Shown: positions 1 to 64,000 of the stretch, piece by piece
Position numbering within the stretch: position 1 is the first letter of the stretch
Layout of the letters: every line of letters starts with the position of its first letter
From: Fimbriimonadaceae bacterium
GTDB taxonomy: Bacteria > Armatimonadota > Fimbriimonadia > Fimbriimonadales > Fimbriimonadaceae
Assembly (NCBI GenBank): GCA_019638775.1
Contig: JAHBTD010000004.1
Coordinates: forward strand, 1 to 64,000
Reading direction: 5' to 3'
DNA: 64,000 nucleotides
Position numbers and translations under genes: made by a program
Notes under the pieces: model-generated
Seen by the model: the letters and a program-made list of their open reading frames with translations, nothing else
The model's database searches: none
What the model was told of the DNA's origin: nothing

Positions 1-29
1 CAGATATCCCGCAAAGAACGCAAAAACTG

Positions 30-61
30 CAACACAAAGAAGGCAACGCTTCGTCGTTGCC
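30..61 (-). terminator. Probable rho-independent terminator of carA
   Basis: Positions 42-61 form a 7-bp perfect stem (GGCAACG / CGTTGCC) around a 6-nt loop. Read on the minus strand, just after the carA stop, it is followed by a T-rich run (TTCTTTGTGTTGCAGTTTTT). Confidence 0.55.
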
Positions 62-67
62 GCTCTA

Positions 68-1177
68 CTAAACCTTCGCCCCCGCCATCAACTCCACAAA
101 CTCAGGGAAATAAGGCCGACTATCCCACGGCCCCGGTGCCGCCTCAGGGTGGTACTGGATCGACGACGCCATCTCCGACTTCACCCGAATCCCTTCCACC
201 GTCTCATCGTTCAAGTTAAGTTGAGTGACCTCAGCCCCGGTGCCAGAGAGAGAGTCTGGATCAACCGCGTATCCGTGATTCTGTGAGGTGATCGTCACCT
301 TCCCCGTGAGCAAATCCTTGACCGGGTGGTTCGACCCCCGATGTCCGAATTTCAGCTTGAACGTCTTGCCGCCGACCGCCTGGCAGAGCAGCTGGTTCCC
401 AAGGCAAATCCCAAACATCGGCCTCTTCCCAAGGAGATTACGCACCGTCTCAACCACAGGACCAAGCCGCGCTGGGTCGCCTGGGCCAGGGGATAGCAAA
501 ATCCCATCCGGTCGCCACTCCAAAATCTCCTCAGCCGTACGCGTTGCTGGCAGCACGATCGGCTGGCATCCCGCGTTGTAAAACCGCCTCAGGATGTTAT
601 ATTTTAGGCCGCAGTCGATCACCACAAGCCGCAATCGCGAGGGATCGTCCGGTATCTCTATCGACTCCTTCCCAACCGGCCCCCATTTGTAGGGCGCCTT
701 GGTCGTGACGGAGTACACAAAATCCATCTCGTCGTAGTTCTTCGCTTGCTGGAGCTTCTTCAGGGCTTCATCGGGGGAGCCGTTCGTAATCATCCCCATC
801 TCCACGCCACCGCTACGGATGTGCTGGGTGATCGCGCGCGTGTCTAAGCCCTGAATGGCGGTGATTTCCCGCTCTTTCAAAAACTGATCGAGGGTTTTGG
901 TGCTGCGCCAGTTCGAAGGCGAGTCGCAGGCTTCCTTCACGATGAAGCCGGTGGGCTGCACGCGGTCAGACTCAAAGTCGTCTTCGTTGATGCCGTAGTT
1001 CCCGATCAGCGGATAGGTGAGCATCACCATTTGGCCCGCATAACTGGGGTCGGTAAGAATCTCTTGGTACCCGGTCATCCCAGTGTTGAACACGACCTCG
1101 CCGACGGTGTCGGCCTGCGCGCCAAGGGGGTTGCCTTCGTAGATGCTGCCGTCGCTAAGAACCAGGTAAGTCGCCAA
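68..1177 (-). CDS. carA: Carbamoyl-phosphate synthase small (glutaminase) subunit
   Basis: The glutaminase subunit of carbamoyl-phosphate synthase hydrolyses glutamine and passes ammonia to CarB for pyrimidine and arginine synthesis in the cytoplasm. The N-terminal CPSase_sm_chain domain begins ATYLVLSDGSIYEG and the C-terminal class I glutamine amidotransferase domain carries the nucleophile motif GICLGNQLL and the histidine-glutamate motif YHPEAAPGP. Two TTG starts are possible. I chose 1177 because AGAAGGA lies 7 bases upstream and the protein then begins at the family's usual MATYLVL-like position, giving 369 residues; the longer form starts at 1213 and adds 12 unconserved residues. carB is not in the window. 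The gene lies 140 bp downstream of aspS on the same strand but has its own -10-like element. Confidence 0.95.
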   Translation of the reverse strand: MATYLVLSDGSIYEGNPLGAQADTVGEVVFNTGMTGYQEILTDPSYAGQMVMLTYPLIGNYGINEDDFESDRVQPTGFIVKEACDSPSNWRSTKTLDQFLKEREITAIQGLDTRAITQHIRSGGVEMGMITNGSPDEALKKLQQAKNYDEMDFVYSVTTKAPYKWGPVGKESIEIPDDPSRLRLVVIDCGLKYNILRRFYNAGCQPIVLPATRTAEEILEWRPDGILLSPGPGDPARLGPVVETVRNLLGKRPMFGICLGNQLLCQAVGGKTFKLKFGHRGSNHPVKDLLTGKVTITSQNHGYAVDPDSLSGTGAEVTQLNLNDETVEGIRVKSEMASSIQYHPEAAPGPWDSRPYFPEFVELMAGAKV

Positions 1178-1225
1178 TTTCGATCCTTCTGGCCCGGGTG
1201 TCGAAAACCGCAACGGACCTTACGG

Positions 1226-1234
1226 AATATACCA
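1226..1234 (-). promoter_or_regulatory. Extended -10 promoter element for carA
   Basis: On the minus strand TGGTATATT matches an extended -10 (TGnTATAAT) about 50 bases upstream of the TTG start at 1177. No clear -35 is seen, as expected for extended -10 promoters. This is a motif match only. Confidence 0.35.
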
Positions 1235-1319
1235 GAGCGCCCCAGCATCGAGGCCTAACTTTAGGCCGAACGAACGCGCAAAAAATGCGCGCTGGCAAAA
1301 TCAAAAAGCTTTCCAGGAA

Positions 1320-3134
1320 CTACGATCCCGGAGCAAGCTGCAGACCCGTTTCAACCCACTGAATAGAATCAATCGCACTCGGCGCATCCATCAGCGGATC
1401 GTAACCGTTGCCGATCTTCGGAAACGCCATCACTTCGCGAATGTTGTCCTCGTTCAGCAGCAGCATAATCAAGCGGTCGATGCCGGGAGCCAGCCCGCCA
1501 TGCGGGGGCGCACCGTATTGGAAAGCCTCAAGAATATGCCCAAACCGCTCCTGCTGTGTGGTCTCATCAATGCCGAGCAAGGTGAATATCCGTGCCTGAA
1601 CGTCCGACCTGTGAATTCGGATCGAACCCGAACACCATTCATAGCCGTTGCAAACAACGTCATAACAGTCGGCCCGCATCCGCCCGGGGTCAGATTCCAA
1701 GAAGATGAGGTCCTCGTGCTTGGGGCTGGTGAACGGGTGGTGCACCGAATCCCATCGGTTGTGGTCAGGGTTCCACTCCACCAACGGAAAATCCAGCACC
1801 CAGATGAATTTGAGTTTTCGAGGATCATCGAGCTTGCAACGCTCGCCGATCTCATTCCGCAAGCGGCTCAGCACGTTATTGCCGGGCATATACTCATCGG
1901 CGATAAAGCAGAGCAGATCGCCCTCTTCGGCCTTGGCAGTCTCCGTGATCTTATCGAGCTCGTCCTGCGAAAAGAACTTGGCGATTGATCCTCGAACCGG
2001 CAGGCCACTCGTGGTGCGCAGCGCACCCTCGCCGTCCCCGATGATAAGCGAAGCCATGCCCTTCGCACCAAACTCCTTACAGAATGTTTCAAGCTCGCCA
2101 ATCTCTTTTCGCGAGAGTCCCGCCCCACCGGGGTAGCGGACGCCACGAACCATTCCGCCATTCTCAACCGTGCTCTTAAACACGCCAAAGCCGGAGTCCT
2201 TCACCGCATCGGTGATGTCAAAAAGTCGGAGGTCAAAACGTAGGTCCGGCTTGTCCGTGCCATAGAACCGGATCGCTTCGTCGTAGCTCAACCGCTCAAA
2301 CGATTCGACCAGGTCCTTTTCAAGCCCAAACTCCTTGATCAATTCGTTGCAGACCTTGATCGTCATCTCTTCGCAGATGTTCAGCACATCTTCCTGTGTG
2401 ACAAACGACATCTCAAGGTCGAGCTGGGTGAATTCGGGCTGGCGGTCTGCGCGCTGAGCTTCGTCGCGGAAACATTTGGCGATCTGGTAATAGCGCTCCA
2501 TGCCGCCCACCATCAAAAGCTGCTTGTACTGCTGCGGACTTTGCGGGAGCGCGTAAAACTGGCCAGGGTCGAGTCGGTAAGGCACAAGATAGTCACGAGC
2601 GCCCTCAGGCGTGGATTTGGTGAGGATCGGTGTCTCCACCTCAACAAAATCTCGCTCATCCAAAAATCGGCGTATCTTCCCAATCGCAGCGGCGCGCAGC
2701 GCCATCTTTCGGTACATCGCCGGGCGTCGAAGGTCGAGATAGCGATGCTTAATGCGCAGTTCCTCGTTAACGTTCTTCATCTGCTCCTCGTCGCTGATCG
2801 GGAAAGGCAGAAGCTTCGACACACTCAGGACCTGATAGCCCGACACAAGCACTTCGATCTCGCCGGTAGCCATCCGAGGGTTCTTGGTCTCTTCGCTTCG
2901 CATGCGAACTTCGCCCTGAACGCTCAGACAGAACTCCGTCTTAATCTCAGCGAGCTTCGGAAACTTCTGCGGATCAAGGAAGAGCTGAATCAAACCCGTA
3001 CGGTCACGCAGGTCGATAAAGTACAGCCCGCCAAGGTCGCGGATGCGATGCACCCACCCGTTCAGTACCACTTGGGAACCGTCGTGCTCGGGTCGGAGAG
3101 TGCCGCAAGAATGAGTCCGTTGCAAAAAGCTCAT
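1320..3134 (-). CDS. aspS: Aspartate--tRNA ligase
   Basis: Class II aminoacyl-tRNA synthetase that charges tRNA-Asp. The 604 residues match the bacterial-type length of about 590. An N-terminal OB-fold anticodon-binding domain (about residues 15-105, GWVHRIRDLGGLYFIDLRDR) is followed by the catalytic core with motif 2 (CFRDEAQRADRQPEFTQLD, near residue 220), a bacterial GAD insertion (about 290-420), and motif 3 (GLAPGIDRLIMLL, near 555). Bacterial enzymes usually read FRDEDLRADRQPEFTQ, so EAQ is a mild variation. Whether it also charges tRNA-Asn depends on gatCAB elsewhere and cannot be judged here. The ATG at 3134 gives a normal N-terminus. Confidence 0.96.
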   Translation of the reverse strand: MSFLQRTHSCGTLRPEHDGSQVVLNGWVHRIRDLGGLYFIDLRDRTGLIQLFLDPQKFPKLAEIKTEFCLSVQGEVRMRSEETKNPRMATGEIEVLVSGYQVLSVSKLLPFPISDEEQMKNVNEELRIKHRYLDLRRPAMYRKMALRAAAIGKIRRFLDERDFVEVETPILTKSTPEGARDYLVPYRLDPGQFYALPQSPQQYKQLLMVGGMERYYQIAKCFRDEAQRADRQPEFTQLDLEMSFVTQEDVLNICEEMTIKVCNELIKEFGLEKDLVESFERLSYDEAIRFYGTDKPDLRFDLRLFDITDAVKDSGFGVFKSTVENGGMVRGVRYPGGAGLSRKEIGELETFCKEFGAKGMASLIIGDGEGALRTTSGLPVRGSIAKFFSQDELDKITETAKAEEGDLLCFIADEYMPGNNVLSRLRNEIGERCKLDDPRKLKFIWVLDFPLVEWNPDHNRWDSVHHPFTSPKHEDLIFLESDPGRMRADCYDVVCNGYEWCSGSIRIHRSDVQARIFTLLGIDETTQQERFGHILEAFQYGAPPHGGLAPGIDRLIMLLLNEDNIREVMAFPKIGNGYDPLMDAPSAIDSIQWVETGLQLAPGS

Positions 3135-3298
3135 GAAGGGATGAAGGATACCTTCGGTATCTAACCGGACCAGGGCCTAGTCCACGACAACTTATTGGGG
3201 GAATTGGCGTACCTATTATTGATTCCAAAACTTGGCCCAAATTCTCCCGTTGCGGTGCCGATGCTCGTCGCCTCGCGGGTACCCTTGAGAAAGCTCCC

Positions 3299-4357
3299 AT
3301 GTCCACCATCGCCACGCCCCCCGTCAGACCTGATCGCACGATCCCCAACTACCGTCAGCAAGTCCGCAAGGCCCTGCCCGATGAGTATTTCAAACCCCAG
3401 CCTGCCCAGCTATGGTGGTTTGTCCCCCATACCGCGATTATCGGCACCAGCCTTTGGCTCCTAACGGCGCACTTTTCATGGTGGCTCGCCCCAATCCTTT
3501 CGTTAATCATTGGGCACTCTTTCGGCTGTCTCGGATTCCTGTCGCACGAGATCGGCCATGGCGCTGCCATCACCAACCTTCGCGTCCGCGACATCTTCAG
3601 CGGAATCGGATTCTCGCCGTTTTACATCAGTCCGCTGCTGTGGCGGCAATGGCACAACTCCGACCACCACAACAACACTCAAGTTGAAGGCATCGACCCC
3701 GACCACCTCTTCACGATTGAGGACTACAAGAACAACCCGATCCTGCGTGGGCTCTACAAGATGTCGCCACTGGCCCGAAACATCGTTATCTTTTCGTCCT
3801 TTACCTACCGGATGAATCAGCAGACTTTGCGAATGCTGATCCACTACCTCAAGGACCCAAAGACCGCAAAGCGAACCAAGTGGATCATGTTCACGCAAAC
3901 GCTTGCTCAAGTGAGCTTCTGGGTAGCGCTGACGCTGTTCTTAGGAACACAAGTTTTCTGGTGGGGCTACTTCATCCCGCTCCTCGTCGCCAACTCGATT
4001 GCCATCAGCTATATCGCGACGAACCACTTTTTGAATCCGCTTGCCGATGAGAACGACGTCCTCGCCACGTCGCTGACGGTCACTCTTCCCAAGTGGTGCC
4101 GCTTCCTCGATCCTTGGCATCAGCACTTCGGAGCGCACGTCGCCCACCACCTCTTCCCCCAAGCGCCGACGAAGTACACGCGCAAAATTGAAGAGAAGAT
4201 CGAAGAGCTTTGGCCCGATCGCTACCACTCGATGACGATCTTCCGAGCCTTGCAACTCCTGTGGAAGACGCCTTGGGTTTATGAGGACAAAACGACGCTG
4301 CTCGACCCCCACCGCGAGGAACGCCACAAAACCCTCGGCCACGGTCTCAAGAAATAA
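3299..4357 (+). CDS. Membrane fatty acid desaturase (di-iron, three His boxes)
   Basis: Integral-membrane acyl desaturase that inserts a double bond in lipid acyl chains using a di-iron centre. The three histidine clusters are all present: HEIGHG at residues 83-88, HNSDHH at 119-124, and the HVAHH type near 280 (HQHFGAHVAHHLFP). Hydrophobic segments flank them (about 43-75 and 200-235). The length of 352 is normal for the family. It starts 164 bp from aspS, transcribed divergently, and is followed by ccmE after 138 bp. The exact regiochemistry and substrate (acyl-lipid or acyl-CoA) cannot be read from the sequence. Confidence 0.88.
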   Translation: MSTIATPPVRPDRTIPNYRQQVRKALPDEYFKPQPAQLWWFVPHTAIIGTSLWLLTAHFSWWLAPILSLIIGHSFGCLGFLSHEIGHGAAITNLRVRDIFSGIGFSPFYISPLLWRQWHNSDHHNNTQVEGIDPDHLFTIEDYKNNPILRGLYKMSPLARNIVIFSSFTYRMNQQTLRMLIHYLKDPKTAKRTKWIMFTQTLAQVSFWVALTLFLGTQVFWWGYFIPLLVANSIAISYIATNHFLNPLADENDVLATSLTVTLPKWCRFLDPWHQHFGAHVAHHLFPQAPTKYTRKIEEKIEELWPDRYHSMTIFRALQLLWKTPWVYEDKTTLLDPHREERHKTLGHGLKK

Positions 4358-4478
4358 GCGTTCGACAGAATCTCAGTATTCAAAAGACAGAACGGTCCGG
4401 TTTATGCTTCGGCGCTCAAGACTGACCGACGAAGCACAGACCGGCAAATCGACCCAGCGAGTTCAGCGCAGAACTCGC

Positions 4479-4484
4479 TACAAT
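4479..4484 (+). promoter_or_regulatory. -10-like element TACAAT ahead of ccmE
   Basis: TACAAT ends 11 bases before the ccmE ATG. Initiation about 7 bases downstream would give a leader of only about 5 nucleotides. There is no convincing -35 and no strong Shine-Dalgarno. Confidence 0.3.
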
Positions 4485-4495
4485 AGCTTTGAGCC

Positions 4496-4918
4496 ATGAA
4501 CAAAGGAGCCATCGTTTCGATCATCCTGGGCACGCTTGCAATGGGTGGAATGGTATTCGCCTTCCTCAGCCAAGCAAGCCCCTACGTCACGATCGCTGAG
4601 GCCCGCAGCACTCAAGGTGACAGCCTCCACGTCCCCGGAGACATCGTGAAGGAGACCTTCCAACAGAACGTGAAGGATCAAACCGCGACCTTCGACATCA
4701 TCGATGAAAAGGGAGATCGAGTCACCGTCATTTCGCAAGAGGTGCCAGCAAACATGGGCAGTGCCACCAAAGTAGTGGCGATTGGCAAGATGAGCGGCGA
4801 GGTGTTCCACGCAAGGAAGCTCCTCGTAAAGTGCCCGACAAAGTACAAGGGAGAAGCAAAGCCGGATTACAGTGCAGGCACACCCAGCGTTGCTCAGGCC
4901 GCATCGGTAACCCGATAG
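4496..4918 (+). CDS. ccmE: Cytochrome c maturation heme chaperone CcmE, CXXXY type
   Basis: CcmE is the periplasmic, membrane-anchored heme chaperone of system I cytochrome c maturation; it binds heme covalently and hands it to CcmF. The 140-residue protein has one N-terminal membrane anchor (residues 5-24) and the OB-fold core (DSLHVPGDIVKETFQ, and VVAIGKMSGEVFHARKLL). In most bacteria heme is bound by the histidine of an HXXXY motif. Here the aligned site is C113-P-T-K-Y117, so the heme ligand position is cysteine. CXXXY CcmE is known from some archaea and sulfate reducers. ccmF follows after 24 bp; ccmABCD and ccmH are not in the window. The identity is firm from fold and neighbour. Confidence 0.9.
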   Translation: MNKGAIVSIILGTLAMGGMVFAFLSQASPYVTIAEARSTQGDSLHVPGDIVKETFQQNVKDQTATFDIIDEKGDRVTVISQEVPANMGSATKVVAIGKMSGEVFHARKLLVKCPTKYKGEAKPDYSAGTPSVAQAASVTR

Positions 4919-4942
4919 ACCTTACAGGAAAGTCAAAATCCC

Positions 4943-7342
4943 TTGGAAGAACAGACGCTCGATTTAAGCCAGTTTTCTGAAGCCCCCCAATGGTCTGTCC
5001 TTCTTGGCAATGGATTCGGACGTTGGCTCATTCTCGCCGGATTTGCCCTGTTCCTCCTGAGCGCGGTGGCATGGATTCTATCCCCACGGAACCCGCGATA
5101 TGAGAAGATCGGACGCATGGCATTTACGCACGGGAGCGCCACGATCTTCGGGGCTTTCGTAACGCTCGCCATCCTCTTCATCAACAACCGCTTTGAGTAC
5201 TACTACGTTTGGTCGCACTCCGACACGCTGAACTCCCTGCAATACAAGATCGCCGCGATCTGGTCCGGACAGGAAGGCAGCTTCATGCTGTGGGCCGTCG
5301 CTGCTGCGATATTCGGACTGTTAACCGTCCGAGGGACCGGTCCTTATCGACGGTGGTTCACTGTAGTCTACGCGCTGTTCTTGGGTGGGCTCTGCGGCGT
5401 CATGTCGTACGAATCGGCGTTTCGTCTTGTCGATTCTATGCACGGCAAGACCTTGGTGCCTATCGAAGGCGCGGGGCTCTCACCCTCCCTGCTGAACTAC
5501 TGGATCGTCATCCACCCCCCCACGATCTTCCTTGGTTTTGGCTCCTTGACGGTGCTCTTTGCCTACGCAGTCGCCGCGTTTATCGAGAAGAACCCTGTCG
5601 AATGGGTTCCAAGGGCTCGCCCTTGGGCGATCGTCTCCCTAACCTTCCTTGGAGTCGGACTCTGTATGGGTGGCTTTTGGGCGTATGAAACGCTCGGATG
5701 GGGCGGGTTCTGGGCGTGGGACCCGGTCGAGAACACAAGCTTCGTCCCTTGGGTGTTCTTAGCCATCCTCATACACGGATTCCTCATTCAGCAGGCTAAA
5801 AAGAGGTGGTACGTCTCCAACTTGGTTTTTGCCGGGCTCCCCTTCCTCATGTTTCTTTACGGCACGTTTCTGACGAGGTCGGGGATGCTTGGCAACACGA
5901 GCGTTCATAGCTTTGCGCAGATGGACAACAAGGCGCTCAAGCTTCTTGTCGGAATGTGCAGCATCTTTGTCATCGGGTTTATCGGACTTGCAATCTGGCG
6001 AGGCAGACATATCCGCAAGGAGTTTGCACCCCAAGCCACACCTGAAACGAGCGGTGTTGCCCGAGAAAAGATGTATCTGCTTGGCAGCTACGCTCTCACA
6101 TTTTTTGCCATCTCAACCGCAGTTGGAATGAGTGTTCCATTCATTCAAGGCATCTTCCACCAACCCCAGAAGGTCGTTGAAGAAGGACTTTATCACAACA
6201 TACTGGTCTGGCCCTTCATCCCCATCATGCTGCTCATGGCAGCGGCTCCCTTTGTGAGTTGGCGAGGGACAAGTTGGAAGGAGCTGCTGAACAAGCTCTA
6301 TCTGATCCTTTGCGTGACCATCTTCACCGTCGGCATCCTAGGCATTGTCATTAAGACGTCATCGGTTAAGTTTGAAGCCGATTTGAGCCACAACATAGCG
6401 ATGCCGTTCGGCAGGCATCTCCCGGCCTATGTCTGGACATTGATCCTTGCCGGGCTCTGTATCTTCGTGGTTGTTGCTCACCTTTGGAAAGCCATCGAGC
6501 TCTATCGAAAGAACCGCCCCAGTGTTGCCGGTTTCATGTCGCACGTTGGCCTGGGCATCACTCTGGCTGGCTTGGTGATCTCTCGGGGGCTTGAGACGGA
6601 GCAAGAACTCATCACACAAAAGGGTAAGCCATCGCCGGGGCTTGGATACGCCGTCAACTTCATCGGACCCACCAAGGATTATCGCGACCGCACGAACCGT
6701 GTCGAATTCCAAATGATCGGCGATGGAGGTTCGTTCACGGCACGCCCCTCACTGTACTACCGTGAGCAAAGAGACCCCGAAACCGGTCAAACCCAGCTTG
6801 AGCCATTCGCTTGGCCCTACATCCACAGGGGGCTGCTTAACGACGTCTATTTCACCCTCGGGGCAATGCAGCTGAATGCCACCGACTTAGTTTCGATCAA
6901 GCCAGACGAAACCATTGTCATGGATAGCTTCAAGGTCACTTACCTTGAGATGATACGCACGGGCAACCCTGGACAGGTCGGCACCGAGTTCGGAGCGAAA
7001 CTGAAGTTCGTTTCCGACACCGGTGAGGAGTACGTCGTCACCCCGAAGATGAGGATCACAGACTCCGGTCCTACGTTCGATCCAGATTTCATCGGCACCG
7101 ACTACTTCATAACAATCCAGCGACTGGACGCCGGCACCAAGGCAGCCTGGGTTCAACTGCACTTCATGGAGCCGCTATGGCCCATCAAGCTTTACTATAA
7201 GCCGTTTGTCGGGCTTGTCTGGTTGGGCACTGGTATCATGGCCCTCGCCGGGCTCTTTGCAGCCTGGAACCGAAAGTCCCGGCGCGCAACGCCAACCGAG
7301 GATCAGACGAAGGAAGAAACGGGGACTTCACCCCAACAATAA
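4943..7342 (+). CDS. ccmF: Cytochrome c heme lyase subunit CcmF
   Basis: CcmF is the multi-pass inner-membrane protein that attaches heme from holo-CcmE to apocytochrome c. The 799 residues contain many membrane segments, the heme-handling WWD-type motif GGFWAWDPVENTSFVPW (near residue 255), and the CcmF_C extension. A large soluble loop (about residues 560-740) precedes a last membrane helix, and the tail is charged. Translation starts at TTG 4943, with GGAA about 12 bases upstream; 24 bp separate it from ccmE. panD starts 5 bp after its stop, so the three genes probably share an mRNA. Length is at the upper end for the family. Confidence 0.94.
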   Translation: MEEQTLDLSQFSEAPQWSVLLGNGFGRWLILAGFALFLLSAVAWILSPRNPRYEKIGRMAFTHGSATIFGAFVTLAILFINNRFEYYYVWSHSDTLNSLQYKIAAIWSGQEGSFMLWAVAAAIFGLLTVRGTGPYRRWFTVVYALFLGGLCGVMSYESAFRLVDSMHGKTLVPIEGAGLSPSLLNYWIVIHPPTIFLGFGSLTVLFAYAVAAFIEKNPVEWVPRARPWAIVSLTFLGVGLCMGGFWAYETLGWGGFWAWDPVENTSFVPWVFLAILIHGFLIQQAKKRWYVSNLVFAGLPFLMFLYGTFLTRSGMLGNTSVHSFAQMDNKALKLLVGMCSIFVIGFIGLAIWRGRHIRKEFAPQATPETSGVAREKMYLLGSYALTFFAISTAVGMSVPFIQGIFHQPQKVVEEGLYHNILVWPFIPIMLLMAAAPFVSWRGTSWKELLNKLYLILCVTIFTVGILGIVIKTSSVKFEADLSHNIAMPFGRHLPAYVWTLILAGLCIFVVVAHLWKAIELYRKNRPSVAGFMSHVGLGITLAGLVISRGLETEQELITQKGKPSPGLGYAVNFIGPTKDYRDRTNRVEFQMIGDGGSFTARPSLYYREQRDPETGQTQLEPFAWPYIHRGLLNDVYFTLGAMQLNATDLVSIKPDETIVMDSFKVTYLEMIRTGNPGQVGTEFGAKLKFVSDTGEEYVVTPKMRITDSGPTFDPDFIGTDYFITIQRLDAGTKAAWVQLHFMEPLWPIKLYYKPFVGLVWLGTGIMALAGLFAAWNRKSRRATPTEDQTKEETGTSPQQ

Positions 7343-7347
7343 AGAAG

Positions 7348-7710
7348 ATGCGTCTAAATCACCTGCTTAAGGCAAAGCTGCACCACGCTCGCGTGACCTA
7401 CGCCAATCCCGAGTATGTCGGCAGCATCGAGATCGACCGCGATCTGATGGAGCGGATCGGCATCCAAGACGGCGAACACGTCTATATCTGGGCAGTCGAT
7501 CACACATCGCGAATCGAGACTTACGCATTCGCCGGACCGAAGGGTGTGATCGGTCTGAACGGTGGCGCGGCTCACTTCTTCAAACCGGGTGATCGCCTCG
7601 TCATCGCTGCATTCACCTGGACGGACGAAGAAATCATTCCCAAGATGCTTTGGCTGGGTGAAAACAACGAAGTCCTCCGGGACATGACGCCGTTTAGCGT
7701 TGTAGGGTAG
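7348..7710 (+). CDS. panD: Aspartate 1-decarboxylase (pyruvoyl enzyme)
   Basis: PanD makes beta-alanine from aspartate for pantothenate and CoA synthesis. The pro-enzyme cleaves itself between Gly25 and Ser26 (motif YVGSIEID) to form the pyruvoyl cofactor. Other family motifs present are MRLNHLLKAKLHHARVT at the N-terminus and GVIGLNGGAAH in the core. The length of 120 residues is normal. Its ATG lies 5 bp after the ccmF stop with AAAGAAG as ribosome site, which suggests translational coupling to the ccm genes even though the pathways are unrelated. Confidence 0.96.
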   Translation: MRLNHLLKAKLHHARVTYANPEYVGSIEIDRDLMERIGIQDGEHVYIWAVDHTSRIETYAFAGPKGVIGLNGGAAHFFKPGDRLVIAAFTWTDEEIIPKMLWLGENNEVLRDMTPFSVVG

Positions 7711-7797
7711 TAAGGGGTAAGGTGTAAGGGTCGTAAGGGGATTTATCACTACCCTCCCCATTCATCATTCATCGTTCATAACTCATCGTTCTCTTCA
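7707..7797 (+). repeat. Short-period intergenic repeats (GTAAGG and TTCATC types)
   Basis: After panD come degenerate tandem copies of GTAAGGG (7710-7740), then of TTCATCA/TTCATCG (7750-7797). They resemble short-period repeat tracts in many other gaps of this window. Confidence 0.6.
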
Positions 7798-7809
7798 ACG
7801 CCCAATGCC

Positions 7810-8373
7810 ATGAATCTGCAATCTTTGCTCGAATCTTCCGGCGCGATTCTGCGCGGGCATTTCCTTCTCACCAGCGGACGTCATTCCGACGTCTACTTCG
7901 AGAAGTTTCGAGTTCTTGAGCGCCCCGACGTCCTCTCGGCTCTTTGCACCGAGATCGCCGAACATTTCCGCGATTCAGGAATCGAACTGGTTGCCGGACC
8001 CACAACCGGCGGGATTATCATCGCCTTCGAGGTCGCCCGCCAAATGGGCTTGCCGTCGATTTACGTGGAAACAGAGAATGGGGTCAAAACCCTCCGCCGC
8101 GGAGCCTCAATAGCACCAGGCGCGAAGACTCTGATCGTGGACGACGTGCTCACAACCGGCAGATCGGTTGTCGAAACAATCCAGGTCGTGAAAGACGCGG
8201 GTGGGGTTCCATCTGGAGTTGGCGTTCTTATTGACCGTGCGCAAAGCCCGCTCGATTTTGGTTGTCCCCAGTTCGCCGCCTACAAGGTGGAAGCCGTAAG
8301 CTATGCACCCGAAGAGGTGCCCGATTGGCTCGCTGCCGTGCCGATTCAAAAGCCTGGGACACGAGTCCAGTAA
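7810..8373 (+). CDS. pyrE: Orotate phosphoribosyltransferase
   Basis: Transfers the phosphoribosyl group of PRPP to orotate to make OMP, step five of pyrimidine synthesis. The 187-residue protein has the N-terminal hood (LRGHFLLTSGRHSDVYFEKF) and the PRPP-binding motif TLIVDDVLTTGRSV near residue 112. Starting at ATG 7810 gives the standard N-terminus. carA of the same pathway is also in this window, on the opposite strand. Confidence 0.95.
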   Translation: MNLQSLLESSGAILRGHFLLTSGRHSDVYFEKFRVLERPDVLSALCTEIAEHFRDSGIELVAGPTTGGIIIAFEVARQMGLPSIYVETENGVKTLRRGASIAPGAKTLIVDDVLTTGRSVVETIQVVKDAGGVPSGVGVLIDRAQSPLDFGCPQFAAYKVEAVSYAPEEVPDWLAAVPIQKPGTRVQ

Positions 8374-8433
8374 GCTCACACTGCATCCAATCAATGCTCC
8401 CCTACGTCTCGTATCCATAGAGGTAGATAGTTC

Positions 8434-8793
8434 ATGGATAACGACAGCGGTTCCGTCTTTGCGATTATGAGCGTCGGCATGTGGTTCGGCTTGTTCATTC
8501 TGGTCTACGTAGTGCAAGCAGTAGCGCTAATGACCATCGCGAACAAGACAGGCACAGAAAACTCGTGGATGGCGTGGATTCCCATTCTGAACGTCCTGCT
8601 CATGCTGAGCATCGCTGGCCTCGACTGGTGGTACATCCTCATAATGCTCATCCCATGCGTGGGATGGCTGGTCGTCCTCTACGCTTGGTGGCTGATCTGT
8701 GAAGAACGCGGCAAACCCGGCTGGATATCGCTGCTGCAGCTTGTGCCATGTATCGGATTCTTTGTGCCACTTTACGTCGCATTTGTTGACTGA
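8434..8793 (+). CDS. Small multi-pass membrane protein, DUF5684-like
   Basis: A 119-residue protein with about four hydrophobic segments (residues 11-32, 45-60, 64-87, 98-117). The pattern NKTGTENSWMAWIPILN, then LICEERGKPGW and a final helix, resembles DUF5684-type proteins, often found near signal peptidases or stress genes. The function is unknown. AGAGGTAG lies about 10 bases before the ATG. A strong terminator follows. Confidence 0.7.
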   Translation: MDNDSGSVFAIMSVGMWFGLFILVYVVQAVALMTIANKTGTENSWMAWIPILNVLLMLSIAGLDWWYILIMLIPCVGWLVVLYAWWLICEERGKPGWISLLQLVPCIGFFVPLYVAFVD

Positions 8794-8810
8794 TCCACTC
8801 CAAACCAAGG

Positions 8811-8841
8811 AAAAGACCGCTCACCCGAGCGGTCTTTTTTT
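8811..8841. terminator. Bidirectional rho-independent terminator
   Basis: AAAAGACCGCTC and GAGCGGTCTTTTTT form a 12-bp perfect stem with an ACCC loop, followed by a T run on the plus strand and, mirrored, on the minus strand. It closes the 119-residue gene on the plus strand and the UGA-containing gene on the minus strand. Confidence 0.9.
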
Positions 8842-9403
8842 ATGCCTTCTCTAGGTCTCTGATCCACTGGAGGAACTTCTTGGGGTCGAACCACAAAGGC
8901 CCGTCAATCACCTGGTGCATATAGTGCTTCGGAATCGGTACTTGCTCTCCCCACTCCTGCCCCTTGGGGAAAATGAAGTAAACGTCGTAAGCAAGGGGAG
9001 CATCCCTCGGCAGTTTAATCTTGGCTCCGTAAGCCAGCGCGATGTTCTGCTTCGTATCCCAATACTGCTTCACGCGCTTGTCTTTGAAGTAGCCAAAACC
9101 CTCTTCCGCGAGGGTTGCATTGTCGGTGCCATACGACGGCGTCCAGATGACATATGCGCTGATATCATCATCCTTTAGCTGCGGGAATATTTGACTTTGC
9201 ACCTCACGGGCGCCATCGAGGCAAGGTATTCAGCTGGGGGAGAAGATGAACATCAACCGAACCTTTTCACGGTCAGCGTTGAAGTCCGCTTTCAGCTTCG
9301 CGCCGTCGATCATCCCCTTAGGAATCTGGGCAACATCTTTTGCTCCGCCGGTCTGATTCTGGGCGGTAGCAAGGACGCTGAAAAGGGCAATCGCAGCGAT
9401 CAT
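8840..9403 (-). CDS. Probable secreted thioredoxin-fold selenoprotein (UxxC)
   Basis: One frame runs from ATG 9403 to TAA 8840 with a single in-frame TGA at 9232-9230. Read as selenocysteine, the product is 187 residues: a short hydrophobic leader (about residues 1-14, LFSVLATA-Q), then a thioredoxin-like strand RLMFIFSPS, U58-I-P-C61, and a helix LDGAREVQSQIFPQL. The UxxC replaces the redox CxxC just where a thioredoxin active site should sit, directly after the first core strand. The rest (ISAYVIWTPSYG, YWDTKQNIALAYG, AYDVYFIFPKGQEW) stays well coded. A hairpin starts a few bases after the UGA. The in-frame TAA four codons before the ATG fixes the start. Alternatives: a Cys-to-stop mutation (pseudogene), or translation of only 8840-9202. 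Probably a periplasmic thiol oxidoreductase; its partner is unknown. Confidence 0.75.
9195..9226 (-). promoter_or_regulatory. Candidate bacterial SECIS hairpin after the UGA
   Basis: Starting 6 nt after the UGA, UUGC-CUC pairs with GAG-(GU bulge)-GCAA, with further CUCG/UGAG pairing and an apical loop beginning GG about 16-17 nt after the UGA. Bacterial SECIS elements sit at this distance and have G in the first loop positions. Folded by hand only. Confidence 0.45.
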
Positions 9404-9462
9404 GGGCTTACTTTAGGTTACCTTACGCTAGACGGAAGGACTTTGTTGCCGCCCAGCACGTA

Positions 9463-9495
9463 TGCAAAAGAAAACGAGGGCCCGTTGCCGGGCCC
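9463..9495 (-). terminator. Rho-independent terminator of the pilB-HDOD-pilT operon
   Basis: A 7-bp stem GGGCCCG / CGGGCCC (9478-9495, loop TTGC) lies 33 bases after the pilT stop. On the minus strand it is followed by CTCGTTTTCTTTTG. Confidence 0.7.
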
Positions 9496-9528
9496 AAGCG
9501 AGAACACACGGAAGTTTAAAGTCGGTTT

Positions 9529-11040
9529 CTAACTGGTGCCTTTGGCAAGTCGAGCAAAGCTTTCTTTGTCCACGGCTCGCATCAAACACTCTTCGTAAGT
9601 GCAGTAGCCGTTCTTAAAGAGATCAGCCAGTGAGCGGTCCATCGTCTGCATACCGTGCTGTGCATTCGTCTCAATGATCGAATACATCTGGTGTGTCTTA
9701 CCCTCACGGATGAGATTCTTAATGGCAGGCGTTCCCTGCATGATCTCCAGCGCTGCCGACCGTCCACCGCCCAGCCTTGGGATCAACTGCTGAGAGATAA
9801 CACCCTCAAGCGTGTTGCCAAGAAGAACACGAATCTGCTCCTGCTGGTCCGCCGAAAAGACGTCAACGATACGGTCAATCGTCGAAGGGGCATTTCGTGT
9901 GTGCAGCGTTCCAAAGACAAGGTGACCCGTCTCCGCAAGCGTCAACGCGGCTTCGATGGTCTCAAGGTCGCGAAGCTCACCAACGAGAATGATGTCGGGG
10001 TCCTCACGCAAAACCGCACGCAACGCGTTATGGAACGTGTAGGTATCGGCGTGAAGCTCTCTTTGGTTCACCATGCACTTCTTGTGAGAATGCAAGTACT
10101 CGATGGGGTCTTCGATGGTGAGAATGTGCGACGTCCGGGATTCGTTGATATCGTCGATCATCGAAGCGATGGTCGTGGATTTACCAGAACCCGTCGGACC
10201 CGTAACAAGAACAAGCCCAGAAACCCGCTTCGACATCTCGCGAAGAACCGGCGGTAAGCCAAGCTCCTCAAACGCCGGAATACGGGTAGGAATAGCGCGC
10301 AAAGCTGCCGCCATCGCCCCTTTCTGGAAGTAGACATTAAATCGGAAACGGCCAAGTCCCTTTACGCCATAACCAAAGTCCAGCTCGTGCGACTGCTCAA
10401 CCTTCTGGATTTGTTCGTCGCTAAGCACTTCGTAAATCATTCGCTGGCTGTCTTCTGGGTCGATAATCTGATAAGGCAACGGCTGCAGCTCACCGTCGAT
10501 TCTTGCCATCGGAGGAAGGCCCGTCGTGAAGTGGATATCACTGGCTTTGCGCTCGATAGCCGATCGCAAGATCTCGTCGATATGGACATCTTTGACGCTC
10601 TTCGCGTCGCTGGCAACCTCTGTTCCGGCCTTAACCTCGGCGTGCTCCATCCCAATATAGATGTCGCTCGTTTCCTTGAGCGGACGGGTATAGAGATCGT
10701 CGGGCAACGCCGCCGGCTTATAGTGTTTGTACTCCTCCTGAGGAGCTTCCGCAACGGGCTCCCCATCGGCGCCGTTGTTCACAACCAGTTCAAAATTCGC
10801 GGTCGGCTTGGATTTGCCTTCCATCTTATTAACGATGTCAGCAATGTCCTGTTCCGCATCAGCCATCGCATCGTTATCTGCGATAGAGAACTTAAGTCCG
10901 CCAGCCGGTGCGCTCTCCGAAGCATTAGTCGATTCTGGAGCGGTCCCGGCTTGGGCTCCATCTACCGCTTCAAGATTGGGAGTCTCCGACTCCTCATCCT
11001 TCTTAAGTACTTTGTTCCAATCAAATGCCTGTTCGCTCAT
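9529..11040 (-). CDS. pilT: Type IV pilus retraction ATPase PilT with long N-terminal extension
   Basis: Hexameric cytoplasmic ATPase that powers pilus retraction in twitching motility. From about residue 147 (VHIDEILRSAIERKASDIHF) it is a normal PilT: Walker A GPTGSGKSTT, the Asp box, Walker B-like LVGELRDLETIEAAL, the His box TGHLVFGTLHT, and the retraction-ATPase C-terminus. In place of the usual few N-terminal residues it has about 145 residues rich in acidic, Ala and Pro residues, predicted to be disordered. It is the last gene of an operon with pilB and an HDOD protein (22 bp gap) and ends in a terminator. AIRNA-like motif details of the C-terminus were not checked; PilU is an alternative. 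Confidence 0.92.
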   Translation of the reverse strand: MSEQAFDWNKVLKKDEESETPNLEAVDGAQAGTAPESTNASESAPAGGLKFSIADNDAMADAEQDIADIVNKMEGKSKPTANFELVVNNGADGEPVAEAPQEEYKHYKPAALPDDLYTRPLKETSDIYIGMEHAEVKAGTEVASDAKSVKDVHIDEILRSAIERKASDIHFTTGLPPMARIDGELQPLPYQIIDPEDSQRMIYEVLSDEQIQKVEQSHELDFGYGVKGLGRFRFNVYFQKGAMAAALRAIPTRIPAFEELGLPPVLREMSKRVSGLVLVTGPTGSGKSTTIASMIDDINESRTSHILTIEDPIEYLHSHKKCMVNQRELHADTYTFHNALRAVLREDPDIILVGELRDLETIEAALTLAETGHLVFGTLHTRNAPSTIDRIVDVFSADQQEQIRVLLGNTLEGVISQQLIPRLGGGRSAALEIMQGTPAIKNLIREGKTHQMYSIIETNAQHGMQTMDRSLADLFKNGYCTYEECLMRAVDKESFARLAKGTS

Positions 11041-11062
11041 TTTTCTGGCTCCTTTCTATCAA

Positions 11063-11929
11063 TTAAATCTGTAAGCTCGCCGCGTGCGCAATCACTCGAC
11101 TTCCCTCTTCGCTAATGCTCTCATAGCTTTCTGGACCGATGCCAAGCCGCTCAGCCGCCCACGATGGCATCCAGTGATCCGGGTCGTGCAAACCTTCAAG
11201 CGCGCGAAATGCTATCGCCGACGCAAGCGCGATGCAAGCGCCGTGCTTCGGAAAATCACTGTCCGCTGCGGTCGGCGTGTGGTAATCGATACCGGCAATC
11301 AACTCCTCAGGGAATCCCCATTTTTGAGCAGCTGCCTTTGCAATGTGAACGTGATCAACACCAAATAACTCCAACTCCGCCTCGATCTCAGTCATTCCGG
11401 CTTCGATCATCGGCTTTGTCAGTTCGTAATCCTCTTCGCCAAATCGATCCAGCAGAGTCTTGCCGATGTAATGCAGCAACCCACAGGTGTAAGCGTTGTC
11501 TGGGTTGATGCTTTTGGTCTCCTTGGCAAGCCATCGAGCACAAACCGCCGTGTCGATAGAGTGTCTCCACCAAGCGCGACGTCGGAGAGATTCCTTGTCG
11601 TTCTTGCCGACGAACATGTCGTAAATACCAACCGTCATCGCAATCTGCCGAACGGTTTTGAAGCCAAGAAACATGATGGCTTCCTTCACCGAGGTGACCT
11701 TTTTCGGCAGGCCGTAGTAAGCGGAGTTTGCGGCGGTCAACAGCTTGGTGCTGAATCCGGGGTCAACGACAATCGCACGCTCAATCTCCGAAGCCGCCGT
11801 ATCGGTCGAAGCCGATAGCTCGACGACCTTGTAGACGACCTGCGGAAGGACGGCAAGTTCGTTCACCTTGTCGAGTATCGTCTGGGTGCTGTCGTTATCT
11901 TCGTTATACGAAATCGGGGCCGCTGACAT
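11063..11929 (-). CDS. HDOD domain protein
   Basis: HDOD domains are HD-superfamily relatives common in signalling proteins, usually without the full catalytic HD set. The 288-residue product has the HDOD start TILDKVNELAVLPQVVYKVVEL, the AIVVDPGFSTKLLTAANSAYYG core, the LGFKTVRQIA segment, and residual HD-type histidines (WWRHSIDTA, GLLHYIGK, IDYHTP). The chosen ATG 11929 has GAGGA about 10 bases upstream; an alternative GTG at 11986 lacks any ribosome site. It lies between pilB (63 bp) and pilT (22 bp), so it probably regulates pilus function, perhaps in c-di-GMP signalling. That role is inference. Confidence 0.88.
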   Translation of the reverse strand: MSAAPISYNEDNDSTQTILDKVNELAVLPQVVYKVVELSASTDTAASEIERAIVVDPGFSTKLLTAANSAYYGLPKKVTSVKEAIMFLGFKTVRQIAMTVGIYDMFVGKNDKESLRRRAWWRHSIDTAVCARWLAKETKSINPDNAYTCGLLHYIGKTLLDRFGEEDYELTKPMIEAGMTEIEAELELFGVDHVHIAKAAAQKWGFPEELIAGIDYHTPTAADSDFPKHGACIALASAIAFRALEGLHDPDHWMPSWAAERLGIGPESYESISEEGSRVIAHAASLQI

Positions 11930-11992
11930 CGTTTGTGATTCCTCGTTTGTACTCAAAAAATTATCGGAAGGTTGTGGTAAATACACTACGCT

Positions 11993-13711
11993 TTAAGCGT
12001 AAATCACCCTCAAAACCTCATCAACGCTCGTGATTCCCATGAGAATCTTTTGCACAGAATCGTCCTGCAGCATCTTCATGCCGTTCTTCATGGCAAGCTG
12101 CCGCAAAACGTGAGCCGGCGACTTTTCAAGGATCTTGTCCTTGATGTCATCGGTCATAACCATCAACTCGTGAACTCCGGTTCGGCCCTTATAGCCAGTG
12201 CCTTTGCAGTGCTCGCACCCCGTTCCTCGGAAGAGCGTAATCTCGCCGCCCGTCTCGGCTCCAAGGTCATCCGGGACTGGGAAGCCGAATCGTACAAGGC
12301 TCTCGCGAGTGCCTGTGTAAGCCTCTTTACAGTGCGCACAGTTCTGCCGAACAAGCCGCTGGGCCAGAACGCCGATGATGGATGAGGAGATCAAGAACGG
12401 CTCAACCTCCATGTCAATCAGTCGAGTCGGGGCCGATGAAGCGTCGTTCGTGTGCAGCGTGCTCAAAACCAAGTGTCCGGTAAGCGCCGCTTCCATCGCG
12501 ATGGTCGCCGTTTCGGTATCGCGCATTTCACCGACCATGATGATGTCGGGGTCTTGACGAAGCATCGCTTTCAGACCAGCGGCGAAAGTCATTCCCGCTC
12601 GGTTGTTCACGCTGCACTGGTTGATTCCCGACAGTTCGTATTCGACCGGGTCTTCGATGGTGATGATGTTTGAAGAACCGTCGTTGACCTTGTTCAGAAT
12701 CGAGTAAAGCGTGGTCGATTTACCCGAACCCGTGGGTCCTGTGACGAGGATAATCCCATAGGTCTTGGAGCACATATCCTCGATGATTCGAAGGTTGTTA
12801 GGAAGGAAACCGAGCTTGTTCAGGCCGACCGTAATTCCGCCCTTATCAAGCACACGCATAACGATCTTTTCGCCATAGACAACAGGAAGGGTCGACACAC
12901 GCAGGTCGTAATCCTTGCTGTTCATGTTGATGCTGATGCGGTTATCCTGCGGGACTCGCTTCTCTGCGATGTCCATGTTCGCCATGATCTTAAAGCGCGA
13001 GGTCAACGGTGCAAGGACTTTGCGCGGAACGCGCATTCCATCAATCATCACGCCGTCGATTCGGTACCGGACGCGCACACCGTCCTTCATCGGCTCGATG
13101 TGGATGTCACTGGCTTTGTCCTGAATAGCCTGGCTGACAATGAGATTTGCAAGACGAATGACGGGGGCGTCTTCGCCCATCTCGCGCAATTCGGCTTCGC
13201 TGAGGTCCTCGTCGCCAGACTCAGTGACCTCAATATCTCCGTCAAAATCTCGCATCACGCCAGCGAGAGCATCATTGACATTGACATCGATCTTATAAAG
13301 GTTGGATAGGGCGTTGTTGAGATCATCCTCGCCAGCGATAACCGGCTCGATCTCCATCCTCGTGATCAGCCGAAGCTCGTCGATCACGAAGACATCGAGC
13401 GGGTTCGCCATGGCGACGACCAAGGTCGTGTCCTTGATCTCGATGGGGACCGATTTAAATCGCTTGGCGCTCTGGGGAGAGATGAGCTGGATGACCTCGT
13501 GAGGTGGCTGACGCTCACCAATCTCGACGTAAGGGATGCCCCAGACCTTTCCAAGAAGCCGAACACGGTCGCGCTCCTGAATGAAACCCATGTTGACGAG
13601 GACGCGTGCAATAGGTTCCATCCCGCCGAGCTCTTTCTGCTTCTCTGATGCAAGATGAAGCTGCTCTTCGGAGATTAATCCCTCATTTACAAATACGTCG
13701 CCACTCAGCAT
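11993..13711 (-). CDS. pilB: Type IV pilus assembly ATPase PilB (GspE family)
   Basis: Cytoplasmic hexameric ATPase that drives pilin polymerisation. Domains in order: N-terminal MshEN/T2SSE_N (residues 1-150, FVNEGLISEEQL, GIPYVEIGERQPP), N2 domain (VIRLANLIVSQAIQDKASDIH), Walker A GPTGSGKSTTLYS near residue 330, Walker B MVGEMRDTETATIAMEAA, and a tetracysteine zinc site C-A-H-C ... C-E-H-C followed by GYKGRTGVHELM. The 572 residues are normal. It is the first gene of the operon pilB-HDOD-pilT. The core pilus genes pilC, pilM-Q and pilin are not in the window. Confidence 0.95.
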   Translation of the reverse strand: MLSGDVFVNEGLISEEQLHLASEKQKELGGMEPIARVLVNMGFIQERDRVRLLGKVWGIPYVEIGERQPPHEVIQLISPQSAKRFKSVPIEIKDTTLVVAMANPLDVFVIDELRLITRMEIEPVIAGEDDLNNALSNLYKIDVNVNDALAGVMRDFDGDIEVTESGDEDLSEAELREMGEDAPVIRLANLIVSQAIQDKASDIHIEPMKDGVRVRYRIDGVMIDGMRVPRKVLAPLTSRFKIMANMDIAEKRVPQDNRISINMNSKDYDLRVSTLPVVYGEKIVMRVLDKGGITVGLNKLGFLPNNLRIIEDMCSKTYGIILVTGPTGSGKSTTLYSILNKVNDGSSNIITIEDPVEYELSGINQCSVNNRAGMTFAAGLKAMLRQDPDIIMVGEMRDTETATIAMEAALTGHLVLSTLHTNDASSAPTRLIDMEVEPFLISSSIIGVLAQRLVRQNCAHCKEAYTGTRESLVRFGFPVPDDLGAETGGEITLFRGTGCEHCKGTGYKGRTGVHELMVMTDDIKDKILEKSPAHVLRQLAMKNGMKMLQDDSVQKILMGITSVDEVLRVIYA

Positions 13712-13984
13712 GAACCCTCAACCACCATTGCCTAACGCGTGTCAGGCCGCCAATCAAGACATTCCATCACCCCATACAATGCGGGCTGGTAACAATGGCA
13801 GGGCTGGGGCAATGCCGTCATAAATACCTGCCGGTACATCTTCCTGATGAAATGATCGGCAACTTTGAGGCGGCTCCTTGGGCACTATTCTTGCCAAGTT
13901 AGCGTTGAGACTGACTGGTAAGCCCTGCGACGGGCAGGCCAAAATCGGCTAAAATCAATCTAACAGCTTTCCTTGGAGAACCCA

Positions 13985-14575
13985 TTGACCCGTAGAGCAA
14001 TCCTATCCACAATCGCGAGCACATTGGCTATCGGAACGACGATCGGCCTCATGGCCCAATCTGGGCAAGCCCCTTCGCCTGAGGTCGGGGCAAAGAAGGG
14101 GATGCTCTCGACCCTTGATCCAAGCGAAATCGATACGATGTATCTGCAAACGAAACTTGGAAGCTTCCGTCTGATCAACGGAGCAGGCAGGGTCGAAATC
14201 AAGTTCACGGGCACCGTTCTCATCAGCCAGCTAAACGGTGTGCGCACCGTATCAGGGAACGTTCAGAAAGAGTTTCCAAGAAACGCCGAAGAAGCAAAGT
14301 CAGGCCGCGAACTCTGGTTTGGTACCGGCACGATTGTTGTGGACGGAGGCTTCCGCGCCATCCAATGGTTTGGACGAGACATGTCTACGACATGGCAAGG
14401 CCATGGCCTCGCAAGGCTTTACGGCGAATTCGACAACGATCTCAATACGGGAAGCTACCACTTCGCTACGGAACCGACGGTCCAATACTGGAGCCCGTAT
14501 GGCACCAGCGTCAACTTGCCACCGCCCCACGCGGCTGGATCACAAAAGCCGACGATCACCAAAAGCGGCGGCTAA
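13985..14575 (+). CDS. Secreted hypothetical protein
   Basis: A 196-residue protein with a signal peptide TRRAILSTIASTLAIGTTIG ending near AQSGQA. The twin arginine is not followed by a full Tat consensus, so Sec export is equally likely. The mature part (LGSFRLINGAGRVEIKFTGTVLISQLNGV, FGTGTIVVDGGFRAIQWFG) looks all-beta with alternating hydrophobics and many Gly, like OstA or lipocalin-like folds, but I recognise no family. TTG 13985 was chosen over TTG 13973 because GGAGA lies 7 bases upstream. The next gene starts 15 bp after its stop. Confidence 0.7.
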   Translation: MTRRAILSTIASTLAIGTTIGLMAQSGQAPSPEVGAKKGMLSTLDPSEIDTMYLQTKLGSFRLINGAGRVEIKFTGTVLISQLNGVRTVSGNVQKEFPRNAEEAKSGRELWFGTGTIVVDGGFRAIQWFGRDMSTTWQGHGLARLYGEFDNDLNTGSYHFATEPTVQYWSPYGTSVNLPPPHAAGSQKPTITKSGG

Positions 14576-14590
14576 GCAAGGTGTCATAGT

Positions 14591-15361
14591 TTGCTCCGTA
14601 ACACCTTTCTGCACATCCCCGGAGTCGGACGAACAACCGAACGGGCGTTGTGGGAGAAAGGGTTCTCATCTTGGGACATCCTCCTCGAACGCCTTCAAGA
14701 GGCTCCTCTCGGCACCGCAGATGTAGAGGACACGCGCACGACACTTGAGGCCTCCACTCTCGCGCTTAACGAGATGCGCCATCAGTTTTTTGCTCCCGTC
14801 CTGGGTATCGGTGAAGCTTGGAGGGCTTGGCCCGAGTTTCGTAAAAGTTGCGTCTACCTCGATATCGAAACTGATGGCGGGCAGAGCGGCGAGTCCATCA
14901 CGATGGTGGGGCTCTACGACGGCGAATCGTTCCGGGCGCTTACCAAGGGCGAAGACCTTGCCGAATTCCCCGATATCATCTCGCACTACTCCATGATCGT
15001 TACCTTCTTCGGGTCTGGTTTCGACATCCCAATGCTTCAGAAGAAGTTCCGCAACGTCCCGTTCGATCACATCCACCTCGACCTGTGTCCGACCCTTAAG
15101 AAGCTCGGATATCGTGGCGGGTTGAAGAACATTGAGAAGCAGCTAGGCATCGCCCGAGTTGAGGACGCGCAGGGCCTTACCGGACTCGACGCCGTCCGGC
15201 TCTGGCGAGAATACATCCGAGGCAACGAGTCCTCTTTAGAGACGCTGATCGCCTACAACCGGGAAGACGTCGTCAATCTGGAGCGTCTCGCCGAGTTCAC
15301 CTATCGCAAGCTGAAGGCAAACACTTTCGACAACGTCGCCGCCACCCTGCCGTTGTTGTAG
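14591..15361 (+). CDS. HhH plus RNase H-like exonuclease domain protein (YprB type)
   Basis: The N-terminal FLHIPGVGRTTERALWEKG (residues 6-24) is a helix-hairpin-helix that binds DNA backbone. The second domain (about 87-245) is a DEDD-type RNase_H_2 exonuclease as in YprB: motif I VYLDIETDG (D and E), motif II FGSGFDIPML, and motif III YNREDVVNLERL. Likely a 3'-5' nuclease working in DNA repair, though the substrate of this family is poorly defined. The start is TTG at 14591, with AAGG about 10 bases upstream. The last 61 bases overlap the end of the convergent 5'-nucleotidase gene. Confidence 0.82.
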   Translation: MLRNTFLHIPGVGRTTERALWEKGFSSWDILLERLQEAPLGTADVEDTRTTLEASTLALNEMRHQFFAPVLGIGEAWRAWPEFRKSCVYLDIETDGGQSGESITMVGLYDGESFRALTKGEDLAEFPDIISHYSMIVTFFGSGFDIPMLQKKFRNVPFDHIHLDLCPTLKKLGYRGGLKNIEKQLGIARVEDAQGLTGLDAVRLWREYIRGNESSLETLIAYNREDVVNLERLAEFTYRKLKANTFDNVAATLPLL

Positions 15362-16950
15362 TCTGCAAACGGCGGACGGATAATCTGCACACGGCGATCC
15401 ATGATCGGTTTGATCGGAGAGTTGGCCTTGATATAAGCCATAAAGACGTCAATGTCCATCTCCCCAGTGTCCACGCGTGAGCCTTTGGCGTCCTTAAAAA
15501 CCGTCAAGCCGTCGCCCCCTTGCGCCGTGAACGCGTTCAATCCAATACGGTACTTCCGATTTTGATCTAGGGCTTGCCCTGCGATCATGACATTGGAGAT
15601 ACGTTGTCCAGGCGCCTTTGTCGAGTCAATCGTATAGCTTGACCCCCGAGAGGGAAAGAGCACTCCCCCCGACTTTTCGGGAAGCCCCGCCGCACACTGC
15701 TCGAGCGCAGCGAGGAGTTCTGTACCCGTCAACTCTAAGGTCACCATCGAATTGCCGAAGGGCTGCACACCCACCGCCGCGCCATAGGTAATCGGCCCCG
15801 ATTCAAGCCCAGCTCGAACACCGCCAGCGTTCGCAAAGGTCACGACAACGCCAAGCTTCTCAAGCCGTGCCAGCATCGCGTCAGCCACCAGTCGCCCCAT
15901 CGGATGATCGCCCGAAGCCTCGTTATCGCTTCGTCCAATAACGCTTGAAGCCTCGCCGATCACCTCGTTCATCTTCGCCGCCAGCGGCTTCTGAAAGGCA
16001 GCAACGATGCTCCTCATCGTGGGGTCTTCGGGAACAGATTCATCCACCACAATCGGACGATCCGCCATATAGGTCTCAATCTTTCCCGACCGATCAAAGC
16101 GTACGCGCAGTCGCCCAAGCACCTTGCCCCAATCCCAACCCTGCACGACAAGCACCTTCTGACCTTCGGCTCCCTTGACCTCCATCGGATAAGCCGCCAC
16201 CGGCTCGGGAAAGCCATCGAGCTTTGGAGTGCCAAGAGGTGTATGCGAATGTCCACCGACCACCACATCGACTCCCTTGATCTGCGCCGCAAGCCGAAGA
16301 TCAGCTTCATATCCCACATGCGTCAGTAGGATGATCTTGTTGATCCCAGCTTGGGTAAGACCATCGACCGCTCGCTGAACCGAAGTATTCAGATCAAGCA
16401 TGCGAACATCCTCTCCCGGGCTTGAAATCTCGTGCAAATCTGCCGTTACCGCGCCTACGATCCCAACCTTCGCTCCCCCAACATCAATCACGGTCGATGG
16501 TCGGATGAGACCATCCAGCGCGCGGCTGTTCGATACGTCGATGTTCGCCGCCAAGAGCGGAAAGCTTGCTTGCTTTGCAAACGTCGCGAGTGGCGCAGGG
16601 CCCTTGTCGAATTCGTGATTCCCAACCACCATCGCCTGAAACCCTACATAATTCATAAACGCAAGGTCGGCGAGTCCTTCATAAACGTTGAAGTACATCG
16701 TCCCCTGGAAGGTATCGCCCGCGTTCAGCAAAATCGGATTCGGGTCCGACTTCTTGTATCTCTGAATGAGCGTCGCAAGCCTGGCATAGCCGCCATAACT
16801 CTTCCCTGCAATCTTAGTCCCCTCCACCCGCGCGTGCATGTCATTGGTGTGCAAGATGGTGATAGTGATCGGCTGTTGGGCCACCGCAACGGAGCAGACC
16901 CCCAAGGCGAGGCAAGGAGCGAGCATCCGAAAGAGCAGAGTACGGGCCAT
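15301..16950 (-). CDS. Secreted 5'-nucleotidase / metallophosphatase (UshA family)
   Basis: Periplasmic or surface phosphatase releasing phosphate from nucleotides or related esters. The signal peptide (ARTLLFRMLAPCLALGVCSV) is cleaved near AVA-QQ. The metallophosphatase domain shows ILHTNDMHARVEG, LNAGDTFQGT, VGNHEFDKG, and GGHSHTPLG. The C-terminal substrate domain has FANAGGVRAGLESGPITYG and VQPFGNSMVTLELTG. ATG 16950 is used; 19 further upstream residues do not look like a signal peptide. The 3' end overlaps the convergent exonuclease by 61 bp. The substrate may be a nucleotide, UDP-sugar or cyclic nucleotide; the sequence does not decide. Confidence 0.9.
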   Translation of the reverse strand: MARTLLFRMLAPCLALGVCSVAVAQQPITITILHTNDMHARVEGTKIAGKSYGGYARLATLIQRYKKSDPNPILLNAGDTFQGTMYFNVYEGLADLAFMNYVGFQAMVVGNHEFDKGPAPLATFAKQASFPLLAANIDVSNSRALDGLIRPSTVIDVGGAKVGIVGAVTADLHEISSPGEDVRMLDLNTSVQRAVDGLTQAGINKIILLTHVGYEADLRLAAQIKGVDVVVGGHSHTPLGTPKLDGFPEPVAAYPMEVKGAEGQKVLVVQGWDWGKVLGRLRVRFDRSGKIETYMADRPIVVDESVPEDPTMRSIVAAFQKPLAAKMNEVIGEASSVIGRSDNEASGDHPMGRLVADAMLARLEKLGVVVTFANAGGVRAGLESGPITYGAAVGVQPFGNSMVTLELTGTELLAALEQCAAGLPEKSGGVLFPSRGSSYTIDSTKAPGQRISNVMIAGQALDQNRKYRIGLNAFTAQGGDGLTVFKDAKGSRVDTGEMDIDVFMAYIKANSPIKPIMDRRVQIIRPPFADYNNGRVAATLSKVFAFSLR

Positions 16951-17060
16951 TTCAAAGATATACCTTGTGCCAATCGTCCCAGTGGTGTTGGGTCTTTGCA
17001 GCTTCACAGGGTCTTAACGACTGGTCACCTCTCTGTGGGTCTGTGATAATCAAAAAAGCC

Positions 17061-17531
17061 ATGGATCCGCTGATACAAGAAATCAAGGACCTTTCGATCA
17101 TCGTCGCCGGGGCCGTCGCGCTCATCACGCTGATCCGTGGTGTTCGTGAATACGCCCACCAGGGTCGTGAACGCCGAGCTGTCCAGTTCGTAAACATGCG
17201 CCGACGCTTTCTTGAAACCGTCGAATACCAACAAATCCTCGAACTGCTCCGCACCGATGACCCAAGGCTCACCCAAATCCCTCACCAGCAACGCCGAAAC
17301 TTTATCGGTTTCCTCGAAGAGATCGCGCTGATGATGAACTCCCAACTGATCCGGCCCGAGATCGCCCACTACATGTTTGGATACTACGTTCGGATGGCAA
17401 ACCACTCAGAGTATTTGTGGCACGAGCTCGAACGACCCAGCATCTACTGGGAAGTCTTCCGAACCTTCGCCGGAAGTATGGAAGCCGAATCGCAGAAGTT
17501 TCCGAGCGTCAAAGTTCCGCTGCGGCTCTAG
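17061..17531 (+). CDS. Hypothetical protein with N-terminal membrane anchor
   Basis: A 156-residue protein with one hydrophobic helix (residues 9-25, SIIVAGAVALITLIRGV) followed by a charged helical domain (REYAHQGRERRAVQFVNMRRRFLE, then NFIGFLEEIALMMNSQLIRPE). It resembles small membrane-anchored proteins of the DUF4760 kind, which is a weak resemblance. The ATG at 17061 has no obvious Shine-Dalgarno; GTG 17043 would add six residues. It is divergent from the 5'-nucleotidase gene. Confidence 0.6.
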   Translation: MDPLIQEIKDLSIIVAGAVALITLIRGVREYAHQGRERRAVQFVNMRRRFLETVEYQQILELLRTDDPRLTQIPHQQRRNFIGFLEEIALMMNSQLIRPEIAHYMFGYYVRMANHSEYLWHELERPSIYWEVFRTFAGSMEAESQKFPSVKVPLRL

Positions 17532-17565
17532 TCTGCAGAGACTGCTCCAAGCCCAAAGGTTGATT

Positions 17566-17636
17566 TCCCTAGCGGATTCGCGGTAACACTAGGGAGCGCT
17601 CGGGGCGCATCCAGTCCGCGGAAAGGACAGAAGTCC
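17566..17636 (+). other. Possible structured leader upstream of the ankyrin gene
   Basis: TCCCTAG (17566) pairs with CTAGGGA (17589). Downstream, GTCC (17614), GGAC (17625) and GTCC (17633) allow two mutually exclusive short hairpins. It does not match a riboswitch class I know. Confidence 0.25.
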
Positions 17637-17719
17637 ACCCAACACTTCACACGACAATCAGGAACTTACTTTCAGCCTGCCATTGCGGACGCCAGGCACA
17701 ACGCGAGAGGAAGTTCACT

Positions 17720-18808
17720 ATGCCAACAAAACAACTCCCAAACAGTCCGAGCCTGGATCATCTCAAGCACCAGGCCAGAGACCTCCTCGCCGCCCACGCG
17801 GCCCAAACTCCTGACGCTCTCCAACGCATCCGTGAGTTTCATCCCCATCACGCCAAGTCGGATGACGCCAGGATTGCTGCGTCAAGGTTCACTCTATCCG
17901 ACGCTCAACTGGCGATAGCCCGTGAATACGGATTTCAAAGTTGGGCGAAACTCAAAGCCCAAGTGGAAAAAGGAAAGCCCCCAGGCTACGAAGTCCCCCA
18001 CCACGAGCGGATCGAAGACCCAATCTTCCGCAAGGCGGTAGACCTTCTGGACGCAGGTGATGCCAAGGGCCTTACCCAGCACCTGCTTCAATATCCCGAC
18101 CTCGTCCGTCAGCACGTGACATTCGAAGGGGGCAACTACTTCGACAACCCAAGCCTGCTTCAGTTCATCGCCGAGAATCCTATCCGGCACGGGAAGCTCC
18201 CGCCGAACATTGTAGACATCGCCAAGATCATCCTCGACGCCGGAGCTAGAGACGACGTTGAAGACCTTAGCTACACGCTCTCGTTGGCGTGTTCGGGAAT
18301 GGTCGTGCGAGAGATGAATGTGCAAGGCCCACTCATCAACCTTCTTTGTAAATACGGAGCCGCCCCCGACGGCGCGTTGCTGCCCGCGCTTGCGCACGGA
18401 GAGTTTGAAGCCGCCAAGGCGCTGATTGAGTCGGGCGCAACCGTAACGCTCTATGTTGCCGCAGCGCTCGGGCAGGAGGACTCTGCCCGCAAGCTCCTTC
18501 CCCAAGCCAGCGAGAGCGACAGAAACCTCGCGTTGCCTCTTGCTGCGATGTTCGGACACACCGAGATCGTCAAGCTGCTCCTCAAAGCGGGCATCGACCC
18601 AAACCGATACAATCCTGTCGGCCTTCATTCACACAGCACACCGCTCCATCAGGCGGCTTATGCCGGGCACCTGGAGGTCGTGCGTGTCTTCGTCGAGCAC
18701 GGAGCAAAGCTCGACATCAAGGACATCCATCACAATGGCACACCGCTAGACTGGGCGGCTTATTGCAATCAACCGGAGGTCGCCGACTACTTACGCAGCG
18801 TCCCTTAA
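17720..18808 (+). CDS. Ankyrin repeat protein
   Basis: A 362-residue cytoplasmic protein. The N-terminal 90 residues (NSPSLDHLKHQARDLLAAH, FTLSDAQLAIAREYGFQSWAKLKA) are a helical segment typical of bacterial ankyrin proteins. The repeats run to the end, clearest in the last three: LPLAAMFGHTEIVKLLLKAG, PLHQAAYAGHLEVVRVFVEHG, and TPLDWAAYCNQPEVADYLRS. It probably mediates protein-protein contact; partner unknown. AGAGGAAG sits just before the ATG. Confidence 0.85.
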   Translation: MPTKQLPNSPSLDHLKHQARDLLAAHAAQTPDALQRIREFHPHHAKSDDARIAASRFTLSDAQLAIAREYGFQSWAKLKAQVEKGKPPGYEVPHHERIEDPIFRKAVDLLDAGDAKGLTQHLLQYPDLVRQHVTFEGGNYFDNPSLLQFIAENPIRHGKLPPNIVDIAKIILDAGARDDVEDLSYTLSLACSGMVVREMNVQGPLINLLCKYGAAPDGALLPALAHGEFEAAKALIESGATVTLYVAAALGQEDSARKLLPQASESDRNLALPLAAMFGHTEIVKLLLKAGIDPNRYNPVGLHSHSTPLHQAAYAGHLEVVRVFVEHGAKLDIKDIHHNGTPLDWAAYCNQPEVADYLRSVP

Positions 18809-19058
18809 GGTGGCTAACCACCCGCAAGCTTGCTGGGAAGCCGCTTTGAGGCACGTTATCCCCAAACCCGGTAACACTAACAGCCCGGTGGGTTGCCAGG
18901 TGAGGAAAGACCACATTGAACATTGTGGGCAGCTAAGAAGAGATTGAGACGCTGCAAAATTAAGTGACATACCAGCGAGGGGCGTCGCGACGGGTTTCTT
19001 GAGACTCGCGCGGCGCTTTCCGCATTTTTGGATCGTCCGTAACCGGGGATTGAGTGGA

Positions 19059-20522
19059 ATGCCGTTGCAAATACTTTTCGCATCCGTAGAAGTGGAGCCG
19101 TTCGCAAAGGTCGGTGGGCTCGCCGACGTTGCCGGATCGCTCCCAAAAGCGCTAAACGCGCAGGGGCACGATTGCCGCATCTTTATGCCCGCGTACCGCT
19201 TCGTCGAAGAGGATCCGAAGTGGGGATTTCAAACCACAATCGCAGAGTTCACCGTTGAGGTCGGACCTGGGCTCACCAAGATCGCATATGTCAAAGAGGC
19301 GCTCCACGACGGCGTAACCGTCTATCTCGTCGGCACCGACCAATGGTTCACCGAGGCCACCGACAGCACCACGGTCTACTTGCCCGGCAAGGAACAGTAC
19401 ATGTTTTTTGCCCAAGCTGTACTCAAAGCATGTGGAATGCTCGAATGGCAGCCCGACGTCGTTCACGCCAACGATTGGCACGCTGCCCTCATTCCCGTAC
19501 TCATGCGCGAAGGGGTGCACGCCCCGCTCTGGTCCGAAACCGCATCCATCTTTACCATCCATAACCTTGCGTATCAGGGCGAGTTTGAGCCCAGCACTGT
19601 TCCCGAACTTGGCTTAGACTGGTCGCTCTTCAACATGGACCAGCTCGAAACATACGGAATGTTCAACTTTTTGAAGGCAGGAATGGTCTATGCCGACCAG
19701 GTCAATACCGTCAGTAAGAACTACGCCAAAGAGATTCAAACGCCAGAGTTCGGCTGTCAGCTCGAAGGCCTCATGGTTCATCTGGCGAACCAGAACAAGC
19801 TGAGTGGGATCGTCAACGGAATTGATACCGAGCGCTGGGATCCTGCAACGGACCCCCATCTGCCCGCTCATTACTCCGCTGACGATCTCCGTGGAAAGGC
19901 CAAGTGCCGCAAGGCTCTTGCCAAGCTCTGCGGCTTTCCGAACGACTTAGACGCACCGATTGTCGCCGCCGTCACTCGCCTCAGCAACCAAAAGGGGATG
20001 GACCTGCTGCTGGCGATCTTGGATGACGTGCAAGACCTCCCCATGCGCATCGTCGTTCAGGGTCTGGGCGACCCGTGGCTTGCCGAGCAGTTTCGCGCCG
20101 CGCAGAAGCGAAGGCCCGAGAGCTTCCGATTCTTCGAGGCATTCGACGCGACGCTTGCCCAAAAGGTATATGGCGGAGCCGACATGTTCCTCATGCCAAG
20201 CGCGTTCGAGCCCTGCGGTCTGGGGCAGCTTTTTGCCATGCGATACGGAACGGTGCCCATCGTCCGTTCGACGGGTGGACTCGTCGACACGGTCCATGAG
20301 GGAGTGAACGGCTTTGCGTTCAAGGAGAGTTCACCCAATGCGCTCTTTGATGCCCTCAAACGCGCAGCCGAGGCTTACCGCGAAGGTGACCTGTATCGAA
20401 GGATTCAGCTAGCCGGTATGCAAGAAGACAACAGTTGGACCAAGCGCGCCGAGAGCTATGTCGAACTCTATGAGAAGGCTATCCTAAGTCGGCAACGTGT
20501 TGGAGAGAAGAGGACCGCGTGA
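19059..20522 (+). CDS. glgA: Glycogen synthase (ADP-glucose)
   Basis: Extends alpha-1,4-glucan chains from ADP-glucose (GT5, GT-B fold). The 487-residue product opens MPLQILFASVEVEPFAKVGG with the nucleotide-sugar motif KVGGL at residues 17-21. The C-terminal Rossmann half has GMDLLLAILDDV, MPSAFEPCGLGQLFAMRYG, and RSTGGLVDTV. ATG 19059 matches the family start; upstream in-frame codons to 18999 are not conserved in style. No other glg gene is nearby, and the 3' gap is filled by 11-bp repeats. Confidence 0.94.
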   Translation: MPLQILFASVEVEPFAKVGGLADVAGSLPKALNAQGHDCRIFMPAYRFVEEDPKWGFQTTIAEFTVEVGPGLTKIAYVKEALHDGVTVYLVGTDQWFTEATDSTTVYLPGKEQYMFFAQAVLKACGMLEWQPDVVHANDWHAALIPVLMREGVHAPLWSETASIFTIHNLAYQGEFEPSTVPELGLDWSLFNMDQLETYGMFNFLKAGMVYADQVNTVSKNYAKEIQTPEFGCQLEGLMVHLANQNKLSGIVNGIDTERWDPATDPHLPAHYSADDLRGKAKCRKALAKLCGFPNDLDAPIVAAVTRLSNQKGMDLLLAILDDVQDLPMRIVVQGLGDPWLAEQFRAAQKRRPESFRFFEAFDATLAQKVYGGADMFLMPSAFEPCGLGQLFAMRYGTVPIVRSTGGLVDTVHEGVNGFAFKESSPNALFDALKRAAEAYREGDLYRRIQLAGMQEDNSWTKRAESYVELYEKAILSRQRVGEKRTA

Positions 20523-20533
20523 TACGCAATCGT

Positions 20534-20632
20534 TGGCCAACCACTTACTAACAACCTGCCAACCACTTGCCAACAACCTGCCGACAACATGCCGACCACC
20601 TGCCAACAACTTGCCGACAACTTGCCAACGCC
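20534..20632 (+). repeat. Tandem 11-bp repeats (TGCCRACMACY)
   Basis: About nine degenerate tandem copies of an 11-mer such as CTGCCAACCAC or TTGCCGACAAC lie between glgA and sucC. The same unit occurs at 29276-29344, 37014-37170 (inverted) and 63686-63712. Confidence 0.8.
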
Positions 20633-20637
20633 CCTAG

Positions 20638-21789
20638 CTACGCATACGCCAGCTCAACAATCTTCTGAGCCGCTTCCTGCATCGTTGTAGCCGGGACGAT
20701 TTGGCTGCCCTCAAGGATCTTCTTGCCTTCTTCGGCAGCTGTGCCTTCAATTCGTGCAACAACCGGCATCGTCACGTTCAGTTCGGCAAACGCCGATAGA
20801 AGGCCTTTGGCCACTTCGTCGCATCGGGTGATGCCGCCAAAGATGTTGATAAGCAGACCCTTGACGTTCTTGTCCATCATGATCAGCTCGACGCAGCTCT
20901 TGACCCTCTCGGCCTGAGCGCCGCCACCCACATCCAGGAAGTCAGCCGGATTGCCACCCGCTGCCTTCACCTCGTCCATCGAGCACATCACCAAGCCAGC
21001 GCCGTTGCCAATAATGCCGATATCGCCGCCGAGTCGAACGTAGGCGATGCCACGACGCGATGCTTCCCCTTCGATCGGGTCCTCAGCCGCATCCTCAGCG
21101 GTCTCCTTGTATTCGGGCAGTCGGAAAAGAGCATTCTCGTCGATAGAAACCTTCGCATCCGCCGCAATGACTTTGCCGTCTGTGGTCACGGCGCAAGGGT
21201 TGATCTCGATGAGATCGGCGTCATTTTCGCGGAAAGCCTTCACAAGCTTTTTGATAAGGGAGCCTAGCTGGTTTCGCGCTGCGGCTGGAATTTGTGCCTC
21301 TGCCAATGCGTCTCGAAGTTCATAGTCGCACAGTCCCCAAGCCGGGTCAACGTGCAACCTCACAATCGCGCCCGGGTCCGTCGCAGCGACCTCCTCGATG
21401 TCCATCCCGCCCTTGGCAGAGATCATGACGACGTTCTTCTGCTCGTCACGGTCGAGGAGCACCGAAACGTAAAACTCCTTGTCGATATCGATCGCCTCCG
21501 CGACAAGCACCTTCTCCACAACCATGCCAGCCGGATTTTGGATGCTGACAAGCTTCTTGCCGATCAATTCCTTTGTGAAAGCGGCAACCTCGTCGGGCGT
21601 GTCCATCAGCTTGACGCCACCCGCTTTGCCGCGTCCTCCCATCAGCACCTGTGCCTTCACAACGACCCTACTGCCGATCTCGGCAGCCATGCGGCGCGCC
21701 TCTTCAGGGTCACTGGTCACATCGCCCTTGGGGACAGGTACGCCGTACTTGGCGAGAAGGTCTTTCGACTGATACTCGTGGAGCTTCAT
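20638..21789 (-). CDS. sucC: Succinate--CoA ligase (ADP/GDP-forming) beta subunit
   Basis: Makes ATP or GTP from succinyl-CoA in the TCA cycle, with SucD as partner. The 383-residue product begins MKLHEYQSKDLLAKYGVPVP, has the ATP-grasp motif VLMGGRGKAGGVKL and the C-terminal CoA-ligase motif LLINIFGGITRCDEVAKG. ATG 21789 gives the canonical start; an upstream in-frame extension to 21849 is not conserved. sucD is not in the window, so the two subunits are not adjacent here. Confidence 0.94.
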   Translation of the reverse strand: MKLHEYQSKDLLAKYGVPVPKGDVTSDPEEARRMAAEIGSRVVVKAQVLMGGRGKAGGVKLMDTPDEVAAFTKELIGKKLVSIQNPAGMVVEKVLVAEAIDIDKEFYVSVLLDRDEQKNVVMISAKGGMDIEEVAATDPGAIVRLHVDPAWGLCDYELRDALAEAQIPAAARNQLGSLIKKLVKAFRENDADLIEINPCAVTTDGKVIAADAKVSIDENALFRLPEYKETAEDAAEDPIEGEASRRGIAYVRLGGDIGIIGNGAGLVMCSMDEVKAAGGNPADFLDVGGGAQAERVKSCVELIMMDKNVKGLLINIFGGITRCDEVAKGLLSAFAELNVTMPVVARIEGTAAEEGKKILEGSQIVPATTMQEAAQKIVELAYA

Positions 21790-21855
21790 AGGACTCTGAG
21801 AGGATACCGTTTCTGCGCGCCAGCCACTGAGCTTTTGGGGCCAGACCAAACACGG

Positions 21856-22012
21856 ATACTCAATTTACGATTTACGAATTACGATTACCTATCCCCCGAA
21901 CGCCCAACGCCCTAACACCCAAACGCCCCAACACCCGAACGCCTGACCGCCCTAACACCCAAACGCCCCAATGCCCTAACGCCCAACGCCCAACGCCCAA
22001 CGCCCATCCCCC
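21856..22012 (+). repeat. Low-complexity intergenic repeats (TTACGA and AACGCCC types)
   Basis: A short TTACGATTTACGAATTACGA tract is followed by about 115 bp of degenerate tandem CCCAACGCC/CCCTAACAC units of period about 8. It fills the gap between sucC and the MFS gene. Confidence 0.7.
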
Positions 22013-23326
22013 TCACCTCGCCCCCTTCACCCGCTGCACCAACGCGCTCCCCACCCCAAACAGCGCCGCCGCAACCAAAATCACCGCCGAATAACCCCAA
22101 CCCTTGTGAAACCTGTTCAGCCCGTCGATCACCCACCCAAACAGTCCAGCCACGATCTGTGTGGAGGACCAACTGGCCTGCCACAAACCCATGTCCCGAC
22201 CCTGTTCTTCACCCTGTGCGACGATGTCGCTGGCAAGCGCCCAGCTAGCCGACAAAAACACTCCATAGCCAAATCCAAAGAACGGCGCAAACACCAACAT
22301 CGCCGAATAATTCGGCACGAGCGCAAACGGGATCAGGGGAAGAAAGGTGATCGGCCCGGCAATCTTCATCACCCACTTGCGGCCCTTCTTGTCCGACAAA
22401 CGGTAAGCCCAAACCGAGCCAAGCGCCCCGAACACAGACACGACCAACGCAAGCAAGCCGTAAGCCTTCTGCGCTGCGCTCTCCGGATCGGCATCGCTAA
22501 TCAGATATCCGAATGCGTTGAACACAACCACACTGTCGCGAAGGTAGTTTTTTAAGTACGGCTGGACCAGGTAAAAGCCCAGCGTCACCGTGAAGGTGAG
22601 GAACCACACCATCCGAAAGTCGTAGCGCCGCCAAGGCTCTACCCAGCCTCTAAAGAATCCCCGCAGGTCAAACTTCGCTTTGTCTGTAACTTTGGCTGTG
22701 GACTTGCCGTCTCGAAAATCTCTGAGCTGCCAAAGCACCAAGCCCACGCACACGACTTGTAGAGCGCCGATCAAAGTGTACGTGTAGCCAACGTGGGTCA
22801 GCGCCATCGCCGTCACACCGCCGCAGATGTTGGAAACCAGCCGCAGCAAAGCAAGGACGCTGCTTGCCCGCCCGCGATGTGACTCGGGAATGATCTCGGG
22901 AATAAGCGCCGCGTACGGCCCCGTGCCAATATCGTCGGCAATCTGAAGGATCAGATAGCCTACGATGAACATCCAGAACTGGGTGGAGTTGGCAAGAATG
23001 GCAAGCGCGATGACCGTCGCAACAGTGCCGTAAACGAGAAAAGGCTTCCTTCTCCCATATTTAGACAAGAACCGGTCGCTCACCGAGCCAAAAAACGCTG
23101 GGCCAAACAGCGCCCAAATCGCACCGATGGTAAAGACCATCCCCCAAGCCGCGTTGTCCTTACCCTTCGGGATGATGGAAAAGAGCTGCCCCGAAACCAG
23201 GGTGCCCAGAATCATGAACCACTTGAAACTCGTGGCAAACCAGTAGGCGGACACGCCGAAATACCAAGAGAGACGATCTTTAAAGACGGGGTTCGAACCC
23301 GGTTCTGAGGTGGCGTCGATCTGCAT
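22013..23326 (-). CDS. MFS transporter, GPH/sugar-cation symporter-like
   Basis: A 437-residue inner-membrane carrier with about 12 hydrophobic segments. The loop motif SVSDRFLSKYGRRKPFLVYG after helix 2 is the A-motif type, and KKGRKWVMK repeats it in the second half. Substrate unknown; GPH symporters and general MFS carriers share these motifs. The ATG at 23326 starts a charged N-terminal tail (MQIDATSEPGSNPVFKDRLS). The N-terminal coding region contains a chance tRNA T-arm look-alike, noted under rejections. The 5' neighbour aat starts the same strand. Confidence 0.85.
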   Translation of the reverse strand: MQIDATSEPGSNPVFKDRLSWYFGVSAYWFATSFKWFMILGTLVSGQLFSIIPKGKDNAAWGMVFTIGAIWALFGPAFFGSVSDRFLSKYGRRKPFLVYGTVATVIALAILANSTQFWMFIVGYLILQIADDIGTGPYAALIPEIIPESHRGRASSVLALLRLVSNICGGVTAMALTHVGYTYTLIGALQVVCVGLVLWQLRDFRDGKSTAKVTDKAKFDLRGFFRGWVEPWRRYDFRMVWFLTFTVTLGFYLVQPYLKNYLRDSVVVFNAFGYLISDADPESAAQKAYGLLALVVSVFGALGSVWAYRLSDKKGRKWVMKIAGPITFLPLIPFALVPNYSAMLVFAPFFGFGYGVFLSASWALASDIVAQGEEQGRDMGLWQASWSSTQIVAGLFGWVIDGLNRFHKGWGYSAVILVAAALFGVGSALVQRVKGAR

Positions 23327-23354
23327 GGGGTCGGACCTGCGTAACCATACCCGC

Positions 23355-23987
23355 TCAAATGTCCTTGCGGTCTCGGAACGAACCCCGGTCCCAAGGATTA
23401 TCCTGCCGACTAGCGACTTCTAAGAGCTCTAAGTACTCAAACTGCGTGATCTCATACGCGCCCATCGAAGCCAGATGGGGATTCATAAGCTCGGCATCAA
23501 AGATCGTAAAACCCAAGCTTCTGCATTTCTCCACCATCGCCCAAAGCGCTACCTTGCTCATATCAGTGCGACGATGAAACATCGACTCCGCGCTAAAGCA
23601 GTTTCCCAGAGCAATGCCGTAGATTCCACCCACCAGTTCGCTATCGCACCAGACCTCGCAAGAGTGCCCCCAACCCTCCGCATGAATCTGGGTGTACACC
23701 CGAATGATGTCCTCGCTGATCCAGTTGTCCGAGGGGCGCAGGCAGCACCGCATCACCTGCTCGAACATCTCGTCAAAGGTGATCTGGAGGTCGCCACGAT
23801 TGATCCTCTTGCGCAAGGAGCGCGAAACGTGAACCCCATCAATCGGGAACAGCGCTCGAACCGCTGGCTCGTACCAAAACACGGTGCCGTCGCTCTCTGC
23901 CATTGGGAAAACGCCACGCGAGTAGGCGTATCGGATCATCCAAGGCGAGAGCTCATGCCCCGGCGTACCCAAGGGCGGAGCGCTCAT
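23355..23987 (-). CDS. aat: Leucyl/phenylalanyl-tRNA--protein transferase
   Basis: Adds Leu or Phe to N-terminal Lys or Arg of proteins, marking them for ClpS-ClpAP (N-end rule). The 210 residues include GVFPMAESDGTVFWYEP, EGWGHSCEVW, the signature GGIYGIALGNCFSAESMFHRR, and FTIFDAELMNPHLASMGA. ATG 23987 has AGGAGAGG 8 bases upstream; an alternative start at 24029 adds 14 residues. It precedes an MFS gene by 29 bp on the same strand, an unrelated neighbour. Confidence 0.94.
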   Translation of the reverse strand: MSAPPLGTPGHELSPWMIRYAYSRGVFPMAESDGTVFWYEPAVRALFPIDGVHVSRSLRKRINRGDLQITFDEMFEQVMRCCLRPSDNWISEDIIRVYTQIHAEGWGHSCEVWCDSELVGGIYGIALGNCFSAESMFHRRTDMSKVALWAMVEKCRSLGFTIFDAELMNPHLASMGAYEITQFEYLELLEVASRQDNPWDRGSFRDRKDI

Positions 23988-24061
23988 CTCACGGCCCTCT
24001 CCTTCCCCAAAAGCACAATCATAAGACAATTGTGAAACATCGGCATTTCAACTGAAAATAG

Positions 24062-24090
24062 TGGACATCTTTCTATTTAATGTGTACAAT
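24062..24090 (+). promoter_or_regulatory. Promoter TGGACA-17-TACAAT, giving a near-leaderless transcript
   Basis: TGGACA (24062-24067) and TACAAT (24085-24090) are 17 bp apart, one mismatch each from consensus. Transcription would begin at about 24097, 4 nt before the ATG at 24101. No Shine-Dalgarno precedes that ATG. Confidence 0.55.
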
Positions 24091-24100
24091 CATCCCAGCT

Positions 24101-24523
24101 ATGAGTCACGAACATCTTAAATACGCTCTTGACCAAACAAAAATGCAGATTGAAAAGGTTTTTGAGGGCTTCCCCGAAGCAGATCTCGACGCGAAACTTC
24201 ACGACGGAGCCATGAGCCCACGCGAAACGCTTGAGCATCTTTGCGAATGTTATCAGGCAGTGCTCACAGACACCGAAGGCGGCAAGCACGACTGGGGGTC
24301 GTTCTCAATCGCCGATAAGTCCTTTGCCAACCTGCTGAAACAAAGAGACGCTATGCGAGCCCAAGCTGTCGAAGCCGCGCTTAATGAGGACGACGAACAC
24401 GCGGCGATGTACGGTTTCAATTACATCGCGCTTCACGACGCATATCACGTCGGCCAAATCGTGCAGCTACGGCTAAAGCTCAATCCCGACTGGAACGCAT
24501 ACGAGATCTACGGGTCTGAGTAG
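24101..24523 (+). CDS. DinB-like metal-binding four-helix protein
   Basis: A 140-residue protein of the DinB/YfiT superfamily, four-helix bundles with a three-histidine metal site. The histidine-bearing helices are visible: SPRETLEHLCECYQAVL and FNYIALHDAYHVGQIVQLRL. Some members are bacillithiol or mycothiol S-transferases; the sequence does not prove activity. Start ATG 24101 rather than 24080, because the predicted transcription start is just before 24101. It is divergent from aat. Confidence 0.8.
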   Translation: MSHEHLKYALDQTKMQIEKVFEGFPEADLDAKLHDGAMSPRETLEHLCECYQAVLTDTEGGKHDWGSFSIADKSFANLLKQRDAMRAQAVEAALNEDDEHAAMYGFNYIALHDAYHVGQIVQLRLKLNPDWNAYEIYGSE

Positions 24524-24654
24524 CTGAGTGCTGGGAGTGAGCGGCTAGGAGCGTGTGATTCAGACCTGACAAGTAGAACGCACAACGGCAACTTCACCCG
24601 TTGCTAACTCACCCGCTACTCACTCCTAGCTTCCAGCTACCAGCTACCAGCTAC
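24524..24654 (+). repeat. Intergenic short repeats (CTACCAG / CTACTCA type)
   Basis: Degenerate period-7 tracts such as CAGCTACCAGCTACCAGCTACT end this gap. An inverted copy of part of it (GGGAGTGAGCGGCTAGGAG) occurs about 80 bp upstream. Confidence 0.55.
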
Positions 24655-25281
24655 TCACGAAACCTTAATCGTCTTCAAAATCTGATCCAGCTTCTCTCGC
24701 TGATTCTTCAGCCCGTCTTTCCCAACGGTGAGCGTGATGATATACATCTTGTCGCCCTTCACAAAGAACGCGCCAAGGATGTCCATCGAGAGCTTTGAGC
24801 CGTCCATCGAAAGCTCCATCGTTCCCCAGTAGGTCAGCGTTTTACCCACCGGAAGATTCACGATCTTCATTTCGCTCTTGCCCGTGAACGGGATTTGCCC
24901 AAGAACCTCTTTACCAACGTCGTTATAGTCCTTCTCGGTGATCCCCGGATTCGCCTTGACAATGACGTTCATGTTGTCCATGCCGTCCTCAAGGTTCCCG
25001 TCGCTGAAGTCGTAAGACATAAGCTGAATATCCGAGTTCCCCTCGTTCTGCTTCATCATCGCAACGAGCTTCGGGTTCTCCTTGGTCAGCTTTGCCATCG
25101 TCTCCTTTAGCTTGGGATCGTTCGCGTCAGCCATGCCCCAACCCTGCGGCAACATCAAAGAAAGACTGCCGTCTTTGGTTGAGAACCGTGTCCAGTTCTT
25201 CGTGTCAACCTGGGCAGCCGCAGCCGCAGTCAAGAGTATCCCAGCCATTACGACCGGCCAAAAGCGCTTCATCATATTCAT
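24655..25281 (-). CDS. Secreted hypothetical protein (PsbP/DUF1795-like)
   Basis: A 208-residue protein with signal peptide (MKRFWPVVMAGILLTAAAAA, cleavage near AAA-QV). The mature part (WTRFSTKDGSLSLMLPQGW, then a central helical insertion, then LTYWGTMELSMDGSKLSMDILGAF and MYIITLTVG) resembles the PsbP/DUF1795 fold of small periplasmic proteins. Its role is unknown. ATG 25281 has GGAGAG 6 bases upstream; a longer frame to 25416 has no ribosome site. It faces the next plus-strand gene across a 290-bp gap in which I see no other gene. Confidence 0.75.
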   Translation of the reverse strand: MNMMKRFWPVVMAGILLTAAAAAQVDTKNWTRFSTKDGSLSLMLPQGWGMADANDPKLKETMAKLTKENPKLVAMMKQNEGNSDIQLMSYDFSDGNLEDGMDNMNVIVKANPGITEKDYNDVGKEVLGQIPFTGKSEMKIVNLPVGKTLTYWGTMELSMDGSKLSMDILGAFFVKGDKMYIITLTVGKDGLKNQREKLDQILKTIKVS

Positions 25282-25572
25282 AAAAATCTCTCCAACTGAG
25301 TCAAAACCCGCACCATAACGCAGGCTCCGAAGGAAGCTAATAATTGTCAGACGATCAAATGCGGCAGAAGGATTGCCTCTCCCAGGACCACAGACAAGAC
25401 CAAGGCCCACCGACAACCAAAAGTCCAGCCCGCCGCAAGCCTACGATTTGTACCCGAATTTGCCGCAGATCGCGTGAGTTGCTTCATGTGCTTAGCAAGC
25501 TCTCAGGACCTGCAGCAGTCAATGCACCCTCTTGGAACCTAAACTTTTCCGTGTCGTAAACTAAAACGAGCG

Positions 25573-26337
25573 ATGAGGGAGAACGATAGATTCACCGACA
25601 AGGAGGCCAGCGCGATTCTGCGACGGGCGATGGAGATCGAATCGTCCAAAGGGGAGATTTCGCATCCCGACGGCCTCACCCGAGACGACCTTGCCCGTGT
25701 CGCGTCAGAGGTCGGGATTGAGCCCAAGAACGTCGAGGAGGCCATTCGCCAGTATCAAGAACTGGACATGATCACTACCCAAGAACGGTGGCTTGGCGCG
25801 CCAGAAGAGTACGAGATCGAGCGGATGCTTGACGTCGAACTCTCCGAAGAGTCATGGCAAGCGATGGTGGGGGAGATGAATGCCCAATTCTCTGAACAGA
25901 ACGGCGGCAATATCAGCGGAAACACTTATAGCTGGCGGCATAAACACGGCCTTGGCTATGTGCATGTGCTCGCGCAAAAGCAGGGCGGAAAGACGCTGCT
26001 GAGACTGAAATCTCATATAGACGACGGGGTTGCAGTTGGCTTAATCATTACTTGCTTTACCGCGCTGCTAACCGCAATCGGCGTGTTTTCGATAGCGGCC
26101 TTGCCGATTGCTGGCAAAGTTATGCTTGCCCTGGCAAGCGTGGGAGTTTGGCTACAGATTCTTCGCGGCTTTGCAGGCAATGCCTACCGACGAGATAAAG
26201 CCAAGATGCGCAAACTTTTTAACCGTCTCGAAGAGGCAGCCTATACGCACACAGAATCCAACTTGCGCGAAAACCTTGCGCAGCCCACAGCCGATCAGAC
26301 CCCAGTCGAAGAGATCGACGAATCTTCGCTCGCCTAG
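25573..26337 (+). CDS. Hypothetical membrane protein with 2TM segment
   Basis: A 254-residue protein. Residues 1-60 (FTDKEASAILRRAMEIE, LTRDDLARVASEVGI) look like a SHOCT/DUF1707-type or DNA-binding-like helical domain. A mixed middle domain (about 85-140) follows, then two membrane helices (about 156-200, VGLIITCFTALLTAIGVFSI, VMLALASVGVWLQIL) and a charged tail. No precise family is recognised. Its stop overlaps the convergent amidase stop by 4 bp. Confidence 0.7.
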   Translation: MRENDRFTDKEASAILRRAMEIESSKGEISHPDGLTRDDLARVASEVGIEPKNVEEAIRQYQELDMITTQERWLGAPEEYEIERMLDVELSEESWQAMVGEMNAQFSEQNGGNISGNTYSWRHKHGLGYVHVLAQKQGGKTLLRLKSHIDDGVAVGLIITCFTALLTAIGVFSIAALPIAGKVMLALASVGVWLQILRGFAGNAYRRDKAKMRKLFNRLEEAAYTHTESNLRENLAQPTADQTPVEEIDESSLA

Positions 26338-27155
26338 CCAATCTCCGCCGTCTTCGTCGGCCCGTCCCAAGTGATCGCCTTCCCAATAGCATTGGCAAGG
26401 TCCCTTACCGAGACAAACCCCGACCCCTGATGAAGGATCGACTCCACTTCATGCTCGGCCCCGTCAGCCACAAAGCGAATCTTCGAGCCATCCGCAAACG
26501 GAATCACCCAAGCCATCGCGGTAGCAACCTTTCGGAACGGCACATACACGCTCTCATTCATCATCAACGCGTCAAAATTGTGTCCAGAGATTCGAAAAGT
26601 CACGTTGATCGGTGGGTCGGCCTGAGCATCAGCGCCGTCGAGCTTGGCCTGCACGATACTGCGGAAAGTGTCTCCAACCTCATTGGGGCGCATGGTCGTA
26701 TCCCACGGCAAAACCATAGGGTCCCACTTTCCAGCTTGCGGACGGCCTAAGTTGCGCTCCACCTCGCCATGTCCAAGCACAGTAGTGGGCGTCACTTTGA
26801 TCTTATAGAACGCGCACAGTTCGGCAACAACCTCCGCCATCACCAGCCACTGAGTGCGCGTCATCGGGAAGCTCCCCGCCGAAAATGGGCTCTGCCGTGC
26901 CCCAGCCATGCAGGCAACCGAAACCCCTATCGAGCCAGTGTTCGTGCCTTTCGTATGGGCAGCGTAATCGCCATCGCCCGTGTTGACGTTGTCCTTGACG
27001 TCGTGATCACCCTTGATGACCTTGCCGTCTTCTTCGACAATGAAGTGGTAATGAGCCTTGTCCAAGCTCGAAGCTTTGTGCGCCCCCGCGGTCCAGTGCG
27101 CGATCACGCGCGACATCTTACAGTCTTGCAGCCACTCGGGTTTGAGATGTGCCAT
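26334..27155 (-). CDS. N-acetylmuramoyl-L-alanine amidase with C-terminal stalk-like domain
   Basis: Peptidoglycan amidase (Amidase_2/PGRP fold, AmpD-like zinc site). Residues 14-150 hold SRVIAHWTAGAHKA, AHYHFIVEEDGKVIKG, AAHTKGTNTGSIGVSV and VLGHGEVERNL, which supply the expected histidines. Residues about 185-273 (FRISGHNFDALMMNESVYVPFRKVATAM, FVSVRDLANAIG) look like a copper-amine-oxidase-N type stalk. No signal peptide is present, so it may be a cytoplasmic recycling enzyme or an endolysin-type enzyme. It overlaps the upstream convergent gene by 4 bp; no phage genes surround it. Confidence 0.82.
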   Translation of the reverse strand: MAHLKPEWLQDCKMSRVIAHWTAGAHKASSLDKAHYHFIVEEDGKVIKGDHDVKDNVNTGDGDYAAHTKGTNTGSIGVSVACMAGARQSPFSAGSFPMTRTQWLVMAEVVAELCAFYKIKVTPTTVLGHGEVERNLGRPQAGKWDPMVLPWDTTMRPNEVGDTFRSIVQAKLDGADAQADPPINVTFRISGHNFDALMMNESVYVPFRKVATAMAWVIPFADGSKIRFVADGAEHEVESILHQGSGFVSVRDLANAIGKAITWDGPTKTAEIG

Positions 27156-27404
27156 TCGTTTCCTCCCCTACACAGATAACTCTCTCAAGTACGAACACGT
27201 AGTTTGCCCTCACTTGAAGGCGCCTTCACCGCTCAGCGCACAGGGTTCGGGTCGCGCTGACATGGGTTTTGTGCATTCTTGAAACAGCTTCCGTTGAGAT
27301 ATCTAGCGTAAATCTAAGGGATAGGGTTTGTCAATAGGTTAAGCGCTTATTGTAATGTGTAGTCTGGATATACCTTTCCCATTGACGTGGAGGGGACTCC
27401 CGTT

Positions 27405-27890
27405 CTTCGGAACGAAGTCTCCTCCCCCTTGATGGTGGCTCCGACTGAGCAACGCGAAGGTGGAAAGGTCCGGGAGCGAAGCGAACGGGGTGGGGGTGAT
27501 TGGACATCGCGGCCTTGTCTGAGTACCACAATCCAAGGTTGGAGACCCTCCTCCCCCTTGATGGGGGAGGAATCAAAGGAGGGGGTGATTGGACAGCGCG
27601 ACCTTGTCTGAGTACAGCAATCCAACGTTGAAGACCCTCCTCCCCCTTGATGGGGGAGGAACCAAAGGAGGGAGTGATTGGACAGCGCAGCCTTGTCTGA
27701 GCACCGCAGTCCAGGGTTCAGGACCCTCCTCCCCCTTGATGGGGGAGGAATCAAAGGAGGGGGTGATCAGACAGAGCGACCTTGTCTGAGTATCGCAGTC
27801 CAAGGCTTCAAGACACTCCTCCCCCTTGATGGGGGAGGAATCAAAGGAGGGGGTGGTTGGACAGCGCAGCCTAAGCTTGGAACCACTCCC
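27405..27890 (+). repeat. Five tandem copies of an 89-bp unit with CTCCTCCCCC/GGGGGAGG palindrome
   Basis: The 890-bp gap between the amidase and the aldo/keto reductase holds this array. Copies begin near 27417 (a longer divergent copy of about 130 bp), 27546, 27635, 27724 and 27814. Each contains the palindrome CTCCTCCCCCTTGATGGGGG, then GGAATCAAAGGAGGGGGTGA, then TTGGACAGCGC and CTTGTCTGAGTA. The palindrome can form a hairpin. Apparent ORFs within it are repeat artefacts. The remaining parts of the gap (27156-27404 and 27891-28045) hold no gene I can support; 27975-28005 has a related palindrome. Confidence 0.85.
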
Positions 27891-27974
27891 TCAGCTAAAG
27901 CACTCGTTTGCGACCAACCGCTCAGAGCATCCTGCACGACAACTGCAGCCCCAAGCACCAACCGCGTTCTTCGT

Positions 27975-28008
27975 CACCCTCTCCCATCAAGGGAGAGGGA
28001 GTTATCCT
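27975..28008 (+). repeat. CTCTCCC...GGGAGAGG palindrome
   Basis: CACCCTCTCCCATCAAGGGA followed by GAGGGAG is a perfect-arm hairpin of the same family as those at 35118-35520. Confidence 0.6.
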
Positions 28009-28045
28009 GTTTCTGGTCTCCGATAGCCGCCAGCCGATCGCTGTC

Positions 28046-29050
28046 TCAGACTCCCGGCCTCGCATTCGGCCCGAACTTCGCCTCGTAATACGCCAGCACG
28101 TTTGTCCCTGGCGCCACCACTTCGTCAATCTGCTTCATCGTCTTCTCCGACAGCTTCACCTCTAGCGCGGCAGCCGACTCCTCCAGCTGCTTCGGACTCT
28201 TCGCCCCGATGATCGGGCTAGTGATCCCCGGCTGCCCCGCCACCCAGGCAAGGCTCAGCGTCGTCAGCGAGATGTTGTTTCGGTCAGCGATCCGCTTCAG
28301 CCGACGCACCACATCTGTGGACTGCTTGCTCACGCGATTCATCGGATCGGAGGTCGAGTATCGACCCTCTTTGGGCTTTGCTTCAAGGTACTTCCCGCTC
28401 AACTGCCCACCTGCCAGCGGCGACCACGGCAGGACGGCATAGTTATAGGTGCGGCAAAACGGCAAAAGCTCCCGCTCGATCCGGCGGTCCAGCAGATTAT
28501 AGGGCGGCTGTTCGGAGACAAAGCCCGCCGTGCCCAGAATCCTCGCCACATAGTGCGCCTCGCACACCTGCCACGCCGCATAAGTGGAGCACCCCGCATA
28601 CCGAATCTTCCCAGCCCTGACCAGGTCCTCCATCCCCCTCAGCGTTTCGTCGATGGGGATGTCCGGCTGCGGTCGGTGGATCTGATAAAGGTCGATGTAG
28701 TCGGTGTTCAGCCGCTTCAGCGAAGCCTCGCAAGCCTCCACAACATGCCGGCGCGAGTTGCCCCATGCGTTGGGGTCGGTGTCCGACATCTTGCCGTGAC
28801 ATTTGGTGGCGAGCACCACGCCGTCCCGCTTCCCTTTCAACGCCTTGCCGAGGATCGTTTCACTGGTGCCGCGAGCGTAAACGTCGGCACAGTCGAAGAA
28901 GTTGATGCCGATGTCGAAGGCCTTCTTCATCACCTTCATCGACTCTTCTTCGGTCGAGCCCCAATCCTGCGGCTCCCAGCCAAAGGTCATCGTTCCAAGG
29001 CAAGCAACGGAAACTTGGACGCCAGTGCGCCCGAGCGAGCGGTATTCCAT
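28046..29050 (-). CDS. Aldo/keto reductase
   Basis: NADPH-dependent carbonyl reductase of the AKR superfamily, most like YajO/AKR11 types. The 334 residues hold the catalytic tetrad: D and Y in FDCADVYARG, K in VLATKCHGK, H in LYQIHRPQPD. The cofactor end is LAWVAGQPGITSPIIGAKS. ATG 29050 matches the family start MEYRSLGRTGVQVS. It stands alone between two repeat fields. Physiological substrate unknown. Confidence 0.92.
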   Translation of the reverse strand: MEYRSLGRTGVQVSVACLGTMTFGWEPQDWGSTEEESMKVMKKAFDIGINFFDCADVYARGTSETILGKALKGKRDGVVLATKCHGKMSDTDPNAWGNSRRHVVEACEASLKRLNTDYIDLYQIHRPQPDIPIDETLRGMEDLVRAGKIRYAGCSTYAAWQVCEAHYVARILGTAGFVSEQPPYNLLDRRIERELLPFCRTYNYAVLPWSPLAGGQLSGKYLEAKPKEGRYSTSDPMNRVSKQSTDVVRRLKRIADRNNISLTTLSLAWVAGQPGITSPIIGAKSPKQLEESAAALEVKLSEKTMKQIDEVVAPGTNVLAYYEAKFGPNARPGV

Positions 29051-29275
29051 GGTTCTATTCTGCCCCTTTTTGGGAGTGCGCGAATTTATTCGCGCTTTCA
29101 GGGGCACCGACTTAACGTGTTGTTCCTTCCCTTGCCCTCACCGCTTACAGTGGAGGAAACCGGTTCCCCGGTTAGCAACGCACGAAATGACTAAACAGCC
29201 ACTGACAGTAGATTCAACTAGGTATTAGCGTGATCCCAATTCATCACTCAAAATTCATCGTTCCTCACTTTAGGA

Positions 29276-29344
29276 ACTACTTGCCGACAACTTGCCGACC
29301 ACTTGCCAACCACCTGCCAACCACCTGCCGACCACTTGCCAACG
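29276..29344 (+). repeat. Tandem 11-bp repeats (TTGCCGACCAC)
   Basis: Six clear tandem copies of TTGCCGACAAC/CTGCCAACCAC lie directly upstream of the convergent 3' end of the YbjQ gene. Same unit as at 20534-20632. Confidence 0.8.
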
Positions 29345-29686
29345 CTATCCCCCAACCGGCTCCAGCACCACCGCCGTACCGTATGCGATCACCTCGGTCA
29401 CCCCATGAGCAATCTCCGTCGCGTCATAACGCATCGCCAGAACCGCGTTCGCCCCGACCGCCTGCGCGTGCCGGATCATGATCTCGTAGGCTTCCTTGCG
29501 CGTATGCTCGGCAAGCTCGGTATAGAGCGTGATGTTGCCGCCGAAGATCGTCTGGATCGACGCACCGAAGTTCCCGATCACGGATCGAGAGCGCACCGTA
29601 ACCCCGCGCACCACGCCGAGGGTCTGCTTGACCCGATAGCCGTCGAAATGGTTCGCCGTGGTGACCCACTGGTGAATGTCTGCCAT
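29345..29686 (-). CDS. YbjQ family (UPF0145) protein
   Basis: A 113-residue protein matching the YbjQ fold, a homopentameric heavy-metal-binding-like barrel. Characteristic stretches are LGVVRGVTVRSRSV, HTRKEAYEIMIRHAQAVGANAVLAM, and EVIAYGTAVVLEP. The function in bacteria is not established. It begins 37 bp from the divergent next gene. Confidence 0.88.
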   Translation of the reverse strand: MADIHQWVTTANHFDGYRVKQTLGVVRGVTVRSRSVIGNFGASIQTIFGGNITLYTELAEHTRKEAYEIMIRHAQAVGANAVLAMRYDATEIAHGVTEVIAYGTAVVLEPVGG

Positions 29687-29722
29687 AGGGTAGAGTTCTC
29701 TCCTTTTCCAAAGGAGTCCTGC

Positions 29723-30223
29723 ATGAGCACCCCGCCGAAGCTGAAGAATCCCATACTAGAGGAGCTGATCGAACTCAGGATCAGAGGCGGCATGGCCGCT
29801 GACGTGTATGAGGTCGCCAACCGCCTCCTGTGCATGGGCTATGAAACACCGACGCTGTACCATCTGGCTACCCATCGAGAGATGAACAGAGCGGAGATCG
29901 AACCTTATCTGCAGCGACTATGCGAGGAGTTCAACGCGCCCAAGATAGACTCTCCGACGGCACTCAGTCGCACACGAGACAAGCTTGCATGGAAGGTCGC
30001 TTGCGGAGAGATCGATGTTTGGCAGGCGACCCGCTCGTTTGCCTCGGCAAGCTATGGGCAAGAACAGAGCGAGCTTCGCGAGGAAGCGCTGTATCTGGAA
30101 GACCTTCTTGAGAGATGCAGCTGGGATCACCCGCACTATAAGAGAAAGCTCGTTCCCTGGTGCGAAGAGCAGATCGCGCTGTACTGGAAGGAGCATGCGC
30201 CCATGCCTGAGTTTGAGGTGTAG
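29723..30223 (+). CDS. Hypothetical protein
   Basis: A 166-residue, mostly helical soluble protein (LEELIELRIRGGMAADVYEV, NRAEIEPYLQRLCEEF, EEALYLEDLLERCSWDHP) with a strong ribosome site AAGGAG 7 bases before ATG 29723. I recognise no family. The longer in-frame extension upstream to 29303 covers the antisense of YbjQ and is not real. Confidence 0.65.
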   Translation: MSTPPKLKNPILEELIELRIRGGMAADVYEVANRLLCMGYETPTLYHLATHREMNRAEIEPYLQRLCEEFNAPKIDSPTALSRTRDKLAWKVACGEIDVWQATRSFASASYGQEQSELREEALYLEDLLERCSWDHPHYKRKLVPWCEEQIALYWKEHAPMPEFEV

Positions 30224-30225
30224 GC

Positions 30226-30620
30226 GGACCGTGGATGATAGACTACCGATCACGGATCACCCTCTTCTCGCAGAATTCGCAAACGCGACGCGAGCTGTGG
30301 CTACAGAAGGTGGCCCGCGGATTACGGATTACGGATCACGGATCACCGATCACGCATCACTTAGGTCACTCTCTGCGCACTCTGCGTGAAACAAGAAAAC
30401 CACTCGGATGCCCCTTTCTCGCAAAGCACACAATGCCGACTGGGATGTTCAGATAGCTCCCCACTCCCCACTCCCCACTCCCCACTCCCCACTCCCAGCT
30501 CCCAGCTCCCCGCTCCCCGCTCATCACGCATCACGATTCACGATTCACGATTTAAAATCCAAAGTCGCGATTCCCTCCAAACCCCGGCAAATGTGCCGAT
30601 ACAACCAATGAGGCCCATTT
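30226..30620 (+). repeat. 415-bp gap filled with short-period repeats
   Basis: GATCACGGATCACC-type tracts (30226-30260 and 30319-30365) and CTCCCCACTCCCCACTCCCC-type tracts (30458-30520), then TCACGATTCACGATT (30530-30552). No gene is supported between the hypothetical gene and flhA. Confidence 0.7.
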
Positions 30621-30638
30621 CTGCCTCAACGGCTGGAT

Positions 30639-32723
30639 ATGAATTCAATCGCCAAGATTCTCAAACATACCGACCTACTCCTGGGAATAGGCCTCATCAC
30701 CATCGTGGCGATGCTCATCCTGCCGCTCCCCCACTGGACCATCGACCTCGGTCTGGTCATCGGCATCGCGGCCTCAGTGCTCATCCTCATGTCGGCGGTC
30801 AACGCCACCGACCCGATCCAGTTCAGCGTTTTTCCCAGCATGTTGCTGATGACCACGCTCTTGCGTCTGGCTCTCAGCATCGCCGCAACCAAAGCAATCC
30901 TAGGCACTGGCGAAGCCGGACGCGTGATCGAAACGTTTGGCAGCCTCATCATGGGCGGCGACTTCGTGGTCGGATTCGTCGCGTTCTTGATCTTGGTCAT
31001 CGTTCAATTTGTCGTCATCACAAACGGTGCGGGCCGCGTCTCCGAAGTTGCCGCCCGATTCACCTTGGACGCCATGCCCGGACGTCAGATGGCTATCGAC
31101 GCCGACCTTGCCGCAGGAATGATCGACGAGCACGAAGCTCGCGACCGTCGAAAGCAGATTAAAAAGGAAGCCGACTTTTACGGCGCGATGGACGGCGCTT
31201 CCAAGTTCGTCAAGGGCGACGCCATCGCCGCCATCCTGATCATCTTGATCAACATCATCGGTGGGTTCGCCGTAGGCTTTATGCGAGGTGGCGGCGACGC
31301 GATGACGATCCTAAAGACCTACGCCCTTCTCAGCGTTGGCGAAGGCCTTGTCGCTCAGCTTCCTGCGTTGCTCATCTCCACTGCAAGCGGTCTTCTCGTC
31401 ACACGTGCCGGACAAGAGCGCAGCATGGGTGGCGAGCTTGCCAGTCAGATTCTTGCCCAGCCAAAAGCGCTTCAGTTTTCCGGCATCGCACTCTCGCTAA
31501 TGGGGCTCGTCCCCGGATTCCCGGCCACGATCTTCTTTCTCATGGGGGGCGGACTCATCGCCTTGGCCCAGTTCATGAAGAAGAACCCGAATGCCATTCA
31601 AGCCTTCGACAGCCCAGAAACCAAAGCCAAGCAGGACGCTGCGACCAAAGCCGCAAACGTTCCCGCCGTGCCCGCGGGACCCGAGGCAGTCCTACCGCTC
31701 CTCACCGTTGACCCGCTCGAACTTGAAATCGGCTACAACCTCACCAAGCTCGCCGACCCCCGGGTTGGGGGAGACTTGCCCGACCGCGTCACGTCCACCC
31801 GAAAGCAGCTTGCCATCGAACTCGGCATTGTCATGCCCACCGTACGAATCCGCGACAGCATCCACCTCAAGCCCAGCGAATATGTTCTCAAGGTCCGTGG
31901 CGAAGAGGTCGCTCGATCGGAAGTCCATCCCGAAATGTGCCTTGCCGTCAACAGCGGCGACGTGCTCTTCCCGATCCACGGAAACACAACCAAAGACCCC
32001 GTCTTTGGACTCGATGCATTGTGGATCGACAAGGGTCAGGCCGAGATGGCGGAGCGCGCCGGTTACACCGTCATCCAACCGTGCGCGGTCCTATCAACGC
32101 ACCTCAGCGAAGTCGTCAAATCCCACTCCGCAGAGCTTTTGACCCGACAAGACGTCCAGCAACTTCTCGAAAATGCGAAGGCGCAGAATGAAACGGTAGT
32201 TACCGAACTCGTCCCGAACGTCCTGCAGGTTGGCGACATTCAAAAGGTGCTCCAGCACCTACTTCGCGAGAAAGTGCCGATCCGTGATATGGTCACGATT
32301 CTGGAAACGATGGCCGACTTTGGCGGGCGCGTCAAAGACCCCGACCAGCTTGGCGAACTTGTACGCTCTGCAATCGCCAGAACGATCACCCGCCAGTTCC
32401 TCGACGATAGCAACCGGCTTTACTGCATCACGCTTGAGCCATCACTTGAACGCGATCTCGCCGAAAAGGTGAATGTCACCACGTACGGCTCAGTGCTCGT
32501 TCTCGAACCCGGCGAGCAAAAGACCATTGTTGACAATCTGAAGTCGGAAGTGGACCGAGCCATGACGAACGGCTATCAAGCAGTTCTGCTCTGCAGCAAC
32601 CAGCTTCGCCTTCCCCTCAAGCGAGTCGTCGACAAGTACGTGCAAGGCCTCAGCGTTCTTGCCTATACCGAAATCAGCGAGAAGGCCGACGTCGAGTTTG
32701 TCGGCCAAGTCCGCGCCGCGTAG
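30639..32723 (+). CDS. flhA: Flagellar biosynthesis protein FlhA
   Basis: Core of the flagellar type III export gate in the inner membrane. The 694-residue protein has about eight N-terminal membrane helices, the FHIPEP signature region (VVITNGAGRVSEVAARFTLD, AMPGRQMAIDADLAAG), and a large C-terminal cytoplasmic domain (from about 330; LPDRVTSTRKQLAIELGIVMP, LQHLLREKVPIRDMVTILE). No other flagellar gene is within 30 kb on either side, so it is not in a flagellar operon here. ATG 30639 is the family start; the flagellar versus injectisome (SctV) choice favours FlhA by overall sequence. Confidence 0.93.
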   Translation: MNSIAKILKHTDLLLGIGLITIVAMLILPLPHWTIDLGLVIGIAASVLILMSAVNATDPIQFSVFPSMLLMTTLLRLALSIAATKAILGTGEAGRVIETFGSLIMGGDFVVGFVAFLILVIVQFVVITNGAGRVSEVAARFTLDAMPGRQMAIDADLAAGMIDEHEARDRRKQIKKEADFYGAMDGASKFVKGDAIAAILIILINIIGGFAVGFMRGGGDAMTILKTYALLSVGEGLVAQLPALLISTASGLLVTRAGQERSMGGELASQILAQPKALQFSGIALSLMGLVPGFPATIFFLMGGGLIALAQFMKKNPNAIQAFDSPETKAKQDAATKAANVPAVPAGPEAVLPLLTVDPLELEIGYNLTKLADPRVGGDLPDRVTSTRKQLAIELGIVMPTVRIRDSIHLKPSEYVLKVRGEEVARSEVHPEMCLAVNSGDVLFPIHGNTTKDPVFGLDALWIDKGQAEMAERAGYTVIQPCAVLSTHLSEVVKSHSAELLTRQDVQQLLENAKAQNETVVTELVPNVLQVGDIQKVLQHLLREKVPIRDMVTILETMADFGGRVKDPDQLGELVRSAIARTITRQFLDDSNRLYCITLEPSLERDLAEKVNVTTYGSVLVLEPGEQKTIVDNLKSEVDRAMTNGYQAVLLCSNQLRLPLKRVVDKYVQGLSVLAYTEISEKADVEFVGQVRAA

Positions 32724-32727
32724 CGAA

Positions 32728-32800
32728 CTGGGCTATCAGCTATCAGCTATCGGCCATCAGAATCCAAAATCCAAAATCTAAAACCCAAAATCAAACATCG
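32728..32800 (+). repeat. Heptad (TATCAGC) and AAAATCC repeats
   Basis: GGGCTATCAGCTATCAGCTATC is followed by AATCCAAAATCCAAAATCTA after flhA. Both types recur elsewhere in the window. Confidence 0.75.
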
Positions 32801-32813
32801 TTCTCGCTTCCGG

Positions 32814-34061
32814 CTACTCCCCAACGGGCAGCTCAACTGTAAACACCGACCCCTGCCCAAGCGTGCTGTCCAAAGTCACCCGCCCGCCGTGCGATTCTGC
32901 CAAGTGACGCACAATGCTCAGGCCCAAACCCGTTCCTCCAACAGTCCTTGAGCGCCCCTTATCCACCCGATAGAAACGCTCAAAAATCCTGGGCAGATGC
33001 TCCGTCGCAATCCCAATTCCCGTATCCGTAACTTTGAGAACCGCGTTCCCGCCCTCTTCAGAAAGCTCCACGTGAACGGTCCCTTCATTCGTATAGTTGA
33101 TCGCATTCTCAATCAAATTAATCGCGATCTGCGTCAGCTGCGAGGTGTTCGCCTCAATCACCAGCGAACTTGGCCCTTCCCAACTCAGCTGAATCCCTTT
33201 TGCGGTCGCCTTAGGCTCCAACTGCTGTACCACCGAATTCACAATCTGGGCGAGGTCGGCAGCCTGCTTCCGCACGGGGTTCGACTCCGCCGCGCTGAGA
33301 ATAAGAAGCTCGCTGGAAAGCTGCGTCAGCCGATCTATCTCGGCGATCATCTTCTCCAAATAGCGGTCGCGCTTTTCAAGCTCTGCATCCGGCTCATCAA
33401 GCAATGTCTCTGCCATAGCGCGAATGCTCGCCAGCGGTGTCCTAAGCTCGTGAGAAACGTTCGCCACAAAGTCTTGCCGAATCCTCTCAAGCCTCCGAAG
33501 ATCGGTGATGTCGTAGATCGACACAAACACACGGTCCTCATTCGGGTCGGGCCAAGCATTCACAATCACGATCCGGTCTTTCGGATAACTCAGAGCAAAC
33601 TCTTGCCGTCCGTCCTGCTTCTCCGCTGCGATCTGCAAAATAAACTGCTCCAAATCGTACGACAGCGAAACCTGCAGAATCGACTTCCGCACCGGATTTA
33701 CAAACTGAAAAAGCTCACTTGCGGTGCGATTGGCATACAGAATCTGAGCTCGTTGATCGCAAATCAAAATGCCGGTTTCCAGACCGTCGGCAAGCGCGTC
33801 GATGGCACGACGCTGCTGATCAAGCTGAGATTTTGTCCCGTCCAACTCCTTGTTCGATTGGGCAAGGCGATGCTGGACGCGCTCCAAAGTCCGCTTAGCT
33901 ATCACCCCACCAACAATGAGAATCAGCCCCGCCGCAAACGCCGAAGAACCCAGACTGTAGCCAGCCCCAACGCCAAACAGCCGCAAGAACGCAAGGACCA
34001 ACAGCGCGGCCCCGCCGCCGAAACACAAACCATACAGTAGCGACGAACTCTTATTTCCCAT
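32814..34061 (-). CDS. PhoR-like sensor histidine kinase
   Basis: A 415-residue membrane histidine kinase. Two N-terminal helices (about 8-30 and 34-55) leave almost no periplasmic loop, as in many PhoR proteins. A PAS domain (about 85-190, ETGILICDQRAQILYANRTA) precedes the phospho-acceptor motif FVANVSHELRTPLASIRAMA and the ATPase domain (N box LIENAINYTNEG, G1 DTGIGI, F box FERFYRVDKG, G2 GGTGLGLSI). No response regulator is adjacent. It could respond to phosphate, since pstB is in the window, but this is inference. Confidence 0.9.
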   Translation of the reverse strand: MGNKSSSLLYGLCFGGGAALLVLAFLRLFGVGAGYSLGSSAFAAGLILIVGGVIAKRTLERVQHRLAQSNKELDGTKSQLDQQRRAIDALADGLETGILICDQRAQILYANRTASELFQFVNPVRKSILQVSLSYDLEQFILQIAAEKQDGRQEFALSYPKDRIVIVNAWPDPNEDRVFVSIYDITDLRRLERIRQDFVANVSHELRTPLASIRAMAETLLDEPDAELEKRDRYLEKMIAEIDRLTQLSSELLILSAAESNPVRKQAADLAQIVNSVVQQLEPKATAKGIQLSWEGPSSLVIEANTSQLTQIAINLIENAINYTNEGTVHVELSEEGGNAVLKVTDTGIGIATEHLPRIFERFYRVDKGRSRTVGGTGLGLSIVRHLAESHGGRVTLDSTLGQGSVFTVELPVGE

Positions 34062-34181
34062 CCGTGGATGGTAATAAGACGTCCCAACCGGCCCTATCGG
34101 CGCGAGAAAGCACGAGTCTGGGTATTCGTGGAAGCGAGCTTAACAATTCCTTGACATGACTTCGCTTAGTTAGCCACAAAG

Positions 34182-35069
34182 TTACGACTGCGGCACAAAG
34201 ATCGTCACCTTAGAATCCTCCGTCACATAAGCCGTTAGCCTCGTACCCGGATAAGCCCTAATCGTGCGACCCTTCAAACTCGCCGAGAGCTTCCCGCCGA
34301 CCTGTCCCGCCAAATTCGCGAGCTCCATCACCGCTCCGAGCGCAAGCGCGCCTTCACCATTGGCAAGCGTGAGCAAGTTGCCTTTCTGCAATTGGCGGAT
34401 CGAGTCGTTCACACCCGAGATGCCCGAGCGTCCCGATTCCACTGTGCGCTTGGTTTGGTTCAAGCCAAGCTCCTGCGCAATCCTATCAAGGGCGGCCTTG
34501 CTCTCCTCAGAATCGAGGTCAACATCTTCTCCGTTGAACATCATCGACACCTTCTCCAAGGTTTGCCGACTGACCTCTTCTTGAAGAAGCTGCTCCAACC
34601 GAGTGCTCTCTGTGCCCGCCACTCCTGTATTCGAGCGGTTAAAGGCGTAAGCCTTTTCACTGTCGTCAGCGTCGGCGCAGAGCGCAACAAAATGGTTAGA
34701 GTCTAATTTCAGCCCCTTGAGCTTGATCTCAAGCCTTGCTGGCTGGCCCATCACCCCGCTCAGAGTTCCTTCACTTCGCGACCACGTTACTTCCCCGTCC
34801 ACCACCGATCCACGGGGGAAAACGATATTCCCAGCCGCATCTTGGAGATCTTCCGCAACCAGCAGAGGCACGTAATCACCTTGCTTGCAGCTTCCCGCGT
34901 CCAGCCGCTTGGCAAGCATGAGTTGTACAGGCTGGCCCTTCGTGAGGGTCACTTCAACCGCTCTCGATTTTGCCGCCTCCGGCGTCTCCGCCTTCGCCGA
35001 GGAGCCGCTGCCACAGCCAGACACAAGGACAACCCCTGCCAAAATGCCGAAAATCCACATTCGCCGCAT
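34182..35069 (-). CDS. Hypothetical lipoprotein
   Basis: A 295-residue protein with lipobox LVSG-C19 (RMWIFGILAGVVLVSGC). The mature part (VTLTKGQPVQLMLAKRLDAGSCKQG, PLLVAEDLQDAAGNIVFPRGS, then a predicted-helical middle, and IRAYPGTRLTAYVTEDSKV) is like proteins that resemble TraB/TrbI-type sheaths or carry a repeated beta unit of the form 'pGt.l.a.l....' . I have no firm family. Probably outer-membrane anchored. Three short ATG starts lie close together; the first is used. Confidence 0.65.
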   Translation of the reverse strand: MRRMWIFGILAGVVLVSGCGSGSSAKAETPEAAKSRAVEVTLTKGQPVQLMLAKRLDAGSCKQGDYVPLLVAEDLQDAAGNIVFPRGSVVDGEVTWSRSEGTLSGVMGQPARLEIKLKGLKLDSNHFVALCADADDSEKAYAFNRSNTGVAGTESTRLEQLLQEEVSRQTLEKVSMMFNGEDVDLDSEESKAALDRIAQELGLNQTKRTVESGRSGISGVNDSIRQLQKGNLLTLANGEGALALGAVMELANLAGQVGGKLSASLKGRTIRAYPGTRLTAYVTEDSKVTIFVPQS

Positions 35070-35117
35070 GTCAAATCATTCTAACGTTTCACGCAGCAAG
35101 GGGTTCCGGGACCTGGG

Positions 35118-35520
35118 AATCCGCTCTCCCTTGATGGGAGAGCGGCATGGGGAGAGGGTGACGAATACCGCCAAAGCTGTCGTTCCCAAACCGCCATTCC
35201 TCAACTCTGGTCTAGGAATCCCCTCTCCCTTGATGGGAGAGGGGTGAGGGTGACGACAACCGCTTCCTTAGCCTTAGCCGCCCCGCGATTCGGAAACACG
35301 ACTGGAGGGTCACTGTCCTCAGTGACCGTCTTCCATGCCTCCACTCTCCCAAAGGGTGGAGGCTACACCTCAACCCCGGCACAAACTCGCGAATGTCCCT
35401 CTCCCTTGATGGGAGAGGGGCAGGGGTGAGGGTGACGAAACTCACAGGTCTGCCGCTCCGAGCGTCGATCCCCCAACTATAGACCAGAGAGTCTCCTCCC
35501 CCTTCTTGGGAGAGGACTAC
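35118..35520 (+). repeat. 480-bp gap with four CTCTCCCTTGATGGGAGAGG palindromes
   Basis: Hairpin-forming copies of CCTCTCCCTTGATGGGAGAG occur near 35125, 35222 and 35398, with a CTCCTCCCCCTTCTTGGGAG variant near 35490. Most are followed by GGGTGAGGGTGACGA. No gene is supported between 35070 and 35549. Confidence 0.8.
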
Positions 35521-35549
35521 CAACACAAGCCCGCCATCCCCAAAGGGGA

Positions 35550-36080
35550 TCACTTCATCTTCCGGAAGTTAAACTCCTCAACCGAATCCTTCCCGTCCTG
35601 CTTCCCCTCCAGCCGAACGTACATCAACGCCCCTTGAGCGTCCTTTTTGTTCGCATAGATAATCCGGGTCGGAAAGTCGTTCTGGGCATTCTCAAACGTA
35701 TACGCTCCGTCCTTCACATTCGTGAGCACAAACGGCGACGGCTTCTTGTCACCCTTGCTGGGCGCGCCCAAAAGCATATACATCGTCAGCTTTCCGTCAG
35801 CTCCGGTCTCCACCGACATGTACTCCATAAACTGGACCTTGCCGTCGGCTACCAATCGACCCGTGCCCTGCATGGAGCCCCCAGCGGGTGAAATCCAATA
35901 CTCTTCAAAAATGCCGCCCCAGATTTCACAGGACCAGTTCCCCGTCATCCACTTCAAATCGTCAACTTTTGCCATCGTTGCCTTAGCCTGAACCGATTCG
36001 TCGGCGCGTGCAAACACGAAAGAGCTGCCAATGAGCGCAATCCCGAGAACAGCCGCGAATATCTTTGTCTTCATCATCAT
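35550..36080 (-). CDS. Secreted DUF6265-like lipocalin-fold protein
   Basis: A 176-residue protein with signal peptide (KIFAAVLGIALIGSSFVFA-RA). The mature portion DLKWMTGNWSCEIWGGIFEEYW, SPAGGSMQGTGRLVADGKV, then FENAQNDFPTRIIYANKKD matches the DUF6265 (calycin-like) pattern. The function is unknown. It precedes a 36096 gene by 15 bp on the same strand. Confidence 0.75.
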   Translation of the reverse strand: MMMKTKIFAAVLGIALIGSSFVFARADESVQAKATMAKVDDLKWMTGNWSCEIWGGIFEEYWISPAGGSMQGTGRLVADGKVQFMEYMSVETGADGKLTMYMLLGAPSKGDKKPSPFVLTNVKDGAYTFENAQNDFPTRIIYANKKDAQGALMYVRLEGKQDGKDSVEEFNFRKMK

Positions 36081-36095
36081 GATCTGAATCTCCCC

Positions 36096-36482
36096 TTAAT
36101 GCCCCGGCCACTTGGTCACGACGATCTCAAAGTAGTTGACCCTATCACCGTCAAACTTAAAGATATCGTGGCCCTCCATCTTCGTCGGGAACGACGCCGA
36201 ATCGCAGGTCCAATCCACACGGAAACCATCTCCGGCAATATCAATCCGGTCGATGGTGAGTTTGAGGTCTTGGGGACCGCCGCCCTCAGCCGAGTGCATG
36301 AACCACCCTCGGATCGCGTCCAGGCCCTCTACCTTTGCCGGAACGCCCTCCCCGCTGAATGGCTCAATCATCACGGCATCTTGCGTAAAGGCGCCGAGAA
36401 TCTTTGCCTCTCCGGCAACTCCTGCCTCCATCGCGTCGAACACATCTTGAATCTTCTGTCTCTGAATCGGTGACACACTCAT
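36096..36482 (-). CDS. NTF2/SnoaL-like protein
   Basis: A 128-residue alpha+beta cone protein: IQDVFDAMEAGVAGEAKILGAF, EPFSGEGVPAKVEGLDAIRGWF and VDWTCDSASFPTKMEGHDIFKFD with a C-terminal YFEIV strand. These are the landmarks of SnoaL-like folds. Ligand or activity unknown. It is transcribed divergently from the LuxR-type regulator, 46 bp away. Confidence 0.8.
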   Translation of the reverse strand: MSVSPIQRQKIQDVFDAMEAGVAGEAKILGAFTQDAVMIEPFSGEGVPAKVEGLDAIRGWFMHSAEGGGPQDLKLTIDRIDIAGDGFRVDWTCDSASFPTKMEGHDIFKFDGDRVNYFEIVVTKWPGH

Positions 36483-36504
36483 GGTTGGTTGTTTCCTTCC
36501 CGCC

Positions 36505-36510
36505 TATAAT
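36505..36510 (+). promoter_or_regulatory. Consensus -10 TATAAT before the LuxR-type gene
   Basis: TATAAT lies 18 bases before the ATG at 36529. The context CCTATAATAAA recurs at 63804-63814 ahead of the partial gene. No consensus -35 is evident at 17 bp. Confidence 0.45.
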
Positions 36511-36528
36511 AAACGTCTGGGACAGCGA

Positions 36529-36939
36529 ATGGATAAAGACCGCAAACTTTCTGACGAAACCCTATCAAAACTGCGCGATGCGGTCAGCATCGTGAATTTA
36601 TCAGGTTCTACCCAGCTTCCCCAATCTGAACTTGTCGATATCGTTCGTGGAATGAACCTTGACGGTCATGTCACGATCGACTTTCGAGCTCAAGAGAAAC
36701 TTGGGCATCCCCTTGTCGTTTTTGATAGTTCTTCTGCCGGTCCTAACCCTGCGCTAAAGTCCCTCCTATCGCCCCGCGAGCTTGAAATTTCCAAGCTCGT
36801 GGCCGAAGGCCTTGCCAACAAGGAGATCGCTGTCCGCCTCGGCATCAGCCTCGGTACAGTCAAGGATCACGTCCACCGTATCTTGGAAAAGACGGGATTT
36901 TCAAACCGCGCTGCCATCGCAGCGGCCTTTCCAAAATAG
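36529..36939 (+). CDS. LuxR-type transcriptional regulator (GerE HTH)
   Basis: A 136-residue protein. Residues 75-136 are a GerE-type helix-turn-helix: LLSPRELEISKLVAEGLANK, EIAVRLGISLGTVKDHVHRI, LEKTGFSNRAAIAAAF. The first 70 residues hold no recognised receiver domain and no Asp pocket. So it is a short standalone LuxR-type regulator rather than a complete response regulator. ATG 36529 is chosen because the -10 element lies inside the longer reading at 36481. Confidence 0.85.
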   Translation: MDKDRKLSDETLSKLRDAVSIVNLSGSTQLPQSELVDIVRGMNLDGHVTIDFRAQEKLGHPLVVFDSSSAGPNPALKSLLSPRELEISKLVAEGLANKEIAVRLGISLGTVKDHVHRILEKTGFSNRAAIAAAFPK

Positions 36940-37013
36940 GCGCTTGTTAGCTCTTAGCGATAAGTTACGCTTTTTCCACGCGGAATGGTATCCATCTTTG
37001 GATGGGGGTTGTC

Positions 37014-37170
37014 TGGGGAGCGTTGGCAGGTGGTTGGGAGGTGGTTGACAGGTGGTCGGCAGGTGGTCGACAGGTGGTCGACAAGTCGTCGCAAGTGGTC
37101 GGAGGAGGTTGGCACGTTGTCGGCAGGTGGTCGACAGGTGGTCGGCAAGTGGCCGGCAGGAGGTTGGCAC
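37014..37170 (+). repeat. Tandem 11-bp repeats (GGTCGGCAGGT), inverted
   Basis: About 13 degenerate copies of GGTGGTCGACA/GGTTGGCAAGT. It is the reverse complement of the 11-mer at 20534 and 29276, and lies in a 371-bp gap. 37226-37303 adds CGCCCTACGCC and AAAATCCAAAATC tracts. No gene is supported in the gap. Confidence 0.85.
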
Positions 37171-37225
37171 CCCATTGAAAATATGGCCTATAGGACCTAC
37201 AAGACCTATACGACCTATCATTAAG

Positions 37226-37303
37226 CGCCCTACGCCCTACGCCCCACACCCCACGCCTCACACCTCACCAAATCCAAAATCCAAAATCTAAAATCCAAAA
37301 TCG
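37226..37303 (+). repeat. CCTACGCC and AAAATCC repeats
   Basis: CGCCCTACGCCCTACGCCCC is followed by AATCCAAAATCCAAAATCTA up to the 3' end of the giant repeat protein gene. Confidence 0.75.
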
Positions 37304-37310
37304 ACTTGCC

Positions 37311-39971
37311 CTACCGCCCCACTTCCACGCTCTGCGCGACCAGCCGCACCCGCAAATCTCCATCCTCGCGCAACACCGCAAGCTGCGGCAACGCATCCTT
37401 CGGAAACCGTCCATTCAACGCAAGCAGAGCCTGCACCCGCACACCGGGACGCTGATCCTTCAACCCCTTTGCCGCCTCAGCAAGAGACTCCGCCGACCCA
37501 ATCCGTCCAAGTAGTTCCAGGCCAAGTCTCGCCTCTTTCTCAAGCCCGCTCGATGCCATCGCCCGGGCGATCGGAAAAGCGACTGCCGCGTTTTGAGAAA
37601 GAACTTGATGGGCAGCCGCCCGGATTGGCCACTCCGGTGAACTCAACAATGCCTGCGCTGTGCCGACGCTGCCTGGGTCAGCGATCTCCGCCAACGCATC
37701 GGCAGCAATGCGCGCAAGCCAGCGATTTTGGTTGGCTGTGAGAATCATCAACTCGGGCGCAACGCCAATGGCTCTTAATCGGCGAGCGGTCCGAATCGCC
37801 TCTGATTGCAGTGCCGGACGTTCAAGCGCCGACTTGAGCAACGCCCCCGCATCGCTAAACCTATAGGCTGCCGAAACTCGCAGCGCACCAACCGCGACGG
37901 CATCATCGGAGCTGTTCACCGCAAGAACAACGGCGTTGATCGCCTCCGTCCCGCTCGTCCGTGCGACCAGGCCGATCACCTGCAGCTCCGCCTCCGATGC
38001 CCCAGCAAGCTTACGCTCAACCATCCAAACCACGCCATTCTTGCCGATGCCAACCAGCCGGTTTCGCGCCTCCCCGATGGTTAGTAGGTTTTCCGGTTTA
38101 GCCCGCTGTGTCGCCCTTGAGAAAATCAGCTCCATCTCCCCCGTCAATGGCATCGGAAGGGAGTTGGCCTGGGCTGTGATTCGGGGAATAGACTGCGTAT
38201 CGTCTTCAGCGGCTCCACCGGGCACCGAATAGTGCAGCCCTCCCGCCAAGCTCGACGCCCGGGGACCGCCAAACTCACTCGCCAAGCGGTAGGCCGTGCC
38301 AAGGTCGATTAACAGCGCAAATCCTGAGCCCGAGGTATTCCCAGCGGTTGCGGCAAATACATCGACACCGCCCCCGTCGATCAAGAGCGCCGTCCCCGAT
38401 GGCAAAGCAGAAACAATGCTCGGCCCAAGGCTGGAATAGCGATCCGCTCCGGCTCGATCCTCTAGCACGGCAACACTCTCCTCACCCGCAAACGCGCAAG
38501 ATCCGCCCAAGCTTGCATACAGGTCATCGCCAGTGGAATCGAAGAGATAGCCCGCGCCGGTGCGATTTCCCGAAGCTTGGCACCAAGTGCCACCCGAATA
38601 GGTGTCGTTGCCCTCGGCGTCGTAAAGCGATCCAAGCCCGCGCTCGGTGCCGCTGCCCTGAGCATTGTCGCTGGCACGGTAGTCGTCGGAACCCTTCAGG
38701 TCGGTCAGCAATCCAACGCCTCCAGCCGCCTCGGGAGCCCAGCCATAGAACCCGCTCGACGCGCCCTGACTGTTGCTTTCCCGACCGAGCGCCCGGTAAA
38801 CATCGTCGCCGCCCGCGTCGATCAGCCAACCCACGCCCCTCGTCCGCGCCGACCCCTGCGAATGAGTCTGCGCCGTATACACATCGACGCCCCCACTATC
38901 CTCGCAGATTCCGATTCCAAAGTAACCAAATCCCTGAGATAGCGAGTCGGAGCGATACTCGTCACCACCGCCAACCTTGTACCAAGCCCCCACTCCGGCA
39001 AGCCCCGCCCCAAAACAGAGGCTCTTGCCACGGCATGTGTCATTCCCACCGTAATCGTAGGCCAGCCCAATCCCAAGCAACCCTGCCCCCGCGCTGGCGT
39101 CGGGCACATCGTAGGTGTCGTCCCCGTCCAGGTCGATAAAAACTGACGCATACCCAATGCCTGCTCCATGACGTCCGATGTAGCGGTCATTGCCACCAAG
39201 GTCAACGGTCAGCATCGCCCCGCGTTCGTTGTGAACGTTGTCGCCTTTCCCCGCAAGAACAAACGGGATATTGCCTATCCTGCCCTCGACCCGGCCCAAG
39301 AATCGCGTGGAACCGGCAGACTGCTTCAGAGTGCCGATCTCTCGTTCGACAACGGCCGCAAGACTCTCAGCCGTGCGCCGTAAAAGCGGTAAGTCGACTC
39401 GCCCAAGCAGATTCCTCATAGCTTGCATCGAGAGTGGCTTCTGCTTGACAAAGTCAAACTTCACGTCTTCACCAGCCGCCCATTGGGGCAAAGACTCAAT
39501 CAGAGATCGTTGCTCTTCGCTGGAGAGTTTGGAAAGAGCGCTGTTTACCGCCGTATTCGAGGCCTGTATCGCACCGGCAAGACGCTGCATCGAGGCCCGG
39601 AATTCAGTTGGGACGGCATCCGGTACGGCATCGTCGATGAAAATCGTGGCCGGAGGAGAGTCAGAGGCGTCTCCCAGAACTTCGCGCCGAGTCAGCAGCA
39701 ACAATTGCGAGATGGGTCGCGATGCCCTTTGATGCAGCCCCGTCAGCGTGTCGATGCCAGCGAGCGGGTCGTGCATAACGGCAGCAACAAAAGGGAGGGT
39801 CTCTTTATCGGCTGGATTGACTCGTGGATAGCGCAGGTTTTCTCGACTCGCATTCGCCACAAACAGGGCGTCATCGAGGGCCTTTTGAGTGTCTGAAGTC
39901 TGGATCGTCGTGGCGGATGCAAAACTCGCAAGTGCAATAACTATCCCTGTCCTTCGTATCCAACCACCCAT
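37311..39971 (-). CDS. Giant secreted protein with GGxDxY repeats and C-terminal HEAT repeats
   Basis: An 886-residue protein with signal peptide (GIVIALASFASA-TT). Residues about 20-250 are a helical N-terminal region (STRFLGRVEGRIGN at its end). Residues 255-560 contain about eleven units of roughly 25 residues of the form x-D-x-x-G-G-x-D-x-Y-(12)-G-x-G-x-x-G-x-G-x-x-x-D (VDLGGNDRY, IDLDGDDTY, YDYGGNDTC, ICEDSGGVDVY, LIDAGGDDVY, LTDLKGSDDY, YDAEGNDTY). They look like a beta-solenoid of acidic, possibly calcium-binding, turns. Residues 640-886 are HEAT-like repeats. ATG 39971 has GGAGG 9 bases upstream and overlaps the upstream gene by 31 bp. Function unknown. Confidence 0.75.
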   Translation of the reverse strand: MGGWIRRTGIVIALASFASATTIQTSDTQKALDDALFVANASRENLRYPRVNPADKETLPFVAAVMHDPLAGIDTLTGLHQRASRPISQLLLLTRREVLGDASDSPPATIFIDDAVPDAVPTEFRASMQRLAGAIQASNTAVNSALSKLSSEEQRSLIESLPQWAAGEDVKFDFVKQKPLSMQAMRNLLGRVDLPLLRRTAESLAAVVEREIGTLKQSAGSTRFLGRVEGRIGNIPFVLAGKGDNVHNERGAMLTVDLGGNDRYIGRHGAGIGYASVFIDLDGDDTYDVPDASAGAGLLGIGLAYDYGGNDTCRGKSLCFGAGLAGVGAWYKVGGGDEYRSDSLSQGFGYFGIGICEDSGGVDVYTAQTHSQGSARTRGVGWLIDAGGDDVYRALGRESNSQGASSGFYGWAPEAAGGVGLLTDLKGSDDYRASDNAQGSGTERGLGSLYDAEGNDTYSGGTWCQASGNRTGAGYLFDSTGDDLYASLGGSCAFAGEESVAVLEDRAGADRYSSLGPSIVSALPSGTALLIDGGGVDVFAATAGNTSGSGFALLIDLGTAYRLASEFGGPRASSLAGGLHYSVPGGAAEDDTQSIPRITAQANSLPMPLTGEMELIFSRATQRAKPENLLTIGEARNRLVGIGKNGVVWMVERKLAGASEAELQVIGLVARTSGTEAINAVVLAVNSSDDAVAVGALRVSAAYRFSDAGALLKSALERPALQSEAIRTARRLRAIGVAPELMILTANQNRWLARIAADALAEIADPGSVGTAQALLSSPEWPIRAAAHQVLSQNAAVAFPIARAMASSGLEKEARLGLELLGRIGSAESLAEAAKGLKDQRPGVRVQALLALNGRFPKDALPQLAVLREDGDLRVRLVAQSVEVGR

Positions 39972-41080
39972 CGTATTCCATCCTCCACAGCCTGCCAGAC
40001 GTCTTTGGTTGGGATCAACCGTTCGTCGAGCGACCTCTCATCGAAAGGATAGACGTTTTCACCATGGCGATGGGACTCGGCGGCGATCATTAGGCCGGGA
40101 TGTACGCTCGGATTCGTTGAAGGTGCGAGCAAACTGATTCGCAGTTCGCTCTCCTTCAGCTCCTCCACGAGCGGCATCAAGAACCTGCGATCAAACTCAC
40201 GCGTGAGCCAGTCCATCTCTTCCAGCTTGCCCGCAGCCCTAAACGCCGCGATGTTTGGCAGCATAACGATGGAGCAGCCGTGCTTTCGTGTCGTTTCGAG
40301 AGTGCTTTCCAGCCGAACCGCAGTTCCCTGCCCAAATCCTCGGACATCTCCATGCTTATATCGGGCAAGGCGTGCAAGCCCCGCCATTCTCAAACTTGGA
40401 CTCTCAACCTGTACGGGGCCGGTATTGAGCAAAAGATTCGGCACCGGATATCGGTATCCGAGCCCCCAAGGCCATGCTACATTAATGGGCTCAAGCCCCT
40501 CATCAATACGTCGTAAATTGAAATCCTGCTCGGATAGAATATTGATTGAATCGTCGATGAATCGACGCAAAACCACATCGCCATCACCCTCTGGTAGCAC
40601 GGATGACATGGGCTTTCCATTTGCCTGCTCGGGAGCATGGCAGTGCAGATCATTCGAAGCGTCCTCCCAGACCAAGGCATGATTGGTGTCAAACCCCTCA
40701 AGCAAAGTGAGCTTTCGGGTGTCCAACTTTTTAAGAAGTGTGATGATTTCGGTGGGCAGATCGGTCGGTAACTGATGCGTGATCTTCTTTAGAATTCCGC
40801 CTTCCACAAATGACATCAAAATGATATCAAAATGCAATGATTTTGATGGTGGGTCATACCCTAACGCACTGACCGTGAGAGGCCCTTGTGCCAAATGGAC
40901 GTTGTAGGGGTTCATCCCCAAGTACGCCGCTTCCGGAACGCTGGCTTCTTGCAGCGGCGAGATCTTGCTGATCTGCCCAATCTCTGCAAGACGATCGAGC
41001 GCAGGCAACGGCTGGCGCAAAACCGACTCCCCATCGGGCTCAGAGAGCCAGTCTGGAACGATGAGAATGACTCGACGCAT
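39941..41080 (-). CDS. Degenerate phosphoglycerate-mutase-like protein (ApgM fold)
   Basis: A 379-residue homologue of archaeal-type cofactor-independent phosphoglycerate mutase. Start VILIVPDWLSEPD aligns to the usual IDGLGDRP metal motif. The catalytic stretch that normally reads GSDTAHLAILGYDP aligns as SVPEAAYLGMNPY, so the nucleophilic serine is absent. The C-terminal DHSTP metal motif aligns to LLAPSTNPSVHPG. A second LGYDPPS remains. It is probably a pseudo-enzyme or has a new activity. It overlaps the purF stop (TAATG) and is therefore coupled to it; the 31-bp overlap with the next gene suggests an operon of three. Confidence 0.7.
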   Translation of the reverse strand: MRRVILIVPDWLSEPDGESVLRQPLPALDRLAEIGQISKISPLQEASVPEAAYLGMNPYNVHLAQGPLTVSALGYDPPSKSLHFDIILMSFVEGGILKKITHQLPTDLPTEIITLLKKLDTRKLTLLEGFDTNHALVWEDASNDLHCHAPEQANGKPMSSVLPEGDGDVVLRRFIDDSINILSEQDFNLRRIDEGLEPINVAWPWGLGYRYPVPNLLLNTGPVQVESPSLRMAGLARLARYKHGDVRGFGQGTAVRLESTLETTRKHGCSIVMLPNIAAFRAAGKLEEMDWLTREFDRRFLMPLVEELKESELRISLLAPSTNPSVHPGLMIAAESHRHGENVYPFDERSLDERLIPTKDVWQAVEDGIRWVVGYEGQG

Positions 41081-42561
41081 TACTCGTGCTCAACGTCGAT
41101 GAGCCTCGGCTGTCCGCTTGCCACCGTCGCAAATTCGCCAACTTCGGGTGGATGCTCGAAGGCATCTTTACGGACTTTTTCAGGCACAGGAATGGGGTAC
41201 TCCCCGCTAAAGCAAGCCAAACAGAACTTGTCGCTCTTCTTGCCAACGGCGCGCACCGCCCCAGGAATTGAGAGATAGCCCAGCGAAGTCGCTCCTATGT
41301 GGTCCTTAATTTCCTGAACTGTCATGACGGCAGCCGCGAGCTCGCCCTTGCTCGCCATGTCGATGCCGTAGAAACAGGGCCATTTGATGGGTGGCGCGGT
41401 GATGCGGACATGGACCTCAGCGGCGCCTTGGTCGAAGAGGATCTTGACGATTTGGCGGGTGGTTGTCGCACGAACGATGGAGTCGTCTACGAGCACGATT
41501 CTCTTGCCCCTAATGTGATCCTCAAGGGGCGTGAGCTTCATTCGCACACCCATCTCGCGCATTTTCTGGTCAGGTTGGATGAAGGTACGGTGGATATAGC
41601 GGCTCTTCATCATCCCTTCGCGGTAGGGGATTCCCGTGGCCCTGCTATAGCCCAACGCGGCGGGCACCCCGCTATCTGGGACAGGAATAACGATATCGGC
41701 CTCCACCGGATGCTCCCTCGCCAAGCCCTCGCCCATTCTCTCGCGGGCAGTGTACAAGAGCGTGTTGTACATCTCGCTGTCGGGGCGGGCAAAGTAGATG
41801 AACTCGAACATACACATGGCGTGGGCTTCCGGCTCGACAACTTGAATGAACTGCATCCCGTCTTTGTCGATAAGCACCATCTCTCCAGGTTCAAGCTCTT
41901 GGGTCGGCACCCCGCCAATCGGGCTGAATGCACACGTTTCGCTGGCGACCATATAGCCACCGTCACCCAAAATGCCCGCGCTCAAAGGGCGAATACCGTG
42001 GGGGTCGCGAAAACCGATCAGCATGTTTTTGAGGAGCACCGTGCAGCTATAAGCCCCTCTCGCCTTTTCAAGAAGCACTCGAACCGCAGCCTCTGGTCCC
42101 TTGTCGAGGTGCCTCACCAGCAGGCGGGCGATCACTTCGGTATCGCTCGTGCTGTCAAACATCTCGCCCTCGGCCTCCATTTCTCGCCGAAGCTCGATGG
42201 CGTTGATCAGGTTGCCGTTGTGGGCTACGGCGATGTCACCGACAAGGGATTGGCAATAGACAGGCTGAGCATTGCGGAGCACGCTCGCCCCCGTTGTAGA
42301 GTAGCGGGTGTGGCCGATGGCGATATGCCCCGGCAGGCCGGCAAGATTGGGTTCGTCGAAAACCTGACTCACAAGTCCGACGCCACGGTGCATACGAACG
42401 ACCGATTCGTCGCTGACGGCAATTCCTGCCGACTCTTGGCCCCGATGTTGGAGTGCAAAAAGCCCGAAGAAAGCTACACGTGCCGCATCCTGTTCCGGTG
42501 AATAGATGCCGACAACCCCGCACTCCTCTTTAAGGCGATCATCGTGATCGATCGGGTCCAC
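41080..42561 (-). CDS. purF: Amidophosphoribosyltransferase
   Basis: First enzyme of purine synthesis: PRPP plus glutamine to phosphoribosylamine. Residues 1-13 are a propeptide; Cys14 in EECGVVG is the N-terminal nucleophile after cleavage. The glutaminase part continues ALQHRGQESAGIAV, IGHTRYSTTG and AHNGNLINAIELR. The PRPP-binding motif is IVLVDDSIVRATTTRQIV. The start is GTG at 42561. The length of 493 is typical of the propeptide class. The final TAATG couples it to the ApgM-like gene. Confidence 0.96.
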   Translation of the reverse strand: MDPIDHDDRLKEECGVVGIYSPEQDAARVAFFGLFALQHRGQESAGIAVSDESVVRMHRGVGLVSQVFDEPNLAGLPGHIAIGHTRYSTTGASVLRNAQPVYCQSLVGDIAVAHNGNLINAIELRREMEAEGEMFDSTSDTEVIARLLVRHLDKGPEAAVRVLLEKARGAYSCTVLLKNMLIGFRDPHGIRPLSAGILGDGGYMVASETCAFSPIGGVPTQELEPGEMVLIDKDGMQFIQVVEPEAHAMCMFEFIYFARPDSEMYNTLLYTARERMGEGLAREHPVEADIVIPVPDSGVPAALGYSRATGIPYREGMMKSRYIHRTFIQPDQKMREMGVRMKLTPLEDHIRGKRIVLVDDSIVRATTTRQIVKILFDQGAAEVHVRITAPPIKWPCFYGIDMASKGELAAAVMTVQEIKDHIGATSLGYLSIPGAVRAVGKKSDKFCLACFSGEYPIPVPEKVRKDAFEHPPEVGEFATVASGQPRLIDVEHE

Positions 42562-42616
42562 ACCGCCAGTATATTCGTTCAGCGAGGTTTAGGACAATCT
42601 GGCTGGACTGTTGGCG

Positions 42617-42825
42617 GGGATCGCCGGGCAGCGGGCGGCGATCAGCGATCAGCGATCAGCGATCAGCGATCAGCGATCAGCGATCAGCGATCAGCGATCA
42701 GCGATCAGCGAGTGAATGATCCGACACTCTGAATCTGAGAAGCAAGCGCCGTGATTACAATTTACGATAGCTGATAGCTGATAGCCGATAGCCGATAGCC
42801 GATTGCCGACTTCCGATAGCTATAC
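42617..42825 (+). repeat. Heptad repeats GATCAGC and GATAGCC
   Basis: A run of about ten perfect GATCAGC heptamers (42638-42713) is followed by GATAGCTGATAGCC-type copies (42760-42825). The 331-bp gap between purF and rpmB holds nothing else except the rpmB terminator. Confidence 0.9.
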
Positions 42826-42833
42826 CTAAGCCC

Positions 42834-42873
42834 ACAAAAAAAGATCGGACATCAGATACTGATGTCCGATCTT
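42834..42873 (-). terminator. Rho-independent terminator of rpmB
   Basis: AAGATCGGACATCAG and CTGATGTCCGATCTT form a 15-bp perfect stem (42841-42873) with a 3-nt loop. On the minus strand it is followed by a T tract (TTTTTTTGT). Confidence 0.92.
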
Positions 42874-42892
42874 AATCTGCCGTCAGGTTAGC

Positions 42893-43162
42893 TTAGTTGT
42901 CGTAACCCGGCTTGCGGAGCCATCGCTTCGGCATGGGCTTGACGCCTGCCACGACGGCCTGAAACTCGGCGCTCTTGATAACCGAAGTCGCAACTTGAAG
43001 CTTGACGGTGCCGTTCGGAGTCTTGATGCGAACGGTCTGAAGATTCGGAAGTTGGAGGCGATTCTTCTTCGGCGCTCGGAATTTCCATTGGCCCGAGTGA
43101 CGGTGCCGAATGTGCTTTGCGTTGTTCGCCTTCTTTCCACTGACTTGACAGACCCTTGCCAT
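42893..43162 (-). CDS. rpmB: 50S ribosomal protein L28
   Basis: Small large-subunit ribosomal protein. The 89 residues begin MARVCQVSGKKANNAKHIRH, followed by WKFRAPKKNRLQLPNLQTVRI, the L28 pattern (family core RRFLPNLQ). The C-terminal part (LKSAEF- and KPMPKRWLRKP-like) is typical of longer L28s. It is preceded by GAGG 9 bases before the ATG and ended by a strong terminator, so it is monocistronic. Confidence 0.93.
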   Translation of the reverse strand: MARVCQVSGKKANNAKHIRHRHSGQWKFRAPKKNRLQLPNLQTVRIKTPNGTVKLQVATSVIKSAEFQAVVAGVKPMPKRWLRKPGYDN

Positions 43163-43212
43163 GATAAAAACCTCTTTTTGCTTTCCTCAGACTCCGTGAG
43201 GCGCGACTTGAA

Positions 43213-43242
43213 AGGATACCGGAACTCGGCTACCCACCGCAA
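43213..43242 (-). promoter_or_regulatory. Candidate rpmB promoter (TTGCGG-18-TATCCT)
   Basis: On the minus strand TTGCGG and TATCCT are 18 bp apart, about 50 bp upstream of the rpmB ATG. Single mismatches each; motif only. Confidence 0.4.
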
Positions 43243-43261
43243 GGAGTCCTATTTTTGAGAC

Positions 43262-43352
43262 CAATCAGCGATCAGCTATCAGCTATCAGCTATCGGCTAT
43301 CGGCTATCGGCGTGCTGATACTTGATGGCTGATCGCAGATCGCTGATGGCTT
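43262..43352 (+). repeat. Heptad repeats (TATCAGC / TATCGGC)
   Basis: ATCAGCGATCAGCTATCAGC and TATCGGCTATCGGC follow each other between rpmB and tRNA-Cys. Confidence 0.85.
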
Positions 43353-43362
43353 GCTAAAAACT

Positions 43363-43438
43363 TGGAGGCGTCGGCCGGATTCGAACCGGCGAATAACGGT
43401 TTTGCAGACCGACCCCTTAACCACTTGGGCACGACGCC
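43363..43438 (-). tRNA. tRNA-Cys (GCA)
   Basis: The minus strand starts GGCGTCGTGCCCAAGTGG and forms a complete cloverleaf: acceptor GGCGTCG/CGACGCC, anticodon stem-loop GTCTGCAAAAC with anticodon GCA, T arm CCGGTTCGAATCCGG, discriminator T and encoded CCA. It lies in a 524-bp gap otherwise made of repeats (43262-43352, 43492-43532) with no other gene supported. Confidence 0.95.
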
Positions 43439-43491
43439 ATTGAGGACAGAGGATACCTTACGGCAAGCAACAATTCAGGACGCTTGGGACA

Positions 43492-43532
43492 GTCGAATTT
43501 GGATTTTAGATTTTGGATTTTGGATTGGATTA
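43492..43532 (+). repeat. AATTTGGATTTTAGATTTTGG repeats
   Basis: GGATTTTAGATTTTGGATTT is the reverse complement of the AAAATCC tracts elsewhere; about four copies. Confidence 0.75.
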
Positions 43533-43686
43533 TTAGGTTCGTTGGCTGCCGGATCGAACGGATGTGGTTTCCTTGGGAGTCACGACGCAGCGCCGACCTG
43601 GTGAACTCCGACTCGACCGACTCCAAACCCAAGAATCTAAAGTCCGATTTGAACCGTTATCCTCAATCAGGTTCAATCCAAAACCC

Positions 43687-44046
43687 TTACGCTTTCTTCT
43701 GCGGAATCTGACACTCGCGTGTGCCAAACCACTTATAACGGTATTTGACGACCTGCTTATAAGTCCACCTCATAAACGGCCTCGTCAGTGGAAACTTTGC
43801 GAGCCAGGACATCCAGCGCAGATACCAAGGGGTGATGGTAAGAAGCAGGAACCAGGCTTCCCAGCCCTGATACACGCGATCTGCTTCGACGATCATATGC
43901 TCGCTGTAGCCTTTTTGGAGCGCTTCATCGCCCTGCAAAACTTCCACAACCATAGGTTGCTTGGCGCGCTCTGCCCACTTCTCCACGCGAAGCCTGCTCA
44001 CGTGGCAAAGGTTGCATCCGCCGTCATAAAAGAGCTTCCAAGTCAT
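43687..44046 (-). CDS. DCC family thiol-disulfide oxidoreductase-like protein (DUF393)
   Basis: A 119-residue protein beginning LFYDGGCNLCHVSRLRV, the DxxCxxC signature of the DCC family. The rest (GYSEHMIVEADRVYQGWEAW, PLTRPFMRWTYKQVVKYRYKW) matches the usual short form. Likely a thiol-redox protein, function not established. It starts near a YprB-independent region and is preceded on the minus strand by the glycosyltransferase after 83 bp. Confidence 0.85.
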   Translation of the reverse strand: MTWKLFYDGGCNLCHVSRLRVEKWAERAKQPMVVEVLQGDEALQKGYSEHMIVEADRVYQGWEAWFLLLTITPWYLRWMSWLAKFPLTRPFMRWTYKQVVKYRYKWFGTRECQIPQKKA

Positions 44047-44129
44047 GCTCGCCTTTATTCTACGGTGATACGACGATATGTCGTGTATGTTATAGGTCGA
44101 ATAGGTCGTCTTGGAAGGGGCACAACAAG

Positions 44130-45218
44130 CTACTCCGTCGCTTTGTTGTACACCGTTTCCAGACTTTCCAACATTCGCTGGAGGGTGAACTTCTCCTGAA
44201 CCAGCTTACGGCCCATTTCGCCCATCTTCTCGCGCTCCTTGTCGTGCTCCAGAAGATAAGCCATCGCCTCGGCAAGGGCTTCGGGGCGCAGGTCAACCAA
44301 AAGTCCGGTTTGCTGATGCCTCACAACCTCCATCAAACCGCCAACTCTGCTCGCCACAACCGGCTTGGCTCGCGCCATCGCCTCTATTGCGGCGATTCCA
44401 AAAGTCTCTCGTTCGCTGGGCATCGCGGTGAAATCAACAGCATCGAGGAGACGAGGAACGTCGTGTCGTACCCCAGTCATCGTGATGCGGTCTTGAAGGT
44501 TTGCATCGCGGATCGCTGCGCGGACTTCGGTTTCAAACTGCTGCTCCACCCGGCCTACAAACATCACGTGGGCGTCGGGATAGCTATCCCGAAGCTGCTG
44601 CATCGCGTCCACCATGATGAGGTGCCCCTTCTCTCGGCAAACCCGTCCGATCAGGCCGACGACTTTGCGGTCGGGCTGAAGGCCGAACTCCGAGCGAACT
44701 TCAAGTGCGGAGGCGGGGGCGATGTCAACGAAGTCGGTTCCGTTGTAGACGGTGTCGATAAAACGGTCGTGGATGCCGCGACCGTGCAGAAGACCGCGCA
44801 CGTAGTTGCTGACGGCAACGAGGCGGTTCTTGCCGTGGCACATCCGCTTGTAAATCTGGTCGTGATTTCCGATGTGAACAGAGGCAACGACAGGGGTCTT
44901 GCGAAGCACACCACCGATGGCTCCAAAGTAAGTTGCCCGCGTGAGGTGGGAATGCACGACGTCGATCTCCGACTCACGGATTTTCCGCATCACCAAGCCG
45001 AGCGTGCGGAACCATCCCTGGCCTCTCATGTGGGATACGTGGGCGGGAATACCGTGGGCTTCGAGGTACCCAGGCAACCAACCTGGTGGGCATACAACCT
45101 CAACGTGATGCCCATTCCGGCGTAGAAGGTCGGAAAGATTAATAACATGCCGTTCGGCACCGGACGTCGCCGAACTCGACACGACTTGCAATATTCGAAG
45201 CGGCTTTTCCGCGCTCAA
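44130..45218 (-). CDS. Glycosyltransferase family 4
   Basis: A GT-B fold glycosyltransferase of 362 residues. N-terminal acceptor domain: LQVVSSSATSGAERHVINLS, GHHVEVVCPPGW. C-terminal nucleotide-sugar domain: GLIGRVCREKGHLIMVDAM and the GT4 E-x7-E motif ETFGIAAIEAMARAKPVVAS. Likely involved in cell-surface glycan or lipid glycosylation; acceptor unknown. It is divergent from the MFS gene downstream on the plus strand. Confidence 0.88.
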   Translation of the reverse strand: MSAEKPLRILQVVSSSATSGAERHVINLSDLLRRNGHHVEVVCPPGWLPGYLEAHGIPAHVSHMRGQGWFRTLGLVMRKIRESEIDVVHSHLTRATYFGAIGGVLRKTPVVASVHIGNHDQIYKRMCHGKNRLVAVSNYVRGLLHGRGIHDRFIDTVYNGTDFVDIAPASALEVRSEFGLQPDRKVVGLIGRVCREKGHLIMVDAMQQLRDSYPDAHVMFVGRVEQQFETEVRAAIRDANLQDRITMTGVRHDVPRLLDAVDFTAMPSERETFGIAAIEAMARAKPVVASRVGGLMEVVRHQQTGLLVDLRPEALAEAMAYLLEHDKEREKMGEMGRKLVQEKFTLQRMLESLETVYNKATE

Positions 45219-45353
45219 TGTCTCCCTTCCCTAGCCTGAATGTGCTGGCAAGTCTACCAGAAGGACGATTAAGCCCTCTACTAAGCCTCTTATCGGTTGA
45301 GGATAAAGGACCGCCTACTAAAGAATGACCTTTACATCAGGTAAACCAAGGTC

Positions 45354-46580
45354 ATGCGGGCCTTTAGGCATCGCGATTTTCGACTCCTCTGGACAGGCGC
45401 ATTCCTGTCCTTCATGGGCTCATGGATTCAAAATGTCGCCCAAGGGTGGCTTGTTTACGAGCTGACTGGTCAAGAGTCGATGCTCGCGCTGGTTACCTTT
45501 TTTCAAAGTGTGCCCGTTTCTGTGCTCGGACCTGCCGCTGGCGCTATCTCCGACATGTTCGACAAGCGAAAGATTCTGATCGCTTGCCAGCTCATATACT
45601 CCTTTAGCGCCATCTATCTGGCTTTTGCTACCAATTACGGGTTTGTCCAGTACTGGCATATTTTGGCGATTGCCCTCATCAACGGCCTTACGAGCACTCT
45701 GGAGATGCCGACGCGGCAGTCCATCGTCAGTCGGACGGTGCCGCCCGAAGATTTGTCCTCGGCCATCCCCTTGCAGGCGATGACGTTTAACACAGCTCGC
45801 TTGATTGGCCCAAGTATCGGTGGGCTCTTGCTCGCCAAGTTTGGGCCCTCAATGTGTTACGGCATCAACGGCATCAGCTATCTTGCCCTCATCTTTGGCG
45901 TCCTCGCCATCCGTGCCGATCTTCATGCCTCGCCCCGAGAGCCGCAGCCGATCCGTGACCTTGTGACAGAGGGCATGCACTTCACCTGGCGAGACCGCAA
46001 GCTTCGCACTCTCTTCATCATGGAAGCGATCGTGAGCAGCTTCGGTCTGTTCTATATCGCGCAGATGCCAGCGATTGCCAAGAAGATGCTGCACTTGGAC
46101 GAGCAAGGCTTGGGACATTGCTACACGATGGTCGGGGTGGGCGCTGTCGTCGGATTGTTTGTCGTGAGCCTGTTTGGAGATCGGTTTGGGCGTGCGATGA
46201 TGGTGCGCGTGGCGATGACCTCCTTTGCGGTGGGCTTGTTGGTGATGGCCTTAGCGCGGTCCCCTTTAGTGGCCTTCCCTGCATTCGCCATTCTTGGGTT
46301 CTCGGCGATTATGCAGTTCAACATCACGAACACGCTTTTCCAAATCATTGCCCCGGATCGTCTGCGCGGACGTGTGCTGGCGATGCATTTATGGGCTCTT
46401 TCGGGCATGTCGCCTTTTGGAACGCTTGTTCTTGGTTATGTAGCCCAAGTTGTCTCCATTCCGGTGGCCTTTGTCATTGCCGGTACTGTGGTGTTGGGTG
46501 GCGCGGTTTGGGGATGGACGCGGGTAAGGGTCTTTAACGAAGTGCATGCCTCACTCGTAAGATCGGTGGCGAGGGGATAG
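45354..46580 (+). CDS. MFS exporter, EntS/DUF-like (MFS_3)
   Basis: A 408-residue, about 12-helix membrane transporter. The start FRHRDFRLLWTGAFLSFMGSW and the segment SRTVPPEDLSSAIPLQAMTF are typical of the MFS_3 group that includes enterobactin exporter EntS. The substrate is unknown. It stands alone with repeats on its 3' side. Confidence 0.85.
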   Translation: MRAFRHRDFRLLWTGAFLSFMGSWIQNVAQGWLVYELTGQESMLALVTFFQSVPVSVLGPAAGAISDMFDKRKILIACQLIYSFSAIYLAFATNYGFVQYWHILAIALINGLTSTLEMPTRQSIVSRTVPPEDLSSAIPLQAMTFNTARLIGPSIGGLLLAKFGPSMCYGINGISYLALIFGVLAIRADLHASPREPQPIRDLVTEGMHFTWRDRKLRTLFIMEAIVSSFGLFYIAQMPAIAKKMLHLDEQGLGHCYTMVGVGAVVGLFVVSLFGDRFGRAMMVRVAMTSFAVGLLVMALARSPLVAFPAFAILGFSAIMQFNITNTLFQIIAPDRLRGRVLAMHLWALSGMSPFGTLVLGYVAQVVSIPVAFVIAGTVVLGGAVWGWTRVRVFNEVHASLVRSVARG

Positions 46581-46582
46581 GG

Positions 46583-46735
46583 GAGGGATCGGAGATCGGG
46601 GATCGGCTATCGGAGATCAGCTACCAGCTATCAGCGATCAGAACTCGACCATGAAAGAGCGCAGGACAAGCGGAGCATTAGGGTGACGAATAGCAATCCC
46701 AAATCCCAAATCCAAAATCTAAAATCTAAAATCGC
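46583..46735 (+). repeat. ATCGG/ATCAGC heptads and AAAATCTAAAATC tracts
   Basis: GATCGGAGATCGGGGATCGG and CAGCTACCAGCTATCAGC (46583-46640), then AATCCCAAATCCAAAATCTA (46692-46735), fill the gap before pstB. Confidence 0.75.
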
Positions 46736-46747
46736 CGATGCTATCGG

Positions 46748-47539
46748 CTATCCAAATCTTCCCGAAATGTAGTCTTCGGTCTGCTTCATCCTCGGGTTCA
46801 AGAACAGCTCTTGTGTGGTGTTGAACTCCACCAATTCGCCGAGCATAAAGAACCCGGTGAGGTCGCTCGCCCGCTGAGCTTGCTGCATGTTGTGGGTCAC
46901 GATCACAATCGTGTACTGATCCTTTAGCTCGAAGATCAGGTCTTCGATGCGGGATGTGGCGATGGGGTCAAGCGCGGAGCACGGCTCGTCCATGAGGATA
47001 ATTTCAGGATCAACAGCGAGCGTTCGGGCGATGCAGAGCCTTTGTTGTTGACCGCCTGAGAGAGCAAGCGCGCTTTGGGTCAGCTTCTCTTCGACCTCTT
47101 CCCACAGAGCTGCTTTTCTTAGGCAGTGTTCGACGATGTCATCCAGCGTTGACTTGTTGCGAATGCCGTGGATTCGGGGGCCATAAGCGATGTTTTCCCA
47201 GATAGATTTTGGGAATGGGTTGGGTTTTTGGAAAACCATCCCGACGCTTTTGCGCAAGGCGACGGGATCGACGCTGGCGTCGTAGATGTCCGACCCGTCA
47301 ATCGTGATTTTTCCGTCGAGGCGTGCGCCGTCGATGAAGTCGTTCATCCGGTTCATGCATCGAAGGAAGGTGGATTTTCCGCAGCCCGAGGGTCCGATAA
47401 GAGCGGTGACTTTGCGCTCGGGAACCTGAATGTCGATCCCTTTTAGCGCGTGAAAACTCCCGTAATAAAAATTTACGCCTTCGGCGACAATTTTCGGCTC
47501 CGTGATAATCGGACGTTCGGCCACAGCTTGCAAGGTCAT
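46748..47539 (-). CDS. pstB: Phosphate ABC transporter ATP-binding protein PstB
   Basis: ATPase that powers the PstSCAB phosphate importer. The 263 residues contain Walker [17 protein letters not shown], the Q-loop [20 protein letters not shown] (a PstB hallmark), signature [15 protein letters not shown], and Walker [13 protein letters not shown]. Its ATG overlaps the aroC stop as ATGA. pstS, pstC and pstA are not near, so this is an isolated ATPase gene in an operon with aroC. Confidence 0.95.
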
Positions 47540-48657
47540 TTTCCTCTTGATTCTGAGTTGTCTCGGTTAAGGAATTGTAAACGCACCGCCTCTTGGCGCA
47601 AGGCGTGGTCGATTAAAGTCAAGGCTACCATAGCTTCGACCATCGGGACAGCCCTTGGCAGGACGCATGGATCATGCCGACCCCTCCCTGCGAGCGTTGT
47701 ATTCTCTCTTTGAACGTTCACGGTGTGCTGTTCGTGAAGGATGGTCGCAGTGGGCTTGAATGCGGCATTCAGAGTGATTGTTTCACCGTTTGAGATTCCG
47801 CCTTGAATGCCTCCGCTTCGGTTTGTCGGCGTGTAGACGTGCTTGTCATCGTCGGCGTAAAACTCATCGTTGTGATCCTTCCCGGTTAAGTAAGTTCCGT
47901 TGAAGCCAGAACCCACTTCAAAGCCCTTGCATGCAGGCAGGGACATCACGGCTTTGGCGAGGTCGGCTTCGAGTTTGTCGAAAACGGGTTCTCCCCATCC
48001 GGCGGGGACTCCTCGGGCGATGCACCGGACGACGCCTCCGAGAGAATTCCCTTCCTTACGGGTCTCCTCGATTTTGGCGATCATGCGTTCGGCAGTTGCG
48101 GTATCGGGGCAGCGAACGATGTTGCTCTCGACCTGTTCTAGGGTCACGCTGGATTCGTCTACGCTGGCCTCAATGTCGGAGACTCTTGAGACCCAACCGA
48201 GGACTTCAACCCCCCACCCCAATCTCAGCAGCTTTTTGGCGATGGCCCCTGCGGCGACGCGCCCAATGGTCTCTCGAGCAGAGGCACGGCCGCCCCCCGA
48301 CCAGGCACGGATGCCGTATTTTTCGTCGTAGGTGAAGTCGGCGTGGCTGGGGCGAAACTTGTCACGCATCTCGTCATAGTCGCGACTGCGGGCGTCCTCA
48401 TTGCGGACGAGCAGGGCTATTGGGGTGCCGAGCGTTACTCCATTTTCGATGCCGCTCAAGATCTCGACGGTGTCCGTTTCTTTTCGTTGGGTGACGATCT
48501 TGCTCTGTCCGGGTTTACGTCGGTCGAGTTCGAACTGGATTTCGGCTTCGGTGATTGGAAGGAGCGACGGGCAACCGTCGATGACGACGCCAACGCCGCC
48601 ACCATGCGATTCGCCGAATGTGGTGATGCGGAAAATGGTGCCGAAGCTGCTGCCCAT
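47536..48657 (-). CDS. aroC: Chorismate synthase
   Basis: Last step of the shikimate pathway, making chorismate from EPSP with reduced FMN. The 373 residues carry the FMN-site signatures [15 protein letters not shown] and [15 protein letters not shown], then [19 protein letters not shown]. The C-terminal part has [19 protein letters not shown] and [14 protein letters not shown]. aroA of the same pathway lies about 5 kb away on the other strand. The final 4 bp overlap pstB (ATGA), so the two are coupled. Confidence 0.95.
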
Positions 48658-48704
48658 GAAGGTTGGAGTCTACCTGCGGGTTTGTGGCCTGGGAAGGGAT
48701 TTCC

Positions 48705-49676
48705 CTAAGACTTTCGCCACGGTGCGGGCTGACCATCGCGTGTCCAAACCCACTGCGTATGTGGAAGCACTTCGAGCGGATCGTCGTTTCTTCCGGCGCC
48801 TGTTTTCTCATTGGCGGCGACTTCCACAACCACGCTCGAACGCAGATCGCGAACGAGTTGGTAACTGCGATAGACGACGGTTGTGAAACAGGTCCAAGTG
48901 ATGATGAGTGCGACGTAGGCCAAGGTATCGACCACGGCGGGCATCCAAGCCAAACCAAGGCCGGTTAGCGCGCCGCACATCAGACCGGCGATAGCCCAAG
49001 GCGCGACTTTTGCTCTGAGGAAACGGAAAACGATAGCGCGCAGTTCGGAGCGTTCGTACACGTTGAGATAGCGTGTGAACTTCGGCAGGAACATCGGGCC
49101 AGCTTCGGCAGCGAGGTGGGCTGGGAATCCTTCGCCATCGCGTCTGCGAGCTGGAGCGACTGTGCGGATATTGGCTTTTTGGTAGCCGTTGACAATCGCG
49201 CCGTTGATGGTGCGAATGCGTTGTGAAATAGGATAGACGTCGATGTAGAGATCGGACTGGGCGTCCTGAGGGATACCTTCTCGAATCGAACTTTCGTCGA
49301 TTCCAAAAGTCTGCCGAACGCTCTCAATGTCAACCGTCAAAACGAAACGCTCGAACATCCCGACCAGAGCTTCGCATCTGTTCCCTTGCCCGATCTTGAC
49401 AAGCCTGTATCCACCCCACGCCGTTGCGACAAGAGCGAGAATGCCGCCAACGATCCAAAACAATACGAGGGTGCGCTGCTCATACCAGAGACTTTGATGG
49501 AAGACGAGTGCGTACAACGAGACCAGAGCCCAAGCGAACATGAGCAGGAACGCGGCACACAACACTACGCGACCGAGCATCACATATTTGCGAGCACGCC
49601 GCCGTAGTTCCAAGACTTCGGCAGAAGGAAGCCAATGCTCCCCAACAGACCGATATGGGCCAATCCAACGTTCCAT
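48705..49676 (-). CDS. Hypothetical integral membrane protein
   Basis: A 323-residue protein with four hydrophobic helices in two pairs (about 32-60 and 65-92, then 225-250 and 255-280), and a soluble middle of about 130 residues (FVLTVDIESVRQTFGIDESS, PAHLAAEAGPMFLPKFTRYL). I recognise no family. It precedes aroC by 47 bp and probably belongs to the same transcript. Start at ATG 49676. Confidence 0.65.
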   Translation of the reverse strand: MERWIGPYRSVGEHWLPSAEVLELRRRARKYVMLGRVVLCAAFLLMFAWALVSLYALVFHQSLWYEQRTLVLFWIVGGILALVATAWGGYRLVKIGQGNRCEALVGMFERFVLTVDIESVRQTFGIDESSIREGIPQDAQSDLYIDVYPISQRIRTINGAIVNGYQKANIRTVAPARRRDGEGFPAHLAAEAGPMFLPKFTRYLNVYERSELRAIVFRFLRAKVAPWAIAGLMCGALTGLGLAWMPAVVDTLAYVALIITWTCFTTVVYRSYQLVRDLRSSVVVEVAANEKTGAGRNDDPLEVLPHTQWVWTRDGQPAPWRKS

Positions 49677-49780
49677 GACCGTTCAACTTGCTTAGACAGG
49701 TCTAACCACGGGATGCCATAGTGAAGACGCCACCAGCCCCCGGTTACCAAGCATCATAACACCGACTCTATGCATCCGTA

Positions 49781-49808
49781 TTGTATTTTTTGTGTATTTT
49801 CCTAAAAT
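49781..49808 (+). promoter_or_regulatory. Candidate promoter TTGTAT-16-TAAAAT
   Basis: In the AT-rich divergent gap before the deacetylase gene, TTGTAT and TAAAAT are 16 bp apart. The GTG start at 49861 would follow a leader of about 46 nt. Confidence 0.4.
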
Positions 49809-49860
49809 GGCGCAATTTTGCTAGCGTCACCCGAAGATATCTAGACAATCCTTCAAACCC

Positions 49861-50946
49861 GTGCTTGAAAACTTCTATTACCACCCTCGAATGCTCGGCT
49901 ACGATTTTGGCGGGCAACACCCCTTGCAGCCCGAAAGATTGCGCCGCACCCTATTATTACTTGAAACTCTCGGCGTTACACCCGTTCTTGACCCCGGTTT
50001 GGCCACCCGTCAAGATGCCCTTCGGGTTCATTCCGAGAGTTATCTGGACATCGTTTCGAAGCTAAGCTCTGGCGAGCGCTTACCCTCTGAGGTTGTTTCG
50101 GCGGCAGGGTTTGGGACAGCTGACAATCCCATCTTTGAAGATATGTACACAGCTTCGCTTGCTTACCTTGGGGGAACGGTACGCGCTGCCGAAAACGTGA
50201 GGGACGGAAGCGTGCTCGCCTTCAACATCGCCGGTGGCCTTCACCATGCACAGAGAGATCATGCCAGCGGCTTTTGCATTCTTAATGACCCGGCGATAGC
50301 CGTGTCGATTCTTCTTGAGAAGTATTCCAGAGTTGTCTATATCGACATCGACGTTCACCACGGCGACGGTGTGCAGGTTCTGTTTTGGGATGATCCGAGA
50401 GTGCTCACCTGCAGCATCCACCAAGACCCGCGCACGCTCTATCCGGGTACGGGTGCGGTGGACGAGGTTGGGCCAACCTGGACATCGGTCAATGTTCCGT
50501 TGATGCCAAGGACAACAGGCGACGTGTGGCTGTGGGCGTTTGTGCAGGGCATACTTCCTGCGGTTGAGGCGTTCAATCCGGAGGCCGTTGTGCTGCAGAT
50601 GGGAACGGATGCACATTTTCTCGACCCACTCGCTCACATTCAAGCCACGGCGCAGGACTGGGTGAGCGCCGTGAGAAGAGTGAAGGCTCTGGGTCTACCA
50701 ACTGTTGCGGTCGGCGGAGGTGGGTACAACCTAGGGACAGTGCCGCGAATGTGGGCGGCTGCTTGCTTAACCCTGGGCGGGATCGAATTCGAGGATCGAA
50801 TTCCAGAGCAGTTAGCGGAAGAGTGGGGGATGCCAACTTTCTTCGATTCCATCGCTCCCGGTCCTGCTGGGCAGGGTTTAGCCCATGCCGAGCAAGTAGT
50901 TGGGTGGATTTCCGAACGCCAGCTGCCCGAACTCCGTAAGGCATAA
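49861..50946 (+). CDS. Histone-deacetylase family deacetylase (AcuC type)
   Basis: A 361-residue zinc deacetylase of the HDAC/AcuC family. The active-site residues are conserved: GGLHHAQRDHASGFCILND (His pair and CFC-like region), YIDIDVHHGDGVQ (Asp and His ligands), and the GGGGYN motif near residue 280. AcuC proteins deacetylate acetyl-CoA synthetase; acetylpolyamine hydrolases are an alternative. The start is GTG at 49861. UPF0182 follows 41 bp after its stop. Confidence 0.88.
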   Translation: MLENFYYHPRMLGYDFGGQHPLQPERLRRTLLLLETLGVTPVLDPGLATRQDALRVHSESYLDIVSKLSSGERLPSEVVSAAGFGTADNPIFEDMYTASLAYLGGTVRAAENVRDGSVLAFNIAGGLHHAQRDHASGFCILNDPAIAVSILLEKYSRVVYIDIDVHHGDGVQVLFWDDPRVLTCSIHQDPRTLYPGTGAVDEVGPTWTSVNVPLMPRTTGDVWLWAFVQGILPAVEAFNPEAVVLQMGTDAHFLDPLAHIQATAQDWVSAVRRVKALGLPTVAVGGGGYNLGTVPRMWAAACLTLGGIEFEDRIPEQLAEEWGMPTFFDSIAPGPAGQGLAHAEQVVGWISERQLPELRKA

Positions 50947-50986
50947 TGGCACGCGCCCCAAGGGACGCAGCACAGGGATACGATTT

Positions 50987-53797
50987 ATGGACGAAACACG
51001 ATTTAGGTTTGAGAGTCCTGCAGATCAGCAGGCCGTAAGAAAAGCATCCAAGGCGGGCATTGGTTGCCTCACCGCGATCGTGCTGCTTGTTATTGGAATG
51101 AGCATTGTGCGACCCTACACCGACTTCCTTTGGTTCTCGCACGACGCGCGCCACCCGGAAGTCTTCACGATCGGATATGCCACGAAAGGGCTTCTCTTCT
51201 CTATCGCCTTCGTGTTTGGCGTGTTGTTCATCTATGCGAACTTAAGCCGTGCGCTAAAGATCGCCCCCGTTTTCAATCGAATTCCAGAATCACCAACCGA
51301 ACAAGCGCTTGTTCAGATATTCGACTGGGTGCAAACTCGAACTTGGGCTCCGAAAGTGATCGCTCTTGTCTTTGGCTTCAGTTACGCTTCGGCCTTTGCG
51401 GGAGAGTGGCAGAGCTATCTCCTTTGGAAGAACAGCGTTCCCTTTGGCAAGACGGACCCTCTGTTTGGACTTGATCTAAGTTTTTACGTCTTTCGACTGC
51501 CGTTTTGGGAGGCGATGCTTGGACTCCTGTTTGGCATCATCATTCTCACAACTGTCCTATCGGCTGTGATCTCTTATGGGCTGGCCGCGCTCGCAAAGGC
51601 GGGCAACATCAAGCTGGATCAGCGGCAATCGAACGCCCACACCATGTTCCTGATCGGTCTTTCCCTGATGGCTCTGGCCGGCAAGTTCTGGCTAAGCCGC
51701 TATGGATTCACCGTCACACAAAGCGCCCAGTTCTTTGGCGCAGGATACGCCGCCACACAGCAACTTCAGATGGTGACGGTGATGAGCGGGCTGACCGCAG
51801 TTGGGGGCATCGCCGCTTGGCTGATGATGAAGTCGACCGACAGTCTCCGACGAGCAATTTGGATCGCGAGCGGGCTTGCTGGAGTTTGGTTCTTGGGAGT
51901 TGCGGTTTGGCCTTCGGTGGTGCAGCGCTTCAAAGTCGATCCGAACAAGCTGAACGTCGAGGCGCCTTATGCTACGCGGGCTATCGAAATGACGAGGTGG
52001 GCGTATGGCCTGGACACAATCGCGGTCTCGGAGACCAATGTCCGAGTTGGCCCGACCGACGAAGAGGTCGCCGCATCTCAGCCGACTCTGGATCAGATGA
52101 GGCTGTGGGACCCCGAAGTCTTGCGACGCTCTATCGACAGCCTCCAAGGCTTCCGCACTTATTATTCTTTCAATGACGTGGACGTTGACCGCTACGTGAT
52201 CAACGGCAAGCAGCAGCAAGTGATGGTGGCGGCTCGCGACGTTCGGATCGAAGGTTTGCAGTCGCAAGCCCAGAACTGGGTCAACCAGCGCTTGCAATAC
52301 ACACATGGCTACGGCGTGGCGATGGCACCCACAAACACGGCGACAAGGATTGGACAACCGTCGTTCATCGCCAAGGACCTTCCAGTTGTTAGCATCCCTG
52401 ACATTCCTATCGAGCAGCCGCGAATCTACTTCAGCGACTTTAGAGATGCAGGAGGCGGCCAGGTCGACCCCTACGCTTTGGTGAAAACCAAGGTCCCCGA
52501 GTTTGATTACCCGACTGAGACCGAATCCGGATCGAAGACTTACAAGTGGACCGGCGACCGGGGCGTTCCGGTCGGTGGGTTGTTAGCTAAGCTAGCGTTC
52601 TCGATCTTGTTCTCCGATGGCAATCTGCTGGTTTCGCCGAACATCGTTGCCGATTCGAGGATCCTTTACCGCCGCAATGTGACGGAGAGATGCGAGAAGA
52701 TCTATCCGTTCTTGAGGTTCGATGAGGACCCCTATGTGGTGGTTTTCGGTGGCAAGTTCTACTGGATTCTGGACGGCTACACGACTTCCGGCAGCGTCCC
52801 TTATTCCGATCAACTCATCGATGGCGGCAGGAGAATCAATTACATCCGCAACTCGGTGAAGGTCACAGTTGACGCATATTCGGGCGAAACCACGGCATAT
52901 GCGATTGAACCGGACGAGCCGATTCTGAAGGCTTACCGCAAGATCTATCCGAACCTCGTGAAGGACATCGGCAGCTTGCCGAAGGGATTGGAGGAGCACT
53001 TCCGTTATCCCGAAGACATGTTCTTGGCTCAGGCGATCCAGTTAGTCCAGTATCACGTCACGAATCCGATTGCGTTCTTGAACAATGAGGATGCGTGGGA
53101 GATGCCGCACGAGATCGGGCTTGAGGGGCAGCGCGCACCGATGCAGCCCTACTATGTGCAGATGCAGCTTCCGAATTCGCCTAAGGACGAATTCATTCTG
53201 ATTCTGCCGTTTACGCCGAGGCAAAAGAACAATATGGCGGGGTGGCTGGCCGCGCCCTGCGATCCTGAGAACTATGGCAAGCTCTCTCTCAATAAGTATC
53301 CCAAGGGGTCTAACATTCCGGGCCCTGCTCAGATCGAATCGAAGTTCAATCAGGACAATGAGATTGCTAATCTGAACAAGCTGCTGAATAGCGAACAGAG
53401 CAAGATTGTCCCTGGAAACCTGCTGATTGTCCCTCTTGGACAAAGCATCCTTTATGTCAAACCACTCTTTATCCAAAGCTCCATCGCCGCGATTCCCGAA
53501 CTGCGCAAGGTCATCCTTTCGACGAACGATAACGTGGTCGTCGCGGATACCTATCAGCAGGCCTTGAACCAACTGCTGGGCACCACAAACGGGCAAGCAA
53601 GGACTCAGAAGCCACCGGAAGTTGGCACGAAGCCTGCAGCTGGAAATGAACCTTCGACATCGGCAGACCAAACCCTCTTGCGCCAAGCGCTTGACTATCT
53701 GCGGCAAGCTGAAACAGCTCAGCGGGCTGGCGATTGGGCAAAATACGGCGAGATGCAAAAGAAGGCGCTGGAAACGCTTGAGAAGATGGTCAGGTGA
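50987..53797 (+). CDS. UPF0182 family large membrane protein
   Basis: A 936-residue UPF0182 (COG1615) protein. About seven membrane helices lie in the first 320 residues (KAGIGCLTAIVLLVIGMSIV, IYANLSRALKI, FYVFRLPFWEAMLGLLFGII), and a large extracytoplasmic domain follows, with the family motifs WDPEVLRRSIDSLQGFRTYYSF and YVMARDVRIEGLQ-like residues. ATG 50987 is chosen; in-frame residues before it overlap the upstream gene. The function is unknown. aroA starts 16 bp after it, so they may be cotranscribed. Confidence 0.9.
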   Translation: MDETRFRFESPADQQAVRKASKAGIGCLTAIVLLVIGMSIVRPYTDFLWFSHDARHPEVFTIGYATKGLLFSIAFVFGVLFIYANLSRALKIAPVFNRIPESPTEQALVQIFDWVQTRTWAPKVIALVFGFSYASAFAGEWQSYLLWKNSVPFGKTDPLFGLDLSFYVFRLPFWEAMLGLLFGIIILTTVLSAVISYGLAALAKAGNIKLDQRQSNAHTMFLIGLSLMALAGKFWLSRYGFTVTQSAQFFGAGYAATQQLQMVTVMSGLTAVGGIAAWLMMKSTDSLRRAIWIASGLAGVWFLGVAVWPSVVQRFKVDPNKLNVEAPYATRAIEMTRWAYGLDTIAVSETNVRVGPTDEEVAASQPTLDQMRLWDPEVLRRSIDSLQGFRTYYSFNDVDVDRYVINGKQQQVMVAARDVRIEGLQSQAQNWVNQRLQYTHGYGVAMAPTNTATRIGQPSFIAKDLPVVSIPDIPIEQPRIYFSDFRDAGGGQVDPYALVKTKVPEFDYPTETESGSKTYKWTGDRGVPVGGLLAKLAFSILFSDGNLLVSPNIVADSRILYRRNVTERCEKIYPFLRFDEDPYVVVFGGKFYWILDGYTTSGSVPYSDQLIDGGRRINYIRNSVKVTVDAYSGETTAYAIEPDEPILKAYRKIYPNLVKDIGSLPKGLEEHFRYPEDMFLAQAIQLVQYHVTNPIAFLNNEDAWEMPHEIGLEGQRAPMQPYYVQMQLPNSPKDEFILILPFTPRQKNNMAGWLAAPCDPENYGKLSLNKYPKGSNIPGPAQIESKFNQDNEIANLNKLLNSEQSKIVPGNLLIVPLGQSILYVKPLFIQSSIAAIPELRKVILSTNDNVVVADTYQQALNQLLGTTNGQARTQKPPEVGTKPAAGNEPSTSADQTLLRQALDYLRQAETAQRAGDWAKYGEMQKKALETLEKMVR

Positions 53798-53812
53798 TTT
53801 GGAGACAGTAGA

Positions 53813-55090
53813 TTGGAGCTAAAAGTTGGGCGTGTTGCTTCCCTGCGTGGGGAGCTACGCGTTCCATCGGATAAGTCCCTTACTCACCGGGCCTACATGT
53901 TCGCGGCGATTGCCGACAGTCCGTCGGTGGTGAAGCATCCCCTGCGTGGAGAGGATTGCGAAGCAACACTCGCTTGCTTGAGACAGCTGGGTTTAGCCAC
54001 AGACTGGGTCTCCAACCACGAAGTTCATTTGACGCCCGCTGAGCACTGGACCCAACCCACCGCTCCGCTCGATTGTGGCAACAGCGGTACGACCATGCGT
54101 CTGTTGAGCGGGCTCTTGGCTTCGCGGAGCTTGGACGTTACGCTCATTGGAGATGCTTCGCTTTCACGTAGGCCAATGAAGCGAATCGCGGAGCCACTGA
54201 GGTTGATGGGTGCGACGGTCGAGGGCGATACGCCACCTCTGCACATTATCGGCTCGGATGCCTTGCAGCCCATCGATTACACCAGCCCCGTTGCGAGCGC
54301 TCAGATTAAGTCGTGCGTGCTGCTTGCCGGACTACGGGCAGAAGGCACAACTACCGTCATGGAGCCGAGCAAGAGCCGCGACCATACCGAGAGGATGCTT
54401 AGGGCGATGGGTGTGACTTTGCTTGAGGATGATCTGAAGGTCGGTTTGAGGGGTGGGCAAAAGCCGGAAGGTTTTGAATTCAGCGTCCCGGCTGACATCT
54501 CCAGCGCGGCGTTCTTTATGGTCGCGGCGGCAATCATCCCTGAAGCGAATCTAAGGCTTTGGGATGTTGGGGTCAACCCCACTCGAACTGGCATTCTGGA
54601 CGTGTTTGACCAGGCGATGATCCCGTACTTTGTGGAGAACGAGCATGAAGAAGCGGGCGAGCCCGTTGGGGATATCGATGTTCGTGCAGTGGATGTTGGG
54701 AGGCCGTTTGAGATTTCTGGGGCATTGGTGCCCCGGCTCATCGACGAGATTCCAGTCCTCGCCGTTTTGGCGACACAGCTTGATGGGGTCTCTCGCATCC
54801 GCGATGCCCGTGAGCTAAGGGTGAAGGAGAGCGACCGCATCGAACTGGTTGCCGCAGGACTGCGGGCGATGGGAGCCGAGGTGGAGACGCACGAAGACGG
54901 GATGGATATCAGCGGTCCGACGCAGCTGACAGGTACCGTGATTGATGCGCATGGGGACCACCGGATTGCGATGGCCTTTGCGGTGGCGGGGTTGATCGCG
55001 GAAGGGACGACAACAATCAAAGGAGCGGAGGCAATCGCGACGAGCTATCCTGATTTTGAGAAGGATCTGTGGGGGTTGTGTGTTTTGTAG
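53813..55090 (+). CDS. aroA: 3-phosphoshikimate 1-carboxyvinyltransferase (EPSP synthase)
   Basis: Joins PEP to shikimate-3-phosphate. The 425-residue enzyme has LRVPSDKSLTHRAYMFAAIA at the start, CGNSGTTMRLLSGLLA and RRPMKRIAEPLRLMGA, and the final LTGTVIDAHGDHRIAMAFAV. It starts at TTG 53813 with GGAGAC about 8 bases upstream. The sequence around SAQIKSCVLLAGL lies on the PEP/shikimate cleft. The Gly-rich GNSGTTMRL motif is of the class with normal glyphosate-binding residues; I make no resistance claim. Confidence 0.95.
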   Translation: MELKVGRVASLRGELRVPSDKSLTHRAYMFAAIADSPSVVKHPLRGEDCEATLACLRQLGLATDWVSNHEVHLTPAEHWTQPTAPLDCGNSGTTMRLLSGLLASRSLDVTLIGDASLSRRPMKRIAEPLRLMGATVEGDTPPLHIIGSDALQPIDYTSPVASAQIKSCVLLAGLRAEGTTTVMEPSKSRDHTERMLRAMGVTLLEDDLKVGLRGGQKPEGFEFSVPADISSAAFFMVAAAIIPEANLRLWDVGVNPTRTGILDVFDQAMIPYFVENEHEEAGEPVGDIDVRAVDVGRPFEISGALVPRLIDEIPVLAVLATQLDGVSRIRDARELRVKESDRIELVAAGLRAMGAEVETHEDGMDISGPTQLTGTVIDAHGDHRIAMAFAVAGLIAEGTTTIKGAEAIATSYPDFEKDLWGLCVL

Positions 55091-55091
55091 G

Positions 55092-55188
55092 GGATACGGT
55101 GTTACGGTGCTACGGTGTTGCGGTGTTGCGGTGCCCTGTCAATCTCCAATCTCCAATCTCCAATCTACAATCATCAATCCCCAATCTG
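55092..55188 (+). repeat. GTGTTGCGGTG and CCAATCTCC repeats
   Basis: GGTGTTACGGTGCTACGGTG is followed by CAATCTCCAATCTCCAATCT after aroA. Period 8-9. Confidence 0.8.
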
Positions 55189-55229
55189 CGTGGCATCAAC
55201 GGAGCGATGTCCTCCCATGAAGACAAGCT

Positions 55230-55910
55230 ATGACTGACTTCACTAACATCACCATCGCCATTGACGGTCCTGCTGGAGCAGGCAAGAGCACCGTCGCCAA
55301 GGCGCTTTGCGCCGAGCTTGGGATGCGGTTGCTTGATACGGGTGCGATGTATAGGTGCATTGCCCTTAAAGCACAAAGGCTTGGTCTGTCGGCGGAGGAT
55401 AAGGGTCCAGCCACCGACCTCGCCAAGAACTCCAATATTGAGTTTCAAGAAGGGGAGCCGCAGCGGGTGATCTTGGATGGCGAAGACGTCACCGATGCCA
55501 TCCGGACTTTGGAGATTGGGCAGCTTGCGAGCGCGCTCAGCACGTACGGGCCACTGAGAGCCGAACTGGTCAAACGTCAGCAAGAGATCATCGCTCACGG
55601 TGGATATATCCTTGAGGGGAGGGATGTCACGACGGTTGTCGCCCCGAATGCCGAAGTGAAGATTTTCCTGACCGCCAGCATTGAAGAGCGAGCGCGCCGA
55701 AGGTGGCTGGAGATGCGTTCGCGAAATGATCAGAACAGTACGCTGCAAGAGGTCGTAAAAGATGTTGTACAGCGCGATCATCGCGATTATTCTCGCGACG
55801 AAAGCCCACTGACCCTCGCCGAGGATGCGATCATTCTTGAATCTTTTGGACTGGCCGTTTCTGACGTGGTGAACCAAATTCGAGCGATTATTCGCGCAAA
55901 AATAGAATAA
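55230..55910 (+). CDS. cmk: Cytidylate kinase
   Basis: Phosphorylates CMP and dCMP. The P-loop is IAIDGPAGAGKSTVAKAL (residues 8-25), followed by LLDTGAMYRCIAL, the Cmk signature EGRDVTTVVAPNAEVKIFL, and RRWLEMRSRND. The 226 residues and the order of motifs are normal. The ATG at 55230 has no strong ribosome site (AAGACAAGCT). Confidence 0.95.
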   Translation: MTDFTNITIAIDGPAGAGKSTVAKALCAELGMRLLDTGAMYRCIALKAQRLGLSAEDKGPATDLAKNSNIEFQEGEPQRVILDGEDVTDAIRTLEIGQLASALSTYGPLRAELVKRQQEIIAHGGYILEGRDVTTVVAPNAEVKIFLTASIEERARRRWLEMRSRNDQNSTLQEVVKDVVQRDHRDYSRDESPLTLAEDAIILESFGLAVSDVVNQIRAIIRAKIE

Positions 55911-56074
55911 ATTGAACTTTTGGTCCTAATCGATGAATCAAACTTTGAGAGGCGGCGCTCTTGTAATCGAAAGGGAGTTTTGTCGGCGTGCGGCCTGTGC
56001 CCATTCACGTCATGTATGAAAGCACACACCCGACCTCCTTCCGATGACGACAAGGTGAAGAAACGAGGGAAAGT

Positions 56075-57751
56075 ATGAAAAAACTATTGGGTTACATTGC
56101 GCTTCTGATGGCGCTGATCATCGCCGGTTGCGGTGGTGGAGGCAGCGGCAGCAGCGGTGGCGCCGGCTCGAATGTTGGGCTGTTTTTTACGGATGATCTG
56201 AACGCGGGCTACGACCATGTTTGGGTCAAGGTCGAAAAAGTTGAATTGCTGTCTTCGAGCGGTTCTGTCACAGTTTTTGAAGATTCGGCGGGTACGGCCC
56301 TCGATCTACGCGCTCTGAACGACAGCGGAACCAACAAGTTTTTCTTTGCGAACCGACACTCCATCCCACAGGGGTCTTACACGGGGATTCGAGTGACGAT
56401 GGACGACGCGTTGACGATCTTCCCTACCGGCAGCGCGACGGGTAATGCCCGTGTCTTTTCTGGCCTGAACGGCAACAGCAAGAAGGTTCTTACACACAAC
56501 TTCTCGGTTGCGAAGACGTTTGGAATTGGCCTGACCTATCAAGTTCTCGACTTCAAGTTGGACACATGGTCGGAGAATGGTGGCAACGTCGATGTTTCGG
56601 GCAGTGGGCTTGACGACTTCCCCGCCACAAACCCAGCCTTCACAAACGGGAATAACCACCACGACAAGGACTATAAAGGCACGATCAGCGCGCTTGCGGC
56701 GGGCAGTTTCAAGCTCAACAGACCTCGCGGACAGCTTGAGGTGACCTTTGATAGCGGCACGAATATTTACAACGAAAGCGGCGCCCCGAATCCTACGCTT
56801 GCCAATGGCAAGAAGGTTGAAGTGCGTGGAGTCTTTAATCCCAGCACGGGCAAGCTCGCCGCGATGACCATCAAGATTGACGACGACAACAACAACGATG
56901 ATGAGGACGAAGCGAAGGGATTAGCCTCGGACCTCAATCTTGGAGCGAGAACTTTCACCCTCACGTTTAGCCAGACCGAAGGCTTCATACCTTCTGGAAC
57001 GACAACGACTGTCACGCTGACAGAAAATGCTCGATTGTTCTCCCACCGTGGACTGGCATTGACGAGAGCCGAATTCTACGCGGCGCTTGATGCGTTGCCC
57101 AGCAACCGGCGCTACGTTGAAGTAGAAGGAACGTACGACGGGGCAAACTTCTCAGCGTTCAAAGCCAAGATCGAAGATGACGATGACGATGATGATGAAG
57201 TTGAGGCAAGAGGAGCCCCGAGCGCTCAAAACTCCATCGCCGGAACTTTTAACCTTACGCTGACCGAGTGGGAAGGCTTTAACGGCTCGAACGGAATGGT
57301 CATCGGAGTGGAGACCAACGGCAGCACAAAGTTCCGCGATCAGAACGGGGAAACGATCACCAAGACTCAATTCTTTGCTTCGATGCCCGGCTTCCACGTC
57401 AAGGTTGAAGGGTATCTGGAAGGAAACGTGATCTTGGCGAAACAAGCCCGATTGCGAAGTCAGAACTCTGGCGGAGGCGGCAATGCCGAGGCCGAAGGAT
57501 CGGTCTCCGACATCAATTCGGTTGGGCAGAGCTTTAAGCTTTCTCTCACCGGCTGGTCGGGATTCGGCGGTCTGCTGGGGCAGGTGATCACGGTAAACAC
57601 CAATGGCGCGACCTACCGCGACGACGATGGCAACACGATCAACTCGACGCAGTTCTATGCGGCGCTGTCGAACGGGTCGAAGGTTGAGGTGGAAGGCCAC
57701 TACAGCCTGGGTGTGATGACGGCGACAAAGGCAAAGTTGGACGATGATTGA
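56075..57751 (+). CDS. Lipoprotein with DUF4382 and DUF5666-like repeats
   Basis: A 558-residue lipoprotein: lipobox LIIAG-C19 (LLGYIALLMALIIAGC), then a Gly/Ser linker. The first domain (VGLFFTDDLNAGYDHVWVKV, EKVELLSSSGSVTVFEDS) matches DUF4382. It is followed by four similar units of about 85 residues ending in a beta-barrel-like core with VEVRGVF, VEVEGTY, VKVEGYL and VEVEGHY, as in DUF5666. Acidic runs (DDDNNNDDEDEA, EDDDDDDDEVEA) link them, and the C-terminus is KLDDD. Ca2+ binding by these runs is a guess. A terminator follows. Position suggests a single gene. Confidence 0.75.
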   Translation: MKKLLGYIALLMALIIAGCGGGGSGSSGGAGSNVGLFFTDDLNAGYDHVWVKVEKVELLSSSGSVTVFEDSAGTALDLRALNDSGTNKFFFANRHSIPQGSYTGIRVTMDDALTIFPTGSATGNARVFSGLNGNSKKVLTHNFSVAKTFGIGLTYQVLDFKLDTWSENGGNVDVSGSGLDDFPATNPAFTNGNNHHDKDYKGTISALAAGSFKLNRPRGQLEVTFDSGTNIYNESGAPNPTLANGKKVEVRGVFNPSTGKLAAMTIKIDDDNNNDDEDEAKGLASDLNLGARTFTLTFSQTEGFIPSGTTTTVTLTENARLFSHRGLALTRAEFYAALDALPSNRRYVEVEGTYDGANFSAFKAKIEDDDDDDDEVEARGAPSAQNSIAGTFNLTLTEWEGFNGSNGMVIGVETNGSTKFRDQNGETITKTQFFASMPGFHVKVEGYLEGNVILAKQARLRSQNSGGGGNAEAEGSVSDINSVGQSFKLSLTGWSGFGGLLGQVITVNTNGATYRDDDGNTINSTQFYAALSNGSKVEVEGHYSLGVMTATKAKLDDD

Positions 57752-57779
57752 TCAGCCTTGTCGCAAAAGGTAATTCAAG

Positions 57780-57811
57780 ACGCCTTCCCGAATTTGGGAG
57801 GGCGTTTTTTG
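57780..57811 (+). terminator. Rho-independent terminator
   Basis: ACGCCTTCCC and GGGAGGGCGT form a 10-bp stem with a 6-nt loop, followed by TTTTTT. Confidence 0.9.
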
Positions 57812-57852
57812 TTCTAATGGGTTTGAGCTAATCTTGATTTGGACACGAGCAC

Positions 57853-59139
57853 ATGGAGCCTCAAAAGAAAAAGTGGATTGGCTTGCTTGCCTTCATTGGA
57901 ATTCCTGTGGTGGGTGCGGCTTTTTATTTGGCGATGCAAGAGCCCAAGGATGAACACTTTGCTGTCCATGCCCCACCGCTAGCGCTTCCGAATCCAAACG
58001 GCTACGACCAACTCATTGCAGAGCTCGACCGATTTCCAAAGGTCGTACTTTCACGATTCCCAATCTACCGTTCCCGCCCGAACAACGACGACCCCAAAAG
58101 AGCTTTGCCAGATTCAGAGGCTGAGGTGGCTAAGTTTCAGTTGGACCTGGCAAAGATTGAGACGGTATTAGATCAGCCTTTCCAAGCGCCGTATCCACTT
58201 GCGGCTGAGAACTTAGAGAGGATGCATGCAGCAGCAAGCGTCGGAAAAGTGCTCTGCGCCAGAGCCTTTGTCGATCGCGAGCGCGGACGAATAGATGACG
58301 CATACCATTCCCTCTTTCTGGCTTGGAAGCTAGGTGATCTTTGGGCAACCACTGATGCAATGGGAGGCGATCAAATCACCGGTCAGGTTATCAAAGGTGT
58401 GGCAAGGCGAGAGATTGACGTGCTCCTTCTGACAAAGCCACCGAGCAACGTGGCTCCTTTTCTGGCGATGCTGGAAGAAAGCCTTCAAGCACGCTCAAAC
58501 TTTCGAACAGTAATGATCCGCGAAATTGCCGAATTCCAAAACCTGTGCGAAAAAGAACTAAACGGACCAGATTGGAGAACCCGACTGATCGCACCGTTGT
58601 CTCCTTCTCAGATGACCGAGAGCCAGAAGACTTTATACAGAAGAATCAGTCGTGAATCCTACTATCTGGCCGGACTAGAACGGAGACAAGAGGCTTTGCA
58701 GTACGCAAATGAACCATTTCACCAGCCTGTGCATATCATGACCACGACTACCGACGCGCACGAGATTGCTGGTGATTCATGCTCAGATTTGCTCTTCTCC
58801 TATACTTGGGGGCAATGGGAGTTTGATCGCGCCTACGACCTGCTCCTCGTACACATCCTGGCCCTTGAGCTTTACAAACGCGAGCACGGTGAATATCCCG
58901 CAAAACTCTCTGAACTTACGCCCGAAATCTTGAAAATCGGGTATGCCGATCCGTTCGGTTTGGGCAAGCCACTTGCCTATCGGCGCGACGGAGACAAGTT
59001 CGTTCTCTTCAGCGTCGGCCCCGATGGAATCGACAATGGGGGCTCTTTCCTAGAATTGCCTGATGGCTCATATATGGTCTTTGGCAGCACGAAACTTGAA
59101 ATGTTGGGAGACATCACTTGGCCGATCAGAAAGCCGTAG
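57853..59139 (+). CDS. Membrane-anchored protein with GspG-like C-terminus
   Basis: A 428-residue protein with one N-terminal helix (WIGLLAFIGIPVVGAAFYLA) and a long soluble region. The last 90 residues read LALELYKREHGEYPAKLSEL, then PEILKIGYADPFGLGKPLAY, then LFSVGPDGIDNGG: the alternating pattern and Ca-loop-like DPFG/GPDG motifs of type II pseudopilin GspG tails. It has no pilin N-terminal prepilin motif. The next gene is a paralogue. Both may be related to type II secretion or to the pilus system, which is inference. Confidence 0.65.
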   Translation: MEPQKKKWIGLLAFIGIPVVGAAFYLAMQEPKDEHFAVHAPPLALPNPNGYDQLIAELDRFPKVVLSRFPIYRSRPNNDDPKRALPDSEAEVAKFQLDLAKIETVLDQPFQAPYPLAAENLERMHAAASVGKVLCARAFVDRERGRIDDAYHSLFLAWKLGDLWATTDAMGGDQITGQVIKGVARREIDVLLLTKPPSNVAPFLAMLEESLQARSNFRTVMIREIAEFQNLCEKELNGPDWRTRLIAPLSPSQMTESQKTLYRRISRESYYLAGLERRQEALQYANEPFHQPVHIMTTTTDAHEIAGDSCSDLLFSYTWGQWEFDRAYDLLLVHILALELYKREHGEYPAKLSELTPEILKIGYADPFGLGKPLAYRRDGDKFVLFSVGPDGIDNGGSFLELPDGSYMVFGSTKLEMLGDITWPIRKP

Positions 59140-59175
59140 CAACTTCTCTGGCCAGATATATGTAAGGTCTATTCG

Positions 59176-60435
59176 GTGAAGACGAAACGTACGTTGAAGA
59201 TTGTGTTCGGGACGCTGCTAATTGCCGTAGGTGGTGTCACCTTCTGGCGATTTTACGACCCAATGCCGGACGTTCCCATGCCCGTGCGGGAAGTCAAATA
59301 CGTTGAAAACTATAAAGCGTTGAGGGAAGAGATTCAGCACATTGGGGCTTACTCAATGGATGAAGTGCAGTTTCTCAATGCGCGGAGTAGAAACGCAGAA
59401 AGCATCAAAGTGGGACGTGCATTTGTCAGCCTGCAAACCGAATCGCTGCTGAGGCTCAGAGAGATTATCGAGAAACCGTTTGACGCTCCCCTCCTCACAC
59501 GACACCCAACAACCGAAACAAGCGGCAAAGCGAAGTCTGCCGGTGTCCATCTTGGAGCCAAAGGAATTCTTGAACTTATTGATGGGAATACCGAAGAAGG
59601 CTACGGATAGTGCTTTGCCTCGTGGCAGCTAGGCGCCAATTGGTATCTCTTGGGGGCATTCGAGATCGAGACGCTTGTTGCTGTTTCGATCATGAGCAGG
59701 GCGAGGAACTACATCATTCAATGCACTGAGCAAGGCCCGCCAACGCACCCACAGAGATACATCCCACTGATTGAGAGTCACTTCGACACAACGCCGGATT
59801 TGAATGCCCTGATTCGGCGCGAGCGCGACGAGTTTGTTTCACGATGGCTGACCAAGATGAAAGATAGCGACTGGCTCGCCCCGGACGAGCCCAGTGAGTA
59901 TCCGATGCCTGAACCTACGTTTATAGAGAAACTAAAAGGAGGCATTGTTAAGAAGCGGGACTTCATCGACAAGGGGCTCTCGCGACGTGCTGAGGCAGAG
60001 AAACTTATGCCGAGGTTCTATTCCCGCAGCCCGATCTCTTTCACTGACCTTGGCCCGACTGGCGAGATGGCAGCCGGACTGTTCTCAGAAGATACAGTCG
60101 CCGAAACGATGCTCTGGTTTGCTAGGGATCGTGCAAGCAATTCAATGTTGCTCGCATACCTGGGACTTGAGGAGTATCGCAGCATTCATGGGGGTTATCC
60201 TGAGAACTTGGAGCAGCTCTCTCCGGCAATCTTGAAACGCGTTCCCGGCGATCCGTTCAATGAAGGGAAGCCGCTTAAGTACATTCCTGCAAAGAACGCC
60301 TTTCAGCTTTACAGCATTGGCCCTGATGGAGTTGACGATCATGCCTCACCGATTTTTGTGGTCTCGGGCTCAGGGAAGAACTACAACGTTGTTCAGGACA
60401 GCTCCAAGGGCGACATCGTTTGGGGGGGTGAATAG
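59176..60435 (+). pseudogene. Paralogue of the preceding gene, interrupted by an amber codon
   Basis: The GTG at 59176 opens a protein with one N-terminal helix (TLKIVFGTLLIAVGGVTFW). The frame is broken by TAG at 59608-59610 and continues without other stops to 60435 in the same frame. Aligned to the intact paralogue, the site falls inside the helix that there reads DDAYHSLFLAWKLGD (here EEGYG-stop-CFASWQLGA), so only one codon is lost. The distal part keeps the GspG-like tail (LLAYLGLEEYRSIHGGYPEN, PLKYIPAKNAFQLYSIGPDG). Either a young pseudogene, or translation restarts at 59650 with GTG/ATG. Confidence 0.7.
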
Positions 60436-60462
60436 GATTTGAGCCCGAGCAGCACCTTATTC

Positions 60463-60501
60463 ATTGGTAATTGGTAATCGGTAATCCGCAATCCAAAATC
60501 A
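60463..60501 (+). repeat. GGTAATTGGTAATCGGTAATCC repeats
   Basis: TTGGTAATTGGTAATCGGTA followed by AATCCGCAATCCAAAATCA. Confidence 0.7.
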
Positions 60502-60583
60502 TCAGGGCTCCCAACCTCTACCGCAACATCAACTCGGGCGAACCGTCAAAATAGTTGAATTCACTGTCAGGAGGCTTACCTTT

Positions 60584-62062
60584 ATGTTTTTCAAACTCGC
60601 GCTTGGTGTTGTCATGGCTCAAATGGCTGGCTCGGCACTGCATACAAACGACCTTACGAATCTCGGACAGGGCTCCGAAGCGCCCAGCCAGAACGAAGTC
60701 ACCATCTACAACCAGGGCTTCGCCTTGGTGAAAGAGTTGCGAATGATGACGTTGAAACAGGGCATTCAGAACGTCGCAGTAGAGGACGTCGCCCAGCTTA
60801 TCGAAACCAACAGCGTGGGCATCCGGTCGGTTTCCAACCCCGGCTCCTTCCAGGTTTTGGAGCAAAACTATCAGTACGACTTGATCAGCGTTCAGGCTAT
60901 CTTGAATAAGGCTGTTGGCAAACGCGTACGGTTTAACCGCGTACTACCAAACGGTCAAAAAGAGGTGCTTGAGGGGACGCTGGTCAGCTCTCCGACAGCG
61001 GTTGTGAATGCGCCGGATAGCGGTGGCGGATACACCTACAACGGCATGGTCGTGAAAACCGATGACGGACGTATCTTGCTCAACCCGAGCGGTGAGGTTG
61101 AGGTCTCCTCAATCCCCGAAGGCCTCATCAGCAAGCCTACGCTGCTTTGGATGATCGACGCAGATCGAGCCGGACAGCAGACGATTGAGCTGAGCTATCT
61201 CACTCGTGGAATGAGCTGGACTTCGGACTACGTGCTTACCATCGACGGCCTCGGCTCGGCTGACCTCAAGGGTTGGGTCACGCTGAACAATAACTCTGGC
61301 GCGACCTTTGAGAACGCCAAGCTGAAGCTGCTTGCCGGAGAAGTCAACCGCCCTGCGCCCCCGGCTTCTTTCGGCGGTGGACGTGGCGGAGCTGCCAACG
61401 AAATGGCGAAGCGAGATGCTGGCTTCCAAGAGGAATCGCTCTTTGAATATCACCTCTATACGCTGCAGCGACCCGCAACTATCCGAAACCGTGAGAGCAA
61501 ACAGCTTTCTTTGCTTGAGGGTTCGGGCATCAAGGTCACCAAAAAGCTGATCATCGACGCGATGATGAACTACGGCATTTACTTTCCCAGCGAAAGCGAA
61601 GTCGGCACCGGCGACATCAAGCCTCAGGTTCGACTGGAGTTCTTGAACACCAAGGAAAACAAGCTCGGCATGCCGCTTCCGGCAGGCAACGTCAAGGTAT
61701 ATCAACGCGATAAATCCGGTTCGGTGCAGATGCTTGGCGAGGACCGCATTCAGCACACGCCCAAGGATGAAAAACTTTCGTTGGTCGTGGGCCGGTCATT
61801 CGATGTCGTGTCCTCACGAAAGCGCACAAACTTCCGACGTCTTAACTCCAGTTCGGTTGAAGAGACCTTTGAGATTGAGGTCCGTAACCGTAAGGAAGTG
61901 GCAGAGACCGTTTATGTTTTGGAGCGCCGTTTGGCCAATTGGGAGATCATGAACGAGAGTATCAAGAGCGAAAAGCTGGACTCGCACACCAGCCAGTACA
62001 CGGTGAATTTGAAGGCCGGAGAGGTGGTGAAGCTCACCTATACGGTTCGAACGAGTTGGTGA
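60584..62062 (+). CDS. DUF4139 domain protein, secreted
   Basis: A 492-residue protein with an N-terminal hydrophobic stretch (KLALGVVMAQMAGSALH) and a DUF4139 body: VTIYNQGFALVKELRMMTLK, PTLLWMIDADRAGQQTIELS, YLTRGMSWTSDYVLTID, and LKLLAGEVNRP, then the C-terminal DVVSSRKRTNFRR and ETFEIEVRNRKEVAETVYVL. These are the DUF4139 (mucoidy inhibitor-like) landmarks. The role is unknown. AGGAGG precedes the ATG by about 11 bases. Confidence 0.8.
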   Translation: MFFKLALGVVMAQMAGSALHTNDLTNLGQGSEAPSQNEVTIYNQGFALVKELRMMTLKQGIQNVAVEDVAQLIETNSVGIRSVSNPGSFQVLEQNYQYDLISVQAILNKAVGKRVRFNRVLPNGQKEVLEGTLVSSPTAVVNAPDSGGGYTYNGMVVKTDDGRILLNPSGEVEVSSIPEGLISKPTLLWMIDADRAGQQTIELSYLTRGMSWTSDYVLTIDGLGSADLKGWVTLNNNSGATFENAKLKLLAGEVNRPAPPASFGGGRGGAANEMAKRDAGFQEESLFEYHLYTLQRPATIRNRESKQLSLLEGSGIKVTKKLIIDAMMNYGIYFPSESEVGTGDIKPQVRLEFLNTKENKLGMPLPAGNVKVYQRDKSGSVQMLGEDRIQHTPKDEKLSLVVGRSFDVVSSRKRTNFRRLNSSSVEETFEIEVRNRKEVAETVYVLERRLANWEIMNESIKSEKLDSHTSQYTVNLKAGEVVKLTYTVRTSW

Positions 62063-62196
62063 GAGATTGTGCTTTTAGTTCCTATACGACTTATAAGTCC
62101 TATAGGGCCTGCCTAAGCTCTCCCCCACGTCCCAATCAGTCCCTGCGGGCACCCCCCTCCAACGCGCCATAATAGGTTGAAAAGCCAAGGAGCACT

Positions 62197-63675
62197 ATGC
62201 CGGTTTTTCGCGAAGGACTTTCATTTGACGACGTTCTCCTCGTTCCCAAAAAGAGCGAGGTTCTCCCCACTGAGGTCGACCTTTCGACCGAGCTTCTCCC
62301 CGGAATCACCCTGAAGGTCCCGATTGTGTCTGCCCCAATGGACACGGTCACCGACGCTCGTCTCGCTATAGCCATCGCCCGAGAGGGTGGAGTGGGCGTG
62401 ATTCACCGCAACATGAGCATCGACGATCAAGCTGAGGCGGTCGACCGCGTTAAGCGATCGGAGCACGGCGTCATTTGGGACCCGATCAAGCTTGAGCCCG
62501 AGAAGACGATACAAGAAGCCGTCAACCTCATGGAGCGATTCCACATCAGCGGCGTACCTATCGTCAACCAAGAAGGGACTCTTGTCGGCATTCTCACCAA
62601 CCGCGATATCCGATTTGAGACCGATTTCACCAAGGTGATCAGCAGCCGAATGACTAGCAAAGACCTGGTCACAGCTCCCGTGGGCACCGATCTGGAAAGA
62701 GCGGAAGAGATGCTTGCAGACCACCGCATCGAAAAGCTCCCCATCGTCGATGAGCACAACAAACTCCAAGGCCTCATCACGATCAAGGACATCCTTAAGG
62801 TCAAGCAGCATCCGAACTCCACAAAAGACACCAAGGGACGGCTTGTTGTTGGGGCGGCTATCGGCTCGCTTGTACAGTCTTACGAAAGGGCGAAAGCGCT
62901 GATGGATGCAGGCGTCGATTTCATCGTGATTGATGCCGCTCATGGGCATAGCAAGGGCGTGATGGCCTGTGTGAAGATGCTCAAAGAAAAGCTCCCGGAC
63001 CTCATGGTTATTGCCGGAAACGCCGCCACAAAAGAGGCCGTGCGCGACCTGCATGCACTCGGCGCAGATGGATTGAGACTTGGAATTGGCGCTGGCTCGA
63101 TCTGTACGACACGAGTGGTGGCCGGTGTTGGCGTTCCCCAGTTCACAGCGGTCATGGACTGTTGTGAAGAGGCCATGAAGCTTGGCATCCCCACTATTGC
63201 CGACGGCGGTATCCGAACCTCTGGCGATATCGTGAAATCGCTCGCCGCAGGTGCTAACTGCGTGATGATGGGCAACATGTTCGCCGGTTGCGAAGAAAGC
63301 CCTGGCGAGATCGAGATTTACCGAAACCGCGCCTACAAGGTTTATCGCGGCATGGGCAGCATCGGCGCGATGCGGCTGGGCTCTTCCGACCGCTATATGC
63401 AGCTCAAGGCCAAGGGCGCGGCGATCGTGCCTGAGGGCGTCGAAGGCCGCGTGCCGTTCAAGGGCCAACTAAACGATACGATGGTCCAGCTGATCGGAGG
63501 CTTGCGGTCGGGCATGGGCTATGTTGGCGCAGCGAACCTCTCCGAACTGAGGGAGAATGCGGAGTTCTTGAAGATCACAGGCGCGGGCCTGCGAGAGAGC
63601 CATCCTCACGACGTGTGGATTACCAAAGAGCCGCCGAACTATTCGAGTCCGTTTGCAGGTAGTGAATCGGAGTAG
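62197..63675 (+). CDS. guaB: Inosine-5'-monophosphate dehydrogenase
   Basis: Oxidises IMP to XMP for GTP synthesis. The 492 residues begin LSFDDVLLVPKKSEVLPTEV, contain two CBS domains (about 95-210, NLMERFHISGVPIVNQEGTLV and MLADHRIEKLPIVDEHNKLQ), the active-site loop GAGSICTTRVVAG with catalytic Cys303, and IADGGIRTSGDIVKSLAAGA. AAGGAG lies 5 bases before the ATG. It is monocistronic here. Confidence 0.97.
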   Translation: MPVFREGLSFDDVLLVPKKSEVLPTEVDLSTELLPGITLKVPIVSAPMDTVTDARLAIAIAREGGVGVIHRNMSIDDQAEAVDRVKRSEHGVIWDPIKLEPEKTIQEAVNLMERFHISGVPIVNQEGTLVGILTNRDIRFETDFTKVISSRMTSKDLVTAPVGTDLERAEEMLADHRIEKLPIVDEHNKLQGLITIKDILKVKQHPNSTKDTKGRLVVGAAIGSLVQSYERAKALMDAGVDFIVIDAAHGHSKGVMACVKMLKEKLPDLMVIAGNAATKEAVRDLHALGADGLRLGIGAGSICTTRVVAGVGVPQFTAVMDCCEEAMKLGIPTIADGGIRTSGDIVKSLAAGANCVMMGNMFAGCEESPGEIEIYRNRAYKVYRGMGSIGAMRLGSSDRYMQLKAKGAAIVPEGVEGRVPFKGQLNDTMVQLIGGLRSGMGYVGAANLSELRENAEFLKITGAGLRESHPHDVWITKEPPNYSSPFAGSESE

Positions 63676-63685
63676 CTTTTTTGGG

Positions 63686-63712
63686 CGTTGGCAAATGGTC
63701 GGCAAGTTGTTC
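63686..63712 (+). repeat. 11-bp repeat (TTGGCAAATGGTCGGCAAGT)
   Basis: Two copies of the 11-mer family TTGGCAARTGG in the same orientation as 37014-37170. Confidence 0.6.
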
Positions 63713-63816
63713 GTGTTTTCGACCTATTCAGTTAAAACGACATCCACATCGAGGTCATCTGGAGACAACTTGGAAATAAGTCGTCAACTGCCTGCTGACG
63801 CTCCCTATAATAAATC

Positions 63817-64000
63817 GTGCTCTATGAAGGTGAGAACACGGTTATCGAGAATCATCAAGACTGCGCAAGGATTGATCACTTCTCGAAGATTGCCACGGCG
63901 CATCGGTTAGCGATTGGACCCTGCATCTTGCACTTACTGGTTTGTGTGTTCTGCTTCCCGATTGCGTTTCTGTCACAAGACTTTGACAGAGGTATGGCTT
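63817..64000 (+). CDS. Partial membrane protein, cut by the window edge
   Basis: An open frame runs from GTG 63817 to the end. The 61 visible residues show an acidic start (LYEGENTVIENHQ), then DHFSKIATAHRLA and a hydrophobic helix GPCILHLLVCVFCFPIAFL. TATAAT lies at 63806-63811, only a few bases before the GTG, so the transcript may be leaderless. A competing ATG at 63823 opens only a 28-codon frame. No family can be assigned from this fragment. Confidence 0.45.
   Translation, partial: MLYEGENTVIENHQDCARIDHFSKIATAHRLAIGPCILHLLVCVFCFPIAFLSQDFDRGMA

Follow-up and report, generated by a model that had tools for sequence, protein, structure and literature searches.

The gene on the reverse strand at positions 8840 to 9403 of the window, the 64,000-nucleotide stretch of a Fimbriimonadaceae genome analyzed here, appears to encode a selenoprotein of an unnamed thioredoxin-like family. 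From sequence comparisons, insertion of selenocysteine (Sec) at the UGA codon 9232-9230 is almost certain, and a thioredoxin-type redox site is highly probable. The reading as a whole, namely a UGA-decoding selenoprotein acting as an envelope selenol/thiol oxidoreductase, in a family whose substrate is perhaps mercury or mercury-damaged thiols, is one that we favor with good confidence. An initial annotation of this DNA had already proposed a selenoprotein, and that proposal withstood those of its stated refutations that could be computed and is borne out by the Sec machinery of the genome, by the recurrence of the TGA in homologs and by a SECIS-type hairpin.

The frame comprises 188 codons, from an ATG at 9403 to a TAA at 8842-8840, and contains just one in-frame TGA; with Sec at this position the product has 187 residues and the active-site stretch F-S-P-S-U58-I-P-C61 (Table 1). 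The start codon, the single TGA, the length and the active-site residues coincide exactly with those given in the initial annotation, which had also judged coding quality to be equal on either side of the TGA, in agreement with a third-position GC content of 0.68 upstream and 0.67 downstream. It had further anticipated that conventional annotation would shorten the gene to 8840-9202, and ORF calling with translation table 11 returns precisely this truncated frame, opening at a GTG. Of the 42 long non-overlapping ORFs of the window, 10 end normally at a TGA, and therefore the genetic code is not reassigned.

Table 1. Features of the selenoprotein locus, in window coordinates.
Feature	Position	Strand	Basis
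Intrinsic-terminator-like hairpin GACCGCTC-GGGT-GAGCGGTC followed by a T run, just past the stop codon	8811..8834	-	Read from sequence
Predicted selenoprotein gene, UGA as Sec, 187 aa, UxxC thioredoxin-fold, unnamed family	8840..9403	-	Frame, homologs, predicted fold
Candidate SECIS hairpin GCGCC-CGUGA-GGUGC, -7.3 kcal/mol	9199..9213	-	p = 0.048 for the gene alone; homologs
Alternative fold GCCUC-AUGG, loop CGC, -9.6 kcal/mol	9201..9222	-	Overlaps the 9199..9213 hairpin
Codon of Cys61, putative resolving Cys of UIPC, present in nearly all homologs	9221..9223	-	Sequence and homologs
Putative Sec-encoding TGA, residue U58, position 1 of the UIPC active site	9230..9232	-	Sequence and homologs
Terminator-like hairpin GGGCCCG-GCAA-CGGGCCC and T-rich tail, separating the selenoprotein gene from the PilT-like gene upstream	9466..9495	-	Read from sequence

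The genome, a 4.3 Mb draft in 126 contigs that is 99.9% complete, was searched for the four components by which the selenoprotein proposal was to be checked, and all four are present: SelA (491 bits), SelB (377 bits, in a 637-aa frame), SelD (358 bits) and a tRNA-Sec (70.8 bits), which ARAGORN calls as tRNA-SeC with anticodon TCA (UCA). The SelD gene (G000:C3:202514-203419) likewise contains an in-frame TGA, located at the catalytic position (NCAGUASK), SelD being a selenoprotein itself. Among Armatimonadota, SelA is found in all 7 genomes carrying the family, versus 138 of 291 across the phylum (Fisher p = 0.005), and it scores above the cut-off in 42 of 46 Acidobacteriota carriers. SelA matches are absent from the two Cys-encoding Planctomycetota genomes (G296, G297) and from three TGA carriers outside the Armatimonadota, drafts found through contigs (G291, G292, G295), and there is no clear SelA in three Acidobacteriota TGA carriers (G401, G437, G563); in these six TGA carriers the gene is missing probably because the drafts are incomplete.

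The family comprises 57 non-redundant members from Armatimonadota, Acidobacteriota, Planctomycetota, Zixibacteria and Eremiobacterota. At the codon of U58, 45 members have TGA, far more than chance would give, 11 have Cys and one has Thr, so that alignment of homologs yields, with a single exception, the alternation of Cys and Sec that had been proposed as a check. The window genome is one of the 7 Armatimonadota carriers; carriers outside that phylum belong to Planctomycetota, Pyrinomonadaceae, Acidobacteria gp13, Zixibacteria and Eremiobacterota, and 47 of 396 sampled genomes from the phylum of the Pyrinomonadaceae genome carry the family. On the family tree, 9 changes of state are required at the U58 column, and well-supported branches alone already require no fewer than 5 switches between Cys and the other states. 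No relatives were found in viral and plasmid collections, and one candidate member (L037) was rejected as a generic TlpA protein.

Several members depart from the common active site. In two Acidobacteriota members (L117, L118) the motif is U-P-K-U, the C61 codon being a TGA as well, and a hairpin follows; these members possibly have a double-Sec active site. In L018 / L055 (G013), ACT (Thr) replaces the TGA to give TPRC, the hairpin is no better than chance and SelA is kept in the genome; this form possibly represents a loss of Sec. Three Armatimonadota members (L016, L017, L020) carry a small C-terminal thioredoxin-like domain, DF-like, with a second in-frame TGA (PGUR / PSUR) that has its own GGACGGAGUUCCGUCC-type hairpin.

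The published model of the bacterial SECIS element (16-37 nt, with a G within the first two loop positions; PMC13188914) agrees with both the placement and the loop of the hairpins identified in this family. A hairpin of this type follows the UGA in all 33 TGA members tested. The overall folding energy of the RNA downstream of the UGA in the window is not unusual, and because such window-only MFE z-scores are uninformative, a hairpin-specific test against synonymous recodings was adopted. Among the 33 TGA members, 76% have a hairpin score significant at the 0.05 level, with a combined p of about 1e-25 across members that are not independent of each other, and in the same test none of the 11 non-Sec members has a hairpin that stands out from chance. 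Pair counts over 18 sequences show 92% of cells paired and double changes at 4 pairs, and the covariation score exceeds those of all 500 shuffles and of all slid versions; within the window gene's own group covariation runs in the same direction but is weaker, with a compensatory change in close homologs. Hairpins of the Acidobacteriota type have 7-8 bp and a loop, mostly GGC or GUU, starting 17 nt past the UGA, and those of the Armatimonadota type have a G-U-rich loop starting 21-23 nt past it. The hairpin of the window gene is marginal by itself against synonymous recodings (p = 0.048), and two overlapping folds compete: in the first, the apical loop starts 21 nt past the UGA and has G at its second position, and in the alternative the loop starts 17 nt past the UGA, like in the Acidobacteriota members.

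These results bear directly on how the UGA is decoded. Readthrough as Trp, or as Cys by misreading, has a negligible probability, for although UGA is reassigned in some bacteria and readthrough needs no SECIS, no computed result favors it here, whereas TGA acts as a normal stop in the window, the alternative residue in homologs is Cys, and the genome has the complete Sec machinery along with SECIS-like hairpins. It is also very improbable that a Cys codon was mutated to, or misread as, TGA in a broken or truncated gene. The TGA is one base away from TGC and TGT, and the contig stems from a draft in 126 pieces; however, the same codon is TGA in 44 other non-redundant homologs, which come from independent genomes in several phyla, a recurrence by which sequencing error is discounted, coding quality is equal across the TGA, and a conserved, covarying hairpin forms after it that does not rise above chance in non-Sec members. 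Pseudogenization, error and code reassignment were thus rejected on the strength of homologs, stop usage and hairpins.

The thioredoxin-like fold initially proposed from sequence, with the active site following a core strand, agrees with both the AlphaFold2 model and the matches to known structures. The model, computed from 12 sequences, has a thioredoxin fold with a pLDDT of 85, in which a predicted strand (48-54) precedes U58 at the opening of helix 1 (59-75). The best structural matches in the PDB are 3eyt, 3ios, 2l5o, 2hyx and ResA, reductases of the TlpA/ResA/DsbF/DipZ/CcmG type, with Z of 12-13.6 and sequence identities of 8-18%. A profile match to TlpA/ResA/DsbE-type proteins covers the active-site half only, and a sequence search of the PDB yields only a weak thioredoxin match. 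The conserved features specific to the family are F-N...R, A-W-D-[VI]-[YF] and P-x-P-x-x-W-M-H-Q. In nearly all members A-[WY]-D precedes strand 141-145 and, judging from secondary structure rather than residue-level superposition, seems to sit where thioredoxins have their cis-Pro. In several homologs a clear signal peptide or a lipobox (LAACS, LGGCA, TLGCE) is recognizable, which favors the periplasmic location initially assigned to the protein, but the N-terminus of the window protein (MIAAIALFSVLATAQ) is hydrophobic with zero basic residues, a weak signal sequence, and the assignment is therefore best described as plausible.

A redox role follows from the fold and the motif. That this role might be that of a Se-dependent peroxidase, similar to peroxiredoxins or glutathione peroxidases, instead of a disulfide reductase, is improbable: the structural matches do include chains of both peroxidase types, at a Z of about 11, but TlpA-type chains rank higher, the spacing within UxxC corresponds to disulfide oxidoreductases, and the arginine typical of peroxiredoxins at the cis-Pro position (PMC2757866) appears to be absent from the family.

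The window gene stands alone, with no merR, merT or merA beside it. Upstream, in the same orientation, lie PilT-like (ORF 9529-11040), HDOD and PilB/GspE-like genes (window 9529-13711, reverse strand), and a separate transcript is suggested because a terminator-like hairpin separates the gene from the PilT-like gene. MerT was not found in the window genome, nor are there mer genes near the closest relative (L013). Across the family, about 20 of 54 loci adjoin MerR, MerT, MerC or MerA genes according to local profiles, and over half of the 54 are without mer genes. Curated models identify MerR in 8, MerT in 5 and MerC in 3 of 110 adjacent ORFs, together with one MerA above the curated cut-off, downstream in L093; MerA-like matches below this cut-off, one of them in the window genome, were treated as other flavin reductases. 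Further frequent neighbors are HMA, CopZ-like and ArsR genes, with an iterated "CopZ" profile left out of the counts on account of its overlap with HMA and MerT regions. In L049 and L050, the Cys form runs in the same frame into a MerP-like HMA domain. The mer neighbors are spread over several phyla and many separate branches of the family, and MerT occurs in 3 of 7 Armatimonadota carriers versus 32 of 284 other genomes (Fisher p = 0.04).

Further TGA-containing ORFs were observed around some of these loci. In L014, a glutaredoxin-like ORF with an in-frame TGA (UHFC), near position 2012 on the reverse strand, adjoins the family gene, in an ArsR-MerT/HMA cluster. A MerP/HMA-like ORF around position 560 of L017 (forward strand), with a TGA in its metal-binding motif (M-T-U-G-G-C) and a strong hairpin after it, looks like a Sec form of the heavy-metal-associated domain. 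Two more TGA-containing thioredoxin-like ORFs, FTUPYC and WUGPC, lie in L016 (near 400 on the forward and near 220 on the reverse strand), suggesting a selenoprotein-rich neighborhood.

The mer neighbors suggest soft-metal thiol chemistry, and a link between the family and mercury is on balance probable. A mercury role of the window copy is doubtful; we infer one from its relatives only, because the copy stands alone in a genome without MerT. The alternative that survives best, and that we regard as quite possible if short of probable, is a selenoprotein serving as a general envelope disulfide reductase of the TlpA/ResA/DsbE kind, for instance in cytochrome c maturation or the repair of oxidized proteins, with no metal link and with mer linkage being a matter of other subclades. 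The TlpA/ResA/CcmG/DsbF-type fold neighbors, the isolated position of the window copy after type IV pilus ATPase genes, the lack of MerT in its genome, and the predominance of loci without mer genes are in its favor, whereas the recurrence of mer neighbors across phyla and separate branches, and the apparent replacement of the TlpA-type cis-Pro, argue against it.

No model in Pfam or NCBIfam (June 2026) matches the window protein; 22 members searched against both libraries returned insignificant thioredoxin-type matches only (best Thioredoxin_4, 0.029, and Redoxin, 0.031). In a 2026 review of 119 prokaryotic selenoprotein families, no entry matches by NCBIfam or Pfam model, a comparison that covers the entries with such models, and the family is apparently not included among the new deep-Sep families (PMC12013277), as judged by name or domain. 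The initial annotation contained no SECIS element, wide family or mer-operon link. Bacterial UxxC thioredoxin-fold selenoproteins include Sec-Trx, Sec-Grx, DsbA/DsbG-like and Prx-like proteins (PMC13188914, Table 1); the family shares with this class the Sec in place of the first Cys of CxxC after the core strand, the SECIS directly downstream and the alternation of Cys and Sec forms, but differs in lacking a Pfam/NCBIfam model and in having conserved features of its own. TlpA/ResA/DsbE-type envelope thiol-disulfide oxidoreductases provide the best structural matches and have probable export in common with the family, yet low identity and a probable W/Y-D at the cis-Pro region set it apart, and the window protein matches no curated TlpA/ResA model in Pfam or NCBIfam. 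The HUIPC motif thioredoxin-like selenoprotein (NF047660) and SaoT (NF040730) are also UxxC thioredoxin-like selenoproteins. The former has the letters UIPC in common with the window protein, but its motif is H-U as opposed to the S-P-[TS]-U of the family, and it gave no match at E up to 10 for the window protein or up to 1 for the members scanned; SaoT matched neither the window protein nor any of the members scanned. Many family members adjoin mer operon genes, unlike the window copy, which lies outside any mer cluster, and no described Mer protein in the libraries searched has the family domain. The DF family (seleno)protein (NF049942; deep-Sep, PMC12013277) is encoded beside a family member in L048, and in some Armatimonadota the family domain is followed, in a fused protein, by a DF-like domain that contains an in-frame UGA too; this domain is distinct, however, and the window protein lacks it. 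In our judgment the family is new while belonging to a kind already known, although it may have been described before.

In the selenoprotein reading preferred here, the ribosome would read the UGA as Sec by means of the genome's own SelA, SelB, SelD and tRNA-Sec, presumably assisted by the stem-loop about 20 nt downstream. The product would be a small thioredoxin-fold protein, probably exported, with a U-x-x-C redox site predicted to open helix 1. It would most likely function as a cell-envelope selenol/thiol oxidoreductase, in which the selenol attacks its target, be it a disulfide, an oxidized sulfur or a soft metal held by thiols, before Cys61 resolves the intermediate. Given the number of relatives found in mer operons, the substrate favored by the family, as distinct from the window copy, may be mercury or mercury-damaged thiols. 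A more far-reaching proposal, which we advance tentatively and consider unlikely, is that the family forms a Sec-based arm of mercury resistance: exported and without the usual cis-Pro, it would strip Hg(II) or organic mercury from thiols by means of its selenol, which binds mercury very strongly, and then either retain the metal or hand it on to MerP/MerT-type proteins; solitary members such as the window copy would deal likewise with trace mercury or other soft metals.

The family is thus wide, mostly Sec-containing and occasionally Cys-containing, in phyla such as Acidobacteriota and Armatimonadota, and annotation under the standard code would truncate all of its Sec members. Its repeated changes from Sec to Cys, together with a possible loss of Sec to Thr, constitute natural experiments on the keeping and losing of Sec, and the mer genes that are frequently linked to it suggest, in a testable way, that environmental bacteria may connect their use of selenium with their handling of mercury.
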